Position numbers and translations under genes: made by a program | Shown: piece by piece, positions 1 to 64,000 of the stretch | How the letters are laid out: every line of letters starts with the position of its first letter | Numbering within the stretch: the first letter of the stretch is position 1 | The notes under the pieces: generated by a model | Told to the model about the DNA's origin: nothing | The model's database searches: none | Seen by the model: the letters and a program-made list of their open reading frames with translations, nothing else | Source: Sphaerolaimus hirsutus | Taxonomy: Eukaryota > Nematoda > Chromadorea > Monhysterida > Sphaerolaimidae | Direction: 5' to 3' | DNA length: 64,000 bases | NCBI GenBank assembly: GCA_964036195.1 | Contig: OZ038459.1 | Span: 4,275,206 to 4,339,205 of the forward strand

Positions 1-7
1 TCACAAC

Positions 8-1077
8 CAGGGTTGGCAAAATCTCAGAAAAAAATAAAAATAAAATAAAAATAAAATGGAATATTTAAGAATAAAATAAAATAAAATAAAATGGAAAATT
101 TAAGAATAAAAATAAAAATTGTATAAAAATTCGAATTTTTGTAAAATTTTTGTAAAATTGTATAAAAATTCGTATTTTTGTAAAATTGTATAAAAATTCA
201 TATTTTTTTGTAAAATTTTGTCTCATTGCTTGAGTCTCTACCTGTTTTTTTATGGATCTGGGGGCAGTCCCAAGCATTGTAAAGTGTCAAATGTCATGTA
301 AAATGTCATGCAAAGTGTCAATTGTCATGACAAATGTAAAGTAAAGTGTAAATTGTCATGACATGTAAAAATTAAAGTATCAATTGTCAAGCAAATTGTG
401 TTCAAATCTCATGTTTTATTTCAAAATCTTATGTTTTGTATCCAAATTATGTTGTTGTTGACTCCAAATCTTATGTGAACATTTGGATACAAAAACATAA
501 GATTTGGATATAAAACATACTATGGATACAAAAACACAAGATTTTGATACACAATTTACACTTTGCATGACATTTGTCATGACAATTGCCACTGTGCTTG
601 AAATTTTACATGACACTTGACATTTTGCATGACAATTGATACTTTACTTTACATTTGTCATGACAATTGACACTTTGCATGACATTTTACAAATGTGCCA
701 AGCACACGCCAGTAGTCCTTCTACTGAAAATGCAAACCATTCTTATCAAAAATTGTAACTTTACACTTGCAGCTAGCTAACAATACATACTGCTTGCAAC
801 TTTTGAAAAGAAAGGGAAAAATTTGTCACAGGTTTTTCATGTATAGGTCTAATTATAACATTTTTCTGGCCTTGCATGCATGTTTCTGATTTTTTGTAAA
901 ATTTTTGTACAATTTTTGTAAAATTTTTGTAAAATATGTCATTTTATTTTATTAATGACTTTTGGGAATAAAATAAAATAAAATAAAATGAAACAAGAAT
1001 AAAATAAAAATAAAATAAAATTTTTATACAATTTTTATACAATTTTACTAAAATGAATTTTTATAAAACCAACCCTG
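8..1077. mobile_element. hAT-like MITE, CAGGGTTGG ends, 8-bp TSD at window edge
   Basis: Ends CAGGGTTGG and CCAACCCTG, flanked by tcacaac (1-7, first base outside the window) and ttcacaac (1078-1085): an 8-bp target duplication, typical of hAT elements. Just inside each end is a long (AATAA)n-type A-rich tract and AAAATTTTTGTA motifs, mirrored on the other side. A second element (about 260-712) sits inside. No transposase. Confidence 0.7.
260..712. mobile_element. Foldback MITE rich in TGTCATGCAAAGTG motifs
   Basis: Starts GGGGGCAGTCCC and consists of inverted arrays of a degenerate motif (tgtcatgcaaagtgtcaa and its complement), with TTTGGATACAAAAACATAAG in the centre. The same ends and motif recur at 19039, 19651, 31015 and 56503. 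The right end is degraded. Confidence 0.45.
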
Positions 1078-1433
1078 TTCACAACAACGAATCTATTCAT
1101 ATGTTTTCAATAATCGCATACGGTTTAATTGCATTGGCACGCTTCCAACGTGAGACATAAATACGCGCGAGTGCAGAAGTCATGACCGCCAAGTTTACCA
1201 GTGCTATCATGAAAACAGTAATTAGCAATTTTGACAGTTTCTTCGGCACTGTGCATCAAACATTCCCGGTGAAGCCAGCCAAGCATATCTGCCTTTTCCT
1301 AGGGCCTGACAGTTATTTAAAAAGCTATTTAGCTAGTGGTGCACAGTTTTTACATCATGGCGGAGGTAGCCATCAACAGCCCGCTTGGAAAAAAAGTCAT
1401 TGTGACCCACCCGACTAAAAAAAATTCTAAATA

Positions 1434-1858
1434 CCGTATTACCTTGAAATACCCCTCATGGGGGTTTATTATTTCGCCAGCAAAATTTGAGGGGGGTTAA
1501 TTCGACGGGGGCTGATCCGAGGGGGGTTTATTATTTCATTGGTAATTTTCGTAAGGGTCGTAGTAAATAGTAGGCATTTGCGTACCCAAAACAGGTAATA
1601 AGTGTCTAAACAATATATATTTGGACATCAAAACGTAGATATGTGTAGTCTATGTAGCTGCAACAAGTATGTGTAGCTGCAATGCAAATTAGCAGTAACA
1701 AATACATCATATATTTACATTGCATACATGATGTACATGTACATTCCGGAGGGGGGTATTTAGAGGGGGGGGGTTATTATTTCCCCAGCCCGTTTTGAGG
1801 GGGGGGGGGTTACTTCAAGAGGGTGGTAATCGAAGGGGGATAATTCGAGGTAATACGG
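1434..1858. mobile_element. TA-flanked MITE, CCGTATTACCTCGAAATACC type
   Basis: TIRs CCGTATTACC...GGTAATACGG flanked by TA. Inside the TIRs are G-rich repeats of the form GGGGGGTTAATTCGA with variable G-runs; the core has CAAAACAGGTAATAA and a short mirrored ACATGATGTACAT. Same subtype as 26053, 31751, 57823 and 59651. Confidence 0.75.
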
Positions 1859-1974
1859 TAGCCAAAACAAGAACTAATGCTCAGGGAAACTGGCGTATGT
1901 GCGAAACAGGTGTATGTGCGAAATAGGCCTGGCCCGCACAGAGTTTCAGGTAGAAATGCAATAAAACTTTATCT

Positions 1975-2115
1975 ACCGTATCTACTACCCTTGAATTAAA
2001 CCCCTCGAAATAACACCAGTTCGAGATGAGGAAAAAATACGCCACTCCCCTCAAAATACCCCCAGTTATGAGCGAGATGAAGTAAAAGTACCCCCCTCGA
2101 AATACCCCCGTCTGG
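1975..2115. mobile_element. Fragment of the CCGTATT MITE family
   Basis: Left end and C-rich repeats (ACCCCTCGAAATAAC type) only; the right terminus is missing. From 2116 to 2557 I see only AT-rich sequence with short TG/CT-rich repeats (ttctctcttgtg). Confidence 0.5.
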
Positions 2116-2557
2116 AATAAAGTATGTATGTATGCAAGGTAAAATACATTGTGTATTTATTGATGTCAATTTGCTTAGTAGCTGTTGTGAGAGTGGCTCT
2201 CTTGTGTGGTGAGAGTAGTACTCTTGTGTGGTCAGTGGTGGTTTGTTTTCTCCCCTATCTGTAGTAGCCAGGTGCAGGGCTGTTCTCTTTTGTAGTGGGT
2301 TGTGTTGTGATGAGAAGTTGTTCTCTCTTGTTGAATGGATGCAGGTGTGATTGGGTCTATTTTACAGTTCAGAAGTCCAAGTCCAGAGATTTATATTTTT
2401 GCCTTTATTTTTACTTGTTTCAGCAATGGTTCAAGGAAAGTTTATAAGTGATATCCAAATGTTTCAGAGTCCTTGAAATTGTACTAAAAATCTACTTTTA
2501 AGCATCAAAATGCAAACAAAAAACATGTTTGCAGACAACATGATTTATCAAAGCTAC

Positions 2558-2764
2558 ATTGGCCCTACGCACACTAGTTTTCACACGAAATGTCAAAAAC
2601 TCATAAATAAGCTTTGAACGTGTTTGAGTTTCCCACAATGAGTCATTTTTAATCTACATCAAGTCTAGTTGACAGCCAACTCATTGTAGAAAACTCAAAT
2701 GCGTTCTAAGCTGATTTGTGAGTTTTCGAAATTTTGTGTGAAAACTAGTGTGCGCAGGCACAAT
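2558..2764. mobile_element. Foldback MITE with CACACTAGTTTTCAC ends
   Basis: Inverted ends ATTGGCCCTACGCACACTAG and its imperfect complement ending GGCACAAT, with nearly the whole 207 bp folding into a hairpin. Related copies at 24124, 54547, 57087 and 58285 keep the ACTAGT core. Confidence 0.6.
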
Positions 2765-3208
2765 CTGGGCACAGATTAGAAAATCCAAATCTTTTCAATT
2801 TTAATTGAAAAGCCGACATTGGCCCAAATGATTAAGACATTAAAAAACAGAATTGCCTACGTAAATATTGAATCACACCTCTAGACAGCGGGACCTTCTG
2901 CAAAACAGATTGTGTGTCACTGTCTGCCTACAGTGTTGGCTAACGTTTAGATAAACTTTTTAGCTACTGTATATTTATGATCAGTTTCCTTAGATCTGAT
3001 AATGTTTGAATACTACCCACATGCAGTTGAATAACTTAAATTGATATACTTAGGATTATTATTAAATAAGTATAAGTTTTTTAAATAAGTAAATACATTG
3101 ATCAAAATCATTTTTATTGCCAAGATGGCAACAACACATGGACTAGTAAATAAATATGTGTAGGTATTATAGATATACATTGATATGTAAATATAAATGA
3201 GGCGTCTA

Positions 3209-3831
3209 ATTCTGAAAGTCGACAAGTCCACAAAATGCGATTTTGAGTAAATCGCATTTTAAGTTTCATTTCCAATTCCAGGTCTGTGGTGCGTGTCCAA
3301 TGGCGCTCTCTCATGCTCAATATTAAGTTCCAAATATTTACAAAAAAGTGTCAAATTTTCAGCCCCTGCTCTCAACATATATGTGAAAAATTGGGTGTCT
3401 ATAAAATTCTACTCGGACAGAACAAAACTGTTTTGGGGAGGGAAATTGACTTGTCGACTTCTTGCACTCGCGGACATTTTTGTTCCCGCCCAGGTTGCGC
3501 CTGCCTTATGGGAAATTTATGGACTTGTCGACTTTTAGAAATCGGTGTCCATGATGGACTTATCACATTTCTTGCATTTTTTCCCATAAAAAAGGCTGCG
3601 GAAGGTGGACTTGTCGACTTTTAGCCCAAAACTAAGTGGACTTGTCGACTTCTTGCCCATTTTTTTAGCATTTTTCCCAAAAATGTCAAATTTGGCAGTT
3701 AGCCATATGGGTATATGAGGTCAAAAAATTTATGGAAAATTATGAAAAAAATGTGCGGGAGTAGCCCCAGATGACGTTTCCGGGCCTAACTCAGAATTTT
3801 CATATTTCGGACTTGTCGACTTTTATAATTG
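3209..3831. repeat. Repeat unit with six GGACTTGTCGACTT motifs
   Basis: The motif GGACTTGTCGACTT (or its complement at the left end) occurs near 3218, 3448, 3521, 3609, 3639 and 3807, with unrelated spacer in between. Inverted at the two extremities, so it may be a non-autonomous element with internal copies of its own terminus. No coding evidence. Confidence 0.45.
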
Positions 3832-3899
3832 GAATTAAAATAGTTAGGTTACGTTTATTACCAGTTTTGGGTATGTCAAAGCCAATCCTTTACTACACC

Positions 3900-4870
3900 A
3901 TTCACGAAGATGTCTGGCGAAATAATAAAAAGTAAACCCTGAAAAACTCTGAACTGTTGCACTCTGAAAAAGTAAACCCCCTGGGGCTGGGGGTACTTCG
4001 AGAACATCGGTAGTTTACATAGTTATATACATTACTGGGAAACTAATCAAATATATACACATGGGAATAGTACATACAGGGAAATCGCCACTGACAGTTT
4101 TCGTGTTAGCTTACCATTATGGATATTATATCAGGATTTTCTGGTTTTTGCCCCGTCCACGGCGCGGCTGCATTGTTCGCCGTTGTAGTACGAAAAACGT
4201 GAGCTGTCACATGCTAAATACGTACTGTACATATGTCACACAGTGTACACAGTGAACTCTGATGTTTGGGGTACTAGCAGGTGCCACTGAAGTGACTAGA
4301 GAGATATCTGCCCGGAATATGTCACTTCACAGTGGCTCTAGGATAGTCACTTTTATGTCCCATATTGTAATTATTGAAATACATTTGCCGGTGAGTGCCG
4401 GTACTTTTTCCGTAGAAATATATTTACTATTTACCCAGTGCTCAAGTATACCGTATTTCCTCGAAATACCCCCGGGGGGTTTATTTTTTCAGAGTGAGAA
4501 TTTTGAGGGGGGGTTAAACGAGGGGGGGGGTATTTCGAGGGGGGGGGGGTTATTATTTCGCCAGAAATTTTTTGAAAACCAAGTACTAAATTGTCGTCTG
4601 AAACGTATGCAGACGTCGAAAATGCAACAAAAATCGCCATTTATACGACTCTAAAGACTTGTATAAGTGTGTAGACGTATAATCACTGTTCTCACATAAC
4701 AGAGTCATCGTTTTTAACGTGTGTTTTGCATTACCCAGATGACAAACCGCAGCCTTTGTCATTTACGTTCTCTATACACTAAATTTGGGGGGGGTATTTC
4801 GAGGGGGGGTTTATAAGTTCATAGTGTCCATTTTGAGGGGGGGGGTATTTTGCCCCGCCCTCCTTTTAGA
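3900..4870. mobile_element. Two CCGTATT-type MITE fragments
   Basis: 3900-4010 is a degenerate right half (GCGAAATAATAAAAAG, CCCCCTGGGG). A second copy begins with TA then CCGTATTTCCTCGAAATACC at 4451, with the core (CAGACGTCGAAAATGCAAC, AACGTGTGTTTTGCA), and stops in G-rich repeats near 4862 without the right terminus. Confidence 0.6.
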
Positions 4871-4944
4871 AGAAATATAGTAAATGTTTGTCATTTGGAT
4901 GATAGAGATATTATTTGAAACTCATTTAGAATTAATAGGCTATA

Positions 4945-6207
4945 CACTACCGTGCAGAATAGTTGAGACTTTTTGCGCTGCATGATTAATGTTGCCAGAA
5001 TTTCAAAATGGTTGATATGCAAAACATTTGGATACAATACATGGGTACCCTGGGGGGTTGACTACACATGCCCAGGATGACCGCCCATCAAGTTCAAATC
5101 TGCATATATTCCTAGTGTACAAACATATTAACTCAGTTTGTTCATGTTTCAGAATAGTTGAGACTTTTCTTGTTTTTTGGCAGTAGCCACCCAGTATCTC
5201 ACTTTAAAGTCTATATCCACCTCCTATGTTCATTTTTTAACAAAATTTTCACCATGACAACTGCTTGCCTGCATCGCTGAGCTCTGAGTGCAGCAAGAAA
5301 CATTCTAAGCATGAACAGCATATGGCAATGCATATATGGAAAATGTGGCATTTATTGATTTTTGCTGCAGTTTTGCATCCATTGCCAGCAACTCTGAAAT
5401 GGGGGTAGGCATACTACTGGGTGGGGCTATTTGGTGTGTAAATTTGATGTTTTGGCCTTGCTCTTTTAGGGAGAAAAGTTGGCCCAACTGCGAATGAGTA
5501 ATGTGCAATTATTTTGGATGGAATGAAGATGGAAGTTTGTAAGTGCAATAACTTTTGATTGGAAAGAGATATTGAAAAAACGTTTTTGTCATATTAATTC
5601 TCTCTGTCTAAAGTATGTTATAGACTGTTCAATAACAAAATTTTCATGCTGCAAACCCCAGTAAAATAAGCATAAAATATTTAGACACCATTGAAAAATT
5701 TGAAGTGCCATAACTTTTGATTGGAAAGAGATATTGAACTCATTTATGTTTTAAATGAATCCTCGTTGTCTAAAGTATATGATAGCATGTTCAAAAAAAA
5801 TATTTTTTCATGTTCAAAAACTGGGTCAAATTGACATACGAAATTCAGACATCACTAAACTGACCACAAAAATAAAATCTGCAGGTCGTCCCGATAATTT
5901 GAAGTGTTGAATGATTCAAATCAGCCCAGAAATGGTTGAGTTATTAAGCTTCAAAGACACTCATCCAGGTTGCCCGTTTTTTGTATATTTATTGACCATC
6001 TTTTTATAGACTCCCCTTATCTCGGGTCTGGGTTTTTTTTGAGCAAACAAAAAATTTTCGTTGTAGCCCCAGCATCAAACCCCAACATACTCAAACGGCA
6101 TCAAAATTGAGCAAGGGACAAGAAATTGGGAAGCAAACAAGTACAGTGGACCCCCAGCCTACTGTTTCTCTATGTGTGAAAAGTCTCAACTATTCTGCAC
6201 GGTAGTG
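4945..6207. mobile_element. Tc1/mariner-like element, 1.26 kb, TA target
   Basis: Ends CACTACCGTGCAGAATAGTT and its exact complement at the right side (TIR continues through TGAGACTTTT), flanked by TA. TA duplication and a CACT-type end are typical of Tc1/mariner elements, and the length fits a full-size member, but I see no transposase frame. A further copy of AATAGTTGAGACTTTT lies at 5153, and TAACTTTTGATTGGAAAGAG occurs twice (about 5550 and 5710). Confidence 0.7.
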
Positions 6208-6231
6208 TATTTCTAAATTGGCTCTACAACA

Positions 6232-6493
6232 GTGATGGAAAAAGTGCCAGGATTCGAAAAGCGTCATGACGCTTCTTGCTCTGGCGCTAGCGCCAAAGCT
6301 AGACGTTTTGTTCCTGGCGCCACTGGTGCGGGTCCGGTTTTCATGGGTGCGGCGCCAAGTGCGAATGGCGCAACAGCAAAATAGCGCCAAGCGCCAGAAG
6401 CGATTTTTATTGGAAGCGTGCCAATAGTAATTAAAGCATGTGACTTTTGTCGCTTTTTGCTTTGGCGCTAGCGCCATGGCGCTTTTCCATCAC
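6232..6493. mobile_element. GGCGCC-rich MITE with GTGATGGAAAA ends
   Basis: Inverted ends GTGATGGAAAAAG and CTTTTCCATCAC enclose palindromic GGCGCCAAGCGCCA motifs. GTGATG ends and GGCGCC modules recur at 15437, 52990, 57515 and 58725. Just upstream of the Trk-like start codon. Confidence 0.55.
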
Positions 6494-6605
6494 GGGCGCC
6501 GACACAATTCACAATCCACAACTATAAATCACAACTTATTGATAATGTGTACTGATACCTATTTGCACTCAATTTTGAAAACTCATTAAAAAAATTTCAG
6601 CCACA

Positions 6606-6711
6606 ATGACGTCAAGTTTCAACAAAGGCATCGAAATTGTATTTGATTTTTTATTAAACAATGTAATCTGCCTGATTTTGATAACACTTTTCACTGGAGA
6701 CATTCAGGCAG
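6606..6711 (+). CDS. trk: Trk-like exon 1: start codon and signal peptide
   Basis: The ATG lies just after a tttcag acceptor and in the context ccacaATG, so an untranslated 5' exon probably lies upstream. The 35 codons contain a hydrophobic core (VICLILITLF) as expected of a signal peptide for a secreted ectodomain. A good donor (gcag/gtataa) closes the exon in phase 1. Promoter and 5' UTR exon not identified. Confidence 0.6.
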
Positions 6712-9700
6712 GTATAAATTCACGTTATACATTCACAAAGCCACCAAGAAACCATCAATTAGAGTGAGTTGACTTTGATGATCGAATGCTATCTGACAAA
6801 ACTACCTACCGTATATCCTTGAATAAGTCCTCCCCCTTGAATAACATCCCCCCTTGAATAAGTCCCCCCTGTTGGCCAGGTGAGGAAAAATAACTCATCC
6901 ATTTGAATAACTCCCCCCTCCTGAATAACTCCCCCTCTGGGTATTTGATATGTGTATCCACAACGTGTATTTGAATGATTCAGATGCTGATGAACACTAA
7001 GTTTAGCATGAAAACCTTGTTTTTGTTGTTTTTGAACTGTTTAGTACTGTGATTACATGAGTTGACGAAATGCATTCACGCAAGGAATAAAATGCAAGTT
7101 CTGAGGAAAAAATAACTCCCCCCCTTGAATAACATCCCCCCTCCAAAACTTCTGACGAAATAATAACTCCCCTGGGGTCTTATTCGAGGATATACGGTAT
7201 TTACCTACACTGTGTCTCATCAAAGTTCGGAAAGCGTGTTATTTGGCTATCCCATACGGAGCGAATTGATGGCTACTTACTTGGGAGTAATGTTTTTCTG
7301 CTTTAAAATTGCTTTCAACTTTTTTTCCGGGCTTCAATTCAACATAGTAAATTAGGTCTAATGAATATACATGATAAAAAGTACACCTGAAAAAAACTTT
7401 CGCCCACTTTACAACTGCAGATTGTATTATGAGCACGTAATGTGGCACAGTGCAGAGTGTTATTTGTACAGGCGAGTTTATGAGAGATCTGGCAGCATGT
7501 TCAGAGTGGCAGAAGTTTGTCACTTTATTCTTAAAAAACTTTTTTTTAAACTGAGATTTAAAAAAAAATTAATGTCCGAAATTGCAGTACCATCTTTCCT
7601 GCGTGGGTCCTGATTATAATGGATCAAATACGGATACGGAGGACATTTTTCATTCATCCGTGCCCACTCAAAGTCCGATTTTTATGGATGTAGAGGTAAA
7701 TTCAAGTGAATTGTTGCATTACAATTTTTAACCTGGTGGCGGCCATCATGTTAATATATCATATGTATCATTATCCTGGTTAGAAATAATCAGTTATGAT
7801 TTATAATATCATTGGGTAAATATCCATTCGTTTTACAGTTATTTTTTTCATTCTGATTGTTTTAAGTGAAACTTTTTAAGCCAAAGTTCAGATGATTGTT
7901 TGGCGATAAGTTATTTGAAATTTTAATTCAAAATAGATCAAACATTCAGTTAAATCACCAATTAATTTCAGAACTCAGACAATCCCATCAAAGTGTTACA
8001 AAAAATGTCATCAAATTTGACAAAACTTGTGACTCACGTGCAACTGCATGGCTACAAACAGTTGACAGAATTGAAACAAAGTGATTTCATGCCATTTACA
8101 TCCATGACACACTTGACAGTAAATCAGTGTGGTTTGAAAACTTTGGGATCAAGACTTTTGGCTTATAACAATGGCATCTACTGGATTGATTTAAGTCACA
8201 ATGAACTGGAAATTGTCATGTGGCAGGCTTTTATTGGTTTGTTTTAGCTTTTTTTACTAAATTGTAGTTGGCATTGCAAGCTGTAGACCAGTTTTATCAT
8301 TGAAAAATGAGCGGTTTTGAGACAAATAATCTCAGAAAATCCCTCAAAAATATATTCTCGGCCGACAGCACACCTATTATAATATCCTACCATAATTTAA
8401 TGAATATAATCTTGTGATAGATTTTGTTATAAATTATTCCATAGTAAAAACGAAATATTATTATGAAAAGTTGTATAATTTTTGGTTCATTATTCAGACG
8501 GGTTATGGTAGGTTTTCATACTAAGTGTGCTGTCCGCCGCGTATACCTAATTAAATCTCCCAAGAAAAACCTGAAAAAAAATTATGTGGTATTCTTAAAA
8601 ATCAAATCCTTGACATCGTTAGTGGTTTGCAAATATTTGTTCCATGCAGCATCGTTAACAGGTTCTTAATGACCTTTAAAAAATCTTTATTGCCGTATTT
8701 CCTCGAAATATACCTACCGTATTACCTCGAAATACCCCCAGGGGGTTTATTATTTCGCCAACAAAATTTGAGGGGGAATAATTCGAGGGGGGGGGGTTAT
8801 TCGAGGGGGGTCTATTATTGCGCCAGAAATTTTCGGAAATTCCCCATACGCAGTCGTAGAAAAATCGAACAATCACATAGATTTATATGTGTTTATAGGC
8901 ATATATTACTGTATATACACAAAAACGCTTCCCTAACGTCACTCAATCATCAGTTATACGTGTGTTCTGCATTGTACAGATCACAAACTGCGGTATTTGT
9001 CATGTACGTTCACGTTACACTCAATTTTAGGGGGGGGGGTTATTTCGAGGGGGGGTTATTATTTCCTCAGCCGAAATTTAGGGGGGTATTTCGAGGGCGG
9101 GGGGGGGGGGGGTAATTCAAGGGGGGGTTAATTCAAGGGGGGGTTAATTCAAGGTAATACGGTAGTTATTTTCTTATAACGTGTGTTCTGCATTGCCCGA
9201 ATCTCAAAGTTTAGGTTTTGTCATCTACGTTATCTTTAGGCAGCCTTTACACGGATTTTTGGGTGACGACAAATCACACTTAAAAAGTTCCAAATTTCAA
9301 CTGAGAAGTTCCTTATTTTTGAGAAAAAGTGGTCAAGTATATATGGCACTCAGGAGTATATGTATGTGAAATTTCATTTGTATTGGCTTGGTTGTTAAGG
9401 AGTGATAGACCACTGCATTTTTTTTTGTCGCCGGAAGCTGTCGGGAAGCCAACAACGATTCCGACAAATTGAGAGAATTTAATTTTGAGTGTGACGAATA
9501 GCAGATTCATCATTGTGATCGTCACACTCATACAGCAGACACACAGAAAAGTGGCTGAAAGTCGTCACGAGCTGTGAACGTGTTTTTTCAGTGACAACAA
9601 TGTGTCTTTTATCTAAAACAGACACCGCACTTCAGCAAAATATTTTGGGAGTGTGTGTTGGTAGAATGTGAATTTTTACGCTAGTTTATATACCGTATTT

Positions 9701-12700
9701 CCTCAAAATACCCCCCCCCTCGAAATACCCCCCTCAAAATGGACACTATGAACTTATAAACCCCCCCCTCGAAATACCCCCCCCCCCAAATTGAGTGTAT
9801 AGAGAACGTAAATGACAAAGGCATCTGGGTAATGCAAAACACACGTTAAAAACGATAACTCTGTTATGTGAGAACAGTGATTATACGTCTAGACACTTAG
9901 ACAAGTCTTTAGAGTCTTATAAACGGCGATTTTTGTTGCATTTTCGACGTCTGCGTACGTTTCAGACGACAATTTAGTACTTGGTTTTCAAAAAATTTCT
10001 GGCGAAATAATAAACCCCCCCCCCTCGAAATACCCCCCCCTCGTTTAACCCCCCCTCAAAATTCTCACTCTGAAAAAATAAACCCCCGGGGGTATTTCGA
10101 GGAAATACGGTAGATATATACTGTAAATACTCTATTATTATGACCCCCTCAATCAAGCAATCTGTCAAATTGCTCAATCTGTCAAATGCGACCCTCTCTA
10201 ATTGTGCAACCACCAGAGAAAAACACAAAACAAAAAACCGACGTAACAAAGCAATCTAGCTATCTGGAGCGATTTTTCAGAAATTATACCCAATTTTTTT
10301 GAAAATCACTTATTTTCATACCTTTCTATATGTTTTCACCTCCAAAATCACTAGTTCATGTGTCTAGCTGCCTATTTTCAGCTACCTTTTTAGTTCTGCA
10401 GGTTCTTATAAACCTACCGGTAGGTATTTTGTGAAAAATAGCAAAATAAAATGCGACCCTCCCTATTGACGCGACCCCTCCAATAGTGTGACCCCTAAAA
10501 ATGTGGTGAAAACAATAATGTGACATGCATATTAATAGAGTATTTACAGTAAATTCTGTAAATACACAAAAAAATCCTGGGGGGCTGGCTATTTCGTGGT
10601 GTAGAAGGAAGAACAAAGAGAAAAATTGATAAAAGCAGGTGAAAAATAGCTTTAAAAAGTATATAGGCAAATATAAAACAAATTCCACCAAAGTCACGAA
10701 TGTTCGACAAAAGCCAATATACATAATAAATCGACATAAAACTGATGTCTTTGTCAGAAATCACCACTTATAATGCTATCCCATGGCTCCACAGCCATTC
10801 TATGGCTATATATAACATCACAAAGTACTGCCACTCGTCTAATATACCTGTATATGTTGACCCATAACCATATCTGGGAGATTTTGAAAAAAAACGGTTT
10901 TATTTAATAAAAAAAACGGTGTTGTTGAAAAAACAGTTTTTTCCACCCCCAGTATTTACATTTACTCAAAAAATACATATACTTGAGTACTGTGTAAATA
11001 TGTTTGTTTCCTCTGAAAGAAAGTACCCATACTCACCTTTATGCATACTTTTTTCAAGTACTCAAGTACAGAAAATGTATTTTGGGTAGGCTTATATATT
11101 GGCTTCTCACAGCATATAGAAGGGAAAAAGGAAGAAAAAAGCTTAAAGTAGTGAAAAGACATCAATCTTTTGTATAGCAAATACATATACAGTCAAGAGT
11201 AGCTGAAAATTGGCAAACGCAGATGAACAAGTGAATTTAAACGTGAATATGGGCAAAAAGGTATGAAAATTAGCGATTTTGAGTCAAAATCAAGGACGTA
11301 TCCAGCAGAGTTGCGAAAGTGTATTTACACTTACTCAAAATACCCGGGTAAATGGGTATTTATATTTACACTTACACTTACACTTTCATAAAATACCCGT
11401 ACACTTTTTTTACACTTTTCTGGGCAAAATACCCGGGTACAGAAAGTGTATTTTTTTCATTCAGATGGCCCCATTTTATGCTTTTGAGAAAGCATAAAAC
11501 AGGTTCATGTACCAAAAAAACTGCACAGTGCACATATGCAGTTATGCATTGAATGTAGAAAATATGGCAAATGTGTAAACTAGCACTATCTCTGACCTTT
11601 GAACAGTACTCATAGTATTCTACAGTTTCATCATACTTTTGTAAAAAGGACAATATCAATTTAAATTCACCAGCTGGACACAAAGTCGACTGTCTTTTGC
11701 ATTGATATTTGCTGCATGTACATTCTTGCATTTAAACAGTGTGTATCACATTGCTTTATCAGTAAAATATCAACACTGAAAAAGTGCCATTATTAGGCAA
11801 CTTCATACCACTAAATTTGTTACAGTCTGAAATGTTTCATAATTGGCAGTAAAATGTGAAATAATGAATGACAATGATAGATAAATTGATCTAAAGGTGA
11901 AAACAGCGGTGTTTTCTAATGCTCAACAGTGAGAGCTCTTTCTAAAAAAAATTTACACTTACACTTTTTTACACTTTCCTGGGTATTTTAAAAATACCTT
12001 ACACTTTTGTTATCCATACTTAAAATTTGGAAAGTGTATTTACGCTTACACTTACACTTTCCAAAAATACCAGTATTTGAACAACTCTGGTATCCAAGGG
12101 GTTGGCACGGGGGCTGCAGCCTCCCCCTGTTCCCAGGGTTGGACCTGAAAAACACAGGGAAAATCAACTTTTGGTAGCAATTTTCAAGGTGTGATGTAAA
12201 AATTTGTGCATCCAAGTGCACATTTTTCCATCACACAGAGGTACAAAAATCAGCCCTGTAATCCCAATTCTCCATCACATTATAGGTAAAATTTTAGGGG
12301 GGGGGGGCTTAGCCCCCCCCCCATTCACTGGGCTCCATACACAAGCAGCCCCCAATCAAAAATCCTGCATCAAAATTCAGGCAAAAAAATTCTCAAATAC
12401 TCACTTTTATGTTTTCAGGCAAAAACAAGTATTTTTCTCATGTTTGAGTAAATGAATAAAGTTCTACTTTACATTTTCTGTACTCAGGGGGGAGTAAAAA
12501 TTAAATACTTTAAATACACATTTACTTCAGTACTTTTAACAAAAACTTTTAACTCTGAAAAAAGTGCAGTACTTTTAAGAACTATGTATTGACTCTGTAA
12601 GAATTGACAGCTGGCTGATTTGGAAGGGTGCAGGTGAACGTAGCCGAAAATTTACTTTAAGGTTAGATAGCTGACCAGCCTCCAGGGGGAGAGATAGCTG

Positions 12701-15700
12701 GAGCATTTGGGGGAAATGGGGGTTGTATACGGAGCCAAGTGGATGGGGGGGGGGAGCACCCTCCTCACATTTAGCCCTGTAAAAGTAGAATGGTGTTATG
12801 GTGCTGGTGCCATGTGTAGGTGCTGCGCCGTGGATGGATTGGCATTGGTGCCAAAATGCGCTTATTTATGAATTTCAGGGGTATCCCACTGGGGCTGGGA
12901 ATGGGGCTAACCCCCCCTCCCAAATCCACCAGCTATCTATCTGTTCTGGATGCCGCTCAGCTATCTGTCTATCCCAGAGGCAAAAGTTTTGGCTACTATC
13001 CCCTAACCCACCCCCCCCCAAATCGTCCAGCTATCTATCTATCTGATCCCCTTTTCACTCAAAATCATTGATTTTCATATCATTTTGTAGTGTTACACCT
13101 TCAAAATCGCAGATTTTGCCTATATGCCTGTTTATATACCATTCTCGAAATAACCCCCCCCCCAGTTGAGTGTACAGAGAATGTACATGGCAAAACTGCG
13201 GTTTGTGATCTGGCAATGCAGAATATATGTTAAAAACAATGACTGTGTTATGTTAGAACAGGGTTTACACAATCTACATACTAAAATGTGTATAGACTCT
13301 TATACATGGTGCTTATTGTTGCATTTTTTAGGTCTGTGTACGTCAGGGGTATTCTAGTTTTTGGCCCTCTGGGGGGTTGGATAGATAGCAAATCGCTCCT
13401 CCGGAGGGATAGATAGCTGAAAATTTTTCTGGGAGGGTTTGGGGGGGGGGGTTTCGCGGGGGTTCAATATATAGGCATAGAAGAGAGAAAAAGGAGAAAA
13501 ATCGCTAAAAGTAGGTGAAAAATGGCTAAAAATGGGTACATTAGGACATATAGTACTAAAAATAGCTCAAAATAGGCAGTTAGATGCACGAACTAGTGAT
13601 TTTGGAGGTGAAAATCTATATATAGGTATGAAAAATAGCGATTTTGAGTGAAAATTGGGGTATAGTTTCACAAAAATCGCTCCAGATAGGTAGATAGCTG
13701 GCCGATTTGGGGGGGGGGGGTTAAGGGGATAGTAGCCTAAAATTTTGCCTCCGGGATAGATAAATAGCTGAGCAGCCTCTGGGATAGATAGATAGCTGGG
13801 CGATTTGGGGGGGTAACCCCCCCCCCCTTTCCTACCCCTGGTGTACGTTACAAACAACAAATTAGTACTGCGAGTTCGAAAAATTTCTGGTGAAATAATA
13901 AGCCCCCCCCTCGAATAACCCCCCTCAAAATTTCAACTATGGAAAAATAAACCCCCTGGGGGTATTTTGAGGAAATATGGTATAGTTATCTCTTATTTTA
14001 ATTGAAAATCGCTCAATAAACTTTACTATGTGTTATATGTTTCTGTGTTCTCCAATAAAAAAACTTTATTTTGAGTTTTTGAGTTTCTGTGTAAAACAAA
14101 TTTAAAATTTAAAATTGTGTGTTTTTGCCATTGTTGAGCATGGTCAAAAACGCGTGTCAAAGTCTCGGCTTACATCAGCTTAACGAGTTCAGCCATCATC
14201 AATCCAACAGCAAAAATGGAATCTACAGGAATTCCTGATCATTACAAGTGTTCAATGGATCAAATCGGTTGAGAAATGAGTGAGATGTGGATCACAAAAA
14301 AAATTGTCGGAGTCATGAAAATCGGCCTCGGTAGCGAGGCTGATCTGCAAAACTCCGACAAACTTGAACTTCACTTACAGGCGTGACTCAAATTTGTCGT
14401 CACAAGGTGTGAACGAGCTATGCTTGTGATGACATTCTATAAGTGACGTCACCTATTTACATGTAAAATGTTTACAAAATTTGCATTTTTGTATATCAAA
14501 ATTTATCGAGGCTGATTTTACATGTGTGACGACCAAATTTATCAAGGCCGATTGGTCGTCACACATGTGAAATTACCAATTTTTATCAAAAAATGTCTGT
14601 GACGACACAAAATTTTTGTCGTCACCAAAAATCCGTGTAAACAGGGCCTTACACTTAATTGGGGGGGGGTATTTCGAGGGGGGCTACTTCAAGAAGGGTA
14701 TTTCGAGGAAATACGGTACCTAATTTTCAGGTCTCCACTTGGAATACGTCCAATTAATTTTGAACGGAAACCCGCTAAGATGCCACTGCGCCAATGAATG
14801 GCTGGCAGATTTTACTCTTCTCAGAAATAGAATGACATTTGTATTTGGAAGTGGCGCGGGAAATGGACTAAAGTTTCAGATCACGCCCAGCGACTATTTC
14901 GCCCTGCCGAGGTTGTTTTCATTTGATGTAGATATTGTAAAAAAATACCACAGTTTTGGTAGCCTTCGTATGATGGACTACTTGAATGTATACCCTTTTC
15001 AATCACCCCAAAAAAATAAAAAAGCGTGAAAAAATCTAAATATTATTTTTTTATTACATTTTATGTTATGTTTAAAAATCTCAGAAAATCTCTCAAAAAC
15101 AATAAAAAATACAGTATATTTGGTCTTATTTTGAAAAACAATTTTGTTTTGGCGCAGTTATTACGAAACACCACAAAAATGGCTGCGCTTTGGCACCTAC
15201 GACGTTTCTGAAATTGCCGATGGAAACAATTTGGTCTCAGTGAATCAGTGCAACAAGACATTGACACAAAGCTGTCCGCATGTTCGGGTAAATTTTTTAT
15301 TTTTATATTTTTATAATAAAAAATTAGATGAAAAACTGAAGCGTTGAAAATTATGAAATTTACCATTTATCAACGCACTAGGCGGACTTTATCCTCTGCA
15401 CTTGCACTAGTGCATTATTAGGTATGTCTAATATAGTGATAGAAAAAGCAAGAGCCAGGACTTTGGCGCCAAGCGCCAAAAGCTCCATGGCGCTTTCCCT
15501 AGCCCCAGCGCCAAGCGCCAATGGCGCCAGAGCAAAATCATGCCAAGCGCCAAAAGCTCCATGGCGCTTTCCCTAGCCCCAGCGCCAAGCGCCAATGGCG
15601 CCAGAGCAAAATCATGCCAAGCGCCAAAAGCTCCATGGCGCTTTCCCTAGCCCCAGCGCCAAGCGCCAATGGCGCCAGAGCAAAATCACGCCAAGCGCCA

Positions 15701-18700
15701 AAAGCTCCATGGCGCTTTCCCTAGCCCCAGCGCCAAGCGCCAATGGCGCCAGAGCAAAATCATGCCAAGCGCCAAAAGCTCCATGGCGCTTTCCCTAGCC
15801 CCAGCGCCAAGCGCCAATGGCGCCAGAGCAAAATCACGCCAAGCGCCAGAAGCGCTATGGCGATTTTTCCTCTGGCGTCATGGCCATGGCGATTTTGCAT
15901 CAATTGTCTAATGTTGGAAGCGTGCCAATAGTAATTAAAGCATGCGACTTTTCTACACATTTTATTAAATCGTTGTTGTGAATACGTTGACGTTAACAGC
16001 AATCAATGTTTCACTTTTTTATGAAAATCGCATATCATTGGCAGGCTTCCAAGCGTGAACCACGCGAGCAAGGTGTTAGTCACTAGAGTATATTAGGTAT
16101 TAATGTGCTTTTGTGAATCAATACTTAACTAGCATTATTATATTTACTACTGTTTTCAGATAACACACAGCCAATGGCGCCAAAATATCATTTATTTTTA
16201 CAGGCACAATTGAATCCTCTCCAAAAAATATTCAAGCTTGGAACGAGTGTGACAGTAACCTGCGAATTAAAAGTGAACCCACCAAAAAATGGGCTGCCTT
16301 ATATAGAGCCGAGGAACCAAATCGATGGTATTATAGATGATGGCGTTAGATACACGCAAGAATTTCTTCAAATATTGCCCAATGAATATAATTCATCAAG
16401 ACAGACCGACCGGAACAATTTCGTTAGTTTAAGCTGAGTTCATAATCAGATAAAAATTGAAACGCAAAATGGAAAAATTGATCTTTCACGCTTTATTATA
16501 ATATATCCTTAAGTTGAATATTTGCTGAAGTGGGACATTTGCGAAAACATGTGTATTATTTAATGGCTTGGAGTTGTGTCTGGGATGACTACCTAGTAAT
16601 TTTTATTGGTGTGTAGTACCAGTCAAGTTAGATAGTGAACACAGGGTCAAAATTTAGTGGAAAATGTGAGGTGTAACACATTTTATTAGTCACGTTTACT
16701 TAAGTGTTTACCGAATGTCGAGAGACAAGCCCGCTAGTATTCATTTCGCTAAGATACTTACCGGAAATTTACACCCGGTAAAAAATATCGGTAAGCTACC
16801 GTTACCACGGTGTATGGTAAACTTTCACACTTTCCCACCTCAATTACCCCCCCACCCTCCAAAAAGCTGCCACCAAACATTGAAATGCGAGGTACCAGAG
16901 TATTAAAAGCGCGGACTAAGAATGACTCTGTTGTTGTAACGGAATCTGAATCGACTTGGCCAGATGCCAAACAACAAAAAAGTTTGATGACACTCACAGT
17001 TGATCCCGTTCAGTCTGAACATATTGGATTGGTTGGATGTCAGGTTATTTTTATTTCTTTTTTCTGAAGGGTCACAACAATTAGCCTGGTTCAGCACCTG
17101 AAGCGGTGCTGAACCCTATATCTCCAGCTGTAGTGGAGAAATTTATTTGAAATTATGAGCATATATACTCGAAATTCCCCTACTACCATACATATTTAGG
17201 CTTCACTGGGGATATTCAATGGGGGTCATATGTGAAGACATTTTGTGAAGCATCTTCACACATTCATTGTGCTATGTAACTGCTCAATTTCAGGACTACC
17301 ACGCATTGTATCCAACTTATGACGTGACGGCATTTGCAGTGGAAGCCCCGCCTATTTTGGTGACTAGGAAGAAAGAAGATACACCAACAAATACAGTGAT
17401 ATCTTTCTTGGCTTTTCTGCACCCCAGAAAGGCACGCGGGTGGTTTTCCCACTTGCAGACAAATTTTACAGATCATTTTAGTTTTGACAATAATGATGTG
17501 GCTATTACTAGCTCACTTGAGGTAGGCTTCTAAATTGTAAAAAAAAACACTTTAAAATCTCCATGCATCAGAAAATTTGGCAGGCATCCAAGAACATTCT
17601 AATCACAATGATGGATACCTATTATTCTGTCAATGTGAGGGTGGCATTGCATTCATTCGTTCTGAACACTGGCACTGGAGATTTTACTCTTGGGATGTGT
17701 AATGCGCTCGGATGTGATCAGGTGCATGTCACAGTGTACAGGCCTTTGGGAAGTGGTATGTGTGCCAACTTGTAAAAAAATCATTGTTTGAGTCATTTTG
17801 AGTGCCACAAAACTCTTTTTATCTATCAACTTATTTTCTATCTATTTATCTATCAAACTATATTTTTTCAGAGGATAAAGGCAATGTTATCACAAATATG
17901 GTTGTGCAGGCCAGAAAAGAAGAAAATTTGGACATGGTGTTTGTAATGGTTTTGGTATCTTCAGTGTCTGTTTTCACTGTGAGTATAATATACAATTGTA
18001 CCATACTGCATGCGGCACAAAACATACAGCTGTTTGACTATAACATCCACTTAATGTAGATTTTGTGCCTTACTTCAATTGTTTGCCTGTGGAAGGTTCA
18101 AAGAAAATGTCACACACGATTGAATAATGGTAGAAATACCAGTCATGGAGTTTCACAACATGAATTGTCAACTTATGCTGATCAGAGGTTTTATTTGTTG
18201 ACAGATTCAGATTCAAACACAACAGCTTACATCGGGCTCAGAAATAGCCTAAAGTACAGATATATTGATCAGAAATCATTGACTTTGGTAACAGAACTTG
18301 GAAGAGGTGCCTTTGGAGAAGTTTACAAAGCCTATTGGAATGTCAGTAATTCATTTTTTCAACTTATTCTGCAAGTGGTCAGTTGTAACTCAAGTCAGTT
18401 GTAAGCCAAGATACAAAGTGTGACACAAAAAGTAGGCACACCGGCAATCAGTTCTGCAGACTGCAATATTTACTTGTCAATTGTCTTAACACATAAGTAT
18501 GCCTATAACCCAGCAATTTTCTTACACTCGTCTGCTTGCTGAATTTGCAATATTTTGGCAGAATATATTAATTTACAACACAATCTCTAAAATTGCTACA
18601 AAAATCTGTCAGGACTCTGGCAATGTAGACAATTCAAATTCTGTGGCAAGCAGCCAGCGAGAAACCACTCGATTAGTAGCTGTGAAATTGTTGCCAATTT

Positions 18701-21285
18701 ATTGTCCCCAATCACGAAGGGAGTTTGAAAGGGAAGTGGAAGTTATGTCAAGGTAAGTATTAGTGGATGATTATTTGGTTGTAAAATTTATGTTCAATGT
18801 AAAAAGGTGTGTGCATACTTTCATTTGTTATAAAAAGTTTGTGTGAAGTGTTGGTGGTTTGGTTAGGCATGAGGAAATGGAAATATGTAAAATGCCCTCA
18901 TTCAACTACACCCATCAGCTACCTCAATTATTTTCAGCATGCTGATTTGGCAATGTCATGGCAGGAATTTTAAAACATAATAAAGGTGTAGGAATGCTAC
19001 ATGATGTATATCATCAAAATGATGACACAGAGGATTTCAGTGCCACCCCAGACCATGTTAAATGTCATATGTCATGCAGTGTCAAAAAGCAAATGTAAAA
19101 TGTTTTGTTTTTTTTTGTTAAATTTTTACATAGTTGTTTTGCTGGTCATTAGACATCTTTCATGCCATTTTACATGGCATTTTACATTTTATTGTGCATT
19201 CTGCTGTCATTTCTGGGAGTGGCCCCTGTCTGTGAAAATTCATCTATTTATTTGATTAAACTTGTTCACTTTGTAGAATTTCTAAATAGTCTTTCAGTGC
19301 CACTTTTCAGATTAGAACACAGAAACATCATAGACTTCTATGGAGTCAGTGGCAGTTCCTGCGGTGATGAATTATCAGTGGTCTTCGAATTTATGGATAT
19401 GGGAGACTTGAAAACATACTTGAGAGAAAGATGTCTGTTATAACTTTAATGAACAATTTGTGACAAATGACATCGTTGTGCATTTGATATCCCAGGTCCT
19501 CAAGCATCCAAAATGAGAGCTGCAACAGAAATAGAGCCAAAACCATTGGAACTCATGGATTTACTGCTTTTAGCGAGACAAGTTGGGGCTGGACTGTCTT
19601 ATTTGGTTAAAGAAAGAGTATTGCACAGGTGGTATTTTGTTGTACAGTAGGCAGTCCCAGACCATGCAAAATGTCTAATGTCATGCTAGTTGTCAAAAGT
19701 CGTGTAAAATTCCCAGGAAAATGAGATTTTACAGGGTCTTTTACAATGTTTGGGACTGGCGCACCTGAACTGCTCATTCTGGCGAGATATTGTAGTAAAG
19801 TGCCCTGTTAAGTCACAGTTTTCAAGCAATTTACAAATTTTTTCACTACTGTGTTAAAATGTGTCAAATCAGCAATAAATGAACGTTACAAGGCCAATAG
19901 ACATTCATCAGCAAATCGAAAATTGTTCTGAAAATTGCCAGTTGACATGGCACCTGGCTGTGTACTAGGTACATTGAAATAATAATTCCCATTGAATTCA
20001 GGGATTTGGCAGCCAGAAACTGCCTAATGAGCAGTGCTGCATTGTGGAAAAATGTGCCAGAAATAGCTGATGTTCCATTGGTAAAACTGTGTGACTTTGG
20101 CATGTCACGGTACATTTACTCTGCAGTGGAATATTACAAGTAAGCTGGAGAACAATTTGACAGTGCATTTGACATTTCGACCCAGGGTTGGTAAATTATA
20201 AAAAACATCTGTTTGAAAAATGTATATCAATAAAAGGGTGTTTAAGAATACAATATAGACATTCTAAAATACTTTTGGTACAACTTTTCATTCAGCCAAA
20301 CTGTTTTGTTTTTGTTTCACTATTTCAGTATTGTAGAATTCTGATAAAAATGAATTAAACCTAAACTAAAACATACTAAACCTAAACTAAAAATTGAATC
20401 AATTGAACTATTTAAACCAATCCATATCCCCTAAAAACTCAGTAATTATTTTATTGAAAATCACAGACTACTCCACCCAAAAACAATATTGCCAGTAAGA
20501 TGGCTGCCACCAGAATCCCTAGTGCTGGGAAAATTCCTGCCCGAATCAGACATTTGGTCACTGGGTATAGTCCTGTGGGAGATATTCACTTTGGGTGAAA
20601 CCCCACACCCGACCATGACTAATGGAGAGGTATTGGAGGCCGCTAAAATGGGTAAAACCCCTGGGTACCCTGAAAAGTGCCCTTTGGAGGTGTGGGCACT
20701 CATGAAAAGGTGTTGGGAACAAGTTCCTCAGGAGAGAATACCTGTGCACAGGTGGGTTCTAGGGGGGGGGTTACAGAGAATGCGGTATAGAAGCAAGATA
20801 TAATGTGTAAAATAATGCTATAAAAGTTTCTGTCTTATCCTGACAACTAATTTATAATCTGATATTCTTTGGATGATCAATCCATTTTTTTCAATGGACA
20901 GATTTGCATTCCAACACTAAAATTATCAATTTTCGATGATTACCTAAATCAATCCCACAAAACGTTGCTCTTATTTCAATAAATGTGAAAGGTTTTATTT
21001 GAACTGCTTGTATCCAAGGAAATCTGACATTTGGAGAACTTTTGAAACTTATTTTTACCAATTTAAAAAAGAAATAATACTAAAAACAACATCTTTTTTA
21101 GATTCAACCGTCGTTTGGAAGAAATCAGCATGCAGCACGGGGTTTCAGAGTCCACACTAAGATCACTTTTGGGTGATGAATTTTGCACAAATTCACCTTT
21201 GGCTGTTACCGTATCCAACATGAATATGAATGGTTCCACTTCAGCAGTTATGGTAGATGATGGTGAACTAAATGTCATTTCATAA
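6606..21285 (+). CDS. trk: Trk-like receptor tyrosine kinase gene, about 18 exons
   Basis: A single-pass plasma-membrane receptor tyrosine kinase of the Trk (neurotrophin receptor) family. Joining the exons listed separately gives about 1011 codons with compatible phases throughout: signal peptide (1-35), LRRNT (about 45-65), two leucine-rich repeats and LRRCT (about 125-275), two Ig-like domains (about 280-550), membrane span (about 570-595), juxtamembrane segment (596-660) and kinase (661-950), then a 60-residue tail. Trk hallmarks seen directly: an LRR ending GNPLRCHC followed by WL, the second Ig ending GDFTLGMCNALG, and a kinase with GRGAFGEV, VAVK, HRDLAARN, DFGMSR, a tandem-tyrosine activation loop and WLPPES. 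All catalytic residues are present, so an active kinase is expected. The ligand is not inferable. Exon 2 and some weak splice sites are uncertain; family assignment is firm for the kinase and good for the ectodomain. Confidence 0.85.
6809..7197. mobile_element. TA-flanked MITE, CCGTATATCCTTGAATAAG type
   Basis: TIRs CCGTATATCCTTGAATAAG and CTTATTCGAGGATATACGG flanked by TA, in intron 1 of the Trk-like gene. Subtype with CTCCCCCCTTGAATAA repeats, shared with 21320-21727. Confidence 0.75.
7472..7518 (+). CDS. trk: Candidate Trk-like exon 2 (start of LRRNT)
   Basis: A 47-bp candidate that takes phase 1 from exon 1 and gives phase 0 to exon 3, as required. Acceptor ttgtacag; the donor gtcact is weak. 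It would supply a cysteine (AACSEW) pairing with the cysteine of exon 3 in an LRRNT cap. The call rests on phase and position only. Confidence 0.3.
7588..7695 (+). CDS. trk: Trk-like exon 3: LRRNT region
   Basis: 36 open codons between a cag acceptor and a good donor (gag/gtaaat), phase 0 at both ends, directly compatible with exon 4. The translation starts YHLSCVGPDY and is rich in S, T, D and P. In the receptor this is the cap before the leucine-rich repeats. Confidence 0.55.
7972..8236 (+). CDS. trk: Trk-like exon 4: leucine-rich repeats
   Basis: Acceptor aatttcag, donor attg/gtttgt, phase 0 in and phase 1 out. Encodes two LRR units with consensus cores LTVNQCGLKTL and IYWIDLSHNELEIV followed by MWQAFIGL, matching the order of the Trk ectodomain before LRRCT. 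The next coding sequence is 6.5 kb downstream. Confidence 0.75.
8717..9162. mobile_element. TA-flanked MITE nested in a second one
   Basis: CCGTATTACC at 8717 to GGTAATACGG at 9162, with TA on both sides. A second CCGTATTTCC end lies 24 bp to the left (8693), which I read as the left end of an outer MITE whose right end is at 14716. Confidence 0.6.
9693..10110. mobile_element. TA-flanked MITE, CCGTATTTCCTCAAAATACC type
   Basis: CCGTATTTCC...GGAAATACGG, TA on both sides, with C-rich repeats on the left half and the family core (AACACACGTTAAAAACGATA; TTTTCGACGTCTGCGTACG). Confidence 0.75.
10121..10549. mobile_element. TA-flanked inverted-repeat element, CTGTAAATACTCTA ends
   Basis: Ends CTGTAAATACTCTA and TAGAGTATTTACAG with TA on each side; short GACCCCTC repeats inside. 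Tc1/mariner-like by target site; non-coding. Confidence 0.55.
11289..12380. mobile_element. CAGGG-CGTATCCAGG type hAT-like repeat, split by another element
   Basis: Left end caaggacgtatccag at 11291 resumes after the nested insertion as gtatccaaggggttggc, then GGGGCTGCAGCC, and on the right AGCCCCCC...CAAAAATCCTG. Same family as 50936-51248 and 60611-61022, which have 8-bp target duplications. Confidence 0.5.
11306..12089. mobile_element. hAT-like MITE built of TTTACACTTACAC motifs
   Basis: Ends CAGAGTTG and CAACTCTG, flanked by gtatccag (11298-11305) and gtatccaa (12090-12097), a 7 of 8 target duplication. Both arms are arrays of TTACACTT/AAGTGTAA with CCCGGGTA, mirrored about the centre. 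Confidence 0.7.
12650..13080. repeat. AGCTATCTATC / GATAGATAGCT module, first copy
   Basis: C-rich and TATC-rich tract (CCAGCTATCTATCTGTTCTGG, GGCTACTATCCCC). An inverted counterpart lies at about 13370-13830, so the pair probably belongs to one foldback structure. Non-coding. Confidence 0.4.
13138..13980. mobile_element. CCGTATT-type MITE interrupted by the GATAGATAGCT module
   Basis: Degenerate left end (ccattctcgaaataacc), core matching other copies (GTACATGGCAAAACTGCGG), then an insertion of about 500 bp with GGATAGATAGCTG repeats (13345-13845), then the right half ending GGAAATATGG before TA. Confidence 0.55.
14649..14716. mobile_element. Right end of the outer MITE, abutting Trk-like exon 5
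   Basis: CACTTAATTGGGGGGG then GGTATTTCGAGGAAATACGG and TA. It ends 14 nt before the first base of exon 5, so the branch-point region of intron 4 must lie inside transposon sequence. Confidence 0.7.
14731..14911 (+). CDS. trk: Trk-like exon 5: end of last LRR and LRRCT
   Basis: Acceptor taattttcag; phase 1 matches exon 4. Encodes LILNGNPLRCHCANEWL, a textbook LRR-to-LRRCT transition (two cysteines, WL). The donor chosen (ccgag/gttgtt) is the only one in the right phase for exon 6 and is weak. The acceptor lies only 14 nt after the right end of a MITE. Confidence 0.75.
15158..15287 (+). CDS. trk: Trk-like exon 6: rest of LRRCT
   Basis: Acceptor tttggcgcag, donor cgg/gtaaat, ends phase 0. Carries QCNKTLTQSC, the expected pair of LRRCT cysteines. 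Beyond the donor the frame runs into AT-rich intron sequence. Confidence 0.65.
15437..15900. repeat. 74-bp tandem repeat of GGCGCC palindromes
   Basis: Five near-identical 74-bp units (starts at 15522, 15596, 15670, 15744, 15818) plus partial units, each with GCGCCAAGCGCCA, CATGGCGC and GGCGCCAG. Units alternate ATCATG and ATCACG at one site. Left edge reads GTGATAGAAAAAGC, like the ends of the GTGATG MITE family, so the array is probably an expanded MITE core. The long frames across it are a by-product of the period. Lies in intron 6. Confidence 0.75.
15901..16115. repeat. Dispersed repeat TTGGAAGCGTGCCAATAGTA
   Basis: This 20-mer or its complement also occurs near 1133, 6412 and 52199, followed by related sequence (AATTAAAGCATGTGAC), and the right-hand part (aaccacgcgagcaaggtg) recurs at 53294. 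Appears to be the outer part of a longer repeat family carrying the GGCGCC modules. Confidence 0.45.
16204..16422 (+). CDS. trk: Trk-like exon 7: first half of Ig domain 1
   Basis: Acceptor tttttacag, 73 codons, donor ttc/gttagt, phase 0 at both ends. Contains the B-strand signature VTVTCEL of an Ig fold. The donor is a judgement: the frame stays open a few codons further before a TGA. Confidence 0.65.
16867..17043 (+). CDS. trk: Trk-like exon 8: second half of Ig domain 1
   Basis: Starts after a C-rich tract and aaaag acceptor; ends tgtcag/gttatt, phase 0 at both ends. Contains LTVDPVQSEHIGLVGCQ, the E-F strand and F-strand cysteine that pair with exon 7. The acceptor is less certain than the 3' end. 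Confidence 0.6.
17294..17521 (+). CDS. trk: Trk-like exon 9: Ig linker and first half of Ig domain 2
   Basis: Strong acceptor (caatttcag) and donor (gag/gtaggc), 76 codons, phase 0. Begins DYHALYPTYDVTAFAVEAPP, completing Ig1 and entering Ig2. Confidence 0.7.
17572..17755 (+). CDS. trk: Trk-like exon 10: second half of Ig domain 2
   Basis: Encodes GDFTLGMCNALGCDQVHVTV, the F-G strands of the second Trk Ig domain. Donor agtg/gtatgt, phase 1. Three in-frame acceptors are possible (exon starting at 17572, 17584 or 17593); the first has the best pyrimidine tract. Confidence 0.7.
17872..17978 (+). CDS. trk: Trk-like exon 11: stalk and first half of membrane span
   Basis: Acceptor tattttttcag, donor cact/gtgagt. 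Encodes a charged stalk (QARKEENLD) and then MVFVMVLVSSVSVFT, the first part of the single transmembrane helix. Confidence 0.8.
18060..18341 (+). CDS. trk: Trk-like exon 12: rest of membrane span, juxtamembrane, glycine loop
   Basis: 94 codons, phase 0. ILCLTSIVCLW completes the helix, VQRKCH is the basic stop-transfer, and the exon ends in the ATP-binding glycine loop GRGAFGEVYKAYWN. Donor aat/gtcagt chosen by phase. The juxtamembrane segment has several tyrosines (STYADQ, AYIGL, LKYRYID) but no NPXY Shc-docking motif. Confidence 0.85.
18613..18752 (+). CDS. trk: Trk-like exon 13: kinase catalytic lysine and helix C
   Basis: Acceptor aaatctgtcag, strong donor caag/gtaagt. Contains LVAVKLLP (ATP-anchoring lysine) and REFEREVEVMS (helix C with the conserved glutamate). 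Confidence 0.85.
19039..19230. mobile_element. Foldback MITE, GTGCCACCCCAGACC / GGGAGTGGCCCC ends
   Basis: Inverted ends and TGTCATGCA / TTTTACATGGCATTTTACA motifs; in intron 13 of the Trk-like gene, about 80 bp before exon 14. Confidence 0.5.
19311..19432 (+). CDS. trk: Trk-like exon 14: kinase N-lobe and hinge
   Basis: Acceptor cacttttcag. Encodes LEHRNIIDFYGV and VVFEFMDMGDL, the hinge and start of the C-lobe in Trk-like order. The donor (agat/gtctgt) is weak but required by the phase of exon 15. Confidence 0.8.
19496..19628 (+). CDS. trk: Trk-like exon 15: kinase insert and helix E
   Basis: Acceptor atatcccag, donor cacag/gtggta. Encodes a short polar kinase-insert segment and LLLLARQVGAGLSYLV, then VLH, the first part of the catalytic loop. 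Confidence 0.85.
19650..19766. mobile_element. Short foldback MITE, GGCAGTCCCAGACC ends
   Basis: GGCAGTCCCAGACCATG...TGTTTGGGACTGGC, 117 bp, same family as 19039-19230. In intron 15. Confidence 0.5.
20002..20139 (+). CDS. trk: Trk-like exon 16: catalytic loop, DFG and activation loop
   Basis: Acceptor gaattcag, donor attacaa/gtaagc. Completes HRDLAARN (catalytic Asp), then KLCDFGMSR and YIYSAVEYY. The tandem tyrosines are those autophosphorylated in Trk kinases, but here four residues rather than three separate the first tyrosine from the pair. Confidence 0.9.
20183..20330. mobile_element. Left end of a CAGGGTTGG hAT-like element
   Basis: CAGGGTTGGTAAATTATAAAAAAC, as at position 8; no right end found. 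In intron 16. Confidence 0.35.
20467..20751 (+). CDS. trk: Trk-like exon 17: kinase C-lobe
   Basis: Acceptor aatcacag, donor cacag/gtgggt; 285 bp. Encodes LPVRWLPPES, SDIWSLGIVLWEIFTLG and the CW...R motif of the last kinase helices. Strongest single piece of homology in the window. Confidence 0.95.
21102..21285 (+). CDS. trk: Trk-like exon 18: end of kinase, C-terminal tail and stop
   Basis: Acceptor cttttttag. Completes the last kinase helix (FNRRLEEIS) and adds a 55-residue tail ending DDGELNVIS and TAA. The tail lacks the YLDVLG-type PLC-gamma docking site of vertebrate Trks and has no tyrosine. A TA-flanked MITE starts 35 bp after the stop, so it probably lies in the 3' UTR. Confidence 0.85.
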
Positions 21286-21319
21286 ACAGTTTCTGAATTA
21301 CAGTCATGGGTGCTATTTA

Positions 21320-21727
21320 CCGCAAATCCTCGAATAAGACCCCCCCCTCGAATAACTCCCCCCCTTGAATAAGTCCCCCCTGCTGGCGGGGTGAGGAAAA
21401 AATAACTCCCCCCCTTGAATAACTCCCCCCTCTCAAAGAACTCCTACTTCTGATGAAAAGGATACAATACAAAACTATAAAAGAATAGTAGCGACAGCAG
21501 ATACATAATGTATATACAGTGTATACACATTGTTTTGTTGTTGTTGGACAGTGAAATACATGAATTACACGAGTTTACATACTGCATCCATACAATGAAT
21601 TAAGTCCAAGTTTCCTGAGGAAATAATAACTCCCCCCCTCAAATAACTCCCCCCTTTGAATAACTCCCCCCTCCAAAACGTCTGACGAAACAATAACTCC
21701 CCTGGGGTCTTATTCGAGGATTTAGGG
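21320..21727. mobile_element. TA-flanked MITE in the probable 3' UTR
   Basis: CCGCAAATCCTCGAATAAGA...TCTTATTCGAGGATTTAGGG between TA pairs, 35 bp after the kinase stop codon. Same subtype as 6809-7197, which lies at the other end of the same gene. Confidence 0.7.
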
Positions 21728-22121
21728 TATATTTACTATTGGGTTTTGTGGTATAATTTTGTATGTTTTTTTACAGAAAAATGTCATGTTGCTGTGATAT
21801 CTTTTTGTTTTAAAAAATGGCAGTGCAATTTTTCTATCTTGTTTGCTGTATTTTTCTGAAGAGTGGTGTTCTTACTTTTAAGACTCAGACCTACTCTTGC
21901 CTTCACACAATTCTGCTCAAAAGTGATTGAAAAAATCAGTGAAAGCTGATGAAACAGTTCACAAAAGTGAAAACAGTCCCACTAAGAAAGCATGCCCTTG
22001 AATATGCACTTTCAGCTTTTATCAGACTTTTTTCTGAATTGGCAAAGTTCCAATTTCCTTTGGGGGCACCACTCTGTGTTCACTTTTTTATGTCGACTTA
22101 TGTGACCTTACGTCGAATCTA

Positions 22122-23487
22122 CAGGGTGAGGCAACTTAGACCAACGCTTCAGATTTTGAATAACTTGACACTGGGTTGCTGGATGAATATCAAATTTTAG
22201 GTGAACATTAACAACTAAATAGGAAATCTTTCCACAAAATATGGTGATCGCTTTACTGGTTCAAGAGTTATTCAAGCAAACACGAATAATCGTTGCTTTA
22301 CAACCACCTTACTTTACAACCAATTACGCAAGTGTCTGCCGATTTCCTTATAGGTACGGCGGATCAGTCACGCATGCACGCATTTAGGCAAGCCGCTGCG
22401 ATAATAAAAAGATACAAAAAACACTGAAAATCCAATCCCCATCCCGGTCCCAAAAAGTGGATCCCGTTTGAACCCTATCACGAGGTGGTGGTAAAGTGAC
22501 AATTATGCGTTTGCTTGAATAAGTTGTGACCAAGTGGACCTATCTCAGCCATATTTTGTGTAAATATTTCCTATTAAGTTGTTAATGTTGACCTAAAATT
22601 TGAGTTTCATCCAGTGACCCAGTGTCAAGTAACGATGGCAAAAAAAGATTCAAAAATTCGAAAATATTTTCGAATTTTCGAATTTTTTCATAATTTTCGA
22701 ATTTTTATTTCTCCCCTGGAAAAAACACTTAAAAATCGATTTATTTGTTAAAAAATTCGAAAATTCAAAAATTCAAAAATTCGAAAATAGTTTTTGAATT
22801 TTTCAGGGAAGTCAAGGTGACAAAACGCAGTTTTAAGTTCAAAGTGCTAAATAAAGTGGCAATTGCTATGCGGTGGGTCTGAAAATGTCTCATGTAATGA
22901 AATAACAAACATTAACAAACATTGAAATGACATCCGCGGCAGCAGCGGCGGACTCAATCACATCCATTTAGGAATGCACGGAGCCGCCCAAACAATTAAA
23001 ACCGCGGCCCTCTACTTCCGCGGATACAGACTCCAGTCCATCAAAAAAATCTCTTGCGGGTCTTCCGAGGGGCAGTCACAATACGTTTTTTGGAAGGCAT
23101 TCAGCCCCAGCAAAAATGGTGAAAACTGATCCACATAAGTGTTTCTACCATTTGTCATGTTAAAGTGAAGTGAAATTGTCATGTCATGCTTCACTTACAG
23201 TGAAATTAAGGTTAAAAGGGGCTCCAAACATGAAGACAGTCCAAATACTGTGTTTATGATTCAAATTCAATATTTTTCTGAAAAAATTCGAAAATTCCCA
23301 AAAAAGATTCGAAAATTCGAAAATTAAATTCGAAATTCGAAAATTAATTTGGGAAAAAATTCGAAAATTCGAAAATTCACTTTAGAAAAAACACTTAAAA
23401 TTTTAAATACTTTTTTCTGGAAGGTTTGCCATCGTTAGTGTCAAGTTATTCAAAATCTAAAGTGTTCGTCTGAATTGCCGCACCCTG
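22122..23487. mobile_element. TA-flanked foldback element with CAGGGTG ends
   Basis: Ends CAGGGTG and CACCCTG between TA pairs; arms of about 200 bp (22122-22320 and 22490-23487 minus the insertion) are inverted copies (e.g. TTTTGAATAACTTGACACTG and its complement). A hAT-like MITE is inserted in the right arm; the left arm gives the uninterrupted version. Another copy of the ends at 24699-24819. Confidence 0.65.
22630..23437. mobile_element. hAT-like MITE, TAACGATGGCAAA ends, proven 8-bp TSD
   Basis: TAACGATGG...CCATCGTTA with GTGTCAAG at 22622-22629 and again at 23438-23445. The opposite arm of the host foldback carries this 8-mer only once, so it is an internal empty site. Both arms are arrays of AATTCGAAAA; the middle has GCAGCAGCGGCGGACTC-type sequence and TGTCATGTTAAAGTGAAG motifs. 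Confidence 0.8.
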
Positions 23488-23489
23488 TA

Positions 23490-24123
23490 CAAAAAGTACA
23501 AATTATGTCACAAAATGGGTATGTACAGATATGAATGAAAATTTATGTCCGCCTTCAATAAATTTCGCAGTTTTTTTGCGATCATTAATATTCATTGAGA
23601 GGAACAACAGTGCAACACACAAGACAAAATGGAAATTGCTACACTTTATTGCAGTAAAAGTGTCACACTCACAAAACATAGATGTATGCATACGTAGATA
23701 TTTATTATGTGTATACGTATTTAAGTATGTTCGATCTTTTCAACATTCACACTTTCATAATACCTATGTAAATAGATGCCCTCACTAATCTAATGCCCAT
23801 TTGAAATCTGTTCAGCACTTAAAATATCTGTGGGTATTTGAGGAGCTTACAGTCCAAATTTCTGAAATTTTAACATCAGCTTTGAATGTATTTCAGTTTA
23901 CCGTAATGAAGATTTTGTCAACTGCTGTCGACGCAGATCGATAATATCTCATTCTGACAAACTCAAATATGTTGAAACATATTTACTGCGTTCGGAAGTT
24001 TCGACCGTTACCTAATGCACACAAATAAATTTAAAAAAGCAATATGTCAAAACAATTTCGCAATCTAATTTAACTGCGCATAGATTCATTTTTCATGTGA
24101 GCATTAATTAAGTCAAATAGTAC
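23490..24123. other. No gene recognised
   Basis: AT-rich sequence without convincing coding frame or clear repeat ends, apart from a TTGAATGTATTTCAGTTTACCG stretch resembling the cores of the ACTAGT foldback family. Confidence 0.4.
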
Positions 24124-24374
24124 ATTGGCCCTACACACACTAGTTTTCACCGTGACTGATGTGAAAACTGAAATGGCCACATGGCGACATCCAGCCTACT
24201 CTTATTGTATGCTATATGTGTTTTAGTTTTCAAATTTTCAAATTTTTACTTTTATTAATTTAAATTCCAATTTAAATTAGATTAAATCATTCAACCGTGT
24301 TCGTAAATTTGCATTTGAAATTTTTTCAGTTTTCACACGAAGTCACGGTGAAAACTAGTGTGTGTAGGCACAAT
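24124..24374. mobile_element. ACTAGT foldback MITE, uninterrupted copy
   Basis: ATTGGCCCTACACACACTAG...and complement ending GGCACAAT; TIR extends through TTTTCACCGTGAC. Near-identical to 54547-55256 but without the inserted MITE, so 24213-24214 (TA) marks the empty site. Confidence 0.75.
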
Positions 24375-25349
24375 ATCGCCAGAAATATCCATCACAAAAA
24401 TGATCTTAAAAATATAAACCAAAATGTATCTTGAAGTGCCAACACATCACAAACAGCTGTTTTTAATTTTTTTAAATTTTTAACAGCCAATTATCTATTT
24501 AGATGATACAAACATTTGAGATCAATAGGAGGGGAACAAATGGGTTCATTCCAAATTCGCGTGAGATCTTTTTTTTAACGAAATTTCTTCGATATTTAAC
24601 ATGAGAAATTCCCACCAGGCATGCTTCCTTTACCACAAATTTTTCATTTTTTTACCACCGCGCATTGAGGCCAATTATCATCGTTTCTTTGGGGGATACA
24701 GGGTGTCGCAGCTCGAAAATTAACTTTTACACACGAAAATTTCTACACAAAAACGTGCATCTTTGATGCGAAGTTCTCAAAAAAAGAAAAGAAAAAGACG
24801 TTACATTTGCAACACCCTGTATTTACGTGAAAACAAAAAATTCCAAATTTTATCAAAAAATAGTTTGAGTTTAACCACGGCTGCCATAAAAATTGATCCT
24901 TTTCCCGCGACTTCCATAAAATGGGACACGTTTCGCAGGTCGATGCCCCAAAGCCAACGCAGGCACATCTGAAGAGTTCGTCTTTCATTTTGGGGTTTTC
25001 CTAAATTTATTTGACCCCAGCGACATTGCACCTTACGATGAAATCTACCATATCCAATCTGGTTAAAAGTAAAAACATAAACATTTTCCCCATCATAAAT
25101 ATTTATCTCATTGCGTCCACTTCGGGTGAATTTGGTGCAATTTTTCACGTGACCTTATTGATCAAAATATGGTATCATTCATTGTATAGTGATCTAATTA
25201 TCTGTTCAGTTAAACAACTTATAAATTTAAATTTTTGTCTAATGTTGTTGCTAACATACAGAAGTAAACTCAGTTTTGGTGCCCGTAAATCAGCTTTGAA
25301 CATATTTGAGTTTACGTATGCTGCTATTTAATGGTTTGGCCCATTAAAG
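24375..25349. other. No gene recognised; short CAGGGTG-ended MITE at 24699-24819
   Basis: Contains CAGGGTGTCGCA and TGCAACACCCTG between TA pairs (121 bp). An opposite-strand frame over 24801-25148 has no recognisable motif and overlaps this element, so I do not call it a gene. Confidence 0.4.
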
Positions 25350-25584
25350 CGGGAATTAGAGCTCAGCGTCGATTCGACGTGAAATGATGACGTGAAATGT
25401 CGTCGTGAAATTAGTTACACGAGTGTGGATCATGCTACGGGTCTACAATTTTCTAAGGATAATATATGAATCAATACCTTAATCGTGTCCAATACTGAGT
25501 GTTATCAGCCACAACTAGAGCGAATTGAAAAATTCAATTTTTATCATTTCACGTCATCATCATTTCACGTCACAGTGTCAGGGA

Positions 25585-26732
25585 CAACGATGGGTAAGTT
25601 CTCCAAAAAAAAACACTTTCTGTGTTTTGAGTTTTTCAAAAATGAATACCTGTGTTTTGAGTTTTTTTCTTGAAAAAAAACTTGAGTAACTCTGTTTTTA
25701 TTTCTGTTTTTTTTTTGTAAAAACTCAAGTTTTTTGAGTTTTTTTCCAAAAAAAACTTGAGTTTTTTTCCAAAAAATTCGAGTTTTCCCAAAAAAATGTT
25801 GATTTACAGCATTTTGATCTGGAAACAGTGGTTTTCTTATAAAATATTGGTTTTGCACATGTTTTTACCCCACATAACATTTGTGTATTCATTCAAGTGT
25901 CAAAAAAGTCCATAAAAATGTCCACAATGAGGACATCAACATCACACACAAGCAACAAAATGCCCAGAAATGACAATTTATGCAGTACTCCAAAATTCTT
26001 CAATGGATGTGCACTGTATGGAAGACTACGGAATTGATTTGAACTACAACTACCATATTACCTCGAAATACCCCCATGGCATTATTATTTTGTCAGAAAG
26101 TTTTGTAAGGATCACCCAAAACAGGTTATAAATGCGTACAAACAGGATATATTTGAAATAAACATGTAGATAGCTACACAACCTAGTACAGTCTATGTGT
26201 AGCTGCGATGCAAATTAGCAGTAATAAATACATCATGTACATTGGATACATGATGTACATCATCCTGGAGGGGGGTATTTCGAGGGGGGCGGGGCTTATT
26301 ATTTCACCAGTCCATTTTGAGGGGAGTTAATTCAAGGGGGGGTTAATTCAAGGTAATAAGGTATACTTAAATGTCAAAACTTAAATTGTCAAATCCACCA
26401 TGAGATGTGCATGCCATCTTGAATTTCTTTTTTGTACCATTATAAAATATGAATACATTATGTACATAAATATTTACATACTATAGATGCTTATCTTATC
26501 TTGTTTAGTTTAACTGAATTAATGTGCATTCAACCACTTCGCTGAAAAAAACACAAAAACTCAAAAAACTTTGATGTGTTTCCGTGTTTCTGTGTTTCTG
26601 TGTTCTCCAAAAAAAAACTCATTTGAGTTTTGAGTTTTTCAAAATTTGTGAGTTTCCGTGTTTCTGTGTAAAACAAAAACACAGAAACTCAATGAGTTTC
26701 TGTGTTCAATTTCTGTGTTTTTTCCATCGTTG
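25585..26732. mobile_element. hAT-like MITE, CAACGATGG ends, 8-bp TSD
   Basis: CAACGATGG...CCATCGTTG flanked by GTCAGGGA at 25577-25584 and 26733-26740. Arms are TTTTTGAGTTTTTCAAAA / CTGTGTTTCTGTG arrays. Itself carries a TA-flanked MITE at 26053. Confidence 0.8.
26053..26361. mobile_element. TA-flanked MITE, CCATATTACC type
   Basis: CCATATTACCTCGAAATACC...GGTAATAAGG between TA pairs, nested in the hAT-like element. Same core as 1434-1858 (AACAGGTTATAAATGCG, ACATGATGTACAT). Confidence 0.65.
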
Positions 26733-27053
26733 GTCAGGGAACAACTTGACATTTCACGTCAGACTGCTAGTCTGACGTGAAATGTCAAGTTGTTCCCTGA
26801 CACTGTGACGTGAAATGATGATGACGTGAAATGATAAAAATTGAATTTTTCAATTCGCTCTAGTTGTGGCTGATAACACTCAGTATTGGACACGATTAAG
26901 GTATTGATTCATATATTATCCTTAGAAAATTGTAGACCCGTAGCATGATCCACACTCGTGTAATTAATTTCACGACGACATTTCACGTCATCATTTCACG
27001 TCGAATCGACGCTGAGCTTAAATTCCGGCCTTACTTTGTACTACCCTACCATA

Positions 27054-28304
27054 CCGTATTTCCTCGAAATACACCCTCTCGAAATACCCCCCCCCCCCTC
27101 AAAATGGGCACTATGAATTTATTAACCCCCCCTCGAAATACCCCCCCCCCAATTCAGTGTATACAGAACGTAGATGACAAAAGCTGCGTTCTGTGATCCG
27201 GGAAACGCAGAACACACGTTAAAACAATGACTATGTTCAACGATGGGTAAGTTATCCAGAAAAAACACTTTCCGTGTTTTGAGTTTTTCAAAAATGAATA
27301 CCTGTGTTTTGAGTTTTTTTTACAAAAAAAACTTGAGAAACTCTGTTTTTATTTCTGTGTTTCTAATAAAAACTCGAGTTTTTTTGTAAAATGCAAGTTA
27401 TTACCCCAAAAAACAGTGGTTCAATGCACAAACGGTGGTTTTCTCATTACAAATTTGTTTATGCATGTCCGGGGACCCTGTAAGATCCGCTGAAAATTGT
27501 AAACAATGATGCAAAATGTCAAATTAAAGTTTTAACAGTTGGCATTTTTGATAACATAATACTTTACTGGTTTCACTTGACTAACTCATCTTTTGACCCA
27601 TTAGAGTTGTTAATAATACCTTACAGCAACAGGTTATGCTTTTGGCAGCTTTGGGGTGAGCCCTCAACTCTGTGGAGTGAGCTGGTGGGTGCAAGTGTCT
27701 TTGTAAATCAGTCAGTGTCAATCACAATTCCAATCATTGTCAGAATGACCAGGTGCCATATTGTTACTTGTTATTAAATTTGGACCCTGTGTTATCTGTT
27801 GATATGCACTTGTGCACATTTCTTATTTTGTTCAGTGAAACACAGTACAGTATTCCTCAAATCCAATGAAAAAACTCAAAAAAAACTTTTCTGTGTTTCC
27901 ATGTTTCTGTGTTTCCGTGTTCTCCAATAAAAAACTCATTTGAGTTTTGAGTTTTTCAAAAATTTTGAGTTTCCGTGTTTCTGTGTAAAACAAAAACACA
28001 GAATCTCAATGAGTTTCTGTCTTCAATTTCTGTGTTTTTGCCATCGTTGACTATGTTATGTTAGAACTGAGTTTATCCTGTTTACGCACTTATATAAGTC
28101 TATATACCTAGTCTTATAAATGGCGGTTTTTGTTGCATTTTTCGACGTCTGTCTACGTTACAAACAGCGATTTAGTACTGGGATTAAAAAAAAATTTCTG
28201 GCGAAATAATAACCCTCCCCTCGAGATACCCCCCTCGTTTTACCCCCTCAATATTTCCACTCTGAAAAAATAAACCCCCCTGGGGGTAATTCGAGGAAAT
28301 ACGG
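27054..28304. mobile_element. TA-flanked CCGTATTTCC MITE, interrupted
   Basis: CCGTATTTCCTCGAAATACA...GGAAATACGG with TA; the core is split by the hAT-like MITE at 27238-28059 between AACAATG and ATGTTAGAAC. Confidence 0.75.
27238..28059. mobile_element. hAT-like MITE, CAACGATGG ends, 8-bp TSD
   Basis: CAACGATGGGTAAG...GCCATCGTTG with ACTATGTT at 27230-27237 and 28060-28067. Sister copy of 25585-26732; includes GTTTTGAGTTTTTCAAAAATG arrays. No transposase. Confidence 0.8.
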
Positions 28305-28685
28305 TATATACTCGAATAATTCCCCTGCCTTGAATAAATTCCCCCTTTTAGACTAGTGAGGAAAAAATAATTCCACCCTCGAATAATCCCCCCTTTTGCT
28401 TTTTGCTTTTGATTAAGCTTTTGCATCCAATTTGAACAAAAATTGCCCGTTATTTAGTAAATTAAATTTGTAAAGCTGATAGATTGCTTGAAGTCCCAAG
28501 TTCAATAAGACTGGTAGGTGATAAAAATAAAGCATATTTCATGAAATCAGTTAAGAGAAACATGTTTAAAATTTTTGACGAAATAATAATTCCCCCTTGA
28601 ATAAATTCGCCCACGAATAGTCCCCCCCCCCCAAGAATGTCAGACGAAAAAATAATTCCCTGGGGGATTATTCGAGTATATACGG
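28305..28685. mobile_element. CCGTATT-family MITE, TATACTCGAATAATTCCCC type
   Basis: Joined directly to the preceding element: left TATACTCGAATAATTCCC, right GGATTATTCGAGTATATACGG then TA. AATAATTCCCCC repeats instead of AAATACCCCC. Confidence 0.6.
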
Positions 28686-28887
28686 TACTTTGAGATCAAA
28701 TGACGAATTAACTCAATTAAACATCATCTATGAATCGTCTGAAATACTTAGAAAAAACTTGGCAGAACTTGAAACTTGGCCAAAAAATGGCGAAATAAAA
28801 AGGGCGGTTTTCAATCGACGGGTGTGCCCAGTAGAGGGGGGGGGGTAGAAGTAGGAGGACGAAGAAAAATAGTAGGACGCCCATCTA

Positions 28888-29959
28888 CCATATTTCCTCG
28901 AAATACCCCCCGGGGGGTGATTGTTTCATAGTGGTCCCGAGAGGGGGGGGGTTAAACGAGGGGGGTATTTCGAGGGAGGGGGTTATTATTTCGCTAGAAA
29001 TTTTTTAAAATCCTAGTACAAAATCGTCGTTTGTGATGTACACTGGGGTAGAAAAATGCATCAATAACTGACATGTATAGACTCCTGGGGCCAGATTTAA
29101 TACTCCCTACAGATTTGTAGGGTAGGGCGTACGCCCGACAGATTTTTTAAAGTTTAGCCGCATCGACGCACATGCACTGAGAGCACGGCGGTTCGTAAAA
29201 TATACGATACCATCCCTTAAGGTTGCCGATATTGCACTTATGACGTATATCACTTCGATTTTGGCCCGGAAATCACGATTTCGTCATTTCTTGGCCGTCT
29301 GCCAATTCGTTTTTTATTTTATTTTGTCGGGCGGGTTACTCGCATAGGTCGCGCTTTTGTGTAGTCAGGTGGTCACTTTTTTAGTGTTCACTGTCTGCAA
29401 CCGAAACCATGAGGGCAGCGACAAGAAAGAAAGGCATGCACGAGCGTACAAAAGCGCGACTTATGCGAGTAACTCGCCCGACAAAATAAAAAAAAGCGAA
29501 TTGGCAGACGGCCAAGAAATGACGAAATCGTGATTTCCGGGCCAAAATCGAAGCGATATACGTCATATTGCAAAATCGGCGACCTGAAGGGATAGTTTCG
29601 TGTTTCTTATGAACCGCCTTGCTCTCGGTGCATGTGCGTCGATGCGGCTGAACTTTAAAAAATCTATCGGGCGTACGCCCTACCCTACAAATCTGTAGGG
29701 AGTATTAAATCTGGCCCCTGTAGACTAATAGTAGTACGTACTACGTAGATGGCATAAACACTGTTCTAACGTGATTACGACATTGTTGTAACGTGTGTTC
29801 TGCACTACGCAGAACACAAACTGCAGTATTTGTCATGTACGTTCTCTTTACACTCAATCTGGGGGGGGGTATTTCGAGGAGGGGGGTGATTGTTTCATAG
29901 TGGTCTCGAGAGGGGGGGGGGTGTCAAACGAGGGGGGGGGGTATTTCGAGGAAATACGG
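28888..29959. mobile_element. CCGTATT-type MITE split by a foldback
   Basis: Left end after TA at 28886 (CCATATTTCCTCGAAATACC) and right end GGAAATACGG at 29959. The core is broken by the 29093-29720 foldback. Confidence 0.65.
29093..29720. mobile_element. Foldback element with arms of about 260 bp
   Basis: Starts GGGGCCAGATTTAATACTCC and ends with its complement; arms include GTAGGGCGTACGCCC, CGACGCACATGCACTGAGAG and GGCCAAGAAATGACGAAATC. Flanks tatagact / tgtagact suggest an 8-bp target duplication (7 of 8). Opposite-strand frames in the arms are mirror shadows, not genes. Confidence 0.65.
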
Positions 29960-30307
29960 TATTAGTAGAAATACGGTAGATTACCTTGAATGGAAGCAAC
30001 CTGCGCCACGTAATCCGTTAACACGAACATGGCCGCTTGCACATCGTGCACTTCCATCTGTAAAGCGAAATCGATGGGATATTTGATAATGTTTCCTGCT
30101 GTGATAAAAGCTAGTGATGCTGATGTAACGGCGCCAGAAAAAATTGCTCTACAGAAAAAGCATCATGTGCAGCGACTTTTGGCGCCGTAAAATGCCAGCA
30201 TCTGTGGAATGCCAGAAAACGCGCAACAAAGTAGTAGTTTGCACGCCATAATTATAAAAAAGCACCTTAAGCGCGTCACTAACAAAGTTGGCGCTGTGCC
30301 AAAGAAA

Positions 30308-30475
30308 TATAATGCGTTTCATTTCAGGCCGCCACCCCCGCCCCCCCCCCCCCCCCCCCCGGCCACGCCACTGGTCTTACCATTGGTGCTCTTCAGAACA
30401 ATGAAATCCTAGCGCAAAATGGCAATGACGCCAGAGGAAAAGGGCGCTGAGCGCTAGAAGCGCCATGGCGTTTGA
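30308..30475. repeat. Poly-C run and GGCGCC module
   Basis: An almost pure C tract at about 30330-30360 followed by CGCCAGAGGAAAAGGGCGC and AAGCGCCATGGCG. The stretch 29960-30307 has no recognisable gene. Confidence 0.5.
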
Positions 30476-30566
30476 CATTGGCACTTCACAGGGTCAAAAA
30501 TGGCACCTTTGGGCGGCATGCCAAACGAAGCCAAACCACTAAACCTGTGCAGTGCAGTCAGCGTTG

Positions 30567-30841
30567 AGCCGGAGTTACAGCACAGCGACAAATTCAGTGT
30601 CGACAAATTACAAGTACTCAAGAACACTTAGAGCTTATATCTATCCTCAAATTGAGATGTTGAAAGCACTCACACACTGGAGCTTTTTGTATAATTTTTG
30701 GAAACAATGTAAATATCGGTTAGTGCTTTCAACAAGTCAATTTGTGGATGAAAATCTGTAAACGTCGTTGAGTATTTGTAATTTGTCGACACTCGATTTG
30801 TCGCTTCCGCTACTATTTGTCGTTGTGCTGTAACTCCGGCT
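30567..30841. mobile_element. Foldback MITE with AGCCGGAGTTACAGCAC ends
   Basis: AGCCGGAGTTACAGCACAGC at the left, complement (GTGCTGTAACTCCGGC) at the right, arms extending through GTGTCGACAAATTACAA. 275 bp, non-coding. Confidence 0.6.
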
Positions 30842-31014
30842 TTACAGTAAACTATTTACACAAACCTGTAATTTGGCAATAGTCGCCTCCAAATCGGCGA
30901 TACGCATGCTCAAATCGCTTTCACTGTGTTCTGAATGAGCACTTTCTGCCAGCACACTGCCATGTCCGGTAAACAAGCAAAAAACTGCCAATGTGAATAT
31001 GAATGTCGCGTTTC

Positions 31015-31295
31015 TGGGGGCACTCCCAAACCCTGCAAAATGCCATGTAAAATGTTAAATGTCATGCAAAGTGTCTAAAGTCATGTAAAATGACCTGGAA
31101 AATGTCATGCAAAGTGTCAAAACTAAAGTAAAATGGCCTGTGAAATGTCATGCAAACTGACAAAAGTCATGTGAAACTCCCTGTAAAATGACAAATGAAC
31201 TTTTGCCACTTGCAGGGCATTTTACATGATATTAGACGCTTTTCATGACATTTGACATTTGACAGGGCATTTTATAGAGTCTGGGAGTGGCACCT
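31015..31295. mobile_element. Foldback MITE, GGGGGCACTCCCA ends
   Basis: GGGGGCACTCCCAAACCCTG...CTGGGAGTGGCACC with arrays of AAAATGTCATGCAAAGTGTC. Same family as 260, 19039, 19650, 56503. Confidence 0.6.
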
Positions 31296-31750
31296 GCACA
31301 CTGAATTCATCTTTGTTAATTTTTCTATTTATATTTTAGTTGAAAAATTGTAGTGACTAAATTATTAGTGGGGAAAATGGGGCCCAGTGTCTTGATTTTT
31401 TGTCGCTTTTCTTCTGTTCTGGAATTAACAAGGTGAATAATTATTGTTTAATTGTTTAAATTTTTAAAGAGAAGCTGTAATTCGCAAGAATGCAACAAAC
31501 AATTATCTAAAATGCCTGCTCACTCAAAATTCTTGAACAAAATATGTCATTCTATGACATTGTTGGATAAAGGTATACCTACATTTAGGTATACCATACC
31601 TACATACCAGGTATATTGTCACATTTAGGTATACCTACTTGTTTATCACTGGCAAGTGTACAGAAACCAAAATTTGTGAAAATTTAGTAAGATTACATCA
31701 ATTTATTCAAAGAAACACTTCCCCAAATTTTCAGTTTCCAAAAGAATCTA

Positions 31751-32190
31751 CCGTATTACCTCGAAATACCCCCATGGGGGTTTATTATTTCGCCAGCAAA
31801 ATTTGAGGGGGGGTTAATTCGAGGGGGGGGGGTTTATTCGAGGGGGGGTCTTATTATTTCGTCAGAAATTTTCGTAAGGATCGTAGTAAAAAGTAGGCAT
31901 TTGCATGCCCAAAACAGGTAATAAATGTGTCCAAACAAGATATATTTGGACATAAAAACGTAGATTAGCTACACAAACATGTCCATGTGTAGCTGCAATA
32001 CAAATAAACAGTAATATACGTCATGTACATTGCATACATGACGTATTTTTTATGTACATGACGTACATCATTCCGAAGGGGGGGGTATTTCGAGGGGGGG
32101 TTTATTATTTCCCCAGCCCATTTTGAGGGGGGGGGGTTAATTCGAGGGGGGAGTTAATTCAAGGGGGGGGGATAATTCGAGGTAATACGG
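31751..32190. mobile_element. TA-flanked MITE, CCGTATTACC type
   Basis: CCGTATTACCTCGAAATACC...GGTAATACGG, TA on both sides. One of the best preserved copies; G-run repeats (GGGTTAATTCGAGG) near both ends and CAAAACAGGTAATAAATG core. Confidence 0.8.
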
Positions 32191-32469
32191 TACATTTATC
32201 TCCATATGTGTCATTTATTTAAAATGTCCAGAATATTAGTTTGTCTTTGTGAATAATCATTAGCCTACTGTAATTTTTCACGCAAACGAGATCAAAGACA
32301 GGAAAACGTTTTCTCCAAAATCCACCGAGAAAACCCGCATGTAACCCGAGGCACAGTATTTAAATTAAAAAGAAAGTGTTATACACAGTGTCTATATCAC
32401 TGTTCATTTACCGCTCATTTTGAGACACCTGTGGAGATCAAACGTTAATTTTTGCAACATGACACAATG

Positions 32470-32690
32470 AACCTACACACATCAGTTGACAATGACATCA
32501 GGTGTCAACTGGGCCGACTGGTTTCTATTCACATTTTAGTTGACGGGTCGAGCAATCATGTTCAAAGTTACACACCAACAATAATTCCTTTTCCACATTG
32601 CCGTATGTGTACTTGAAAAAGACTTTCGACCCGTCAACTAAATCTGAGTTAACATGTGAACCAGTTGACACCCAGTGTAAATAACGCCAA
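32470..32690. mobile_element. Foldback with TTTAGTTGACGGGTCG arms
   Basis: TTTAGTTGACGGGTCGA near 32535 and its complement TCGACCCGTCAACTAAA near 32626; outer CAGTTGACA motifs relate it to the GTTGACA members at 57087. Terminal boundaries unclear. Confidence 0.4.
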
Positions 32691-32934
32691 CGAGTGGCAA
32701 ATGAGCTACAAAAGGAAATTGACCTCGCCTCAGGTCGCGAGAAATGAACATTTGCAAGCTACTGAAGCTATAAAACAAGTGAAGCAAAAATGGCTGCAAA
32801 TTAAACCTGACAGATATATATGGCAATATAAATTTTTAGATTGGCGTGCAATTGGTGTGAATGTGTCAATTTTATGAGGCGGTAAAGTGTGCAAATTTGA
32901 ACGGTTATTCTGGGCATACTGCATATTTACTGAA

Positions 32935-33190
32935 TTTAAGGGAGAACATAAGATTTGGATACAAAAACATAAGATATCAATATGAAAAAATAAGATTTGG
33001 ATACACTTGCTTGACTCTTAACTTTACTCTTACATCTTAACTAATCATTTGTCATCTAACTTTACTCTTAAATTTACTCTTGTCGCTTAACTCATCATTT
33101 ATCATTTAACTTTACTCTTAACTCGCCATTTGTCATTTTACTCAACTCTTAACTTTTAACTCTTAACTTTTCCACTTGCGGAACTGGCCC
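32935..33190. repeat. CTTAACTTTACTCTTA simple array ending GCGGAACTGGCCCC
   Basis: Array of TTAACTTTACTCTTAACT and CATTTGTCATTT motifs; the right end TTGCGGAACTGGCCCC equals that of the element ending at 44485. Probably a half element. Confidence 0.45.
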
Positions 33191-33196
33191 CTGATA

Positions 33197-34391
33197 CAGT
33201 CCCGGCCGATATAGATGGAACTTTTGAAAAAAAAAACTGTCTGTAACTTGTCACTTGTTAATTGTCACCTGTCTGTAACTTGATCCAAATGCCAGGGGGT
33301 TGGTTGATAACTGAGGTGGGGGTGCACGCAGGGGGTGCCTACATGCACCCCAGGCGGGACCCCCCGGCAGCCATCGATGCTGCTGTAGGAGTCCGCCAAA
33401 AATTTTTCCCCAAATTTCATCTGATGAATATACATGGAACATAACCACAGCTGCATGCCATGTGTTCTACACACATGCTAAAAACACACAGCCATGTCTG
33501 TTCTCCCAAGGTGAGATATATAAAGTAAAAAAGAGAATTCAGCTCCCATCCAGAACATTTCTGAGTGGAATTTAGTAACAAATCTGACAATAGTAATGTG
33601 AACCGACATTGATTTTTGTTCATTCATTTGCCGTCAGTATTTTTGGTCTGCTGGAATCTACCTATGTGCGCTGCCATAGACATGTGTTCACTGATGCCAT
33701 GCAGCAACGCAATTTGCACATTCAAAAGGCACACCCATAGGCATCTTTGCATGCTGTAACTGAGCACACATATATCATTTTTTGGACAGGTTGTGAAACC
33801 ATCCACTGTGCACCATTGGATGAATGCCTGTGGCATGCCTTTACTTACCAAACACAAGAGACCTGTGCTGGCATGATGCCAACACCTGGAATGCCCCCTG
33901 TGGGCAAGAAAGCTGCTTGAAAGGCACAGACAGGGCCAACTGCATTTAACGCTTTTTCTCGATGGTTTTGACCACTGTCTGTCTTTGGGTTGGGGAAACA
34001 ATTGTGTGCAGCATTGTGATGAGTGGGTAGTCCAAATTATTGGGCAGGTTTCCCACTGGACAATTATCCCTTTTGCAGACTAAAAAGACCGACATACCAC
34101 AAACAAAACAAAAAAACGATCTCAGTTCACATTACTGTTGTCAGTGTTGTCACTAAATTCTGCTAAAATTTTCAAATAAACAAGCAAAAGCGTGTTTTCC
34201 CTATTTATATATCTCACATAGATTGAGGACAGCTGGATCGAGGACTTCTGGGGGGTCCCCCCAGGGGTGCATGTAGGCACCCCTTGCGTGCACCCCCACC
34301 TCAGGTATCAACTGCCTCCCTTGCATTTGAGCCAATTTATAGACATGCGAAAATTAATTTTTTTATGTTCCATTTATATTGGACGGGACTG
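33197..34391. mobile_element. Tc1/mariner-like element, CAGTCCCG ends, TA target
   Basis: CAGTCCCGGCCGATATAGAT at the left, ATATTGGACGGGACTG at the right, TA on both sides. Subterminal inverted blocks (GGGGTGCACGCAGGGGGTG and complement) add a second, G-rich stem. 1195 bp, near autonomous size, but the longest internal frame (33624-34001, minus) shows no transposase motif. Confidence 0.65.
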
Positions 34392-34605
34392 TATTTCATC
34401 TCAAAGACAAAAAATATGCCAACAGACATACCTCCTATAGAAATATCTAGCAAAAAATTGTTAGGTACAAATCCATTCGTATCAAATAATATCACTCAAA
34501 AGAACATATGGCCACTATGATTTAATCAAATAGATTGATGGGATTACACAGAAAATGATGGTTCAGTTTTTTTCAACCTTATGACGGATATTTAAAGCAT
34601 CAGAT

Positions 34606-35611
34606 TAGGGCTCGAAACTCGATTTTTTTCAAACTCAAGTTTGAGTCTCAACCCAAAAAATTTTCCGGTTGAGTCGGTGAGTCGGATCAGGCGAGTCAGT
34701 GAAAAGTCGAGTTGAGTCAGGCAAAAATCTCGAGTCTCGAGTCGAGTCGGATGTGTAACTTTTGGTATGACCCTTGCAGAAATTTTAGATACTGGTTTCT
34801 CTAACCAATGCTTTCACATGCACTCAATGAAGTCTAAATGCCAACAGTTTATTTTTATATTAAAATGAAGCAAAAATATAACTTACATGTTCACTTTCTT
34901 GATTTTGCCAGAAATAAAGTTGCAAAAAAACCCAGCTTAGTGATGGAAATACAGCATCTTTTAATGATCTGGTTTTTAAAATAAAAAGCACTTTTTTATA
35001 GAAAAACCATTGAAAAAAGTCATCTGTAAACCACCCATGAAATTACATGTAAAGCCAATGTCAGGCACTTATTGGAAAGCAACTTCCCCTGTCAGAAACA
35101 AGTATTTTTATATTCATAAAAAACGGGGGCATGCATCACACGAAGATTATCAGCCTGTGATTTATCAGGTATTTTTGAATGGGAGTGTTTGTTTACACTC
35201 TCATGGTCAATGAATGGTGGGGGCTCACTTACCACACACAAAAATTTTACCTACACAAATGGATCCATGCCATTACACTGGCCCTATCATAGGCACCACA
35301 ACATGGCACCATTGGCAATACGAAACTTGTGTTTTAACATCATTCAATACATATGCTAAGCCAATTATTGAAATATCATTCATGCAGTGTGGAAATGCAC
35401 ACTTGCGCGCAAAATTTTAGAAATATATGTCAACAAATAATATCAAAATTTATATTTTTGTACATTATTCAATGGGTACCCTGAGTCGAGTCAGGCAAAA
35501 ACATCGAGTCTCGAGTCAGAGCCATATTTTTCCGGTCGAGTCGAGCGAGTCGAGTCAGTACCCAATTTTACCCTCGAGTCACGAGTCGAGTCAAGTCGAG
35601 TTCGAGCCCTA
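34606..35611. mobile_element. hAT-like MITE, TAGGGCTCGAA ends, 8-bp TSD
   Basis: TAGGGCTCGAAACTCGA...TCGAGTTCGAGCCCTA with CATCAGAT at 34598-34605 and 35612-35619 (8 of 8). Arms are GAGTCGAGTCAGGCAAAA arrays; the middle is unique AT-rich DNA without a transposase frame. Confidence 0.8.
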
Positions 35612-35647
35612 CATCAGATCCTTCCAGAGTTGTTAACAGTACTGAAC

Positions 35648-35776
35648 TTTTTCTAAGTATTTTCTGGCGAAATAATAGACCCCCCCCTCGAATAACCCCC
35701 CCCCCTCGAATTATCCCCCCCTAAAATTTTGCTGGCGAAATAATAAACCCCCTGGGGGTATTTCGAGGTAATACGG
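35648..35776. mobile_element. Right half of a CCGTATTACC MITE
   Basis: GGCGAAATAATAGACCCCCC...GGTATTTCGAGGTAATACGG then TA; 9 bp further the gypsy LTR begins. Confidence 0.6.
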
Positions 35777-35785
35777 TATATAAAT

Positions 35786-35939
35786 TGTTGAGATCCGTGA
35801 TGCAAGCTTATCTTGCTTTCCCGTTTATCTGTTTAAATATAATGATATGAGAGTGATTGGACAGCTGACATCACCATAAATTCTTCTTCAACAAATCCTC
35901 TCGAGTCGTATCGTCGACAAGCCGCAAATACGCGCAACA
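35786..35939 (+). repeat. Left LTR of the gypsy-type element
   Basis: Starts TGTTG and ends CAACA. By eye it matches 42776-42929 at every one of 154 positions. Short for a gypsy LTR. It contains TTAAATATAATG as a possible core-promoter-like stretch; no clear AATAAA. Confidence 0.9.
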
Positions 35940-35942
35940 TTT

Positions 35943-35960
35943 TGGTGGACGACCTGACTT
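35943..35960 (+). promoter_or_regulatory. Primer-binding site of the gypsy-type element
   Basis: TGGTGGACGACCTGACTT starts 3 nt after the LTR; the leading TGG fits pairing with the CCA end of a tRNA. I cannot name the tRNA. Its presence here, and not next to the right LTR, fixes the + orientation of the ends. Confidence 0.7.
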
Positions 35961-36482
35961 CTTTTCCCAGGTGCGAGAGGTCCGCAGTTCGGTTCGGTTC
36001 GCTTCGGTTCGGTTCTTTCGGTTGATGTTCAGCAACTTTTTCAACGGTTTTCGGTAGCCGGGGGGGGGGATAGGTTCGGCGGTCCAGCGCCAAAACTCGG
36101 TTTTCGGTTTTCGGTTTCGGTTTCGGTTCGGTCTGCAGTCTCGCTGTGCAGTTTTAGGTCGGGTGCAGTAGTCCCGGCAATCTCAGTTCAGGGTTCGGTT
36201 TTCTGGTGCAGTGCGGTTCGTGCGGTTCCGGTTCGAGTACAGTTTCGGGGTTCGGTTTGAGTGCAGTTCTGGCAGTTTTCGGTTTGGTTCGGGGTTCGGC
36301 TTGAGTGTTCAAGTGCAGTTTTGGGGTTCGGTTTGAGTGCAATTCTGGCACTTTCCAGTGAGTGAGTGCAGTTCTGGCAGTTTTCGGTGTTCTGGCAGTT
36401 TTTGGTTGGCAGTTTTCGGTTTGGTGAGCAGTTTCGGTCCGATTTTCAGTTCCGTTTCCGACGCCAGTTTCAGCGTTGGAAC
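35961..36482 (+). other. Leader of the gypsy-type element, TTCGGTT-rich
   Basis: Untranslated leader dominated by degenerate GGTTCGGTTTTCGG and GTGCAGTTCTGGCAG repeats (about 35990-36440). No coding frame. Confidence 0.55.
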
Positions 36483-37395
36483 ATGTCCAACTCTAGTTCG
36501 AACAGTATGATTTCGGCCCGGCGGCACACAAGGGCACACCCGGTCAATTCCATCTCCGCATATCCGCCACATTCGTCAGCAGAACGCCAGCGCCAGGAAA
36601 CGGCTCTTCGGCGTGCCTGTCGTCCTTCCCACGAGCCAGCTCAGCCCGTCCCGAGTGAATTGTTTTGGCGCCCAGCCAGCGTATTGGCTCAGAGTTCTGC
36701 GAATTCGTCACCACGCGGCGCACCGCGTTACATGGTTTCATCAGATGCGCCACCAGTTGCGCAGCGCACCTTTTCTGTTCCGTTGCCAAATTTTGTTGTT
36801 CCGCCGACGTTCGTGACCCGAGACGGGGTGGTGACAAACCGCGCAACACAGGTCAACGTCTCAACGCCTTCCCCCCGTACTTTTGCAGAGGTAGTTGACT
36901 CTTTCCGACAGACGCATTCTGCTTTTCGCTCTCATTTGTTGGATTTGTGCCAAATGTGCAGTTGCTCGCGCCCCAGCCGCGACAGAGTTTCTTGGTGTCT
37001 TCTTCTGTTTTTCCAGTTGGTCGCGAGTTGACTGAAGTGGCTTTTGTGGATGCGTACTCAAATCGGCATTATGTTATGGAGAATCCGCTTTTGCCATCAG
37101 CAGATGATCGCACTTCTCGCATTCCAATTGACATGTCAGTCCCAGTCGACACATCGGTTCATGTGCAACCTGATCGAACTGATGAAGTCTTGAAATGCCT
37201 GCGTGATTTAAGCGCTCGGATTTCTGCTCTTGAAATGGCCCGAGTGCCTGTTGACGCACCAAAATCTGATGATGCTGCGACGCTGATTGTTGGCGCTCCC
37301 GGGTGGGCCTGAACCACCAACCTTTCGGTTATGCCGAGAAATATTTCACCCTGAAAGCAACTTTTGAGCGGAACAGCGGCGTGGGTCATTTTTTC
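36483..37395 (+). pseudogene. gag N-terminal region of the gypsy-type element, frame-broken
   Basis: ATG at 36483 opens a Ser/Pro-rich frame (MSNSSSNSMISARRH) to about 36930; coding character then continues in another frame to about 37310 (e.g. SVFPVGRELTEVAFVDAYSN) and in the third frame to 37395 (FGYAEKYFTLKATFERNSG). Two single-base frame changes therefore seem to interrupt gag (or are assembly errors near CCCGGG and TTTTC). At 37395 the coding sequence stops at the inversion breakpoint; its continuation is found on the opposite strand 5 kb away. Confidence 0.6.
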
Positions 37396-40300
37396 ACTGT
37401 TTGAGTCGGTTTTGGTACTCGAGTCGGTTTTGGGTAGTCGAGTCGGTTTGGGTAGTTGGGTCGGTTGAGGCAGTTTTGGTAGTTTCCAGACAAATCGCCG
37501 GGCGACGGAAAATGGTTCATGATCCTGATCAACCAAAAGCAGGTGAGAACTTTCGACGGTAACGACTTTGAAAGGGCCGTTGAATTTAGGAGAGTTTTTG
37601 TCGATAGAAAAACGTTTCACCATGACGCTATCCCCCGGCGAAATCGTTACCTCGTGTTTCGAATCGAAATAGCGTTTGTACTGAGAACGCGCTTTATCAC
37701 TTTGAGTTTTCGCTACCATCCGAGCTGATTGTTTATCCATGGAACGCGCGGCTGTGTAAAACAAATTCCAATGCGGCAAGTGCCCAAAAACGATGAAAAA
37801 TGGACAACATCCCGTCATTCGATTCATGGACATATTATGTTGGAGTGTCACAAGAGGCAACAAATCATGCCATGGCTGTCGGGGAAACTCTTTTTTGGCG
37901 AAAACTATCAATTCACGAATGAGTCTGTTAGTGCGTTCTACTAGGCCGTTTGCGGATGGATTGTGCGACAATGTTGGAGAATGCATAACGCCAAAGGTCT
38001 CGCACAACAACTGCATGTCTGAATTCACAAATTCGGTGCCTCTATCAGTCACAACGGCGCGTGGTGCCCCGCAAAACATGAATAAATGTTTGTAAATTGC
38101 TTTCACAACCACTGCAGAGCGGAGGGAAGTCACCAATGCTGTAATCGTGTATCTAGAAAAAGCGTCCACCATCACCAGAACTTTGAAACGAGAAGTGGCG
38201 TCATAATGCAAAATGTCCAAATGAAAAACCTCGAATGGTTGGGAGGGAGTTTCTAAATCTCCTAAAGGGGCTGCGTTCACCCGATGCGACTTAACCTGCA
38301 TGCAGTCTGCACACGCCTGGCAGAATTGTAAAATATCCCGTTGCATTCCGGGCCATGCAAAATACTGACAAAGCAAATGTAAAGTGCGATGACGGCTTCC
38401 GTGACTTGCATAAACTCCCAAATGGGCTTGCAGCAAGCATGCTTGCTGCCATGATTTCGGTGGCCAGATAGCCAAATGATTGCTAGCGGTAGGAGCGCGA
38501 AAATACAACACTCCATCAATCAAATATGCAGACGCAAAAGAATTGGGATCGCTTTCCAACTGTTGGATGACTTCTGATAACTCGCTGTCGCTGCGTTGAA
38601 GTTGAAACCAATCAATTGCGGGTTCTACAGACAAGATAGGTTTAGCTCGGGCTGCCAAAGTCGGTGAGGACGCTGCATGGGCTTGGCCGTTAACTATTTC
38701 GGCTGGTAAATCCAATTCGTTCGGGCCGAACTCTGGCTCACTGATCGGATTACGAGATAAAGCGTCTGCGACTACATTATGAATGCCTGCCCGATGAACA
38801 AATTTGGTCACTTTATCTTGAATGAACATCGCCCACCTCTCCAATTTTGAGCAATGCGGGCTGCGAAGCACCTGTTGTATGCCGGAATTGTCAGTGATAA
38901 CGGTAACTTTTTGCCCCTCGGTATAATCCAAAAAACGTCGAAGCGCCCAACAAATACATAATGCCTCTAAACTAGCTGCAGAATAAGAACTATGAGGATG
39001 TGTCAGCCGTTTTGAAATATATGATATTGGATGTAGCTGACCATCATCACCCATTTGTGACAGCACGGCCCCCAAACCAAGTGCGCTGGCATCAGTTTCC
39101 AAAACAAACCCTTGAGGGTGATCAAACACGGGGTGTGCCAAAACTGGCGTAGTGGAAAGCATGTGTTTCAGGGTGTCCCACGACGTCAACATGTCCTTGG
39201 TCCATTCAAAAGGCGTGTTACCGTGTTTGGGGATTATACCACGCAGAACGGTATACAAGGGTGCAGAAATCCGGCTAAAATTTGGAATGAAATGTGAGTA
39301 GTAAATACATTTGCCCAGGAATCGCCGCAGGTCCTGTTTTGTGTGGACTTTGGGTTGTTCCAAAACAGCTTTGAATCTGGCGGGTGCGGGAAATATCCCG
39401 TCAGCTGAAATCCGGTGCCCTAAATACTTCAACTCCTTGGCAAAAAAGAAGCACTTGGCTGGTTGAATCTTCAGGTTAGCCCAACGCAATCGAGCTAACA
39501 GTCTGCGTATATGACCAAAATGCTCTTTTATCGTAAAACTGCTGCACAAAATGTCATCTATGTACGCTCGCACCCACGGACGGGTCGGATCCTCATTGAG
39601 ACCTGATAAAATTACGGACATCATTCTCTGGAAAGTAGCACCTGCGTTTACTGTTCCAAACGGCATGCGAGTATACCTGTATTGTCCCAAACTGCAAACG
39701 AAAGAAGTACGTTCCTTGGTTTCTTCATCGGCTAAAGGCACGTTATAGTAACCGTGGCGGATATCAAGTGATGTGAACACTTTCCGACCGGAAAACTCGG
39801 ATAACAATTCAGCGATGCGGGGTAACGGGAAAGAGTCGATTTTCGTGACCAGGTTAATCGCCTTGAAATCGACACAAAACCGAAAATCGGAAGTGCCTTT
39901 AGGAGCGATTGTTATAGGAGACGTCCACGCCCCATTGGATGGCTCTATTATACCTTCTTTCAACATTGATTGAACTGTTTTGTGGATGAACATACGTTTA
40001 TCGCGGGCTTCATACCGCGCGGCTTGTTTGATTGGAGGATGTTTCGGGTCTGTGATGATTTTATGCGAAACTAGGTGTGTTTTCCCGACGTCATAGTCGG
40101 AACAGCTAAACACATCATGAAACTCAAGAATGAGGTTGTAAAATGCTTTTTTATCATCATCTGATAATGAAATACAATTTTCTTTTTTCATTTTGTCCCA
40201 AATGTGCTGGGCACGGTCCACTGGAGTGGTTGGCGTGGGCGGGACATCGAACATTATCGAATCAGGAGCCTCTGGTAATTCAACGGAGCCATAGGCACTG

Positions 40301-42399
40301 GTTGTTTCGCTTGTTGCGACACCGAGAGTGGCCAAAGCCTGTGGCCGCGAGAAAACAGCGTGGAAACATTTACCAGGGTCGAAAAGGGCCGTAGCTGGGT
40401 ATAATTCCACCTCAGCAACAACTGTGCAGGGGCTAAGCGATATCGGATAATCATGTTGATTGAACACGTGGAAGAAACAATGTTTGCTACGCGAGACAGG
40501 GACAAGAGTATTATACATTGACAAACCTGTCGAAGGGTGATGTAGATTATGTATGACAAAAGCACCATTGTTCCATGTCGCCTGAGAAATGTTTGGCAAA
40601 CGCGCGGGAGGCTCAAACGGTAACACAGCATGCCCATGCGCAGGGACGAAAACTGACTTATTTGTAGCCACCAATTGAGAAAAAATGTGATTAAAATTAT
40701 CCTCGATCCCCTGTATCTGGTCTTTTGCCTTCGCGTCATCGGGCAGCGGGGCGGACACCTCTTTTTCCATGATGATTGGCAATAGCCAAGACAACTTCAA
40801 GAATGGCATCACGTCTGTACCAATCAAAATCTCACTAAGAGCGTGTGCTGAATTATTCACCAAAAAGTTCACATACACTTTCCGCCGGATACAATCGATT
40901 GGAGAAACATGATCTACAAACAGTTTGATTTGAGATAGATCTCCCGCAACCGTTTGACCATTCACAGTGTCGAGCAAGACTCCCGAGACAGACAATTCTT
41001 CATCGAGGTTGATTTTCGAATCAGCTGCGATCTTTTTGAGTAATGACAAAGGCAAAAGCGACCGGGTACAACCGCTGTCTAACAAGACTCGACAAGGAAC
41101 ACCTTGTATGTTTAAACGGCAATAAACTAAAGGCCCGTTTTGATCGAGAATGCGTACACAAACTCTCTGATTTTCACCAACGATTGCGCGTGCGCAAAAC
41201 CCATCAGAATGTGTAAGAGTGCCATAACTTTCATGTACGGTCTCAGATAACATATCGCCACACACAAATTTCAAGTCATTCATGTCACTTTCACTCAATT
41301 CAGTAGTGTCACTCGTGTCACTTGTCACTTTTGTGTTACTCGTCACCTTCCCCCGCACTGTCGCTGAAAGAGGCGTCAGCGGGGAACATGGCGTCGAAAA
41401 ACTGCTCAACGTTTTCGGTGCATTGTTCTGAAATGTTTGATAAAATTTGGGATAATATTGGTTTTCGCGCCATTCTTGAAATGCACCTGGATTAGCTCCG
41501 TAGAGAAGGGAGATTCGATGATGAAATTCATTTACCAATGGCATGCATGGGTCTTGAGTTGGGTCATCCTGGATGTCATCATGGTTTTGCTCAATTTCTG
41601 ACGATTCGATAGAGTCATTAACAACGACACCAGCCGCTTTGGCCGAAGCTTGGCGTTGCGTTGGAGCATCGTGAGTTTGCTGCGGACCAAAACGTTTTAC
41701 TTGTCCATAACCGTCGGCCTTATCGGACGACACCACTGTTTTATTGGCACCTGGTTGATTCTGCAAAAAACGGGACAAACGACACTGGCTGATTCGATGT
41801 CCGGAATGGCCAGGACGTGGACATACTGGGTCATTCAAAGCGAGTCGCTGCGGGCCCGAATTTTGTAGAAACTGACGAATCCCAGGGCGAGTATTAGTAA
41901 CGCGTGCGGGGCGCTCAAGAGTGACATTTGGTTTGACAAACTCTGAAAAATACTCGTCAACTATCCGGACTGCCTGGGACAAAGGGGTGTGCTCAGCTTG
42001 GAATTTTTTCCTGAAATTGGCCATGACAAATTTGTCATATCGGCTAGCATCATATCGGGCCCATAACTTCACAGAGACCAAACCCTCAATATTCTCTCTA
42101 GAATGACCGACGCTTGCCTTAACTTCAGGAGGTATTTTTGACAACAAGCGTAAGTAGAACGTCGTCATTGTCTCTGAACGCGTCATGGAAGAATTATCCC
42201 ATTCCACAACAGTATATGTCCGAGAACGATCGCGAAAAACGTCTGAAAGTGCGGCCATCACAACTTTTGGGTCGGACAAAGCTTCGGGTTTGAAAAGTGT
42301 GGTGAGAACACGAAACGCCTCACCCAACAGTTTTGTCGCAAAAACGTCACTCCAAAAGTGCGCGCGCATCTCTTCATCAACGATGGAATTCGAAGCCAT
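37159..42399 (-). CDS. gag-pol: Gag-Pol polyprotein of the gypsy-type element (inverted segment)
   Basis: A 1746-codon uninterrupted frame. Residues 1-190: capsid-like gag; 193-206: zinc knuckle with CX2CX4HX4C spacing but Pro at the second Cys; about 430-530: aspartic protease (LLDSGCTRSLLP, D441); about 790-1000: reverse transcriptase (SLDI D879, YIDD 946-949); about 1095-1215: RNase H (D1103, E1145, D1170, D1212); about 1320-1610: integrase with HX3H/CX2C zinc site (1333, 1337, 1363, 1366) and D1395-D1452-E1488 (DX35E), then GPF. All catalytic residues are intact. The genuine frame ends at residue 1668 (37396); the last 78 residues are read-through into antisense gag. The frame is also open 8 codons upstream of the first Met, to 42423. 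On the - strand no LTR promoter or leader of the usual kind precedes it, so expression is doubtful. Confidence 0.93.
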   Translation of the reverse strand: MASNSIVDEEMRAHFWSDVFATKLLGEAFRVLTTLFKPEALSDPKVVMAALSDVFRDRSRTYTVVEWDNSSMTRSETMTTFYLRLLSKIPPEVKASVGHSRENIEGLVSVKLWARYDASRYDKFVMANFRKKFQAEHTPLSQAVRIVDEYFSEFVKPNVTLERPARVTNTRPGIRQFLQNSGPQRLALNDPVCPRPGHSGHRISQCRLSRFLQNQPGANKTVVSSDKADGYGQVKRFGPQQTHDAPTQRQASAKAAGVVVNDSIESSEIEQNHDDIQDDPTQDPCMPLVNEFHHRISLLYGANPGAFQEWRENQYYPKFYQTFQNNAPKTLSSFSTPCSPLTPLSATVRGKVTSNTKVTSDTSDTTELSESDMNDLKFVCGDMLSETVHESYGTLTHSDGFCARAIVGENQRVCVRILDQNGPLVYCRLNIQGVPCRVLLDSGCTRSLLPLSLLKKIAADSKINLDEELSVSGVLLDTVNGQTVAGDLSQIKLFVDHVSPIDCIRRKVYVNFLVNNSAHALSEILIGTDVMPFLKLSWLLPIIMEKEVSAPLPDDAKAKDQIQGIEDNFNHIFSQLVATNKSVFVPAHGHAVLPFEPPARLPNISQATWNNGAFVIHNLHHPSTGLSMYNTLVPVSRSKHCFFHVFNQHDYPISLSPCTVVAEVELYPATALFDPGKCFHAVFSRPQALATLGVATSETTSAYGSVELPEAPDSIMFDVPPTPTTPVDRAQHIWDKMKKENCISLSDDDKKAFYNLILEFHDVFSCSDYDVGKTHLVSHKIITDPKHPPIKQAARYEARDKRMFIHKTVQSMLKEGIIEPSNGAWTSPITIAPKGTSDFRFCVDFKAINLVTKIDSFPLPRIAELLSEFSGRKVFTSLDIRHGYYNVPLADEETKERTSFVCSLGQYRYTRMPFGTVNAGATFQRMMSVILSGLNEDPTRPWVRAYIDDILCSSFTIKEHFGHIRRLLARLRWANLKIQPAKCFFFAKELKYLGHRISADGIFPAPARFKAVLEQPKVHTKQDLRRFLGKCIYYSHFIPNFSRISAPLYTVLRGIIPKHGNTPFEWTKDMLTSWDTLKHMLSTTPVLAHPVFDHPQGFVLETDASALGLGAVLSQMGDDGQLHPISYISKRLTHPHSSYSAASLEALCICWALRRFLDYTEGQKVTVITDNSGIQQVLRSPHCSKLERWAMFIQDKVTKFVHRAGIHNVVADALSRNPISEPEFGPNELDLPAEIVNGQAHAASSPTLAARAKPILSVEPAIDWFQLQRSDSELSEVIQQLESDPNSFASAYLIDGVLYFRAPTASNHLAIWPPKSWQQACLLQAHLGVYASHGSRHRTLHLLCQYFAWPGMQRDILQFCQACADCMQVKSHRVNAAPLGDLETPSQPFEVFHLDILHYDATSRFKVLVMVDAFSRYTITALVTSLRSAVVVKAIYKHLFMFCGAPRAVVTDRGTEFVNSDMQLLCETFGVMHSPTLSHNPSANGLVERTNRLIRELIVFAKKEFPRQPWHDLLPLVTLQHNMSMNRMTGCCPFFIVFGHLPHWNLFYTAARSMDKQSARMVAKTQSDKARSQYKRYFDSKHEVTISPGDSVMVKRFSIDKNSPKFNGPFKVVTVESSHLLLVDQDHEPFSVARRFVWKLPKLPQPTQLPKPTRLPKTDSSTKTDSNSEKMTHAAVPLKSCFQGEIFLGITERLVVQAHPGAPTISVAASSDFGASTGTRAISRAEIRALKSRRHFKTSSVRSGCT

Positions 42400-42423
42400 T
42401 TCTAACTGGCGCTTCCACTCTGA

Positions 42424-42696
42424 GAACGAGATGACGTCACGAAGAACCTACAGGACCAACTGGACCACGCGTTGGCGCAGCTACAAATGGCCAACGACCG
42501 GCTGCAAGAATGCGACTTGCTGCACGGCGGCAACGCGGAACCGGGTCCGGAACCGGAACCGCTACACGACCATGTGCCGCCGCTCGACAATGACGCAGAG
42601 AACCGCCTGCTAGGCGGTCCGGAGCTTGTAGTGGGCCAGGTCAACATGCTCAACGTGAAACTTGATGACCCGGGTGAACCCCCTGCTACCGAGTGA
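42424..42696 (+). CDS. Displaced C-terminal tail of Pol, coiled coil
   Basis: 90 codons and TGA on the + strand, entered from the right-hand breakpoint without a start codon. The first 35 residues have leucine heptads (LQDQLDHALAQLQ), then an acidic Pro-rich end (AEPGPEPEPLHDHVPP). Its frame is the one that the inverted Pol frame would enter at its residue 1668 if the segment were in the other orientation. Not expressed as such here. Confidence 0.65.
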   Translation, partial: ERDDVTKNLQDQLDHALAQLQMANDRLQECDLLHGGNAEPGPEPEPLHDHVPPLDNDAENRLLGGPELVVGQVNMLNVKLDDPGEPPATE

Positions 42697-42763
42697 ATGA
42701 TGTCACATTTGAGAGGGGGGGGTACAAAAAAGACCGGTTTTTACGGTTTCACCCCTCTCATTT

Positions 42764-42775
42764 GTGGGGGGATCT
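42764..42775 (+). promoter_or_regulatory. Polypurine tract of the gypsy-type element
   Basis: GTGGGGGGATCT immediately before the right LTR, where plus-strand DNA synthesis would be primed. A second G-run (GAGAGGGGGGGG) lies at about 42712. Confirms + orientation of the 3' end. Confidence 0.6.
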
Positions 42776-42929
42776 TGTTGAGATCCGTGATGCAAGCTTA
42801 TCTTGCTTTCCCGTTTATCTGTTTAAATATAATGATATGAGAGTGATTGGACAGCTGACATCACCATAAATTCTTCTTCAACAAATCCTCTCGAGTCGTA
42901 TCGTCGACAAGCCGCAAATACGCGCAACA
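42776..42929 (+). repeat. Right LTR of the gypsy-type element
   Basis: Direct repeat of 35786-35939, no difference seen; followed by the AAAT target duplication. Confidence 0.9.
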
Positions 42930-43414
42930 AAATGTAAAAAATTTTTTTACTCAGCACTGAACTGGCTATTTTGGTTAGGTGACATATGATCTTTTATACC
43001 AGTTTTTTGCTATTTTTTTCCCTATTTTTAGAGTTTTTCACCATTTTCACATCTATGCTTTGAAAAACCCAATATAAACGCCTATCTGAAATACTTTTTC
43101 TGTACTCCAATATTTTCAAAAAGTATATGTAAAAGCGAGTACAGGTACTTTTTAGGGGAAACATACACGTATATACTCAGTACTCAAGTAGGTAAATATG
43201 CATAATTTTAGAGTATAAGTAAAAAAAAGTTAACAACTTAGGATACTTCAACGTGCCACATAATTAGTTGGTGAACTCAATTTACGTTACATATACTAGA
43301 TAAATATGTATGTATATAATACTCAAGTACTACGAGTAAATAATCATGTCTAAATTTTCTCTGAAAAATATCTGTACTAGCCTTTACATATTTCTTACAT
43401 ATAAAAAGTTTCTA

Positions 43415-43522
43415 CCGTATTTCGAGGGGGGGGGTGATTGTTTCATAGTGGTCCCGAGAGGATGGGTCAAACGAAGGGGGGGGGGGTATTTCGAGGGGGG
43501 GGGGTATTTCGAGGAAATACGG
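43415..43522. mobile_element. 108-bp minimal CCGTATTTC MITE
   Basis: CCGTATTTCGAGG...GGAAATACGG between TA pairs with only G-rich repeats inside; an internally deleted copy. A left half of another copy follows at 43598-43800. Confidence 0.65.
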
Positions 43523-43823
43523 TACATAAAATTCTTTCTACATTCTTACATATAAAATTTCATACTTCATTCAAATTTCGTAAAATTTTCTTATTTACCG
43601 TATTTCCTCGGAATACCCCCAGCCCGGGGGGGGGGGTATTTTTCAAGAGTGGAAATTTTGAGGGGGGTATTTCGAGGGGGGCTTATTCGAGGGTGGGTTA
43701 TTTTTTCGTCAGAAATTTTCATGAATATCATAGTAAAGAGTACGCGTTTTCATACCCAAAACCGGTAATAAACGCGAGAATATAGGGTATATTCGGACAT
43801 ATCGGGTATATAGACGTACATCT

Positions 43824-44485
43824 GGTGCCGGTTCCGCAAGTGGACAAGTTAAGAGTTAAAAGTTAAGAGTTGAGTAAAAAGACAAATGGCGAGTTAAGAG
43901 TAAAGTTAAAGTTTAAGAGAAAAGTTAAAGTTTAAGAGAAAAGTTAAAATTTAAGAGAAAAGTTAAAAGTTGAGTTAAGAGTTAAAAGTTGAGTTGAGAG
44001 TTAAGAGACAAGTGGAAAATGATGGTAAAAAAATATAAAAAAATAAAAATATGAAATTGGTATCGATACGGCTGTTCGCTGGCATGATGCCAATGTTGTA
44101 TGCACGTCATTTGAAAATAACGTATCCAAAAAAATTATCGCTAAAAAAAGAAAAAATCGCCGAATGTTGTTTCGAAATGGCCGTGCGGGGACAAAATATG
44201 ATTGAAGATCAGCGTATCGCGCTTCTGCAACGAATGACCCATTTGTCTTTTAAATCAACTTTTAACTCATCTTTTAACCTTTAACTCAACTCTTAACATT
44301 TAACTCAACTTTTGACTCAACTTTTAACCTTTAACTCAACTCTTAACTTTTAACTCAACTTTTGACTCAACTTTTAACCTTTAACCCAACTCTTAACTTT
44401 TAACTCAACTTTTGACTCAACTTTTAACCTTTAACTCAACTCTTAACTTTTAACTCTTAACTTGTCTACTTGCGGAACTGGCCCC
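43824..44485. mobile_element. Foldback MITE of AAGTTAAGAGTTAAAAG arrays
   Basis: Ends GGTGCCGGTTCCGCAAGT and ACTTGCGGAACTGGCCCC; arms are long arrays of TTAACTTTTAACTCAAC and complement. Unique middle (about 44050-44230) with a 77-codon frame without recognisable motif (MKLVSIRLFAGMMPM). Related ends at 33190 and 54181. Confidence 0.65.
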
Positions 44486-44540
44486 TGTATACATATTAGC
44501 GTGCATGTGCATCTGCGATGAAAATTGGCGTCAATAAATA

Positions 44541-44965
44541 CCGTATTTCCTCGAAATACCCCCCCCCCCCCCCTCGAAATACCCCGCCCACCCCCTCGTT
44601 TGACCCCCCCCCCCTCTCGGCACCACTATGAAACAATCACCCCCCCTCGACATACCCCCCCCCAAATTGAGTGTAAAGGGAACGTACATGACAATAACTG
44701 TAGTTTGTGTTCTGTGTACTGCAGAACACACGTTAAAACAATGTCGGTGTCACGTTAGAACAGTGTACATACCATCTACATACTAATATTAGTCTACAGA
44801 ACCTTATAAATGGCGGTTTTTGTTGTATTTTTCGACGTCTGCGTACGTTTCAGACGACAATTTCGTACTTGGTTTTCAAAAATTTTCTTGCGAAATAACA
44901 ACCCCCCCCCTCGAAATACCCCCCCCCCTCGTTTAACCCCCCCCCCCTCGAAATACCCCCCTCGT
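44541..44965. mobile_element. CCGTATTTCC MITE, right end missing
   Basis: TA, CCGTATTTCCTCGAAATACC, C-rich repeats with very long C-runs, the family core, and a second set of C-rich repeats; stops without the terminal GGAAATACGG. Confidence 0.65.
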
Positions 44966-45497
44966 TATACGAATGAAATTACATGGGAACATCGCTATTG
45001 AACAGGAGTGACTTTTTGTCAATTTACTTGGCTGACCGCAAAGTAAGCGCCTGTATTAATCGATTATGCGCGAGCCGGATACTCATGTAAAAATACGCGC
45101 ATTCACACAAAAAAATTTAAAAAGGCGGAGTCAAGTTAGACCAAAATATGTTTCATTCTTGAAATTTTTTTTCTTTTTTGAACAATTGTTTTTCAATTGT
45201 ACAAAATTGTTTTGAACAATTGAACGATGACATCATGATGAAGGTTTTCATTCAGAAAAACGGGTAGCGTACGGTCCATATATGAGAACAGCAAGTAGTT
45301 AGCTTATATCACCTGCATTAAAAATGACATTTGCACAGCAATAAATCATCAATTTTTACAAAGGAAAATGAAAAATCGGCAGAAGCCGTAGTTACAGTAT
45401 ATTGCCTAATAAATAGACACTTTATACATTTTTTATTTGATAATCGAATTTTTAAATTTAGCTTTCAAATGTTTTTGCCCTTCTATGATATGAAACA

Positions 45498-45690
45498 GGA
45501 ACGTAGCCAGGATTTTTGAGCGGGGGGGGCGGATTGTATTTATACGGAGCCCGGCGAACGGGGGGGGGCGCCCCCTTCCCTCAAATTAGGCCCCCTGTAG
45601 TAAGGCAATGGCGCCATGGCGCTGGCGCCACTCTTAGGACCGACGTCATGGCGCCACTGGCGTCGGCATTGGCGCCAAGACAGCTGTATA
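45498..45690. mobile_element. CAGG-CGTAGCCAGG type repeat, left part, with GGCGCC module
   Basis: CAGGAACGTAGCCAGGATTT, TTGAGCGGGGGGGGCGG, GGAGCCCGGCGAACGG, then GGCGCCATGGCGCTGGCGCC. Split by the element at 45694; continues after 46202 (TCTGCATCTTACAGGCATA, TGCGCGCTTGCGCGC). Confidence 0.5.
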
Positions 45691-45693
45691 TGT

Positions 45694-46194
45694 CAGAGTT
45701 GTACAAATACTGGTATTTTTGGAAAACGTAAATGTAAACGTAAATACCTTTTCTAAACTGTGAGTATCAATACTGAAAACGTAAAATACTTCTAAAATAC
45801 CGTAAAAGTAAAAAAAACGTAAACGTAAAAATTTCTTTGAAGTGCACCACCCATGATCAAGTGCATTGAAAAACACTTTTGTTTTTCATATTTCAACCAT
45901 TTCTCTGCTAATACGATCACATTTTTGCCTACCTATGTTATTTATCAAACAATTAAGAAGAGAATTGGCCAAAAACATAAATTGTACTTATTGTATCAGA
46001 AAAAAGTTCAAAAATGCACTGTTTTTGTGCATTTTCCATACGATTTTTACGTTTTCTCTGGTACCCGGGTAATTGTGCCAGGAAAACGTAACAAAACGTA
46101 ATGGTATTTTTGGAAAATGTAAACGTAAACGTAAATATAAATACCCAAATAACCGGGTATTTTGGGTAAACGTAAATACGTTTTTCCAACTCTG
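45694..46194. mobile_element. hAT-like MITE, CAGAGTTG ends, 8-bp TSD
   Basis: CAGAGTTG...CAACTCTG with GTATATGT at 45686-45693 and 46195-46202 (8 of 8). Arms are AAACGTAAACGTAAATA arrays with ACCCGGGTA in the middle. Sister of 11306-12089 but with a different internal satellite. Confidence 0.8.
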
Positions 46195-46512
46195 GTATAT
46201 GTCTGCATCTTACAGGCATATACAGCGACATGGACAGGAATTTAGGTTTTTCACTAGCTTTCAGGTGAGGAGACTGGTCAGCGGAAAATATATGTTGCGT
46301 GATGGAAAAATGCGCGCTTGCGCGCAAAATTTTTTCAAACTGTGACAAAATCGTCTTCTGGAAGGGCCTACTGGAAGTCTTAAGGCATACTTAAATCACC
46401 GGTAAATAATTATATACACGTGTGTAAATGTTAATGATAAGATGACTGTTGCATGTTACTACGTGATTACTTGAGGTACACTTCCGTTGTAAGCATTCAA
46501 ATTACCTGTTTT

Positions 46513-46949
46513 TAGGATGGCAAACCCTCCAGAAAAAGTGTGTGACCTTTTGAAGTGTTTTTTTTCTCAAATGACATGTCGAATTTTCGAATTTTTTTCC
46601 AAAAATAGTCTTCCAAAATTAGAATTCAGTTTTTGAAATTTATAATTTTTTGCCATAGTTTTCCTTTTTTCAAATTTTTGAATCGCATTTTCGAATTATT
46701 AAATAAAAACATTTTTGTTTTGCGACCTTCTCAGCTGTACCGCAGCTTAATTTGCACATTAATGTTCTACCGCTAGAAATGGATCCATGTGAAATTGTTG
46801 TTTTGAATTGTATTTCTGCATTTTATATGCATTATCAACCAACAATACAAAAAATATATTTTAAGTGTTTTTCTACTGGTGAAAAAAATTTGAAAAATAA
46901 AAAATTTCAAAATTCAAAAACGTTTTCGAATTTACGTTTGCCATCGTTA
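46513..46949. mobile_element. AACGATGG-family hAT-like MITE, degenerate
   Basis: GGATGGCAAACCCTCCAG...TTTGCCATCGTTA with TTTTTGAATTTTCGAATT tracts inside. No target duplication visible. Confidence 0.55.
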
Positions 46950-47199
46950 CATGTCACACAGCCAGGCGATCTGACCGTTTACGTAATTACGGCAAATAAG
47001 CATATAACGTATTATCGCCAGGTGCATTATCTATAATTTTAATACATTATTGCTTTAAAAAAATTGAGACTGACAATTAGACTAAAAATGTAATCAGCAG
47101 TGAAATCAATGTTAGTGCACTTGAGCTGCAAATTAATACACGTTTTCACATAAAACATTTTTTGTACTTGTGAAATGTTTTCTACAGAGTGGGGGAGTT

Positions 47200-47560
47200 G
47201 AGGGGGGAGTTATTTTTTCCACACTCGGAAAACAGGGGCGGATTTATTCCAGGGGGGGGGGTATTCGATGGGGAGGACTTATTCTAGGATAAACGGAAAT
47301 TTAGATCGTAGGGAAATTTTCAAGTGCACATGTGGCATCAAGGAATCAAGTCTGCCATGTGCAATTGAATATGGCTTCACATCACAACCCATCAACTAAA
47401 ATTTTATTGGAAACTAGTCAGCCCAGTTGACATCCAGTGAAACCTGGGCAGTCCCAATTAAGTGGGGGAATTATTTGTTTCTCACTCGTCTAGCAGGGGG
47501 GAATTATTTGAGGGGGGATTTATTCAAGTGGGGGAATCATTCGAGTAAATATGGTAACCA
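47200..47560. mobile_element. Two AATTATTCCCC-type MITE fragments
   Basis: 47215-47300 and 47440-47553: GGGGGGAGTTATTTTTTCC, GGGAATTATTTG and terminal ATTCGAGTAAATATGG then TA. Left ends not recognised. Confidence 0.45.
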
Positions 47561-47899
47561 AAATTTAGTTGAATTTAGTTGACACAAGTTTCGATGTCAA
47601 CTAGTGTGCGTGGGCCAAATGTGCAGCGTGCGGAATGGCACCAAATCAGTTTTGTCACCGCGTCAACATGCAAACGATTTGCATTCCAGCGGTGGGAAAT
47701 TGACCGGTTAGCGAACACAAAGAAAATGGCGCGAGATACTTAAGGGAAATCAGTGGGAACAATTCTGCGAATTTTAATGTATTTTATTTTAATGTCACTT
47801 TTATTAAACGTTCTTGGTGATAAGCAATTAGTGTGTAGTATGATAAAGATGGAAGTGATATGTCAGGTCATAAGTTGTAAACGATAACCAAGTGCCAAT

Positions 47900-47993
47900 C
47901 CCAGTGCCTGTCGTTTGCCATTTTATCGGGCATTTTACATGACATTTGACATTTTCCAGGGCATTTTACAGGGTCTGGGAGTGTCCCAAGAAA
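47900..47993. mobile_element. Right part of a GGGAGTG foldback MITE
   Basis: TTTTACATGACATTTGACAT and GTCTGGGAGTGTCCC; left part not seen. A GGCGCC module follows (48055-48095). Confidence 0.4.
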
Positions 47994-48504
47994 CGCGACC
48001 TTCATATAGGCTATGCTTATGCTCGGAAAAAAGCTATGCTTATGCTCGGCAAAGCGCCATAAAAATGGCGTCAGCGCCAGGAATGGCGCCAAAACCCCGG
48101 AATCCCATCACAATTGACCAATCACATGGCACATCTCAAAAGATCGTAAAATACACGCAATTCAAAGCAAACGTCTTCAACCCGAATGCAATGAGAGAAA
48201 ATCATGACAAGTAAATATGTTGTCTTTGCTCGCTCGAAAATAAACGCTCCACGCATGGCTAAATAAACTTTGTTTTGATTTCATTGAAGCTCGCAATCTA
48301 TTTTCTTTCTGTTCCCATTCAGTGTGGCGCTACGCATGGAAATAGAAATGCAACATGAAATAAATATTTGGGACTGTGGCCATTTGGCTAAATACAGTAA
48401 CGTTATTCTTTGTGGTACTGGGGTTGATAAAAGTAATATTACACTATCGTTTACTTATGTAGAGCGGCGATCATGGAAAACAGAAATTTAAAAAATCGAA
48501 AACT

Positions 48505-49420
48505 ATGTAGAAGAAATTCCTACACACCTCACAAGTTTCATGGTGACATGACTTCCACATTGTCAATGGGATTTCAGGTGAAGTGCCTTCCACATGCTTC
48601 ATAAGAGTTTAGGTGAAGAGCCTCCACATTCTTCAGAAGATTTCAGGTGAAGAGCCTCCACATGCTTCACAAGATTTCATGTGAAAAGCCTCCACATGCT
48701 TCACAAGATTTCAGGTGAAGTGCCTCCACTTTCTTCACAAGATTTCAGGTGAAGAGCCTCCACATTCTTCAGAAGATTTCAGGTGAAGAGCCTCCACATG
48801 CTTCACAAGATTTCATGTGAAAAGCCTCCACATGCTTCACAAGATTTCAGGTGAAGTGCCTCCACTTTCTTCACAAGATTTCAGGTGAAGAGCCTCCACA
48901 TTCTTCACAAGATTTTAGGTGAAGAGCCTCCACATGCTTCACAAGATTTCAAGTGAAAAGCCTCCACATGCTTCACAAGATTTCAGGTGAAGAGCCTCCA
49001 CTTTCTTCACAAGATTTCAGGTGAAGAACCTTCAACACATCTTCACAAGATTTCAGGTGAAGTGGCTCCACATTCTTCACAAGATTTCAGGTGAAGAGCC
49101 TCCACATTCTTCACAAGATTTCAGGTGAAGAGCCTCCACATTCTTCACAAGATTTCAGGTGAAGTGGCTCCACATTCTTCGCAAGATTTCAGGTGAAGAG
49201 CCTCCACATACTTCTCAAGATTTCAGGTGAAGAGCCTCCACATTCTTCACAAGATTTCAGGTGAAGTGGCTCCACATTCTTCACAAGATTTCAGGTGAAG
49301 AGCCTCCACATTCTTCACAAGATTTCAGGTGAAGTGCCTCCACATGCTTCACGAGATTTTACGTGAAGTGCCTCCATATCCTTCACAACATTTTAGGTGA
49401 AGTGCCTTCATGTTCACTTT
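48505..49420. repeat. 34-bp tandem array with higher-order structure
   Basis: About 25 copies of a 34-bp unit containing CTTCAC-AAGATTTCAG-GTGAAG, i.e. a 6-bp inverted repeat around a 10-bp loop, then AGCCTCCACAT. Variant units (GAAAAG, GAAGTG, GAAGAG) recur in the same order 136 bp apart (48632 and 48768), a four-unit higher-order repeat on the left half. Every unit carries a splice-acceptor-like TTTCAG/GTGAAG. Confidence 0.85.
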
Positions 49421-49488
49421 GCATTTTTTGATAGGTGGTGTAAAGTGTCTGAGGTGCAGGAGTCAGACTCCCTGGTTGGGTGGTCCAT

Positions 49489-49771
49489 CGGCAATGGCAA
49501 ACCTCTGGAAAAAGAATTTGAATTTTTTAAGTGTGATTAGAATTTTTGAATCTTTCTCAATACTTTTTGAATTTTTTCCACTAAATTATTGCATTTTGGA
49601 ATTTTTCTTCAGAATTTTGAAGACATTCCGTTTTCGAACTATCAAATTGTTAGAGAAAAAATCGATATTTAGGTGTTTTTTCTAGGGGTGAAATATAAAT
49701 TCCAAACCTCTCAAAAAATAAAAAATTCGGACACCTTTTTGAATTTTTGAATTCATGTTTGTCATCGTTAC
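49489..49771. mobile_element. AACGATGG-family hAT-like MITE with near 8-bp TSD
   Basis: CGGCAATGGCAAACCTCTGG...TTTGTCATCGTTAC flanked by TGGTCCAT (49481-49488) and TGGTCCAA (49772-49779). AATTTTTGAATT arrays inside. Confidence 0.6.
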
Positions 49772-50143
49772 TGGTCCAATTATCTCCCAGCAGGTGGGCA
49801 ATCAAACTCAGCTCTCTAAATGTGTACATGCTTGGACAAGTTTTTGACAAGGTGTTTCTGGTGCATAGGTGATTTGATTATCTGTCTGTCAACCAGCTAT
49901 AAATATTTATATTGAAATTGTAATTGTAAGTAAGGATGTAAATTTACGTTTTTATTAACCCTGATGTTATAAATAGCCATAGCACGGCTGTGTAGACATG
50001 GGATAGCATTACAATTGGTGATTTCTACCAAAAATATCCATTTTTATGTCGACCTGTTACGTATATCGCCTTTTGTCGAACATTTGTGACTTGAAGTGGA
50101 GTTGGGCATGAACCATGGAGTACCTAGTGCTTAAAAAAGGTTA

Positions 50144-50397
50144 CCGTATTTCCTCGAAATACCCCCCCCCCCCCCCTCTCAAAATGGGCACTATGAATTT
50201 GTGGTCCGGGAAATGCATAAGAGACGTTCAAAACACTTACTGTGTTACGTTAGAACATCGTTTATACCATCTACATCCTTATATAAGGCTGTAAAAATGT
50301 ATAAATGGTGGTTATTGTTGCATTTTTCACGTTTTTCTCACAAAATTTTCACTCTGAAAAAATAAACCCCCCGGGGGGTAATTCGAGGAAATACGTT
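50144..50397. mobile_element. CCGTATTTCC MITE, shortened copy
   Basis: CCGTATTTCCTCGAAATACC...TTCGAGGAAATACG then TTATA; the core is shorter than in other copies. Confidence 0.65.
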
Positions 50398-50935
50398 ATA
50401 AGAGAAGACACTGACAGTTATGTTTCATAAACTGGACAAACAGATCACTATACAATGAATGCTAAAACCATATTGTGATGAATAATGTCACATGAAAAAC
50501 TGTACCACATTCACCCAAATATGATGGAAAAATTTATGTTTGTTCTTTTGTTCAGATCGGATATGGTAGATTTCATTGTAAGGTGTAATGTGACTGGAGT
50601 TTACTGTAGAGGTTGGAGCACATTGGCCGGGTATTATATACTACACTAACATATCATGGCTCATTATTACACAATAGCATGAACAGATGGAAGCCATTAC
50701 ACAAAAAAATGGCTCAAAACCAATGAAAACCACCACCAACCGTGGCACTTGACGACAATGAAAACAACCACTTTTGGCACTTGGCGTCAAACCCCCAAAG
50801 TCACAACACTTTTTACGTCACTAACTGACCGTAAATGTATTCTGCTTGCTTCTAAATATCTCCAAGAAAGTAGCACTGTCATCTAAGAATAGATAATTGG
50901 CTAATTGCGAAAGAACAAAATGCATTCACGCTTTG
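50398..50935. other. No gene recognised
   Basis: Low-information sequence. Contains GTGTAATGTGACTGGAGTTTAC (50583), resembling the dispersed stretch at 52608, and a CCACTTTTGGCACTTGGCG repeat near 50770. Confidence 0.35.
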
Positions 50936-51248
50936 CAGGGCCGTATCCAGGGGGGGGCTGCAGCCCACCCCCCCCTGCTCCCGGGGTCTGACCTACAAAA
51001 TACCGGAAAATGCCATTTTTGGTGACATTTTTGAAGGTATTGTGTAGAAAAATTTTGCGGGCAAGCGCGCATTTTCCACCTCGCATCAGAAGATCGGTCC
51101 CCCTACACACAAATCACCGAAAATACACTCAATCGTGTGCTTCTCGCTGTAAAAGTTTAGGGGGGGTATGAACCCCCCCCCCGTTCGCCGGGCTCCGTAA
51201 ACAAACAGCCCCCCGCTCAAAAATCCTGGATATAATAATACGACCCTG
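50936..51248. mobile_element. hAT-like repeat, CAGGGCCGTATCCAGG ends
   Basis: CAGGGCCGTATCCAGGGGGG at the left, CAAAAATCCTGGAT...CGACCCTG at the right. Flanks ACGCTTTG (50928-50935) and ACGCTATG (51249-51256) agree at 7 of 8. Inside: GCTGCAGCCC, GCGGGCAAGCGCGC, CGTTCGCCGGGCTCCG. Confidence 0.65.
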
Positions 51249-51474
51249 ACGCTATGGGTTTTCGCACAGATTTTTAAATAGCAGAGGAGTTGCACGCCCA
51301 GAACGATTCATATACCTAACGGATTTCAGATCAAGTGCGGAATTCTCTGTCAATTGTCTGATAAAATTCCGGGTAAAGTACTTTCAGGTTGTTTGAAACT
51401 TTCGAAGAAACAATAAGATTAACGATAAAACAAATGGCAATGTCCAATGAAATTCGAATTTCAGACATACCATA

Positions 51475-51565
51475 TTTGCTTGAATAATTCCCTCGGGGAA
51501 TTATTGTTTCGTCAGACATTTTTCAGGGGGGCTATTCAAGCGGGGAATTATTCAAACGGGTCAAA
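51475..51565. mobile_element. Left half of a CCATATTTGCTTGAATAATTCC MITE
   Basis: TA then CCATATTTGCTTGAATAAT, TCGGGGAATTATTG and GGAATTATTCAA; right end absent. 51566-52180 holds no recognisable gene or clear repeat. Confidence 0.5.
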
Positions 51566-52184
51566 ATTTTCAAGCATATCCAAATAAAGGTTTATGGCAA
51601 CAGGGTCTCCGTTACGGTACAAAGGTGAAAATGATACAAAGTATTTGTGATGGAAAATAACGTATAATACGCTAAAAAATATTCACCCGCTTGTTGGAAA
51701 CAACCATGCACTTTTTACAATGCTAGCGTATTCATCACAGCCACTACAGAATTTTTATTAGAAACTACTATGGAAACAGATTATCTGTGGAAACTGAAAA
51801 TTTGGGAAACTATTTTTAAAGAATGTTGCTATTCTAGTATTTATATCAATGACTTAATAAACATGACACATACAGTTAATATAACATGACAAATGTAGGC
51901 TCCGCTCTAGCCAAATATAAACATATGCATGACTTTCCGGTTTTTCTCCCACTCAAAAATAATGTCCCTCACTTTAAGCATTAGCGTTTTGCATGTATTC
52001 AAATTCATGACATCAGCAAGGTAAATAAAGTGTGCATAAACATAGATAGGTACACATCTAGACTTTGGTATTGTGCAAACAAAAGTCCATTAGATATAAT
52101 ACATTATAATACTATGAATACAATGAAACAGTTGCAATTTTTTGGTATATACTCGGCGTACGTGATACTCTGCCCTCGCACTGA

Positions 52185-52640
52185 TTTATGTCTCGTGTTG
52201 GAAGCGTGCCAATGATTATTAAATCATGTGATTTCCATAAAAATATGAAAAACATTCGATGTGAATATGTTAATGACAAGGACGTATCCAGGGGGGGGGG
52301 GCGGGGGGGCTGCAGCCCCCCCCCCCTTCCCGGGGTGAGACCTAAAAAGTCCCGGAAAATGCAACTTTTCCTATATATTTTTCGACGTTTCATAAAAATT
52401 TTGCGCGCAAGCGCGCAATTTCTTCCCCATGCATTGCATTTTCAACGGATCGGTCCCTCTAAACCAATATCCTTGGAAATTAACTCATTTTTGCAACTTT
52501 CGCAGTATATGTATGCATATTTACATACATATAAAGCGGTTCCTGGCGCTGGCGCCAACGCCAATAGCACCATGGCGTTATGCCTTTGTATGGCGGTGTA
52601 ATGTAAGGTGTAATGTCGCTGGAGTACACTACCTATTTTC
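52185..52640. repeat. Mosaic of dispersed repeats (CGTATCCAGG, GGCGCC)
   Basis: TTGGAAGCGTGCCAATGATT (52199), then GGACGTATCCAGGGGGGG (52281), GCGCGCAAGCGCGC, ATATGTATGCATATTTACAT and CTGGCGCTGGCGCCAACGCC, then GTAATGTCGCTGGAGTACAC. Same order as in 60611-61022 in part. Confidence 0.5.
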
Positions 52641-52989
52641 TTCACTTTCAATAACTTGTATTGCCTCCAAAAACACAAAAATGGTCAAATAATGGAAATC
52701 AATAAGTTTTCTTGCTCAACACACAAGTGTAACTAAGACTGGTTCAAATAGATAGCAAATTTCCTCTATGAAGTGGTGGAATTTGAAAGATTGTCTGGGG
52801 ATTGGGGGTTGCAGTGTTTCAATCTATTGGATATTTCAAGGTTTAAAGTGCAAACTGTGAGATAACAGGGTAAAAATAGCTAAATTACATAACAGAGTAA
52901 AATACCTAGGTATGTAAAATAATTACAACCATTTTACATGGCCAAAAATTGCTGAAAATAGGCAATAAGGCACAGGAACACCGTGGCGC

Positions 52990-53225
52990 AATTATCACTC
53001 TCTGGCGCTTTTTTGGCGCTTTAAAAAATGGGAGCGCCAAGCGCCAATGGCGCCACTGGAAAGTAGCGCCAAGCGCCAAAAGCGCCATGGCGCTTTTCGG
53101 AAACACGGCGCCAAGCGCCAATGGCGCCACAGCATTTTAGCGCCAAGCGCCAAAAGCGCCATGGCGCTTTTTGCTTTGGCGCTAGCGCCAGGCGCCAGCG
53201 CCATGGCGCTTTCACATCACTAAAC
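52990..53225. repeat. GGCGCC-palindrome MITE (GTGATG family)
   Basis: Dense GCGCCAAGCGCCAATGGCG motifs; the right edge GCGCTTTCACATCAC matches the GTGATG terminus. Long frames across it follow from the motif and are not genes. Confidence 0.55.
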
Positions 53226-53664
53226 AACAATCAATTTTGTCATCTTTTTATGAAACTCGCACGCGTTAACCATCGTTGGCACACTTCCAGCGGGAACCAC
53301 GCGTGCAGGGTGTAAAGTAACCGGAGTATACTTCACTCATTTGATATACCGTATACCGTATACCTTCACTTTTTCAAAAGTTTACAAAAATAGTGTTCAC
53401 AATGATCGTCCGTTAGTTGACCGATTTTTAGAATTACAAAGCTCAATTTTAATCACACATGGAAAATTGGTACCATTGCATCACTGATTCGAGATTTGGA
53501 TAGTTCGTTAAAATGCTAATTTTAGTAAACACATAAAAAATACAGCGGAATCGAATTGTATCTAAAGTGCATTCACTTTGGGTGTTCGGTTTCTGGGAAG
53601 TTTTAATAAAACTCTAGGTAAGTAGAGTTACTCTAAATAGTAATTAGGTAGGTCGTCTGAAATA

Positions 53665-54025
53665 CCATATTTACTTCAATAAATCCCCCCCTGTAAGAAG
53701 AGTTAGGAAAAAAATATCCCCTTGAATCCCCCCCCGTGTGATAAATATGTTATAGCATATGATGTCCAATTTGGACAAAAATAGTATGTTAGTGTTAATA
53801 AAGCATACCTATTTTGTGGAATGACTTATTCGAAACATGCTTGTAAATTATGACGAAATAATAATTCCTATTATTGAAAATACCTAATTCCTCAAACGAA
53901 TTATACGAGCAAATGGCGTATTCACCGTATTTCCTTGAATTACGCCCCCTTGAAATCACCCCAAATATGCGCAAGCTGGGGAAAAATAACCCCTATTGAA
54001 ATACCCCCCACATGAACTCAAGAGA
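53665..54025. mobile_element. Fragments of two CCGTATT-family MITEs
   Basis: CCATATTTACTTCAATAAAT at 53665 with ATAATTCC and a degenerate right end near 53925; immediately after it CCGTATTTCCTTGAATTACG at 53935 with core motifs. Both lack one end. 53340-53660 shows nothing recognisable. Confidence 0.45.
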
Positions 54026-54180
54026 ACACACTGTATAGAGAACACAAATTACAAAAGTGCAGTTGGTGGTCAATGTAAAGCAGAACACATGTTAAAAACA
54101 ATGAATGAGTTGTGTAAGGACACGTATTATAGCATCAATATAGGTACTTAGCTAAGCTTAACACTCATGCCAAGCAACCT

Positions 54181-54400
54181 GGAGCCAGTTCCCCAAATTG
54201 AGAAGTGAGAAGTAAAATGGCAAATGCGAAGTGAATTGAGACGGAAATTAGCAAAAGCAAAGGGAAATTACTTTTTATTTTTTTATTTTTACTTCGCTTT
54301 TGCCAATTTACTTGCCATTTCACTTCGCTTTTGCCAATTTTCGGCTCAACTCACTTCGCATTTGCCATTTTACGTCACACTTCTCACTTTGCGGAACCAG
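54181..54400. mobile_element. Foldback MITE, GGAGCCAGTTCC ends, GAAGTGA arrays
   Basis: GGAGCCAGTTCCCCAAATTG...TTTGCGGAACCAG; arms GAAGTGAGAAGTAAAATGG and complement. Ends related to 43824-44485. Confidence 0.6.
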
Positions 54401-54546
54401 TTTAATTGTTTCAAAATAGTAAATGCGTTCAACTTTCTGCGTGATAGGAAAATTTATCATTTGTTTGGTAGCCTATAAGCTGTCTCACATGGTACTGGAG
54501 CATTAATTTATGCTCACCTTCCTTAATTACACTATTTTTGTGTCAA

Positions 54547-55256
54547 ATTGGCCCTACACACACACGCACTAGTTTTCACCGTGGCTGATGTGAAAACTGA
54601 AATGGCCACATGGCGACATCCAACCTACTCTTTTTGCATGCTACCGTATTTCCTCGAAATACCCCCCGGGGGGTGATTGTTTCATAGTGGTCCCGAGAGG
54701 GGGGGGGTTAAACGAGGGGGGGGGGTATTTCGAGGGGGGGGGTTATTGTTTCACAAGAAAATTTTTGAAAACCAAGTACAAAATTGTCGTCTGAAACGTA
54801 CGCAGACGTCGAAAAATGCAACAAAAACCGCCATTTATAAGGTTCTGTAGACTAATATTAGTATGTAGATGGTATGTACACTGTTCTAACGTGACACCGA
54901 CATTGTTTTAACGTGTTTTCTGCAGTACACTGAACACAAACTACAGTTATTGTCATGTACGTTCCCTTTACACTCAATTTGGGGGGGGGGGTATTTCGAG
55001 GGGGGGGGTGATTGTTTCATAGTGGTCTCGAGAGGGGGGGGGGTCAAACGAGGGGGGGGGGTATTTCAAGGGGGGGGTATTTCGAGGAAATACGGTATAT
55101 GTGTTTTAGTTTTCAAATTTTCAAATTTGAACTGTAATTAATTTGAATTCAAATTTAAATTAAATTAAATCATTCAACCGTGTTTGATAATTTGCATGTG
55201 AAAAAATTTCAGTTTTCACACGAAGTCACGGTGAAAACTAGTGTGTGTAGGCACAA
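54547..55256. mobile_element. ACTAGT foldback MITE containing a nested MITE
   Basis: Nearly the same sequence as 24124-24374 (ATTGGCCCTACACACAC..., TGGCCACATGGCGACATCCA) but interrupted by a 452-bp TA-flanked MITE. Confidence 0.75.
54644..55095. mobile_element. TA-flanked CCGTATTTCC MITE with known empty site
   Basis: CCGTATTTCCTCGAAATACC...GGAAATACGG. Left flank gcTA, right flank TAtatg; the uninterrupted sister (24211-24218) reads gcTAtatg. This shows directly that insertion duplicates TA and that the element begins at CCG. G-run repeats on both sides; family core with TCTGAAACGTACGCAGACGT. Confidence 0.9.
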
Positions 55257-55603
55257 TATATCACAACGTGGACATGGACATTGGATCAATATTGATCCAG
55301 ATTGGAGTGAGAATTTTTTCATCAAATCGGCAGCACCTAATTGATATCATCCCACTCTGCATCAGCTCATTAGCATGTCTGAGTATGTGGAGTTTCATAA
55401 ATTTTATTGGATAAATATTAAAAAATCTTTTGAAAGCTTCCTTGAAATACCCCCCCCCCCCTTGAATTGACCCCACCCCGCTAAAATACACCCGTGCACT
55501 TTAGAAAAATAAAAAATTTGTGCACTTTTTTGGAAACGGCGTCAACTTCCAAGCAGCAATTTCTATTGCGGCAACAGTAACTGCTTGTATACCTAGGTAA
55601 GTA

Positions 55604-55915
55604 CCGTATTTGCTTGAATAATCCCCTGGGAGATTATTATTTCGTCAGACATTTTTGAGGAGGGACTTTTCGAAGGGGAATTATTTAAGGGGGGGGGGAT
55701 TATTATTTCGTCAAAATTTTCAAGCATGTTTCCATCAACTCATTTCACGAAATATGCCTTATAAACACAATAACGTGCCAAATTAGGTATAACAAATTAA
55801 TCAAATCTTGGGGGGGATTATTCGAGGGGGGATTATAATTACCTCACTCATCTTACAGGGGGGGATTATTCGAGGGGGGAATTATTCAAGGGGGGAACTA
55901 TTCAAGCAAATACGG
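55604..55915. mobile_element. TA-flanked MITE, CCGTATTTGCTTGAATAATCC type
   Basis: CCGTATTTGCTTGAATAATC...TTCAAGCAAATACGG between TA pairs; GGGGGATTATTCGAG repeats. Confidence 0.75.
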
Positions 55916-56500
55916 TATAACCCTACATTCTCAACCTAAATTTGTCCACTACCAACACTATTCCAACATAAATATGCCAAATGAATGATCTAAACCGAAT
56001 TCATGCATGCATGCTTTTCTGCACTTGCATATCAGAAGTGAAATTAATTGCAACCATGCATGGAAGGCCGGCTTTTTACGCCTCTCTGAGCATGATGCAA
56101 TTTCCAAATGTTAGAGCGTAAATGCTCAAATTGGCATCTGTTTTATTGGATAGGTAAAGGATGTGATAGTAGATGTAAAAGGTGAAGTCTGGGGCCAAAT
56201 TCGATTGGAATTAAAGGTGACCCACGCAATTTGTGAACGTGATGTTGTTGCACACACTGAATACCTAGTTGCGAATGAAATTTTAATAATTTAGTAAACT
56301 ATTGAGATATTTTTGAACTCCGTCAACTGTAGTTGACAGACAACCCATTCTTGTAAACTCAAATGAGTTCAAAGCTGATTTGTGAGTTTACTAAAGTTTC
56401 AAGTTTACCGGTAGTAAACTTGAGCAACTGTGTGTGTACTTGTGTACATTTCAGCGCTAACTCTACTTTTGTGCGCTTTATGTTCGAACGGAATTTGGTT
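55916..56500. other. No gene recognised
   Basis: No convincing frame. TGTAGTTGACAGACAACCC and AAACTCAAATGAGTTCAAAG near 56325-56375 resemble the cores of the ACTAGT foldback family. Confidence 0.35.
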
Positions 56501-56502
56501 CC

Positions 56503-56730
56503 TGGGGGCATGCCCAGACCCTGTAAATGCCCTGTAAAATGTAAAATGTCATGCAAAGTGACAAAAGTCACACGCGTTTGCCATTTTCCAGGGCATTTTA
56601 GACGACTTTAGTTTAGATAACATTGCATAAACTTTGTGGTTTTTCTGGGCATTTTACTTGACTTTAGACACACTTTGCGTGACATTTGACATTTGACAGG
56701 GCATTTTACATGGTTTGGGAGTGGCACCTG
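56503..56730. mobile_element. Foldback MITE, GGGGGCATGCCCAGACC ends
   Basis: GGGGGCATGCCCAGACCCTG...TTTGGGAGTGGCACC; arrays of AAAATGTCATGCAAAGTGAC and complement. Confidence 0.6.
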
Positions 56731-57086
56731 ACGTCTGTGTGAATCGAAGCCTGAATGCATGCTAAATATCAACTGGCAAACTTGCAAATGCTGTCAAATG
56801 CACAAAATGTGTTAGATTAGCTGGGTATTTATGCATCAAACCTGATACTCACACAAAAACTCATAATTATTTCCAAAACTAACACCAATAAATAAAAAGT
56901 TTATGATTAATTATAAGCTTATAACGCATAACATATAACTAGGTAGCTAACACATTCGTAAGCAAGTTGAACGTGCGTTATTGATGTTGCATGCAAAAGA
57001 ATTTAGCGCGTGCAAGCAAGCCTGACCGAAAACGCGTTTTTTTTACACGTCGCGCGTGGGCGAAAACATAAAAGTGGGCGGAGTGT

Positions 57087-57254
57087 ATGGCCCCACACAC
57101 GCTAGTTGACATCGACATCAAATGTCAACTGGTTCCGTTCCGAATTCAAAGCTTGCGTTTGAACGTCATTCATCGGCTCGTCAACAAACTTCGTATCGGG
57201 ATCGGCACCAGTTGACATTTGGTGCCGATGTCAACTAGCGTGTGTGGGCCCTAT
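57087..57254. mobile_element. Foldback MITE, GGCCCCACACACGCTAGTTGACA ends
   Basis: ATGGCCCCACACACGCTAG and CTAGCGTGTGTGGGCCCTAT; stem continues through TTGACATCGACATC. 168 bp. Confidence 0.6.
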
Positions 57255-57514
57255 GCAGAGCGGCGCGTGCACTTCAAAATAAGTGTGTTCCCTGTAACTT
57301 CACGCATTAATGTACAGCAGGGAAAATAATTCACCTGACACTCAAAAAACGTACATTTTTTGGTCTTATTATCTTGAAACATTCTTAAAACTTTTGAAGC
57401 AACCTTTCACAATAAAATAAAAAGACACACCTGCGTAGTTGCGTACTATAGACTGTATTTCCGGAAGCCCAAAATATTGTAAACATTGTAATATTGTAAA
57501 ATAAGCACGAATAA

Positions 57515-57680
57515 AGTAGTGATGTAAAAAGCGCCAGACTTTTGGCGCCAAGCGCCAAAAGCGCCATGGCGCTTTTGGCATGAGAGCGCCAAGCGCCAAT
57601 GGCGCCACAGCAAAATAGCGCCAAGCGCCAATGGCGCCACAGGATGTTGGCGCCAAGCGCCAATAGCGCCAGCGCCAAAA
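57515..57680. repeat. GGCGCC-palindrome MITE (GTGATG family)
   Basis: GTGATGTAAAAAGCGCCAG then repeated GCGCCAAGCGCCA and GGCGCCACAG units. Right end unclear. Confidence 0.55.
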
Positions 57681-57822
57681 AAATTTGCTGCCCATAAAGT
57701 GCAGCCATGCTAATGCAGTGATGTTTATTTGCGTAATACGCAAGATATAAGTCAAATCGAGTCAAGTTTTCTTCTTTTTGTGATGTTATAATACTTCATT
57801 CCGGCCTGGTACATTGCACATA

Positions 57823-58251
57823 CCGTATTACCTCGAATTATCCCCCCCTTGAATAACCCCCCTCGAATAACCCCCCCTCAAAATGGGCTGGGGAAATAAT
57901 AACCCCCCCCCCTCGAAATACCCCCCCCCTCCGAATGATGTACGTCATGTACATAATAAATACGTCATGTATGCAATGTACAGTGCAATGCAATGTATAT
58001 TACTGTTAATTTGCATTGCAACTACACATAGACTAGTTTGTCAACGTTTTATTGTACAAATGCCTCCTGTTTGGACACATTACCTCTTTTGGGTATGCAG
58101 ATGCCTACTATTTACTACGAAACTTACGAAAATTTCTGGAGAAAAAATAACCCCCCCTCGAATAAACCGCCACCTCGAATTAACCCCCCCCCCCCACAAA
58201 TTTTGCTGGCGAAATAATAAACCCTCATGTGGGTATTTCAAGGTAATACGG
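57823..58251. mobile_element. TA-flanked MITE, CCGTATTACC type
   Basis: CCGTATTACCTCGAATTATC...AAGGTAATACGG between TA pairs; reverse orientation of the 1434-1858 core (CTACTATTTACTACG). Confidence 0.8.
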
Positions 58252-58284
58252 TATGTACCAACAATACAACTTCATTTTCAACAT

Positions 58285-58490
58285 AATGGCGCTGCGCACA
58301 TTAGTTTACCGCCAGACCCTGGTAAACTCATAAAACACTTTGAACGCATTTGAGTTTACCAGAATGAGGTGTCTGTCAACTGCAGTTGATTGGGATTATG
58401 AATAATTTATTGAAGTAAACTGAAATGCGTTCAAAGCTGATTTATGTGTTTACCAAGATCTGGCAGTAAACTAGTGTGTGCACGCGCAAT
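58285..58490. mobile_element. Foldback MITE with TTAGTTTACC arms
   Basis: AATGGCGCTGCGCACATTAG...CTAGTGTGTGCACGCGCAAT; arms share GAACGCATTTGAGTTTACC with its complement. A GGCGCC module and a CAGACCCGGCA repeat follow at 58725-58830. Confidence 0.55.
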
Positions 58491-59110
58491 GCAACACTAT
58501 GCATTTGAACGTCGCTTGTGAGCAAGCTTTGAATTGGGATGGGAACCATGAGGCCCATTATTTGGGAAAAGTTTTGAATATCCTTGCAATTGCATGGACA
58601 TAGTTTACAAAATTAGCAAATAGAGGGTTTGTTCTTCCTGGAATACACTTACAAGTTCACATTGTACAGGTTCACAGTTCACAGGTATTTTTACATAAAA
58701 TAATGATACATTGTTTGAACTCCTTGGCGCTTTTTTGGCGCTTTTTAAAACGCTAGCGCCAAGCGCCAATGGCGCCACAGCAAAAAGGCACAGACACAGA
58801 CCCGGCACAGACCCGGCACAGACACAGACCCACTGAACAGTGGCACCACACATATTGATTTTCACAGTTCCTCATTGAAAGCTCATTTTTGGTTTTCAAA
58901 ACAGGCAAATAGTGTGTCAGAATCGCCAAAAGTGGGCGTGGCTTAGGTCGCCATCCTCATGTTTGCTTTGTTTTCATTTAATGAACACATTTGTGAAAAA
59001 TACCAGAGACAAAAAAAGTTTTGTGGAATAATTACACATTACGCATTAGCGGGACACGAGATTTTTGCAAAGGCTAATCACGACGATGAATGGGTTGCAA
59101 AGACATTCTA

Positions 59111-59203
59111 CCGTATATTCTCGAAATACCCCCCTCGTTTAACCCCCCTCAAAATTTCCACTCTGAAAAATAAACCCCCTGGGGCTATTTCGAGGAAATA
59201 CGG
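59111..59203. mobile_element. 93-bp minimal CCGTATATTC MITE
   Basis: CCGTATATTCTCGAAATACC...GGAAATACGG between TA pairs, with no core left. Confidence 0.65.
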
Positions 59204-59650
59204 TACTTCCTTCCGCTTGTGAATGAGTCATATTATTCATGGTAGATAAAAGCGCCCAGTTTAAATCATATTAATGTTAAGTAAACATTTTATGAATGAA
59301 ATCAATGGAATGGTGACAATCGAATTATCTCACATTCACCAGTCGGATTCACGTTACGCATTCGTTCAGAAAAAGAAAAATTTTGATTGCCATCTATAAA
59401 ATGATAAATATTAAGTGAATGTGGTGAAAAAAGCCGCGGGTTGTATAGACTTCGAAATATTGATGGAATCTGTAAGGAATGGATGATAAAAAACATTTAA
59501 AAAAGACAAAAATGTGCATTAAGGAGTGATACGAGTTACGGAAGGTATACTAGAGAACAACGCTCTGTAAACTATGCATATATTTACTAGGACCACAAAG
59601 TATGCGTCAAAAATAACTTATGTCTTACTCGATAACGCGCTAGTAGGATA

Positions 59651-60063
59651 CCGTATTACCTCGAATTATCCCCCCCCCTTGAATTAACCCCCCCCTCGAA
59701 TTAACCCCCCCTCAAAATGGGCTGGGGAAATAATAACCCCCCCTCGAAATACCCCCCAAATACAGTGTAAACAGTATGTATTTACATCACAAATAACACA
59801 GTGTGTGAACTGTATTTTGTACACACGTTAAAACCGATGACTGAGTATGTTAGGGAAGGGTTTATGTGTACCTATATACAGTAGTAAATATATGCCTATA
59901 AACACTCATACGCCTCTGACAATGTTGTATTTTTCTACGTCTGAGTACGGGGAATTTTGTAAAATTTCTGGCGAAATAATAGACCCCCCCCTCGAATTAA
60001 CCCCCCCTCAAAATTTGCTGGCGAAATAATAAACCCCCATGGGGGTATTTCGAGGTAATACGG
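59651..60063. mobile_element. TA-flanked MITE, CCGTATTACC type
   Basis: CCGTATTACCTCGAATTATC...GGTAATACGG between TA pairs; core hybrid between subtypes (ACACACGTTAAAACCGATGA). Confidence 0.75.
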
Positions 60064-60239
60064 TACTTATGCACGCATTTTGTCGAAGAAATGCTTAAAA
60101 AGAAAAGGTAGAATCGCTTAAAAACGACGAATGTTTTTTTTATTTTCTGGAACACTTTCGATTTTATCAACGGTGACGTCATGACTGTGTTTCCTTCAGA
60201 AAAATGCATAGAATGCGGTCCGTCGAGGAGGGAAACCCA

Positions 60240-62020
60240 TTATTTAACCACAGCGACTCGTAACCCATTGACTCGCAAGCCAAAGTACATCAAGATTAAA
60301 GCCAAAGTGCCTCGTCTCTAAAGCCGCAGTCAACCAATCGACCCATCACCAAAAGTGTATCATTATTTAACCCCATTGTGTCATTATTAAAGCCATGCGT
60401 ACATAGTGCATATTTTGTGTCATTATTAAAGCCTTATTATTATACATTATACGTGTGGCTGTTTCGTGTTGTCGGGATCGATTACAATGAGGCTGCCACT
60501 GCAAAATGATAAAACATGTCATTAAGCTGTGGCACAATTTTATCGATAACTTTTTTATTTGGAGGCGGATTTGATTTAAAAAGTTTTTCTGAAAGCACTT
60601 TTCCTTCCGACAGGGACGTATCCAGGATTTTTGAGCGGGGGGCTGCTTGTTTACGGAGGCCGGTGAGGGGGGGGGCTCAGCCCCCCCCCTAAAATTTTAG
60701 CTACATAGTGGCGGAATGGCGCCATGGCGCTGGCGCCATTAGTAGGCGCCATGCCATGGCGCCATTGGCGTTGGCATCAGCGCCATGGAATGCTGTATAT
60801 GTATGTAAATATACATACAAAACAGTAAAAACACAACATTGAGTGTACTTACAACGATTTGCGGCCACATGGAGCAAATCGAATGATAATACCATATTTC
60901 TGGTGAAGAATGCGCGCTTGCGCGCAAAATTTTTTTACGGTGACGTTGAAAAAGTCAAATTTTCGGTCACTTTCTGGCTGCAGCCCCCCCCCCCCCCCCC
61001 GCCCCCCCTGGATACGGCCCTGCCTTCCGATTCCAATGCAAATGCTGCTTTTATATGAAAAAAAATGAAAACGATTTTGAAATCAAAAAGCGACATGTGC
61101 ATTGGAATCAGAAGAAAAAAAGCCTTCAGAAAAACGTGGTTTTAATCAAATCCGCCTCCAAATAAAAAAAGTTATTGAGGAAATAGCAACAGTAAATATA
61201 TCATAAAAACAGGTGCTAGATAAATCGGTATTTATATACCTAAGTATAGTTCCAGAAAAATATACCGTGATTAATGTGAGACATTCAGCATTCAAATACC
61301 TAGGTAACTTACACAATGCAAATTAGTGGTGAAGTAGATTTCGCAGTCCCTTTGTTGCATTGCTTACACAATGCACACACGTAGTATTTACTTCCAGCTT
61401 TTGAACTTTGCAGGTGAAATTTGTAGTAGTGCTGTGGGAACGGCTGACTTCGAATAAATATAATTGGCTTGTTCCTGATTGACAAGCCAGGAATTACATG
61501 GTCATCAGTAATTTTTCCAAAGGTGGCGCCAGCCATTCTTGTGGAATTTTATAGATAAAGAATTGATAGTTGAACAAAATTGATGAAAAAAGGCAAAACA
61601 GACACGAAAATACAAGGGAAAGTAATGCAGCAGAATATAAAACAAACTGTTTTTTTTCTCTGTATGATGCTCTCATGCAGGATATGCCATTTACGTCTGT
61701 AATCCATCTCTTTGTTCACACCGAAATTCTCCATGATCCACTTCATCGAGCCAAACAGAAATTGGCCACAGGTGTCCATTCAAAAGTGGATTACCCCAAA
61801 AATGGCTGTGAACTTACCGCTACATGTATTTAAAAACTATACATCCATTTTGTGTGTGTATCATTAAGTATTTCCCTGTATTGCGGCTTGCGAGTCGACA
61901 TATTGGCTTTAATAATGACACATTTTTTATGACTGTTTTGGCTTTAATGTCGCTATACTTTGGCTTACCTAGCGAGGTACTTTGGCTTTACAGTCGATGG
62001 GTTAAATCTCGGGTAGCTTT
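60240..62020. repeat. Large foldback with TTAAAGCCAAAGT arms
   Basis: Left arm 60255-60435 (TCATTATTAAAGCC, AAGCCAAAGTACAT) is mirrored, imperfectly, by 61860-62020 (GGCTTTAATAATGACAC, TACTTTGGCTTTA). An inner inverted pair (TTATTTGGAGGCGGATTTGA near 60557 and complement near 61150) lies around the hAT-like element at 60611. Outer ends not resolved. Confidence 0.45.
60611..61022. mobile_element. hAT-like repeat, CAGGGACGTATCCAGG ends, 8-bp TSD
   Basis: CAGGGACGTATCCAGGATTT...CCTGGATACGGCCCTG with CCTTCCGA at 60603-60610 and 61023-61030 (8 of 8). Contains GGCGCCATGGCGCTGGCGCC, ATGTATGTAAATATACATAC and TGCGCGCTTGCGCGCA. No transposase. Confidence 0.8.
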
Positions 62021-62046
62021 AATCTCGCTATACTCTCGTCCGTCGA

Positions 62047-62267
62047 GTAGGGTTCAAACGGGATTGTCTTTTTTCGGGATCGGGATAGGGACTGGCTTAT
62101 TGAGATTTCGGGATCGGGATTGGGGTCACGGGATCGGGATTGTTTTTTTTGAGATTTCAGGATGGTGATCGGAATTGAGGTTTCGGGATCGGGATCGGCA
62201 CTACAAAATCCAGAAAATTCTCGGGATTCAGGATCGGGATCCCGTTTGAACTCTGCGTCTGCCGTCG
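62047..62267. mobile_element. hAT-like MITE of GGGATCGGGAT motifs
   Basis: TAGGGTTCAAACGGGAT...ATCCCGTTTGAACTC; CCGTCGAG before the left end recurs about 8 bp beyond the right TIR (62264-62271), suggesting an 8-bp target duplication. Interior is almost pure ATCGGGATCGGG. A right-end fragment of the same family is at 22440-22478. Confidence 0.55.
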
Positions 62268-62520
62268 AGTACAAGCAAAAACAAATTTGCAGGCACGACC
62301 TAAAGCAAAAGCAAAAAGTCTAGTTACCTAAAAAGAAACAGTTTGACAGTATGTTTGTATTTATAACATTTTCATTTTCATTCGTGCAGCCATAAACCTA
62401 GAAAAGTTACCGACTCACCCAATTAAACTGGAATGAGCCAAGTATTTGAGTAGCCAGTTTATTAAAATGTAAAATAGCGGTTCGATGTGTTGAATGTTAG
62501 TGCCTATTTTACATGTAAGG

Positions 62521-62965
62521 AACGATGGCAAACGTTCTGGAAAAATGATTTCAATTGTTAAGTAATTTTCAACTGACTTTTAATTTTTCTAAAAATAGTT
62601 TTGAATTAAATTTTTTAATAGTTTTCAAAGTGTCTATTTTTCTCGCTATGTTGTTGTATTTTCAAACTTTTCTTGTCAATTTCAAATTTTACATGTTTAT
62701 ATTTTGTGGCCCTCCAAGCATTTGCGAGAAAACAAATTTGCACACTTTTATTTTGCAGCTATGGCTGGATCATGTGAAATTGAAGTTTTTATTGTGGCTC
62801 TACATCTTGTCCATGCTTTTTCAGGCATTTAAAAAAGACCCAAAAATTTCGAAATATTTTCTAATTTCCGAATTTTTATATTTCCGTAAAAATCCATTTT
62901 GTGTTTTTCTAAGGGTGCCAAAAACTTCGAAACGATTCAAATGTTTGCTTGCCAGTGCCACCCTT
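62521..62965. mobile_element. AACGATGG-family MITE, right end degraded
   Basis: AACGATGGCAAACGTTCTGG at the left, TTTCGAAATATTTTCTAATT tracts inside, right terminus unclear (TTGCTTGCCAGTG). Confidence 0.45.
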
Positions 62966-63083
62966 CCCCGTAGTGTACGTGAATGCAATAAACGCCCACA
63001 CTATCCTATTTACGGTCAAGTAAATTAATAAAAAGGTAATTTAGCAGCGGGGCAGTGATGCGAGACTGTAACTGCATTGCGAC

Positions 63084-63847
63084 TAGGGTTCAAACGATAT
63101 ATAGTATCGAATATCGGATATCGACCATTTTTTAATATCGAATATCGATATCGAATATTTTGAAAAAATATCGAATATCGATATCGAAAATTTTGAGAAA
63201 ATATCGAATATCGATATCGAATATCGACCATTTTTTTCTATATATCGAACCTGTATTGTGTCCCTAATCAAAGTTATTATTTTCATTTTGAGATTTTGTG
63301 ATTAATCTGATTTACTTATAGTATTTTATTTGATGAGTAAAAGTACAATATTTATAATGTCATTTTTGTTGGAGTGCTATATTTTAACCTGAAAATGCTG
63401 ATATGCTATTTTATGCAACATGCATTAAGCAATTTGGTTATAAGTATGAACTGTAATATCTACCAATTGTTGTTTGCCTGATACACTTTGATTCATCATT
63501 TTTTCTTCCATTCTCTGCTTTAGACTGATGTAAACCTTATTAAAATCACTTGTATCATTCACATTTCAGTAAAGAGATCATACACAATGTGTGCAACCAC
63601 TTGAAAATACAATATGCTGCTTGAAATTTGCCTTGCTATACCAAAAGCAACTTGCAATATCACATATAGAAAATATCGAAATATCGGATATCCACAATTT
63701 TTTATATCGAATATCGAATATCGATATCGAGGTTCCATATCGTATCGAATATCGATATCGAGGTTCCATATCGTATCGATATTGAATATCGAGTTTCAGA
63801 AAAAAATATCGATATCGATATTGAAAAGTAATATCGTTTGAACCCTA
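63084..63847. mobile_element. hAT-like MITE of ATATCGAATATCG motifs
   Basis: TAGGGTTCAAACGATAT...ATATCGTTTGAACCCTA, flanks attgcgac / acggcgac (6 of 8). Both arms are ATATCGAATATCGATATCG arrays; the middle (63250-63640) is unique AT-rich DNA without a gene. The final 150 bp of the window show nothing further. Confidence 0.6.
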
Positions 63848-64000
63848 ACGGCGACATTTCATTTTTGGGGGGTTGGGGATGGGGAGGGAAACGTCAAGCG
63901 ATGAGTCATGGCACTTGCTACCATTTAGAGATGGTGTGAAATTATGCTGGCGCCATCTCAAGGTGCCAAATTCACCACGGCAACTTCAAATTGGGTACAT

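What the first reader, a model, noticed from the sequence alone, without database searches (positions are those of the whole stretch)
37396..42423. The 5.03-kb core of a gypsy-type retrotransposon is inverted between its own LTRs
Seen: PBS, gag start, pol tail and polypurine tract are + strand; capsid to integrase is - strand. At 37395/37396 a + strand gag frame meets the antisense end of pol; at 42423/42424 the - strand capsid frame (open to SEWKRQLE) meets the + strand coiled-coil tail. Both junctions are codon boundaries, and reversing the segment would make the frames continuous on both sides, which is very unlikely by chance. A 3-bp inverted match (TTC at 37393-37395, GAA at 42424-42426) sits at the breakpoints. 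LTRs are identical, so the rearrangement is recent, happened during reverse transcription, or the inverted form itself is mobile. I know of no described family with this layout.
Basis: partly seen in the sequence, partly recalled or inferred. Interest (0 to 1): 0.9.

Follow-up and report, generated by a model that had tools for sequence, protein, structure and literature searches.

The report
Scrambled retrotransposon with a tRNA scar
A recently inserted jumping gene was scrambled, its main coding block turned backwards and a copied piece of a transfer RNA left near one join, which suggests that the copying enzyme changed templates while making the DNA.

Summary
The core of this Ty3/gypsy element (35786-42929; identical 154-bp LTRs, target duplication AAAT) does lie backwards between its LTRs. 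It is not a clean inversion, and the frame continuity is coincidence. The closest copy found (C9, all genes on one strand, blocks 74-91% identical) shows five joined segments: LTR-gag (+) to 37285; a 41-nt antisense tRNA-Asn 3' half (37291-37331); about 65 bp of a third ORF that lies after pol in C9 (+); the core, 37478-42440 (-); the end of ORF3, PPT and LTR (+). Relative to C9, 244 bp of gag and about 1.4 kb around the pol end and ORF3 are missing. The tRNA piece begins with TGG, complement of CCA, encoded by 0 of 7 tRNA-Asn genes seen; its only mismatch is at tRNA position 58, often m1A and error-prone for reverse transcriptases. I infer repeated template switching during reverse transcription, before integration. 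No second such copy was found: of 44 related places examined (of 85 listed), 35 are collinear as far as checked, 0 inverted, 9 undetermined. A defective copy, but a readable fossil of aberrant reverse transcription.

The parts
35782..35785 (.). target-site duplication, left (AAAT)
35786..35939 (+). 5' LTR, 154 bp, TG...CA, identical to the 3' LTR
35943..35958 (+). primer binding site (TGGTGGACGACC...), conserved in related elements; not complementary to tRNA-Asn
36483..37285 (+). 5' part of gag, collinear with C9 gag up to 37285; broken by a small frameshift within this stretch
37286..37290 (+). 5 nt of unassigned origin between gag and the tRNA copy
37291..37331 (-). copy of the 3' half of tRNA-Asn(GTT): antisense on +, begins with TGG (complement of CCA), ends in the anticodon loop; mismatch at 37309 = tRNA position 58
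37330..37395 (+). fragment of ORF3, which lies 3' of pol in C9 (L009 1762-1698); shares TA with the tRNA copy
37396..37477 (.). unmatched G/T-rich stretch, about 18-19 bp x 3.5 repeats; origin not settled (possibly ORF3 intron or pol end)
37478..42440 (-). inverted core: part of capsid (by position), protease, RT, RNase H and integrase; 88.6% identical to C9; open frame
42439..42696 (+). C-terminal end of ORF3 (coiled-coil protein in C9); shares AC with the core end
42764..42772 (+). polypurine tract
   Evidence: by eye
42776..42929 (+). 3' LTR
42930..42933 (.). target-site duplication, right (AAAT)

Best explanation
This is a defective copy of a low-copy Ty3/gypsy lineage whose cDNA was scrambled before integration by repeated template switching of reverse transcriptase. 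Shown: the segments, their order and strand relative to a collinear copy, the tRNA-Asn half with its CCA complement, the position-58 mismatch, 2-nt overlaps at two joins, identical LTRs and a target duplication. Inferred: the 5'-to-3' path of the + strand. It ran along minus-strand DNA through gag. It then copied a mature tRNA-Asn 3' half from CCA to the anticodon loop, either by jumping onto it or because that half had primed minus-strand DNA inside gag. It jumped to minus-strand DNA in ORF3, then to a plus-sense template (for example the second packaged RNA), copying pol back to capsid, which gives the inverted core. Finally it returned to minus-strand DNA in the ORF3 tail and ran to the LTR. 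The product kept both LTR ends and was integrated normally, presumably with proteins from other copies.
For: The collinear C9 copy and three more distant collinear elements give the usual order. Between the gag N-terminal match and the capsid match the four have 261, 330, 414 and 498 nt (about 240-450 nt after allowing for the unaligned end of the gag query), while the window has none of this sequence. tRNA-Asn match E 3.1e-9 or better genome-wide; TGG in the window but in 0 of 7 tRNA-Asn genes seen; position-58 substitution in the window but in 0 of 7. m1A58 gives a high RT error rate and is seen in nearly all zebrafish tRNA clusters (PMC11417395, passages seen). RT template switching yields deletions and insertions, and plus-strand DNA normally copies part of the tRNA primer (PMC3187697, passages seen). 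Polarity fits: antisense tRNA on the + strand, CCA end first, is what a growing + strand would copy. LTRs identical, duplication present.
Against: The nearest reference is only 74-91% identical by block, not the parent, and itself carries a nested insertion in gag, so some losses could predate the event. TGG could be native gag sequence (about 1/64 by chance), and a single mismatch falls on position 58 by chance about 1 in 38; methylation in this organism was not tested. 37286-37290 and 37396-37477 are unassigned. Nonhomologous switching was measured as at least 1000-fold rarer than homologous (PMC3187697 passage), and four or more are needed here. The tRNA capture and the inversion could be separate events. 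No reads were available.
Confidence: 0.6

Rival explanations
1. Rearrangement after integration: several double-strand breaks in a formerly collinear genomic copy, rejoined with the core turned over, with a tRNA cDNA patched in as filler.
For: 2-nt overlaps fit end joining as well as template switching; sequence is missing at both ends of the core; LTR identity does not exclude a recent later event.
Against: Needs at least three breaks in 7 kb plus a filler that looks copied from a CCA-bearing tRNA, so reverse transcription would still be involved.
Confidence: 0.18
2. One reading: one clean inversion between 37396 and 42423 at a 3-bp inverted match.
For: The core is on the opposite strand; TTC and GAA are present as stated.
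Against: Homology boundaries lie elsewhere on both sides, a tRNA piece and an ORF3 fragment lie at the left join, and gag and ORF3 sequence is missing. The '+ gag frame' is 41 codons of other origin.
Confidence: 0.04
3. Assembly artefact.
For: Read data unknown; no reads to check.
Against: The nearest other copy found is 74-91% identical by block, so no near-identical repeat was found that could be misjoined; a tRNA half with a CCA complement is not an assembler product.
Confidence: 0.05
4. An established family that normally carries an inverted core and moves as such.
For: LTRs, PBS and PPT look intact, so mobilisation in trans is conceivable.
Against: No second copy across the left junction, no other LTR above 86%; 35 of 44 relatives examined collinear as far as checked, 0 inverted, 9 undetermined. 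41 of the 85 other listed places were not examined.
Confidence: 0.03
5. Two-step history: tRNA capture or deletion in an earlier round, inversion in a later round of reverse transcription.
For: Nothing orders the events within the element.
Against: All joins but one lie within about 200 bp at the left end of the core; no relative with only one of the changes was found, but only one close relative is known.
Confidence: 0.1

Closest known systems
Ty3/gypsy (Metaviridae-type) LTR retrotransposons with a gag-pol frame and a third ORF
   Same: LTR-PBS-gag-PR-RT-RH-IN-ORF3-PPT-LTR order in the collinear C9 copy; Pfam RVT_1, RT_RNaseH, rve, H2C2 in the window
   Different: In the window copy the core lies on the other strand, gag is cut and ORF3 is reduced to two fragments
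Aberrant retroviral or retrotransposon cDNAs made by template switching (deletions, insertions, nonhomologous recombinants; PMC3187697, passages seen)
   Same: Short overlaps at joins, missing segments, foreign RNA sequence captured
   Different: Described switches usually keep strand polarity (recalled); here one segment reverses it, and the captured RNA is a tRNA half with a CCA complement. No precedent showed in the listings (open PMC papers; titles and abstract starts only; one search showed 12 of 63)
Priming by tRNA fragments in retrotransposons (copia and a tRNA half; recalled, no call)
   Same: A tRNA fragment enters the reverse-transcription reaction
   Different: Here it is the 3' half of tRNA-Asn, not matching the element's PBS, found inside the element

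Membership tests
Ty3/gypsy LTR retrotransposon | RT, RNase H, then integrase (order PR-RT-RH-IN) | tested here: met
   order along the - strand ORF; the protease match is below its Pfam cutoff
Ty3/gypsy LTR retrotransposon | similar LTRs, TG...CA, short target duplication, PBS, PPT | tested here: met
Ty3/gypsy LTR retrotransposon | gag and pol on the same strand as PBS and PPT | tested here: not met
   Gag on the RT strand in 35 of 44 relatives examined, 9 undetermined. The window is a rearranged copy, not a separate family
Reverse-transcription template-switch product | captured sequence bears marks of an RNA template | tested here: met
   TGG opposite CCA, in 0 of 7 genes; mismatch at position 58
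Reverse-transcription template-switch product | microhomology at joins | tested here: inconclusive
   TA and AC at two joins; gag-to-tRNA and ORF3-to-core joins not resolved
Simple DNA inversion | all sequence kept, two breakpoints | tested here: not met
   gag and ORF3 segments missing relative to C9, extra tRNA piece
Mobile inverted-core family | several copies with the same joins | tested here: not met
   none found for the left junction and LTR (lists are lower bounds); right junction not searched

The most novel reading that the evidence does not exclude
The element records one aberrant reverse-transcription reaction in which the 3' half of a mature, methylated tRNA-Asn primed or was copied inside gag, and the growing + strand then switched to a packaged plus-sense template. 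This inverted 5 kb of the genome within the particle while both LTR ends stayed usable for integration: a route by which LTR elements can invert internal DNA before integration.
Probability: 0.5. Interest if true: 0.6.

Novelty: new variant of a known kind. Interest (0 to 1): 0.45.

Why it matters
It separates a striking but wrong claim (a clean, frame-preserving inversion) from what the sequence supports. It also offers a recent molecular fossil of template switching with a tRNA fragment, including the CCA end and a possible methylation footprint. If such scars recur, genome scans for 'TGG + tRNA 3' half' inside LTR elements would show how often tRNA halves enter retrotransposon reverse transcription and how often cDNA strands reverse polarity.

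Tried and rejected
Frame continuity: rejected after comparison with C9. Distant homologues by protein search: 151 proteins at E <= 0.001, 120 listed, 24-39% identical over 17-60% of the query; no close relative, so they could not settle the breakpoints. Viral-contig scans for the RT and the LTR start found nothing. ARAGORN and Rfam (gathering threshold) on the window found nothing. The origin of 37396-37477 was not found in the window or the loci then held. Whole-genome searches with the right junction, gag and ORF3 did not complete. Eight paper searches: for inverted cores, template switching or tRNA capture (listings only), for m1A58. Two papers were seen in passages.

Full report
The window lies at G000:C15:4275206-4339205 of a 348-Mb genome in 762 contigs. 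The element runs from 35786 to 42929: two identical 154-bp LTRs (TGTTGAGATC...GCGCAACA), AAAT on both sides, a PBS at 35943 and a polypurine tract just before 42776. On the - strand a 1746-aa open frame (37159-42399) carries protease (below the Pfam cutoff), RT, RNase H, H2C2 and integrase; capsid is assigned by position and similarity to relatives. The observation that the core lies backwards between its own LTRs is therefore real.

What the core is inverted from was settled with a second copy in the same genome. A search with window 37200-37600 returned a copy on C9, fetched in pieces (L009, L017, L018). It has two LTRs that are 154/154 identical to each other and 83% identical to the window's. 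Its gag, pol and ORF3 lie on the strand of its LTRs and PBS; gag is interrupted by a 12.6-kb nested insertion, and the frame that starts on the pol side of the insertion is open for 1925 aa through the rest of gag and pol. The alignment places window 36873-37285 in gag (+), 37330-37395 in ORF3 downstream of pol (+), 37478-42440 in capsid-to-pol (inverted), and 42439-42930 in ORF3 tail to LTR (+). The leader and start of gag, window 35682-36874, match the far side of the insertion at 74%; the other blocks are 81-91% identical. C9 has 244 bp between the gag match and the core match, and about 765 and 620 bp on either side of the short ORF3 match, that the window lacks.

The + frame that ends at 37395 has 41 open codons and runs through the tRNA piece and the ORF3 fragment, so its fit to the capsid frame is chance. 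The gag frame meets a stop at 37310-37312 inside the tRNA piece, after a small frameshift further upstream.

The tRNA piece. Window 37293/37294-37331 matches seven other places in the genome at 97% (E 3.1e-9 or better). Five are tRNA-Asn(GTT) genes by ARAGORN and the other two, not run through ARAGORN, have the same sequence. The window carries TGG directly before the complement of the discriminator base, and 0 of 7 genes does. That is the complement of the CCA added to mature tRNA (CCA addition is established knowledge). Within the 38 positions there is one mismatch, at 37309, the 16th from the discriminator, which is tRNA position 58 by standard numbering (loop seen). Position 58 is 1-methyladenosine in nearly all zebrafish tRNA clusters and is read with a high RT error rate (PMC11417395, passages seen); that it is methylated here is an inference. 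The copy ends in the anticodon loop (A38 to U36, ambiguous because of the overlap), where tRNA halves are usually cut (recalled). It is followed by ORF3 sequence with two shared bases.

Mechanism. On the + strand the piece reads TGG first, which is the order in which a growing + strand would copy a tRNA. The + strand also reads through the inverted core in the order pol end to capsid, as a DNA strand copying plus-sense RNA would. All segments can be written as one 5'-to-3' synthesis path with switches among minus-strand DNA, tRNA, minus-strand DNA, plus-sense template and minus-strand DNA. This is inference; what is shown is the segment order, the CCA mark, the position-58 mark, two 2-nt overlaps, and LTR and target-duplication integrity. 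A variant in which the tRNA half primed minus-strand DNA inside gag fits equally. Against it, nonhomologous switching is rare (at least 1000-fold below homologous; PMC3187697 passage). Post-integration repair with a tRNA cDNA filler is the main rival.

How unusual. An RT-protein search listed 86 places in the genome, scored out of 2070 candidates. By my count 32 of the 86 listed open frames are at least 1900 aa, more than the window's core alone (a few are listed with internal stops). I looked at 44 of the 85 other places: C9; three whole elements L051-L053 (LTRs 99.3-100% identical; gag, capsid and RT on one strand in frames of 1966-2043 aa); and 1.1-kb stretches (one of 652 bp) at the expected 5' end of 40 more. 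In these 40, gag was in RT orientation in 30 and the PBS motif (up to 2 mismatches) in 26, with 0 antisense of either, and nothing in 10. One of the 10 was then shown collinear from its RT locus (L032). In total 35 have gag on the RT strand, 0 inverted, 9 undetermined; for the 40 only the 5' side was looked at. The window itself scores inverted by the same motifs. The nine could hide an inverted copy, because an inverted core would put gag on the other side. The LTR search found only the window's pair, the C9 pair and one LTR on C1 with no internal matches in the 10 kb on either side, flanked by GTAA on both sides (by eye).

Verdict: a real, recent, defective, mosaic Ty3/gypsy copy with an inverted core; not a clean inversion, and no sign of a new family. 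The value lies in the tRNA scar and what it says about template switching.

Noticed in passing
L017 846-9581 (G000:C9:10711145-10719880): The nested insertion in the C9 gypsy copy contains two adjacent long frames of a BEL/Pao element (DUF1759, Peptidase_A17, integrase H2C2 domains); the second frame also matches a Monjiviricetes-type viral fusion glycoprotein.
   Followed up: partly
L009 817-2066 (-) and window 42439-42696: The C9 relative has a third ORF after pol, by eye in two exons, with a coiled-coil C-terminal part and no Pfam family above its cutoff; L051-L053 have other open frames of 132-188 aa there.
   Followed up: partly
G000:C1:12321744-12321897: Solo LTR of the same family (86% identical) flanked by GTAA on both sides.
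   Followed up: yes
G000, 86 places listed: A large RT family with near-identical LTRs in the three whole elements examined (99.3-100%) and many open frames near 2000 aa, so probably recently active.
   Followed up: partly
window 35679-35784, 43412-43696, 44536-44968: Many short C/G-run motifs of the type CCCCCTCGAAATACCCCCC around the element, in both orientations; related copies also lie near the C1 and C9 insertions.
   Followed up: no
window 15468-15866, 48570-49407, 53034-53171: Tandem arrays: 74-bp GCGCCAAGCGCC-rich units and a 34-bp unit repeated about 25 times.
   Followed up: no
L023 and L024 (C1:17424947 and C1:17597400): Two relatives about 170 kb apart on C1 with the same RT score and opposite orientation, suggesting a local duplication.
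   Followed up: no
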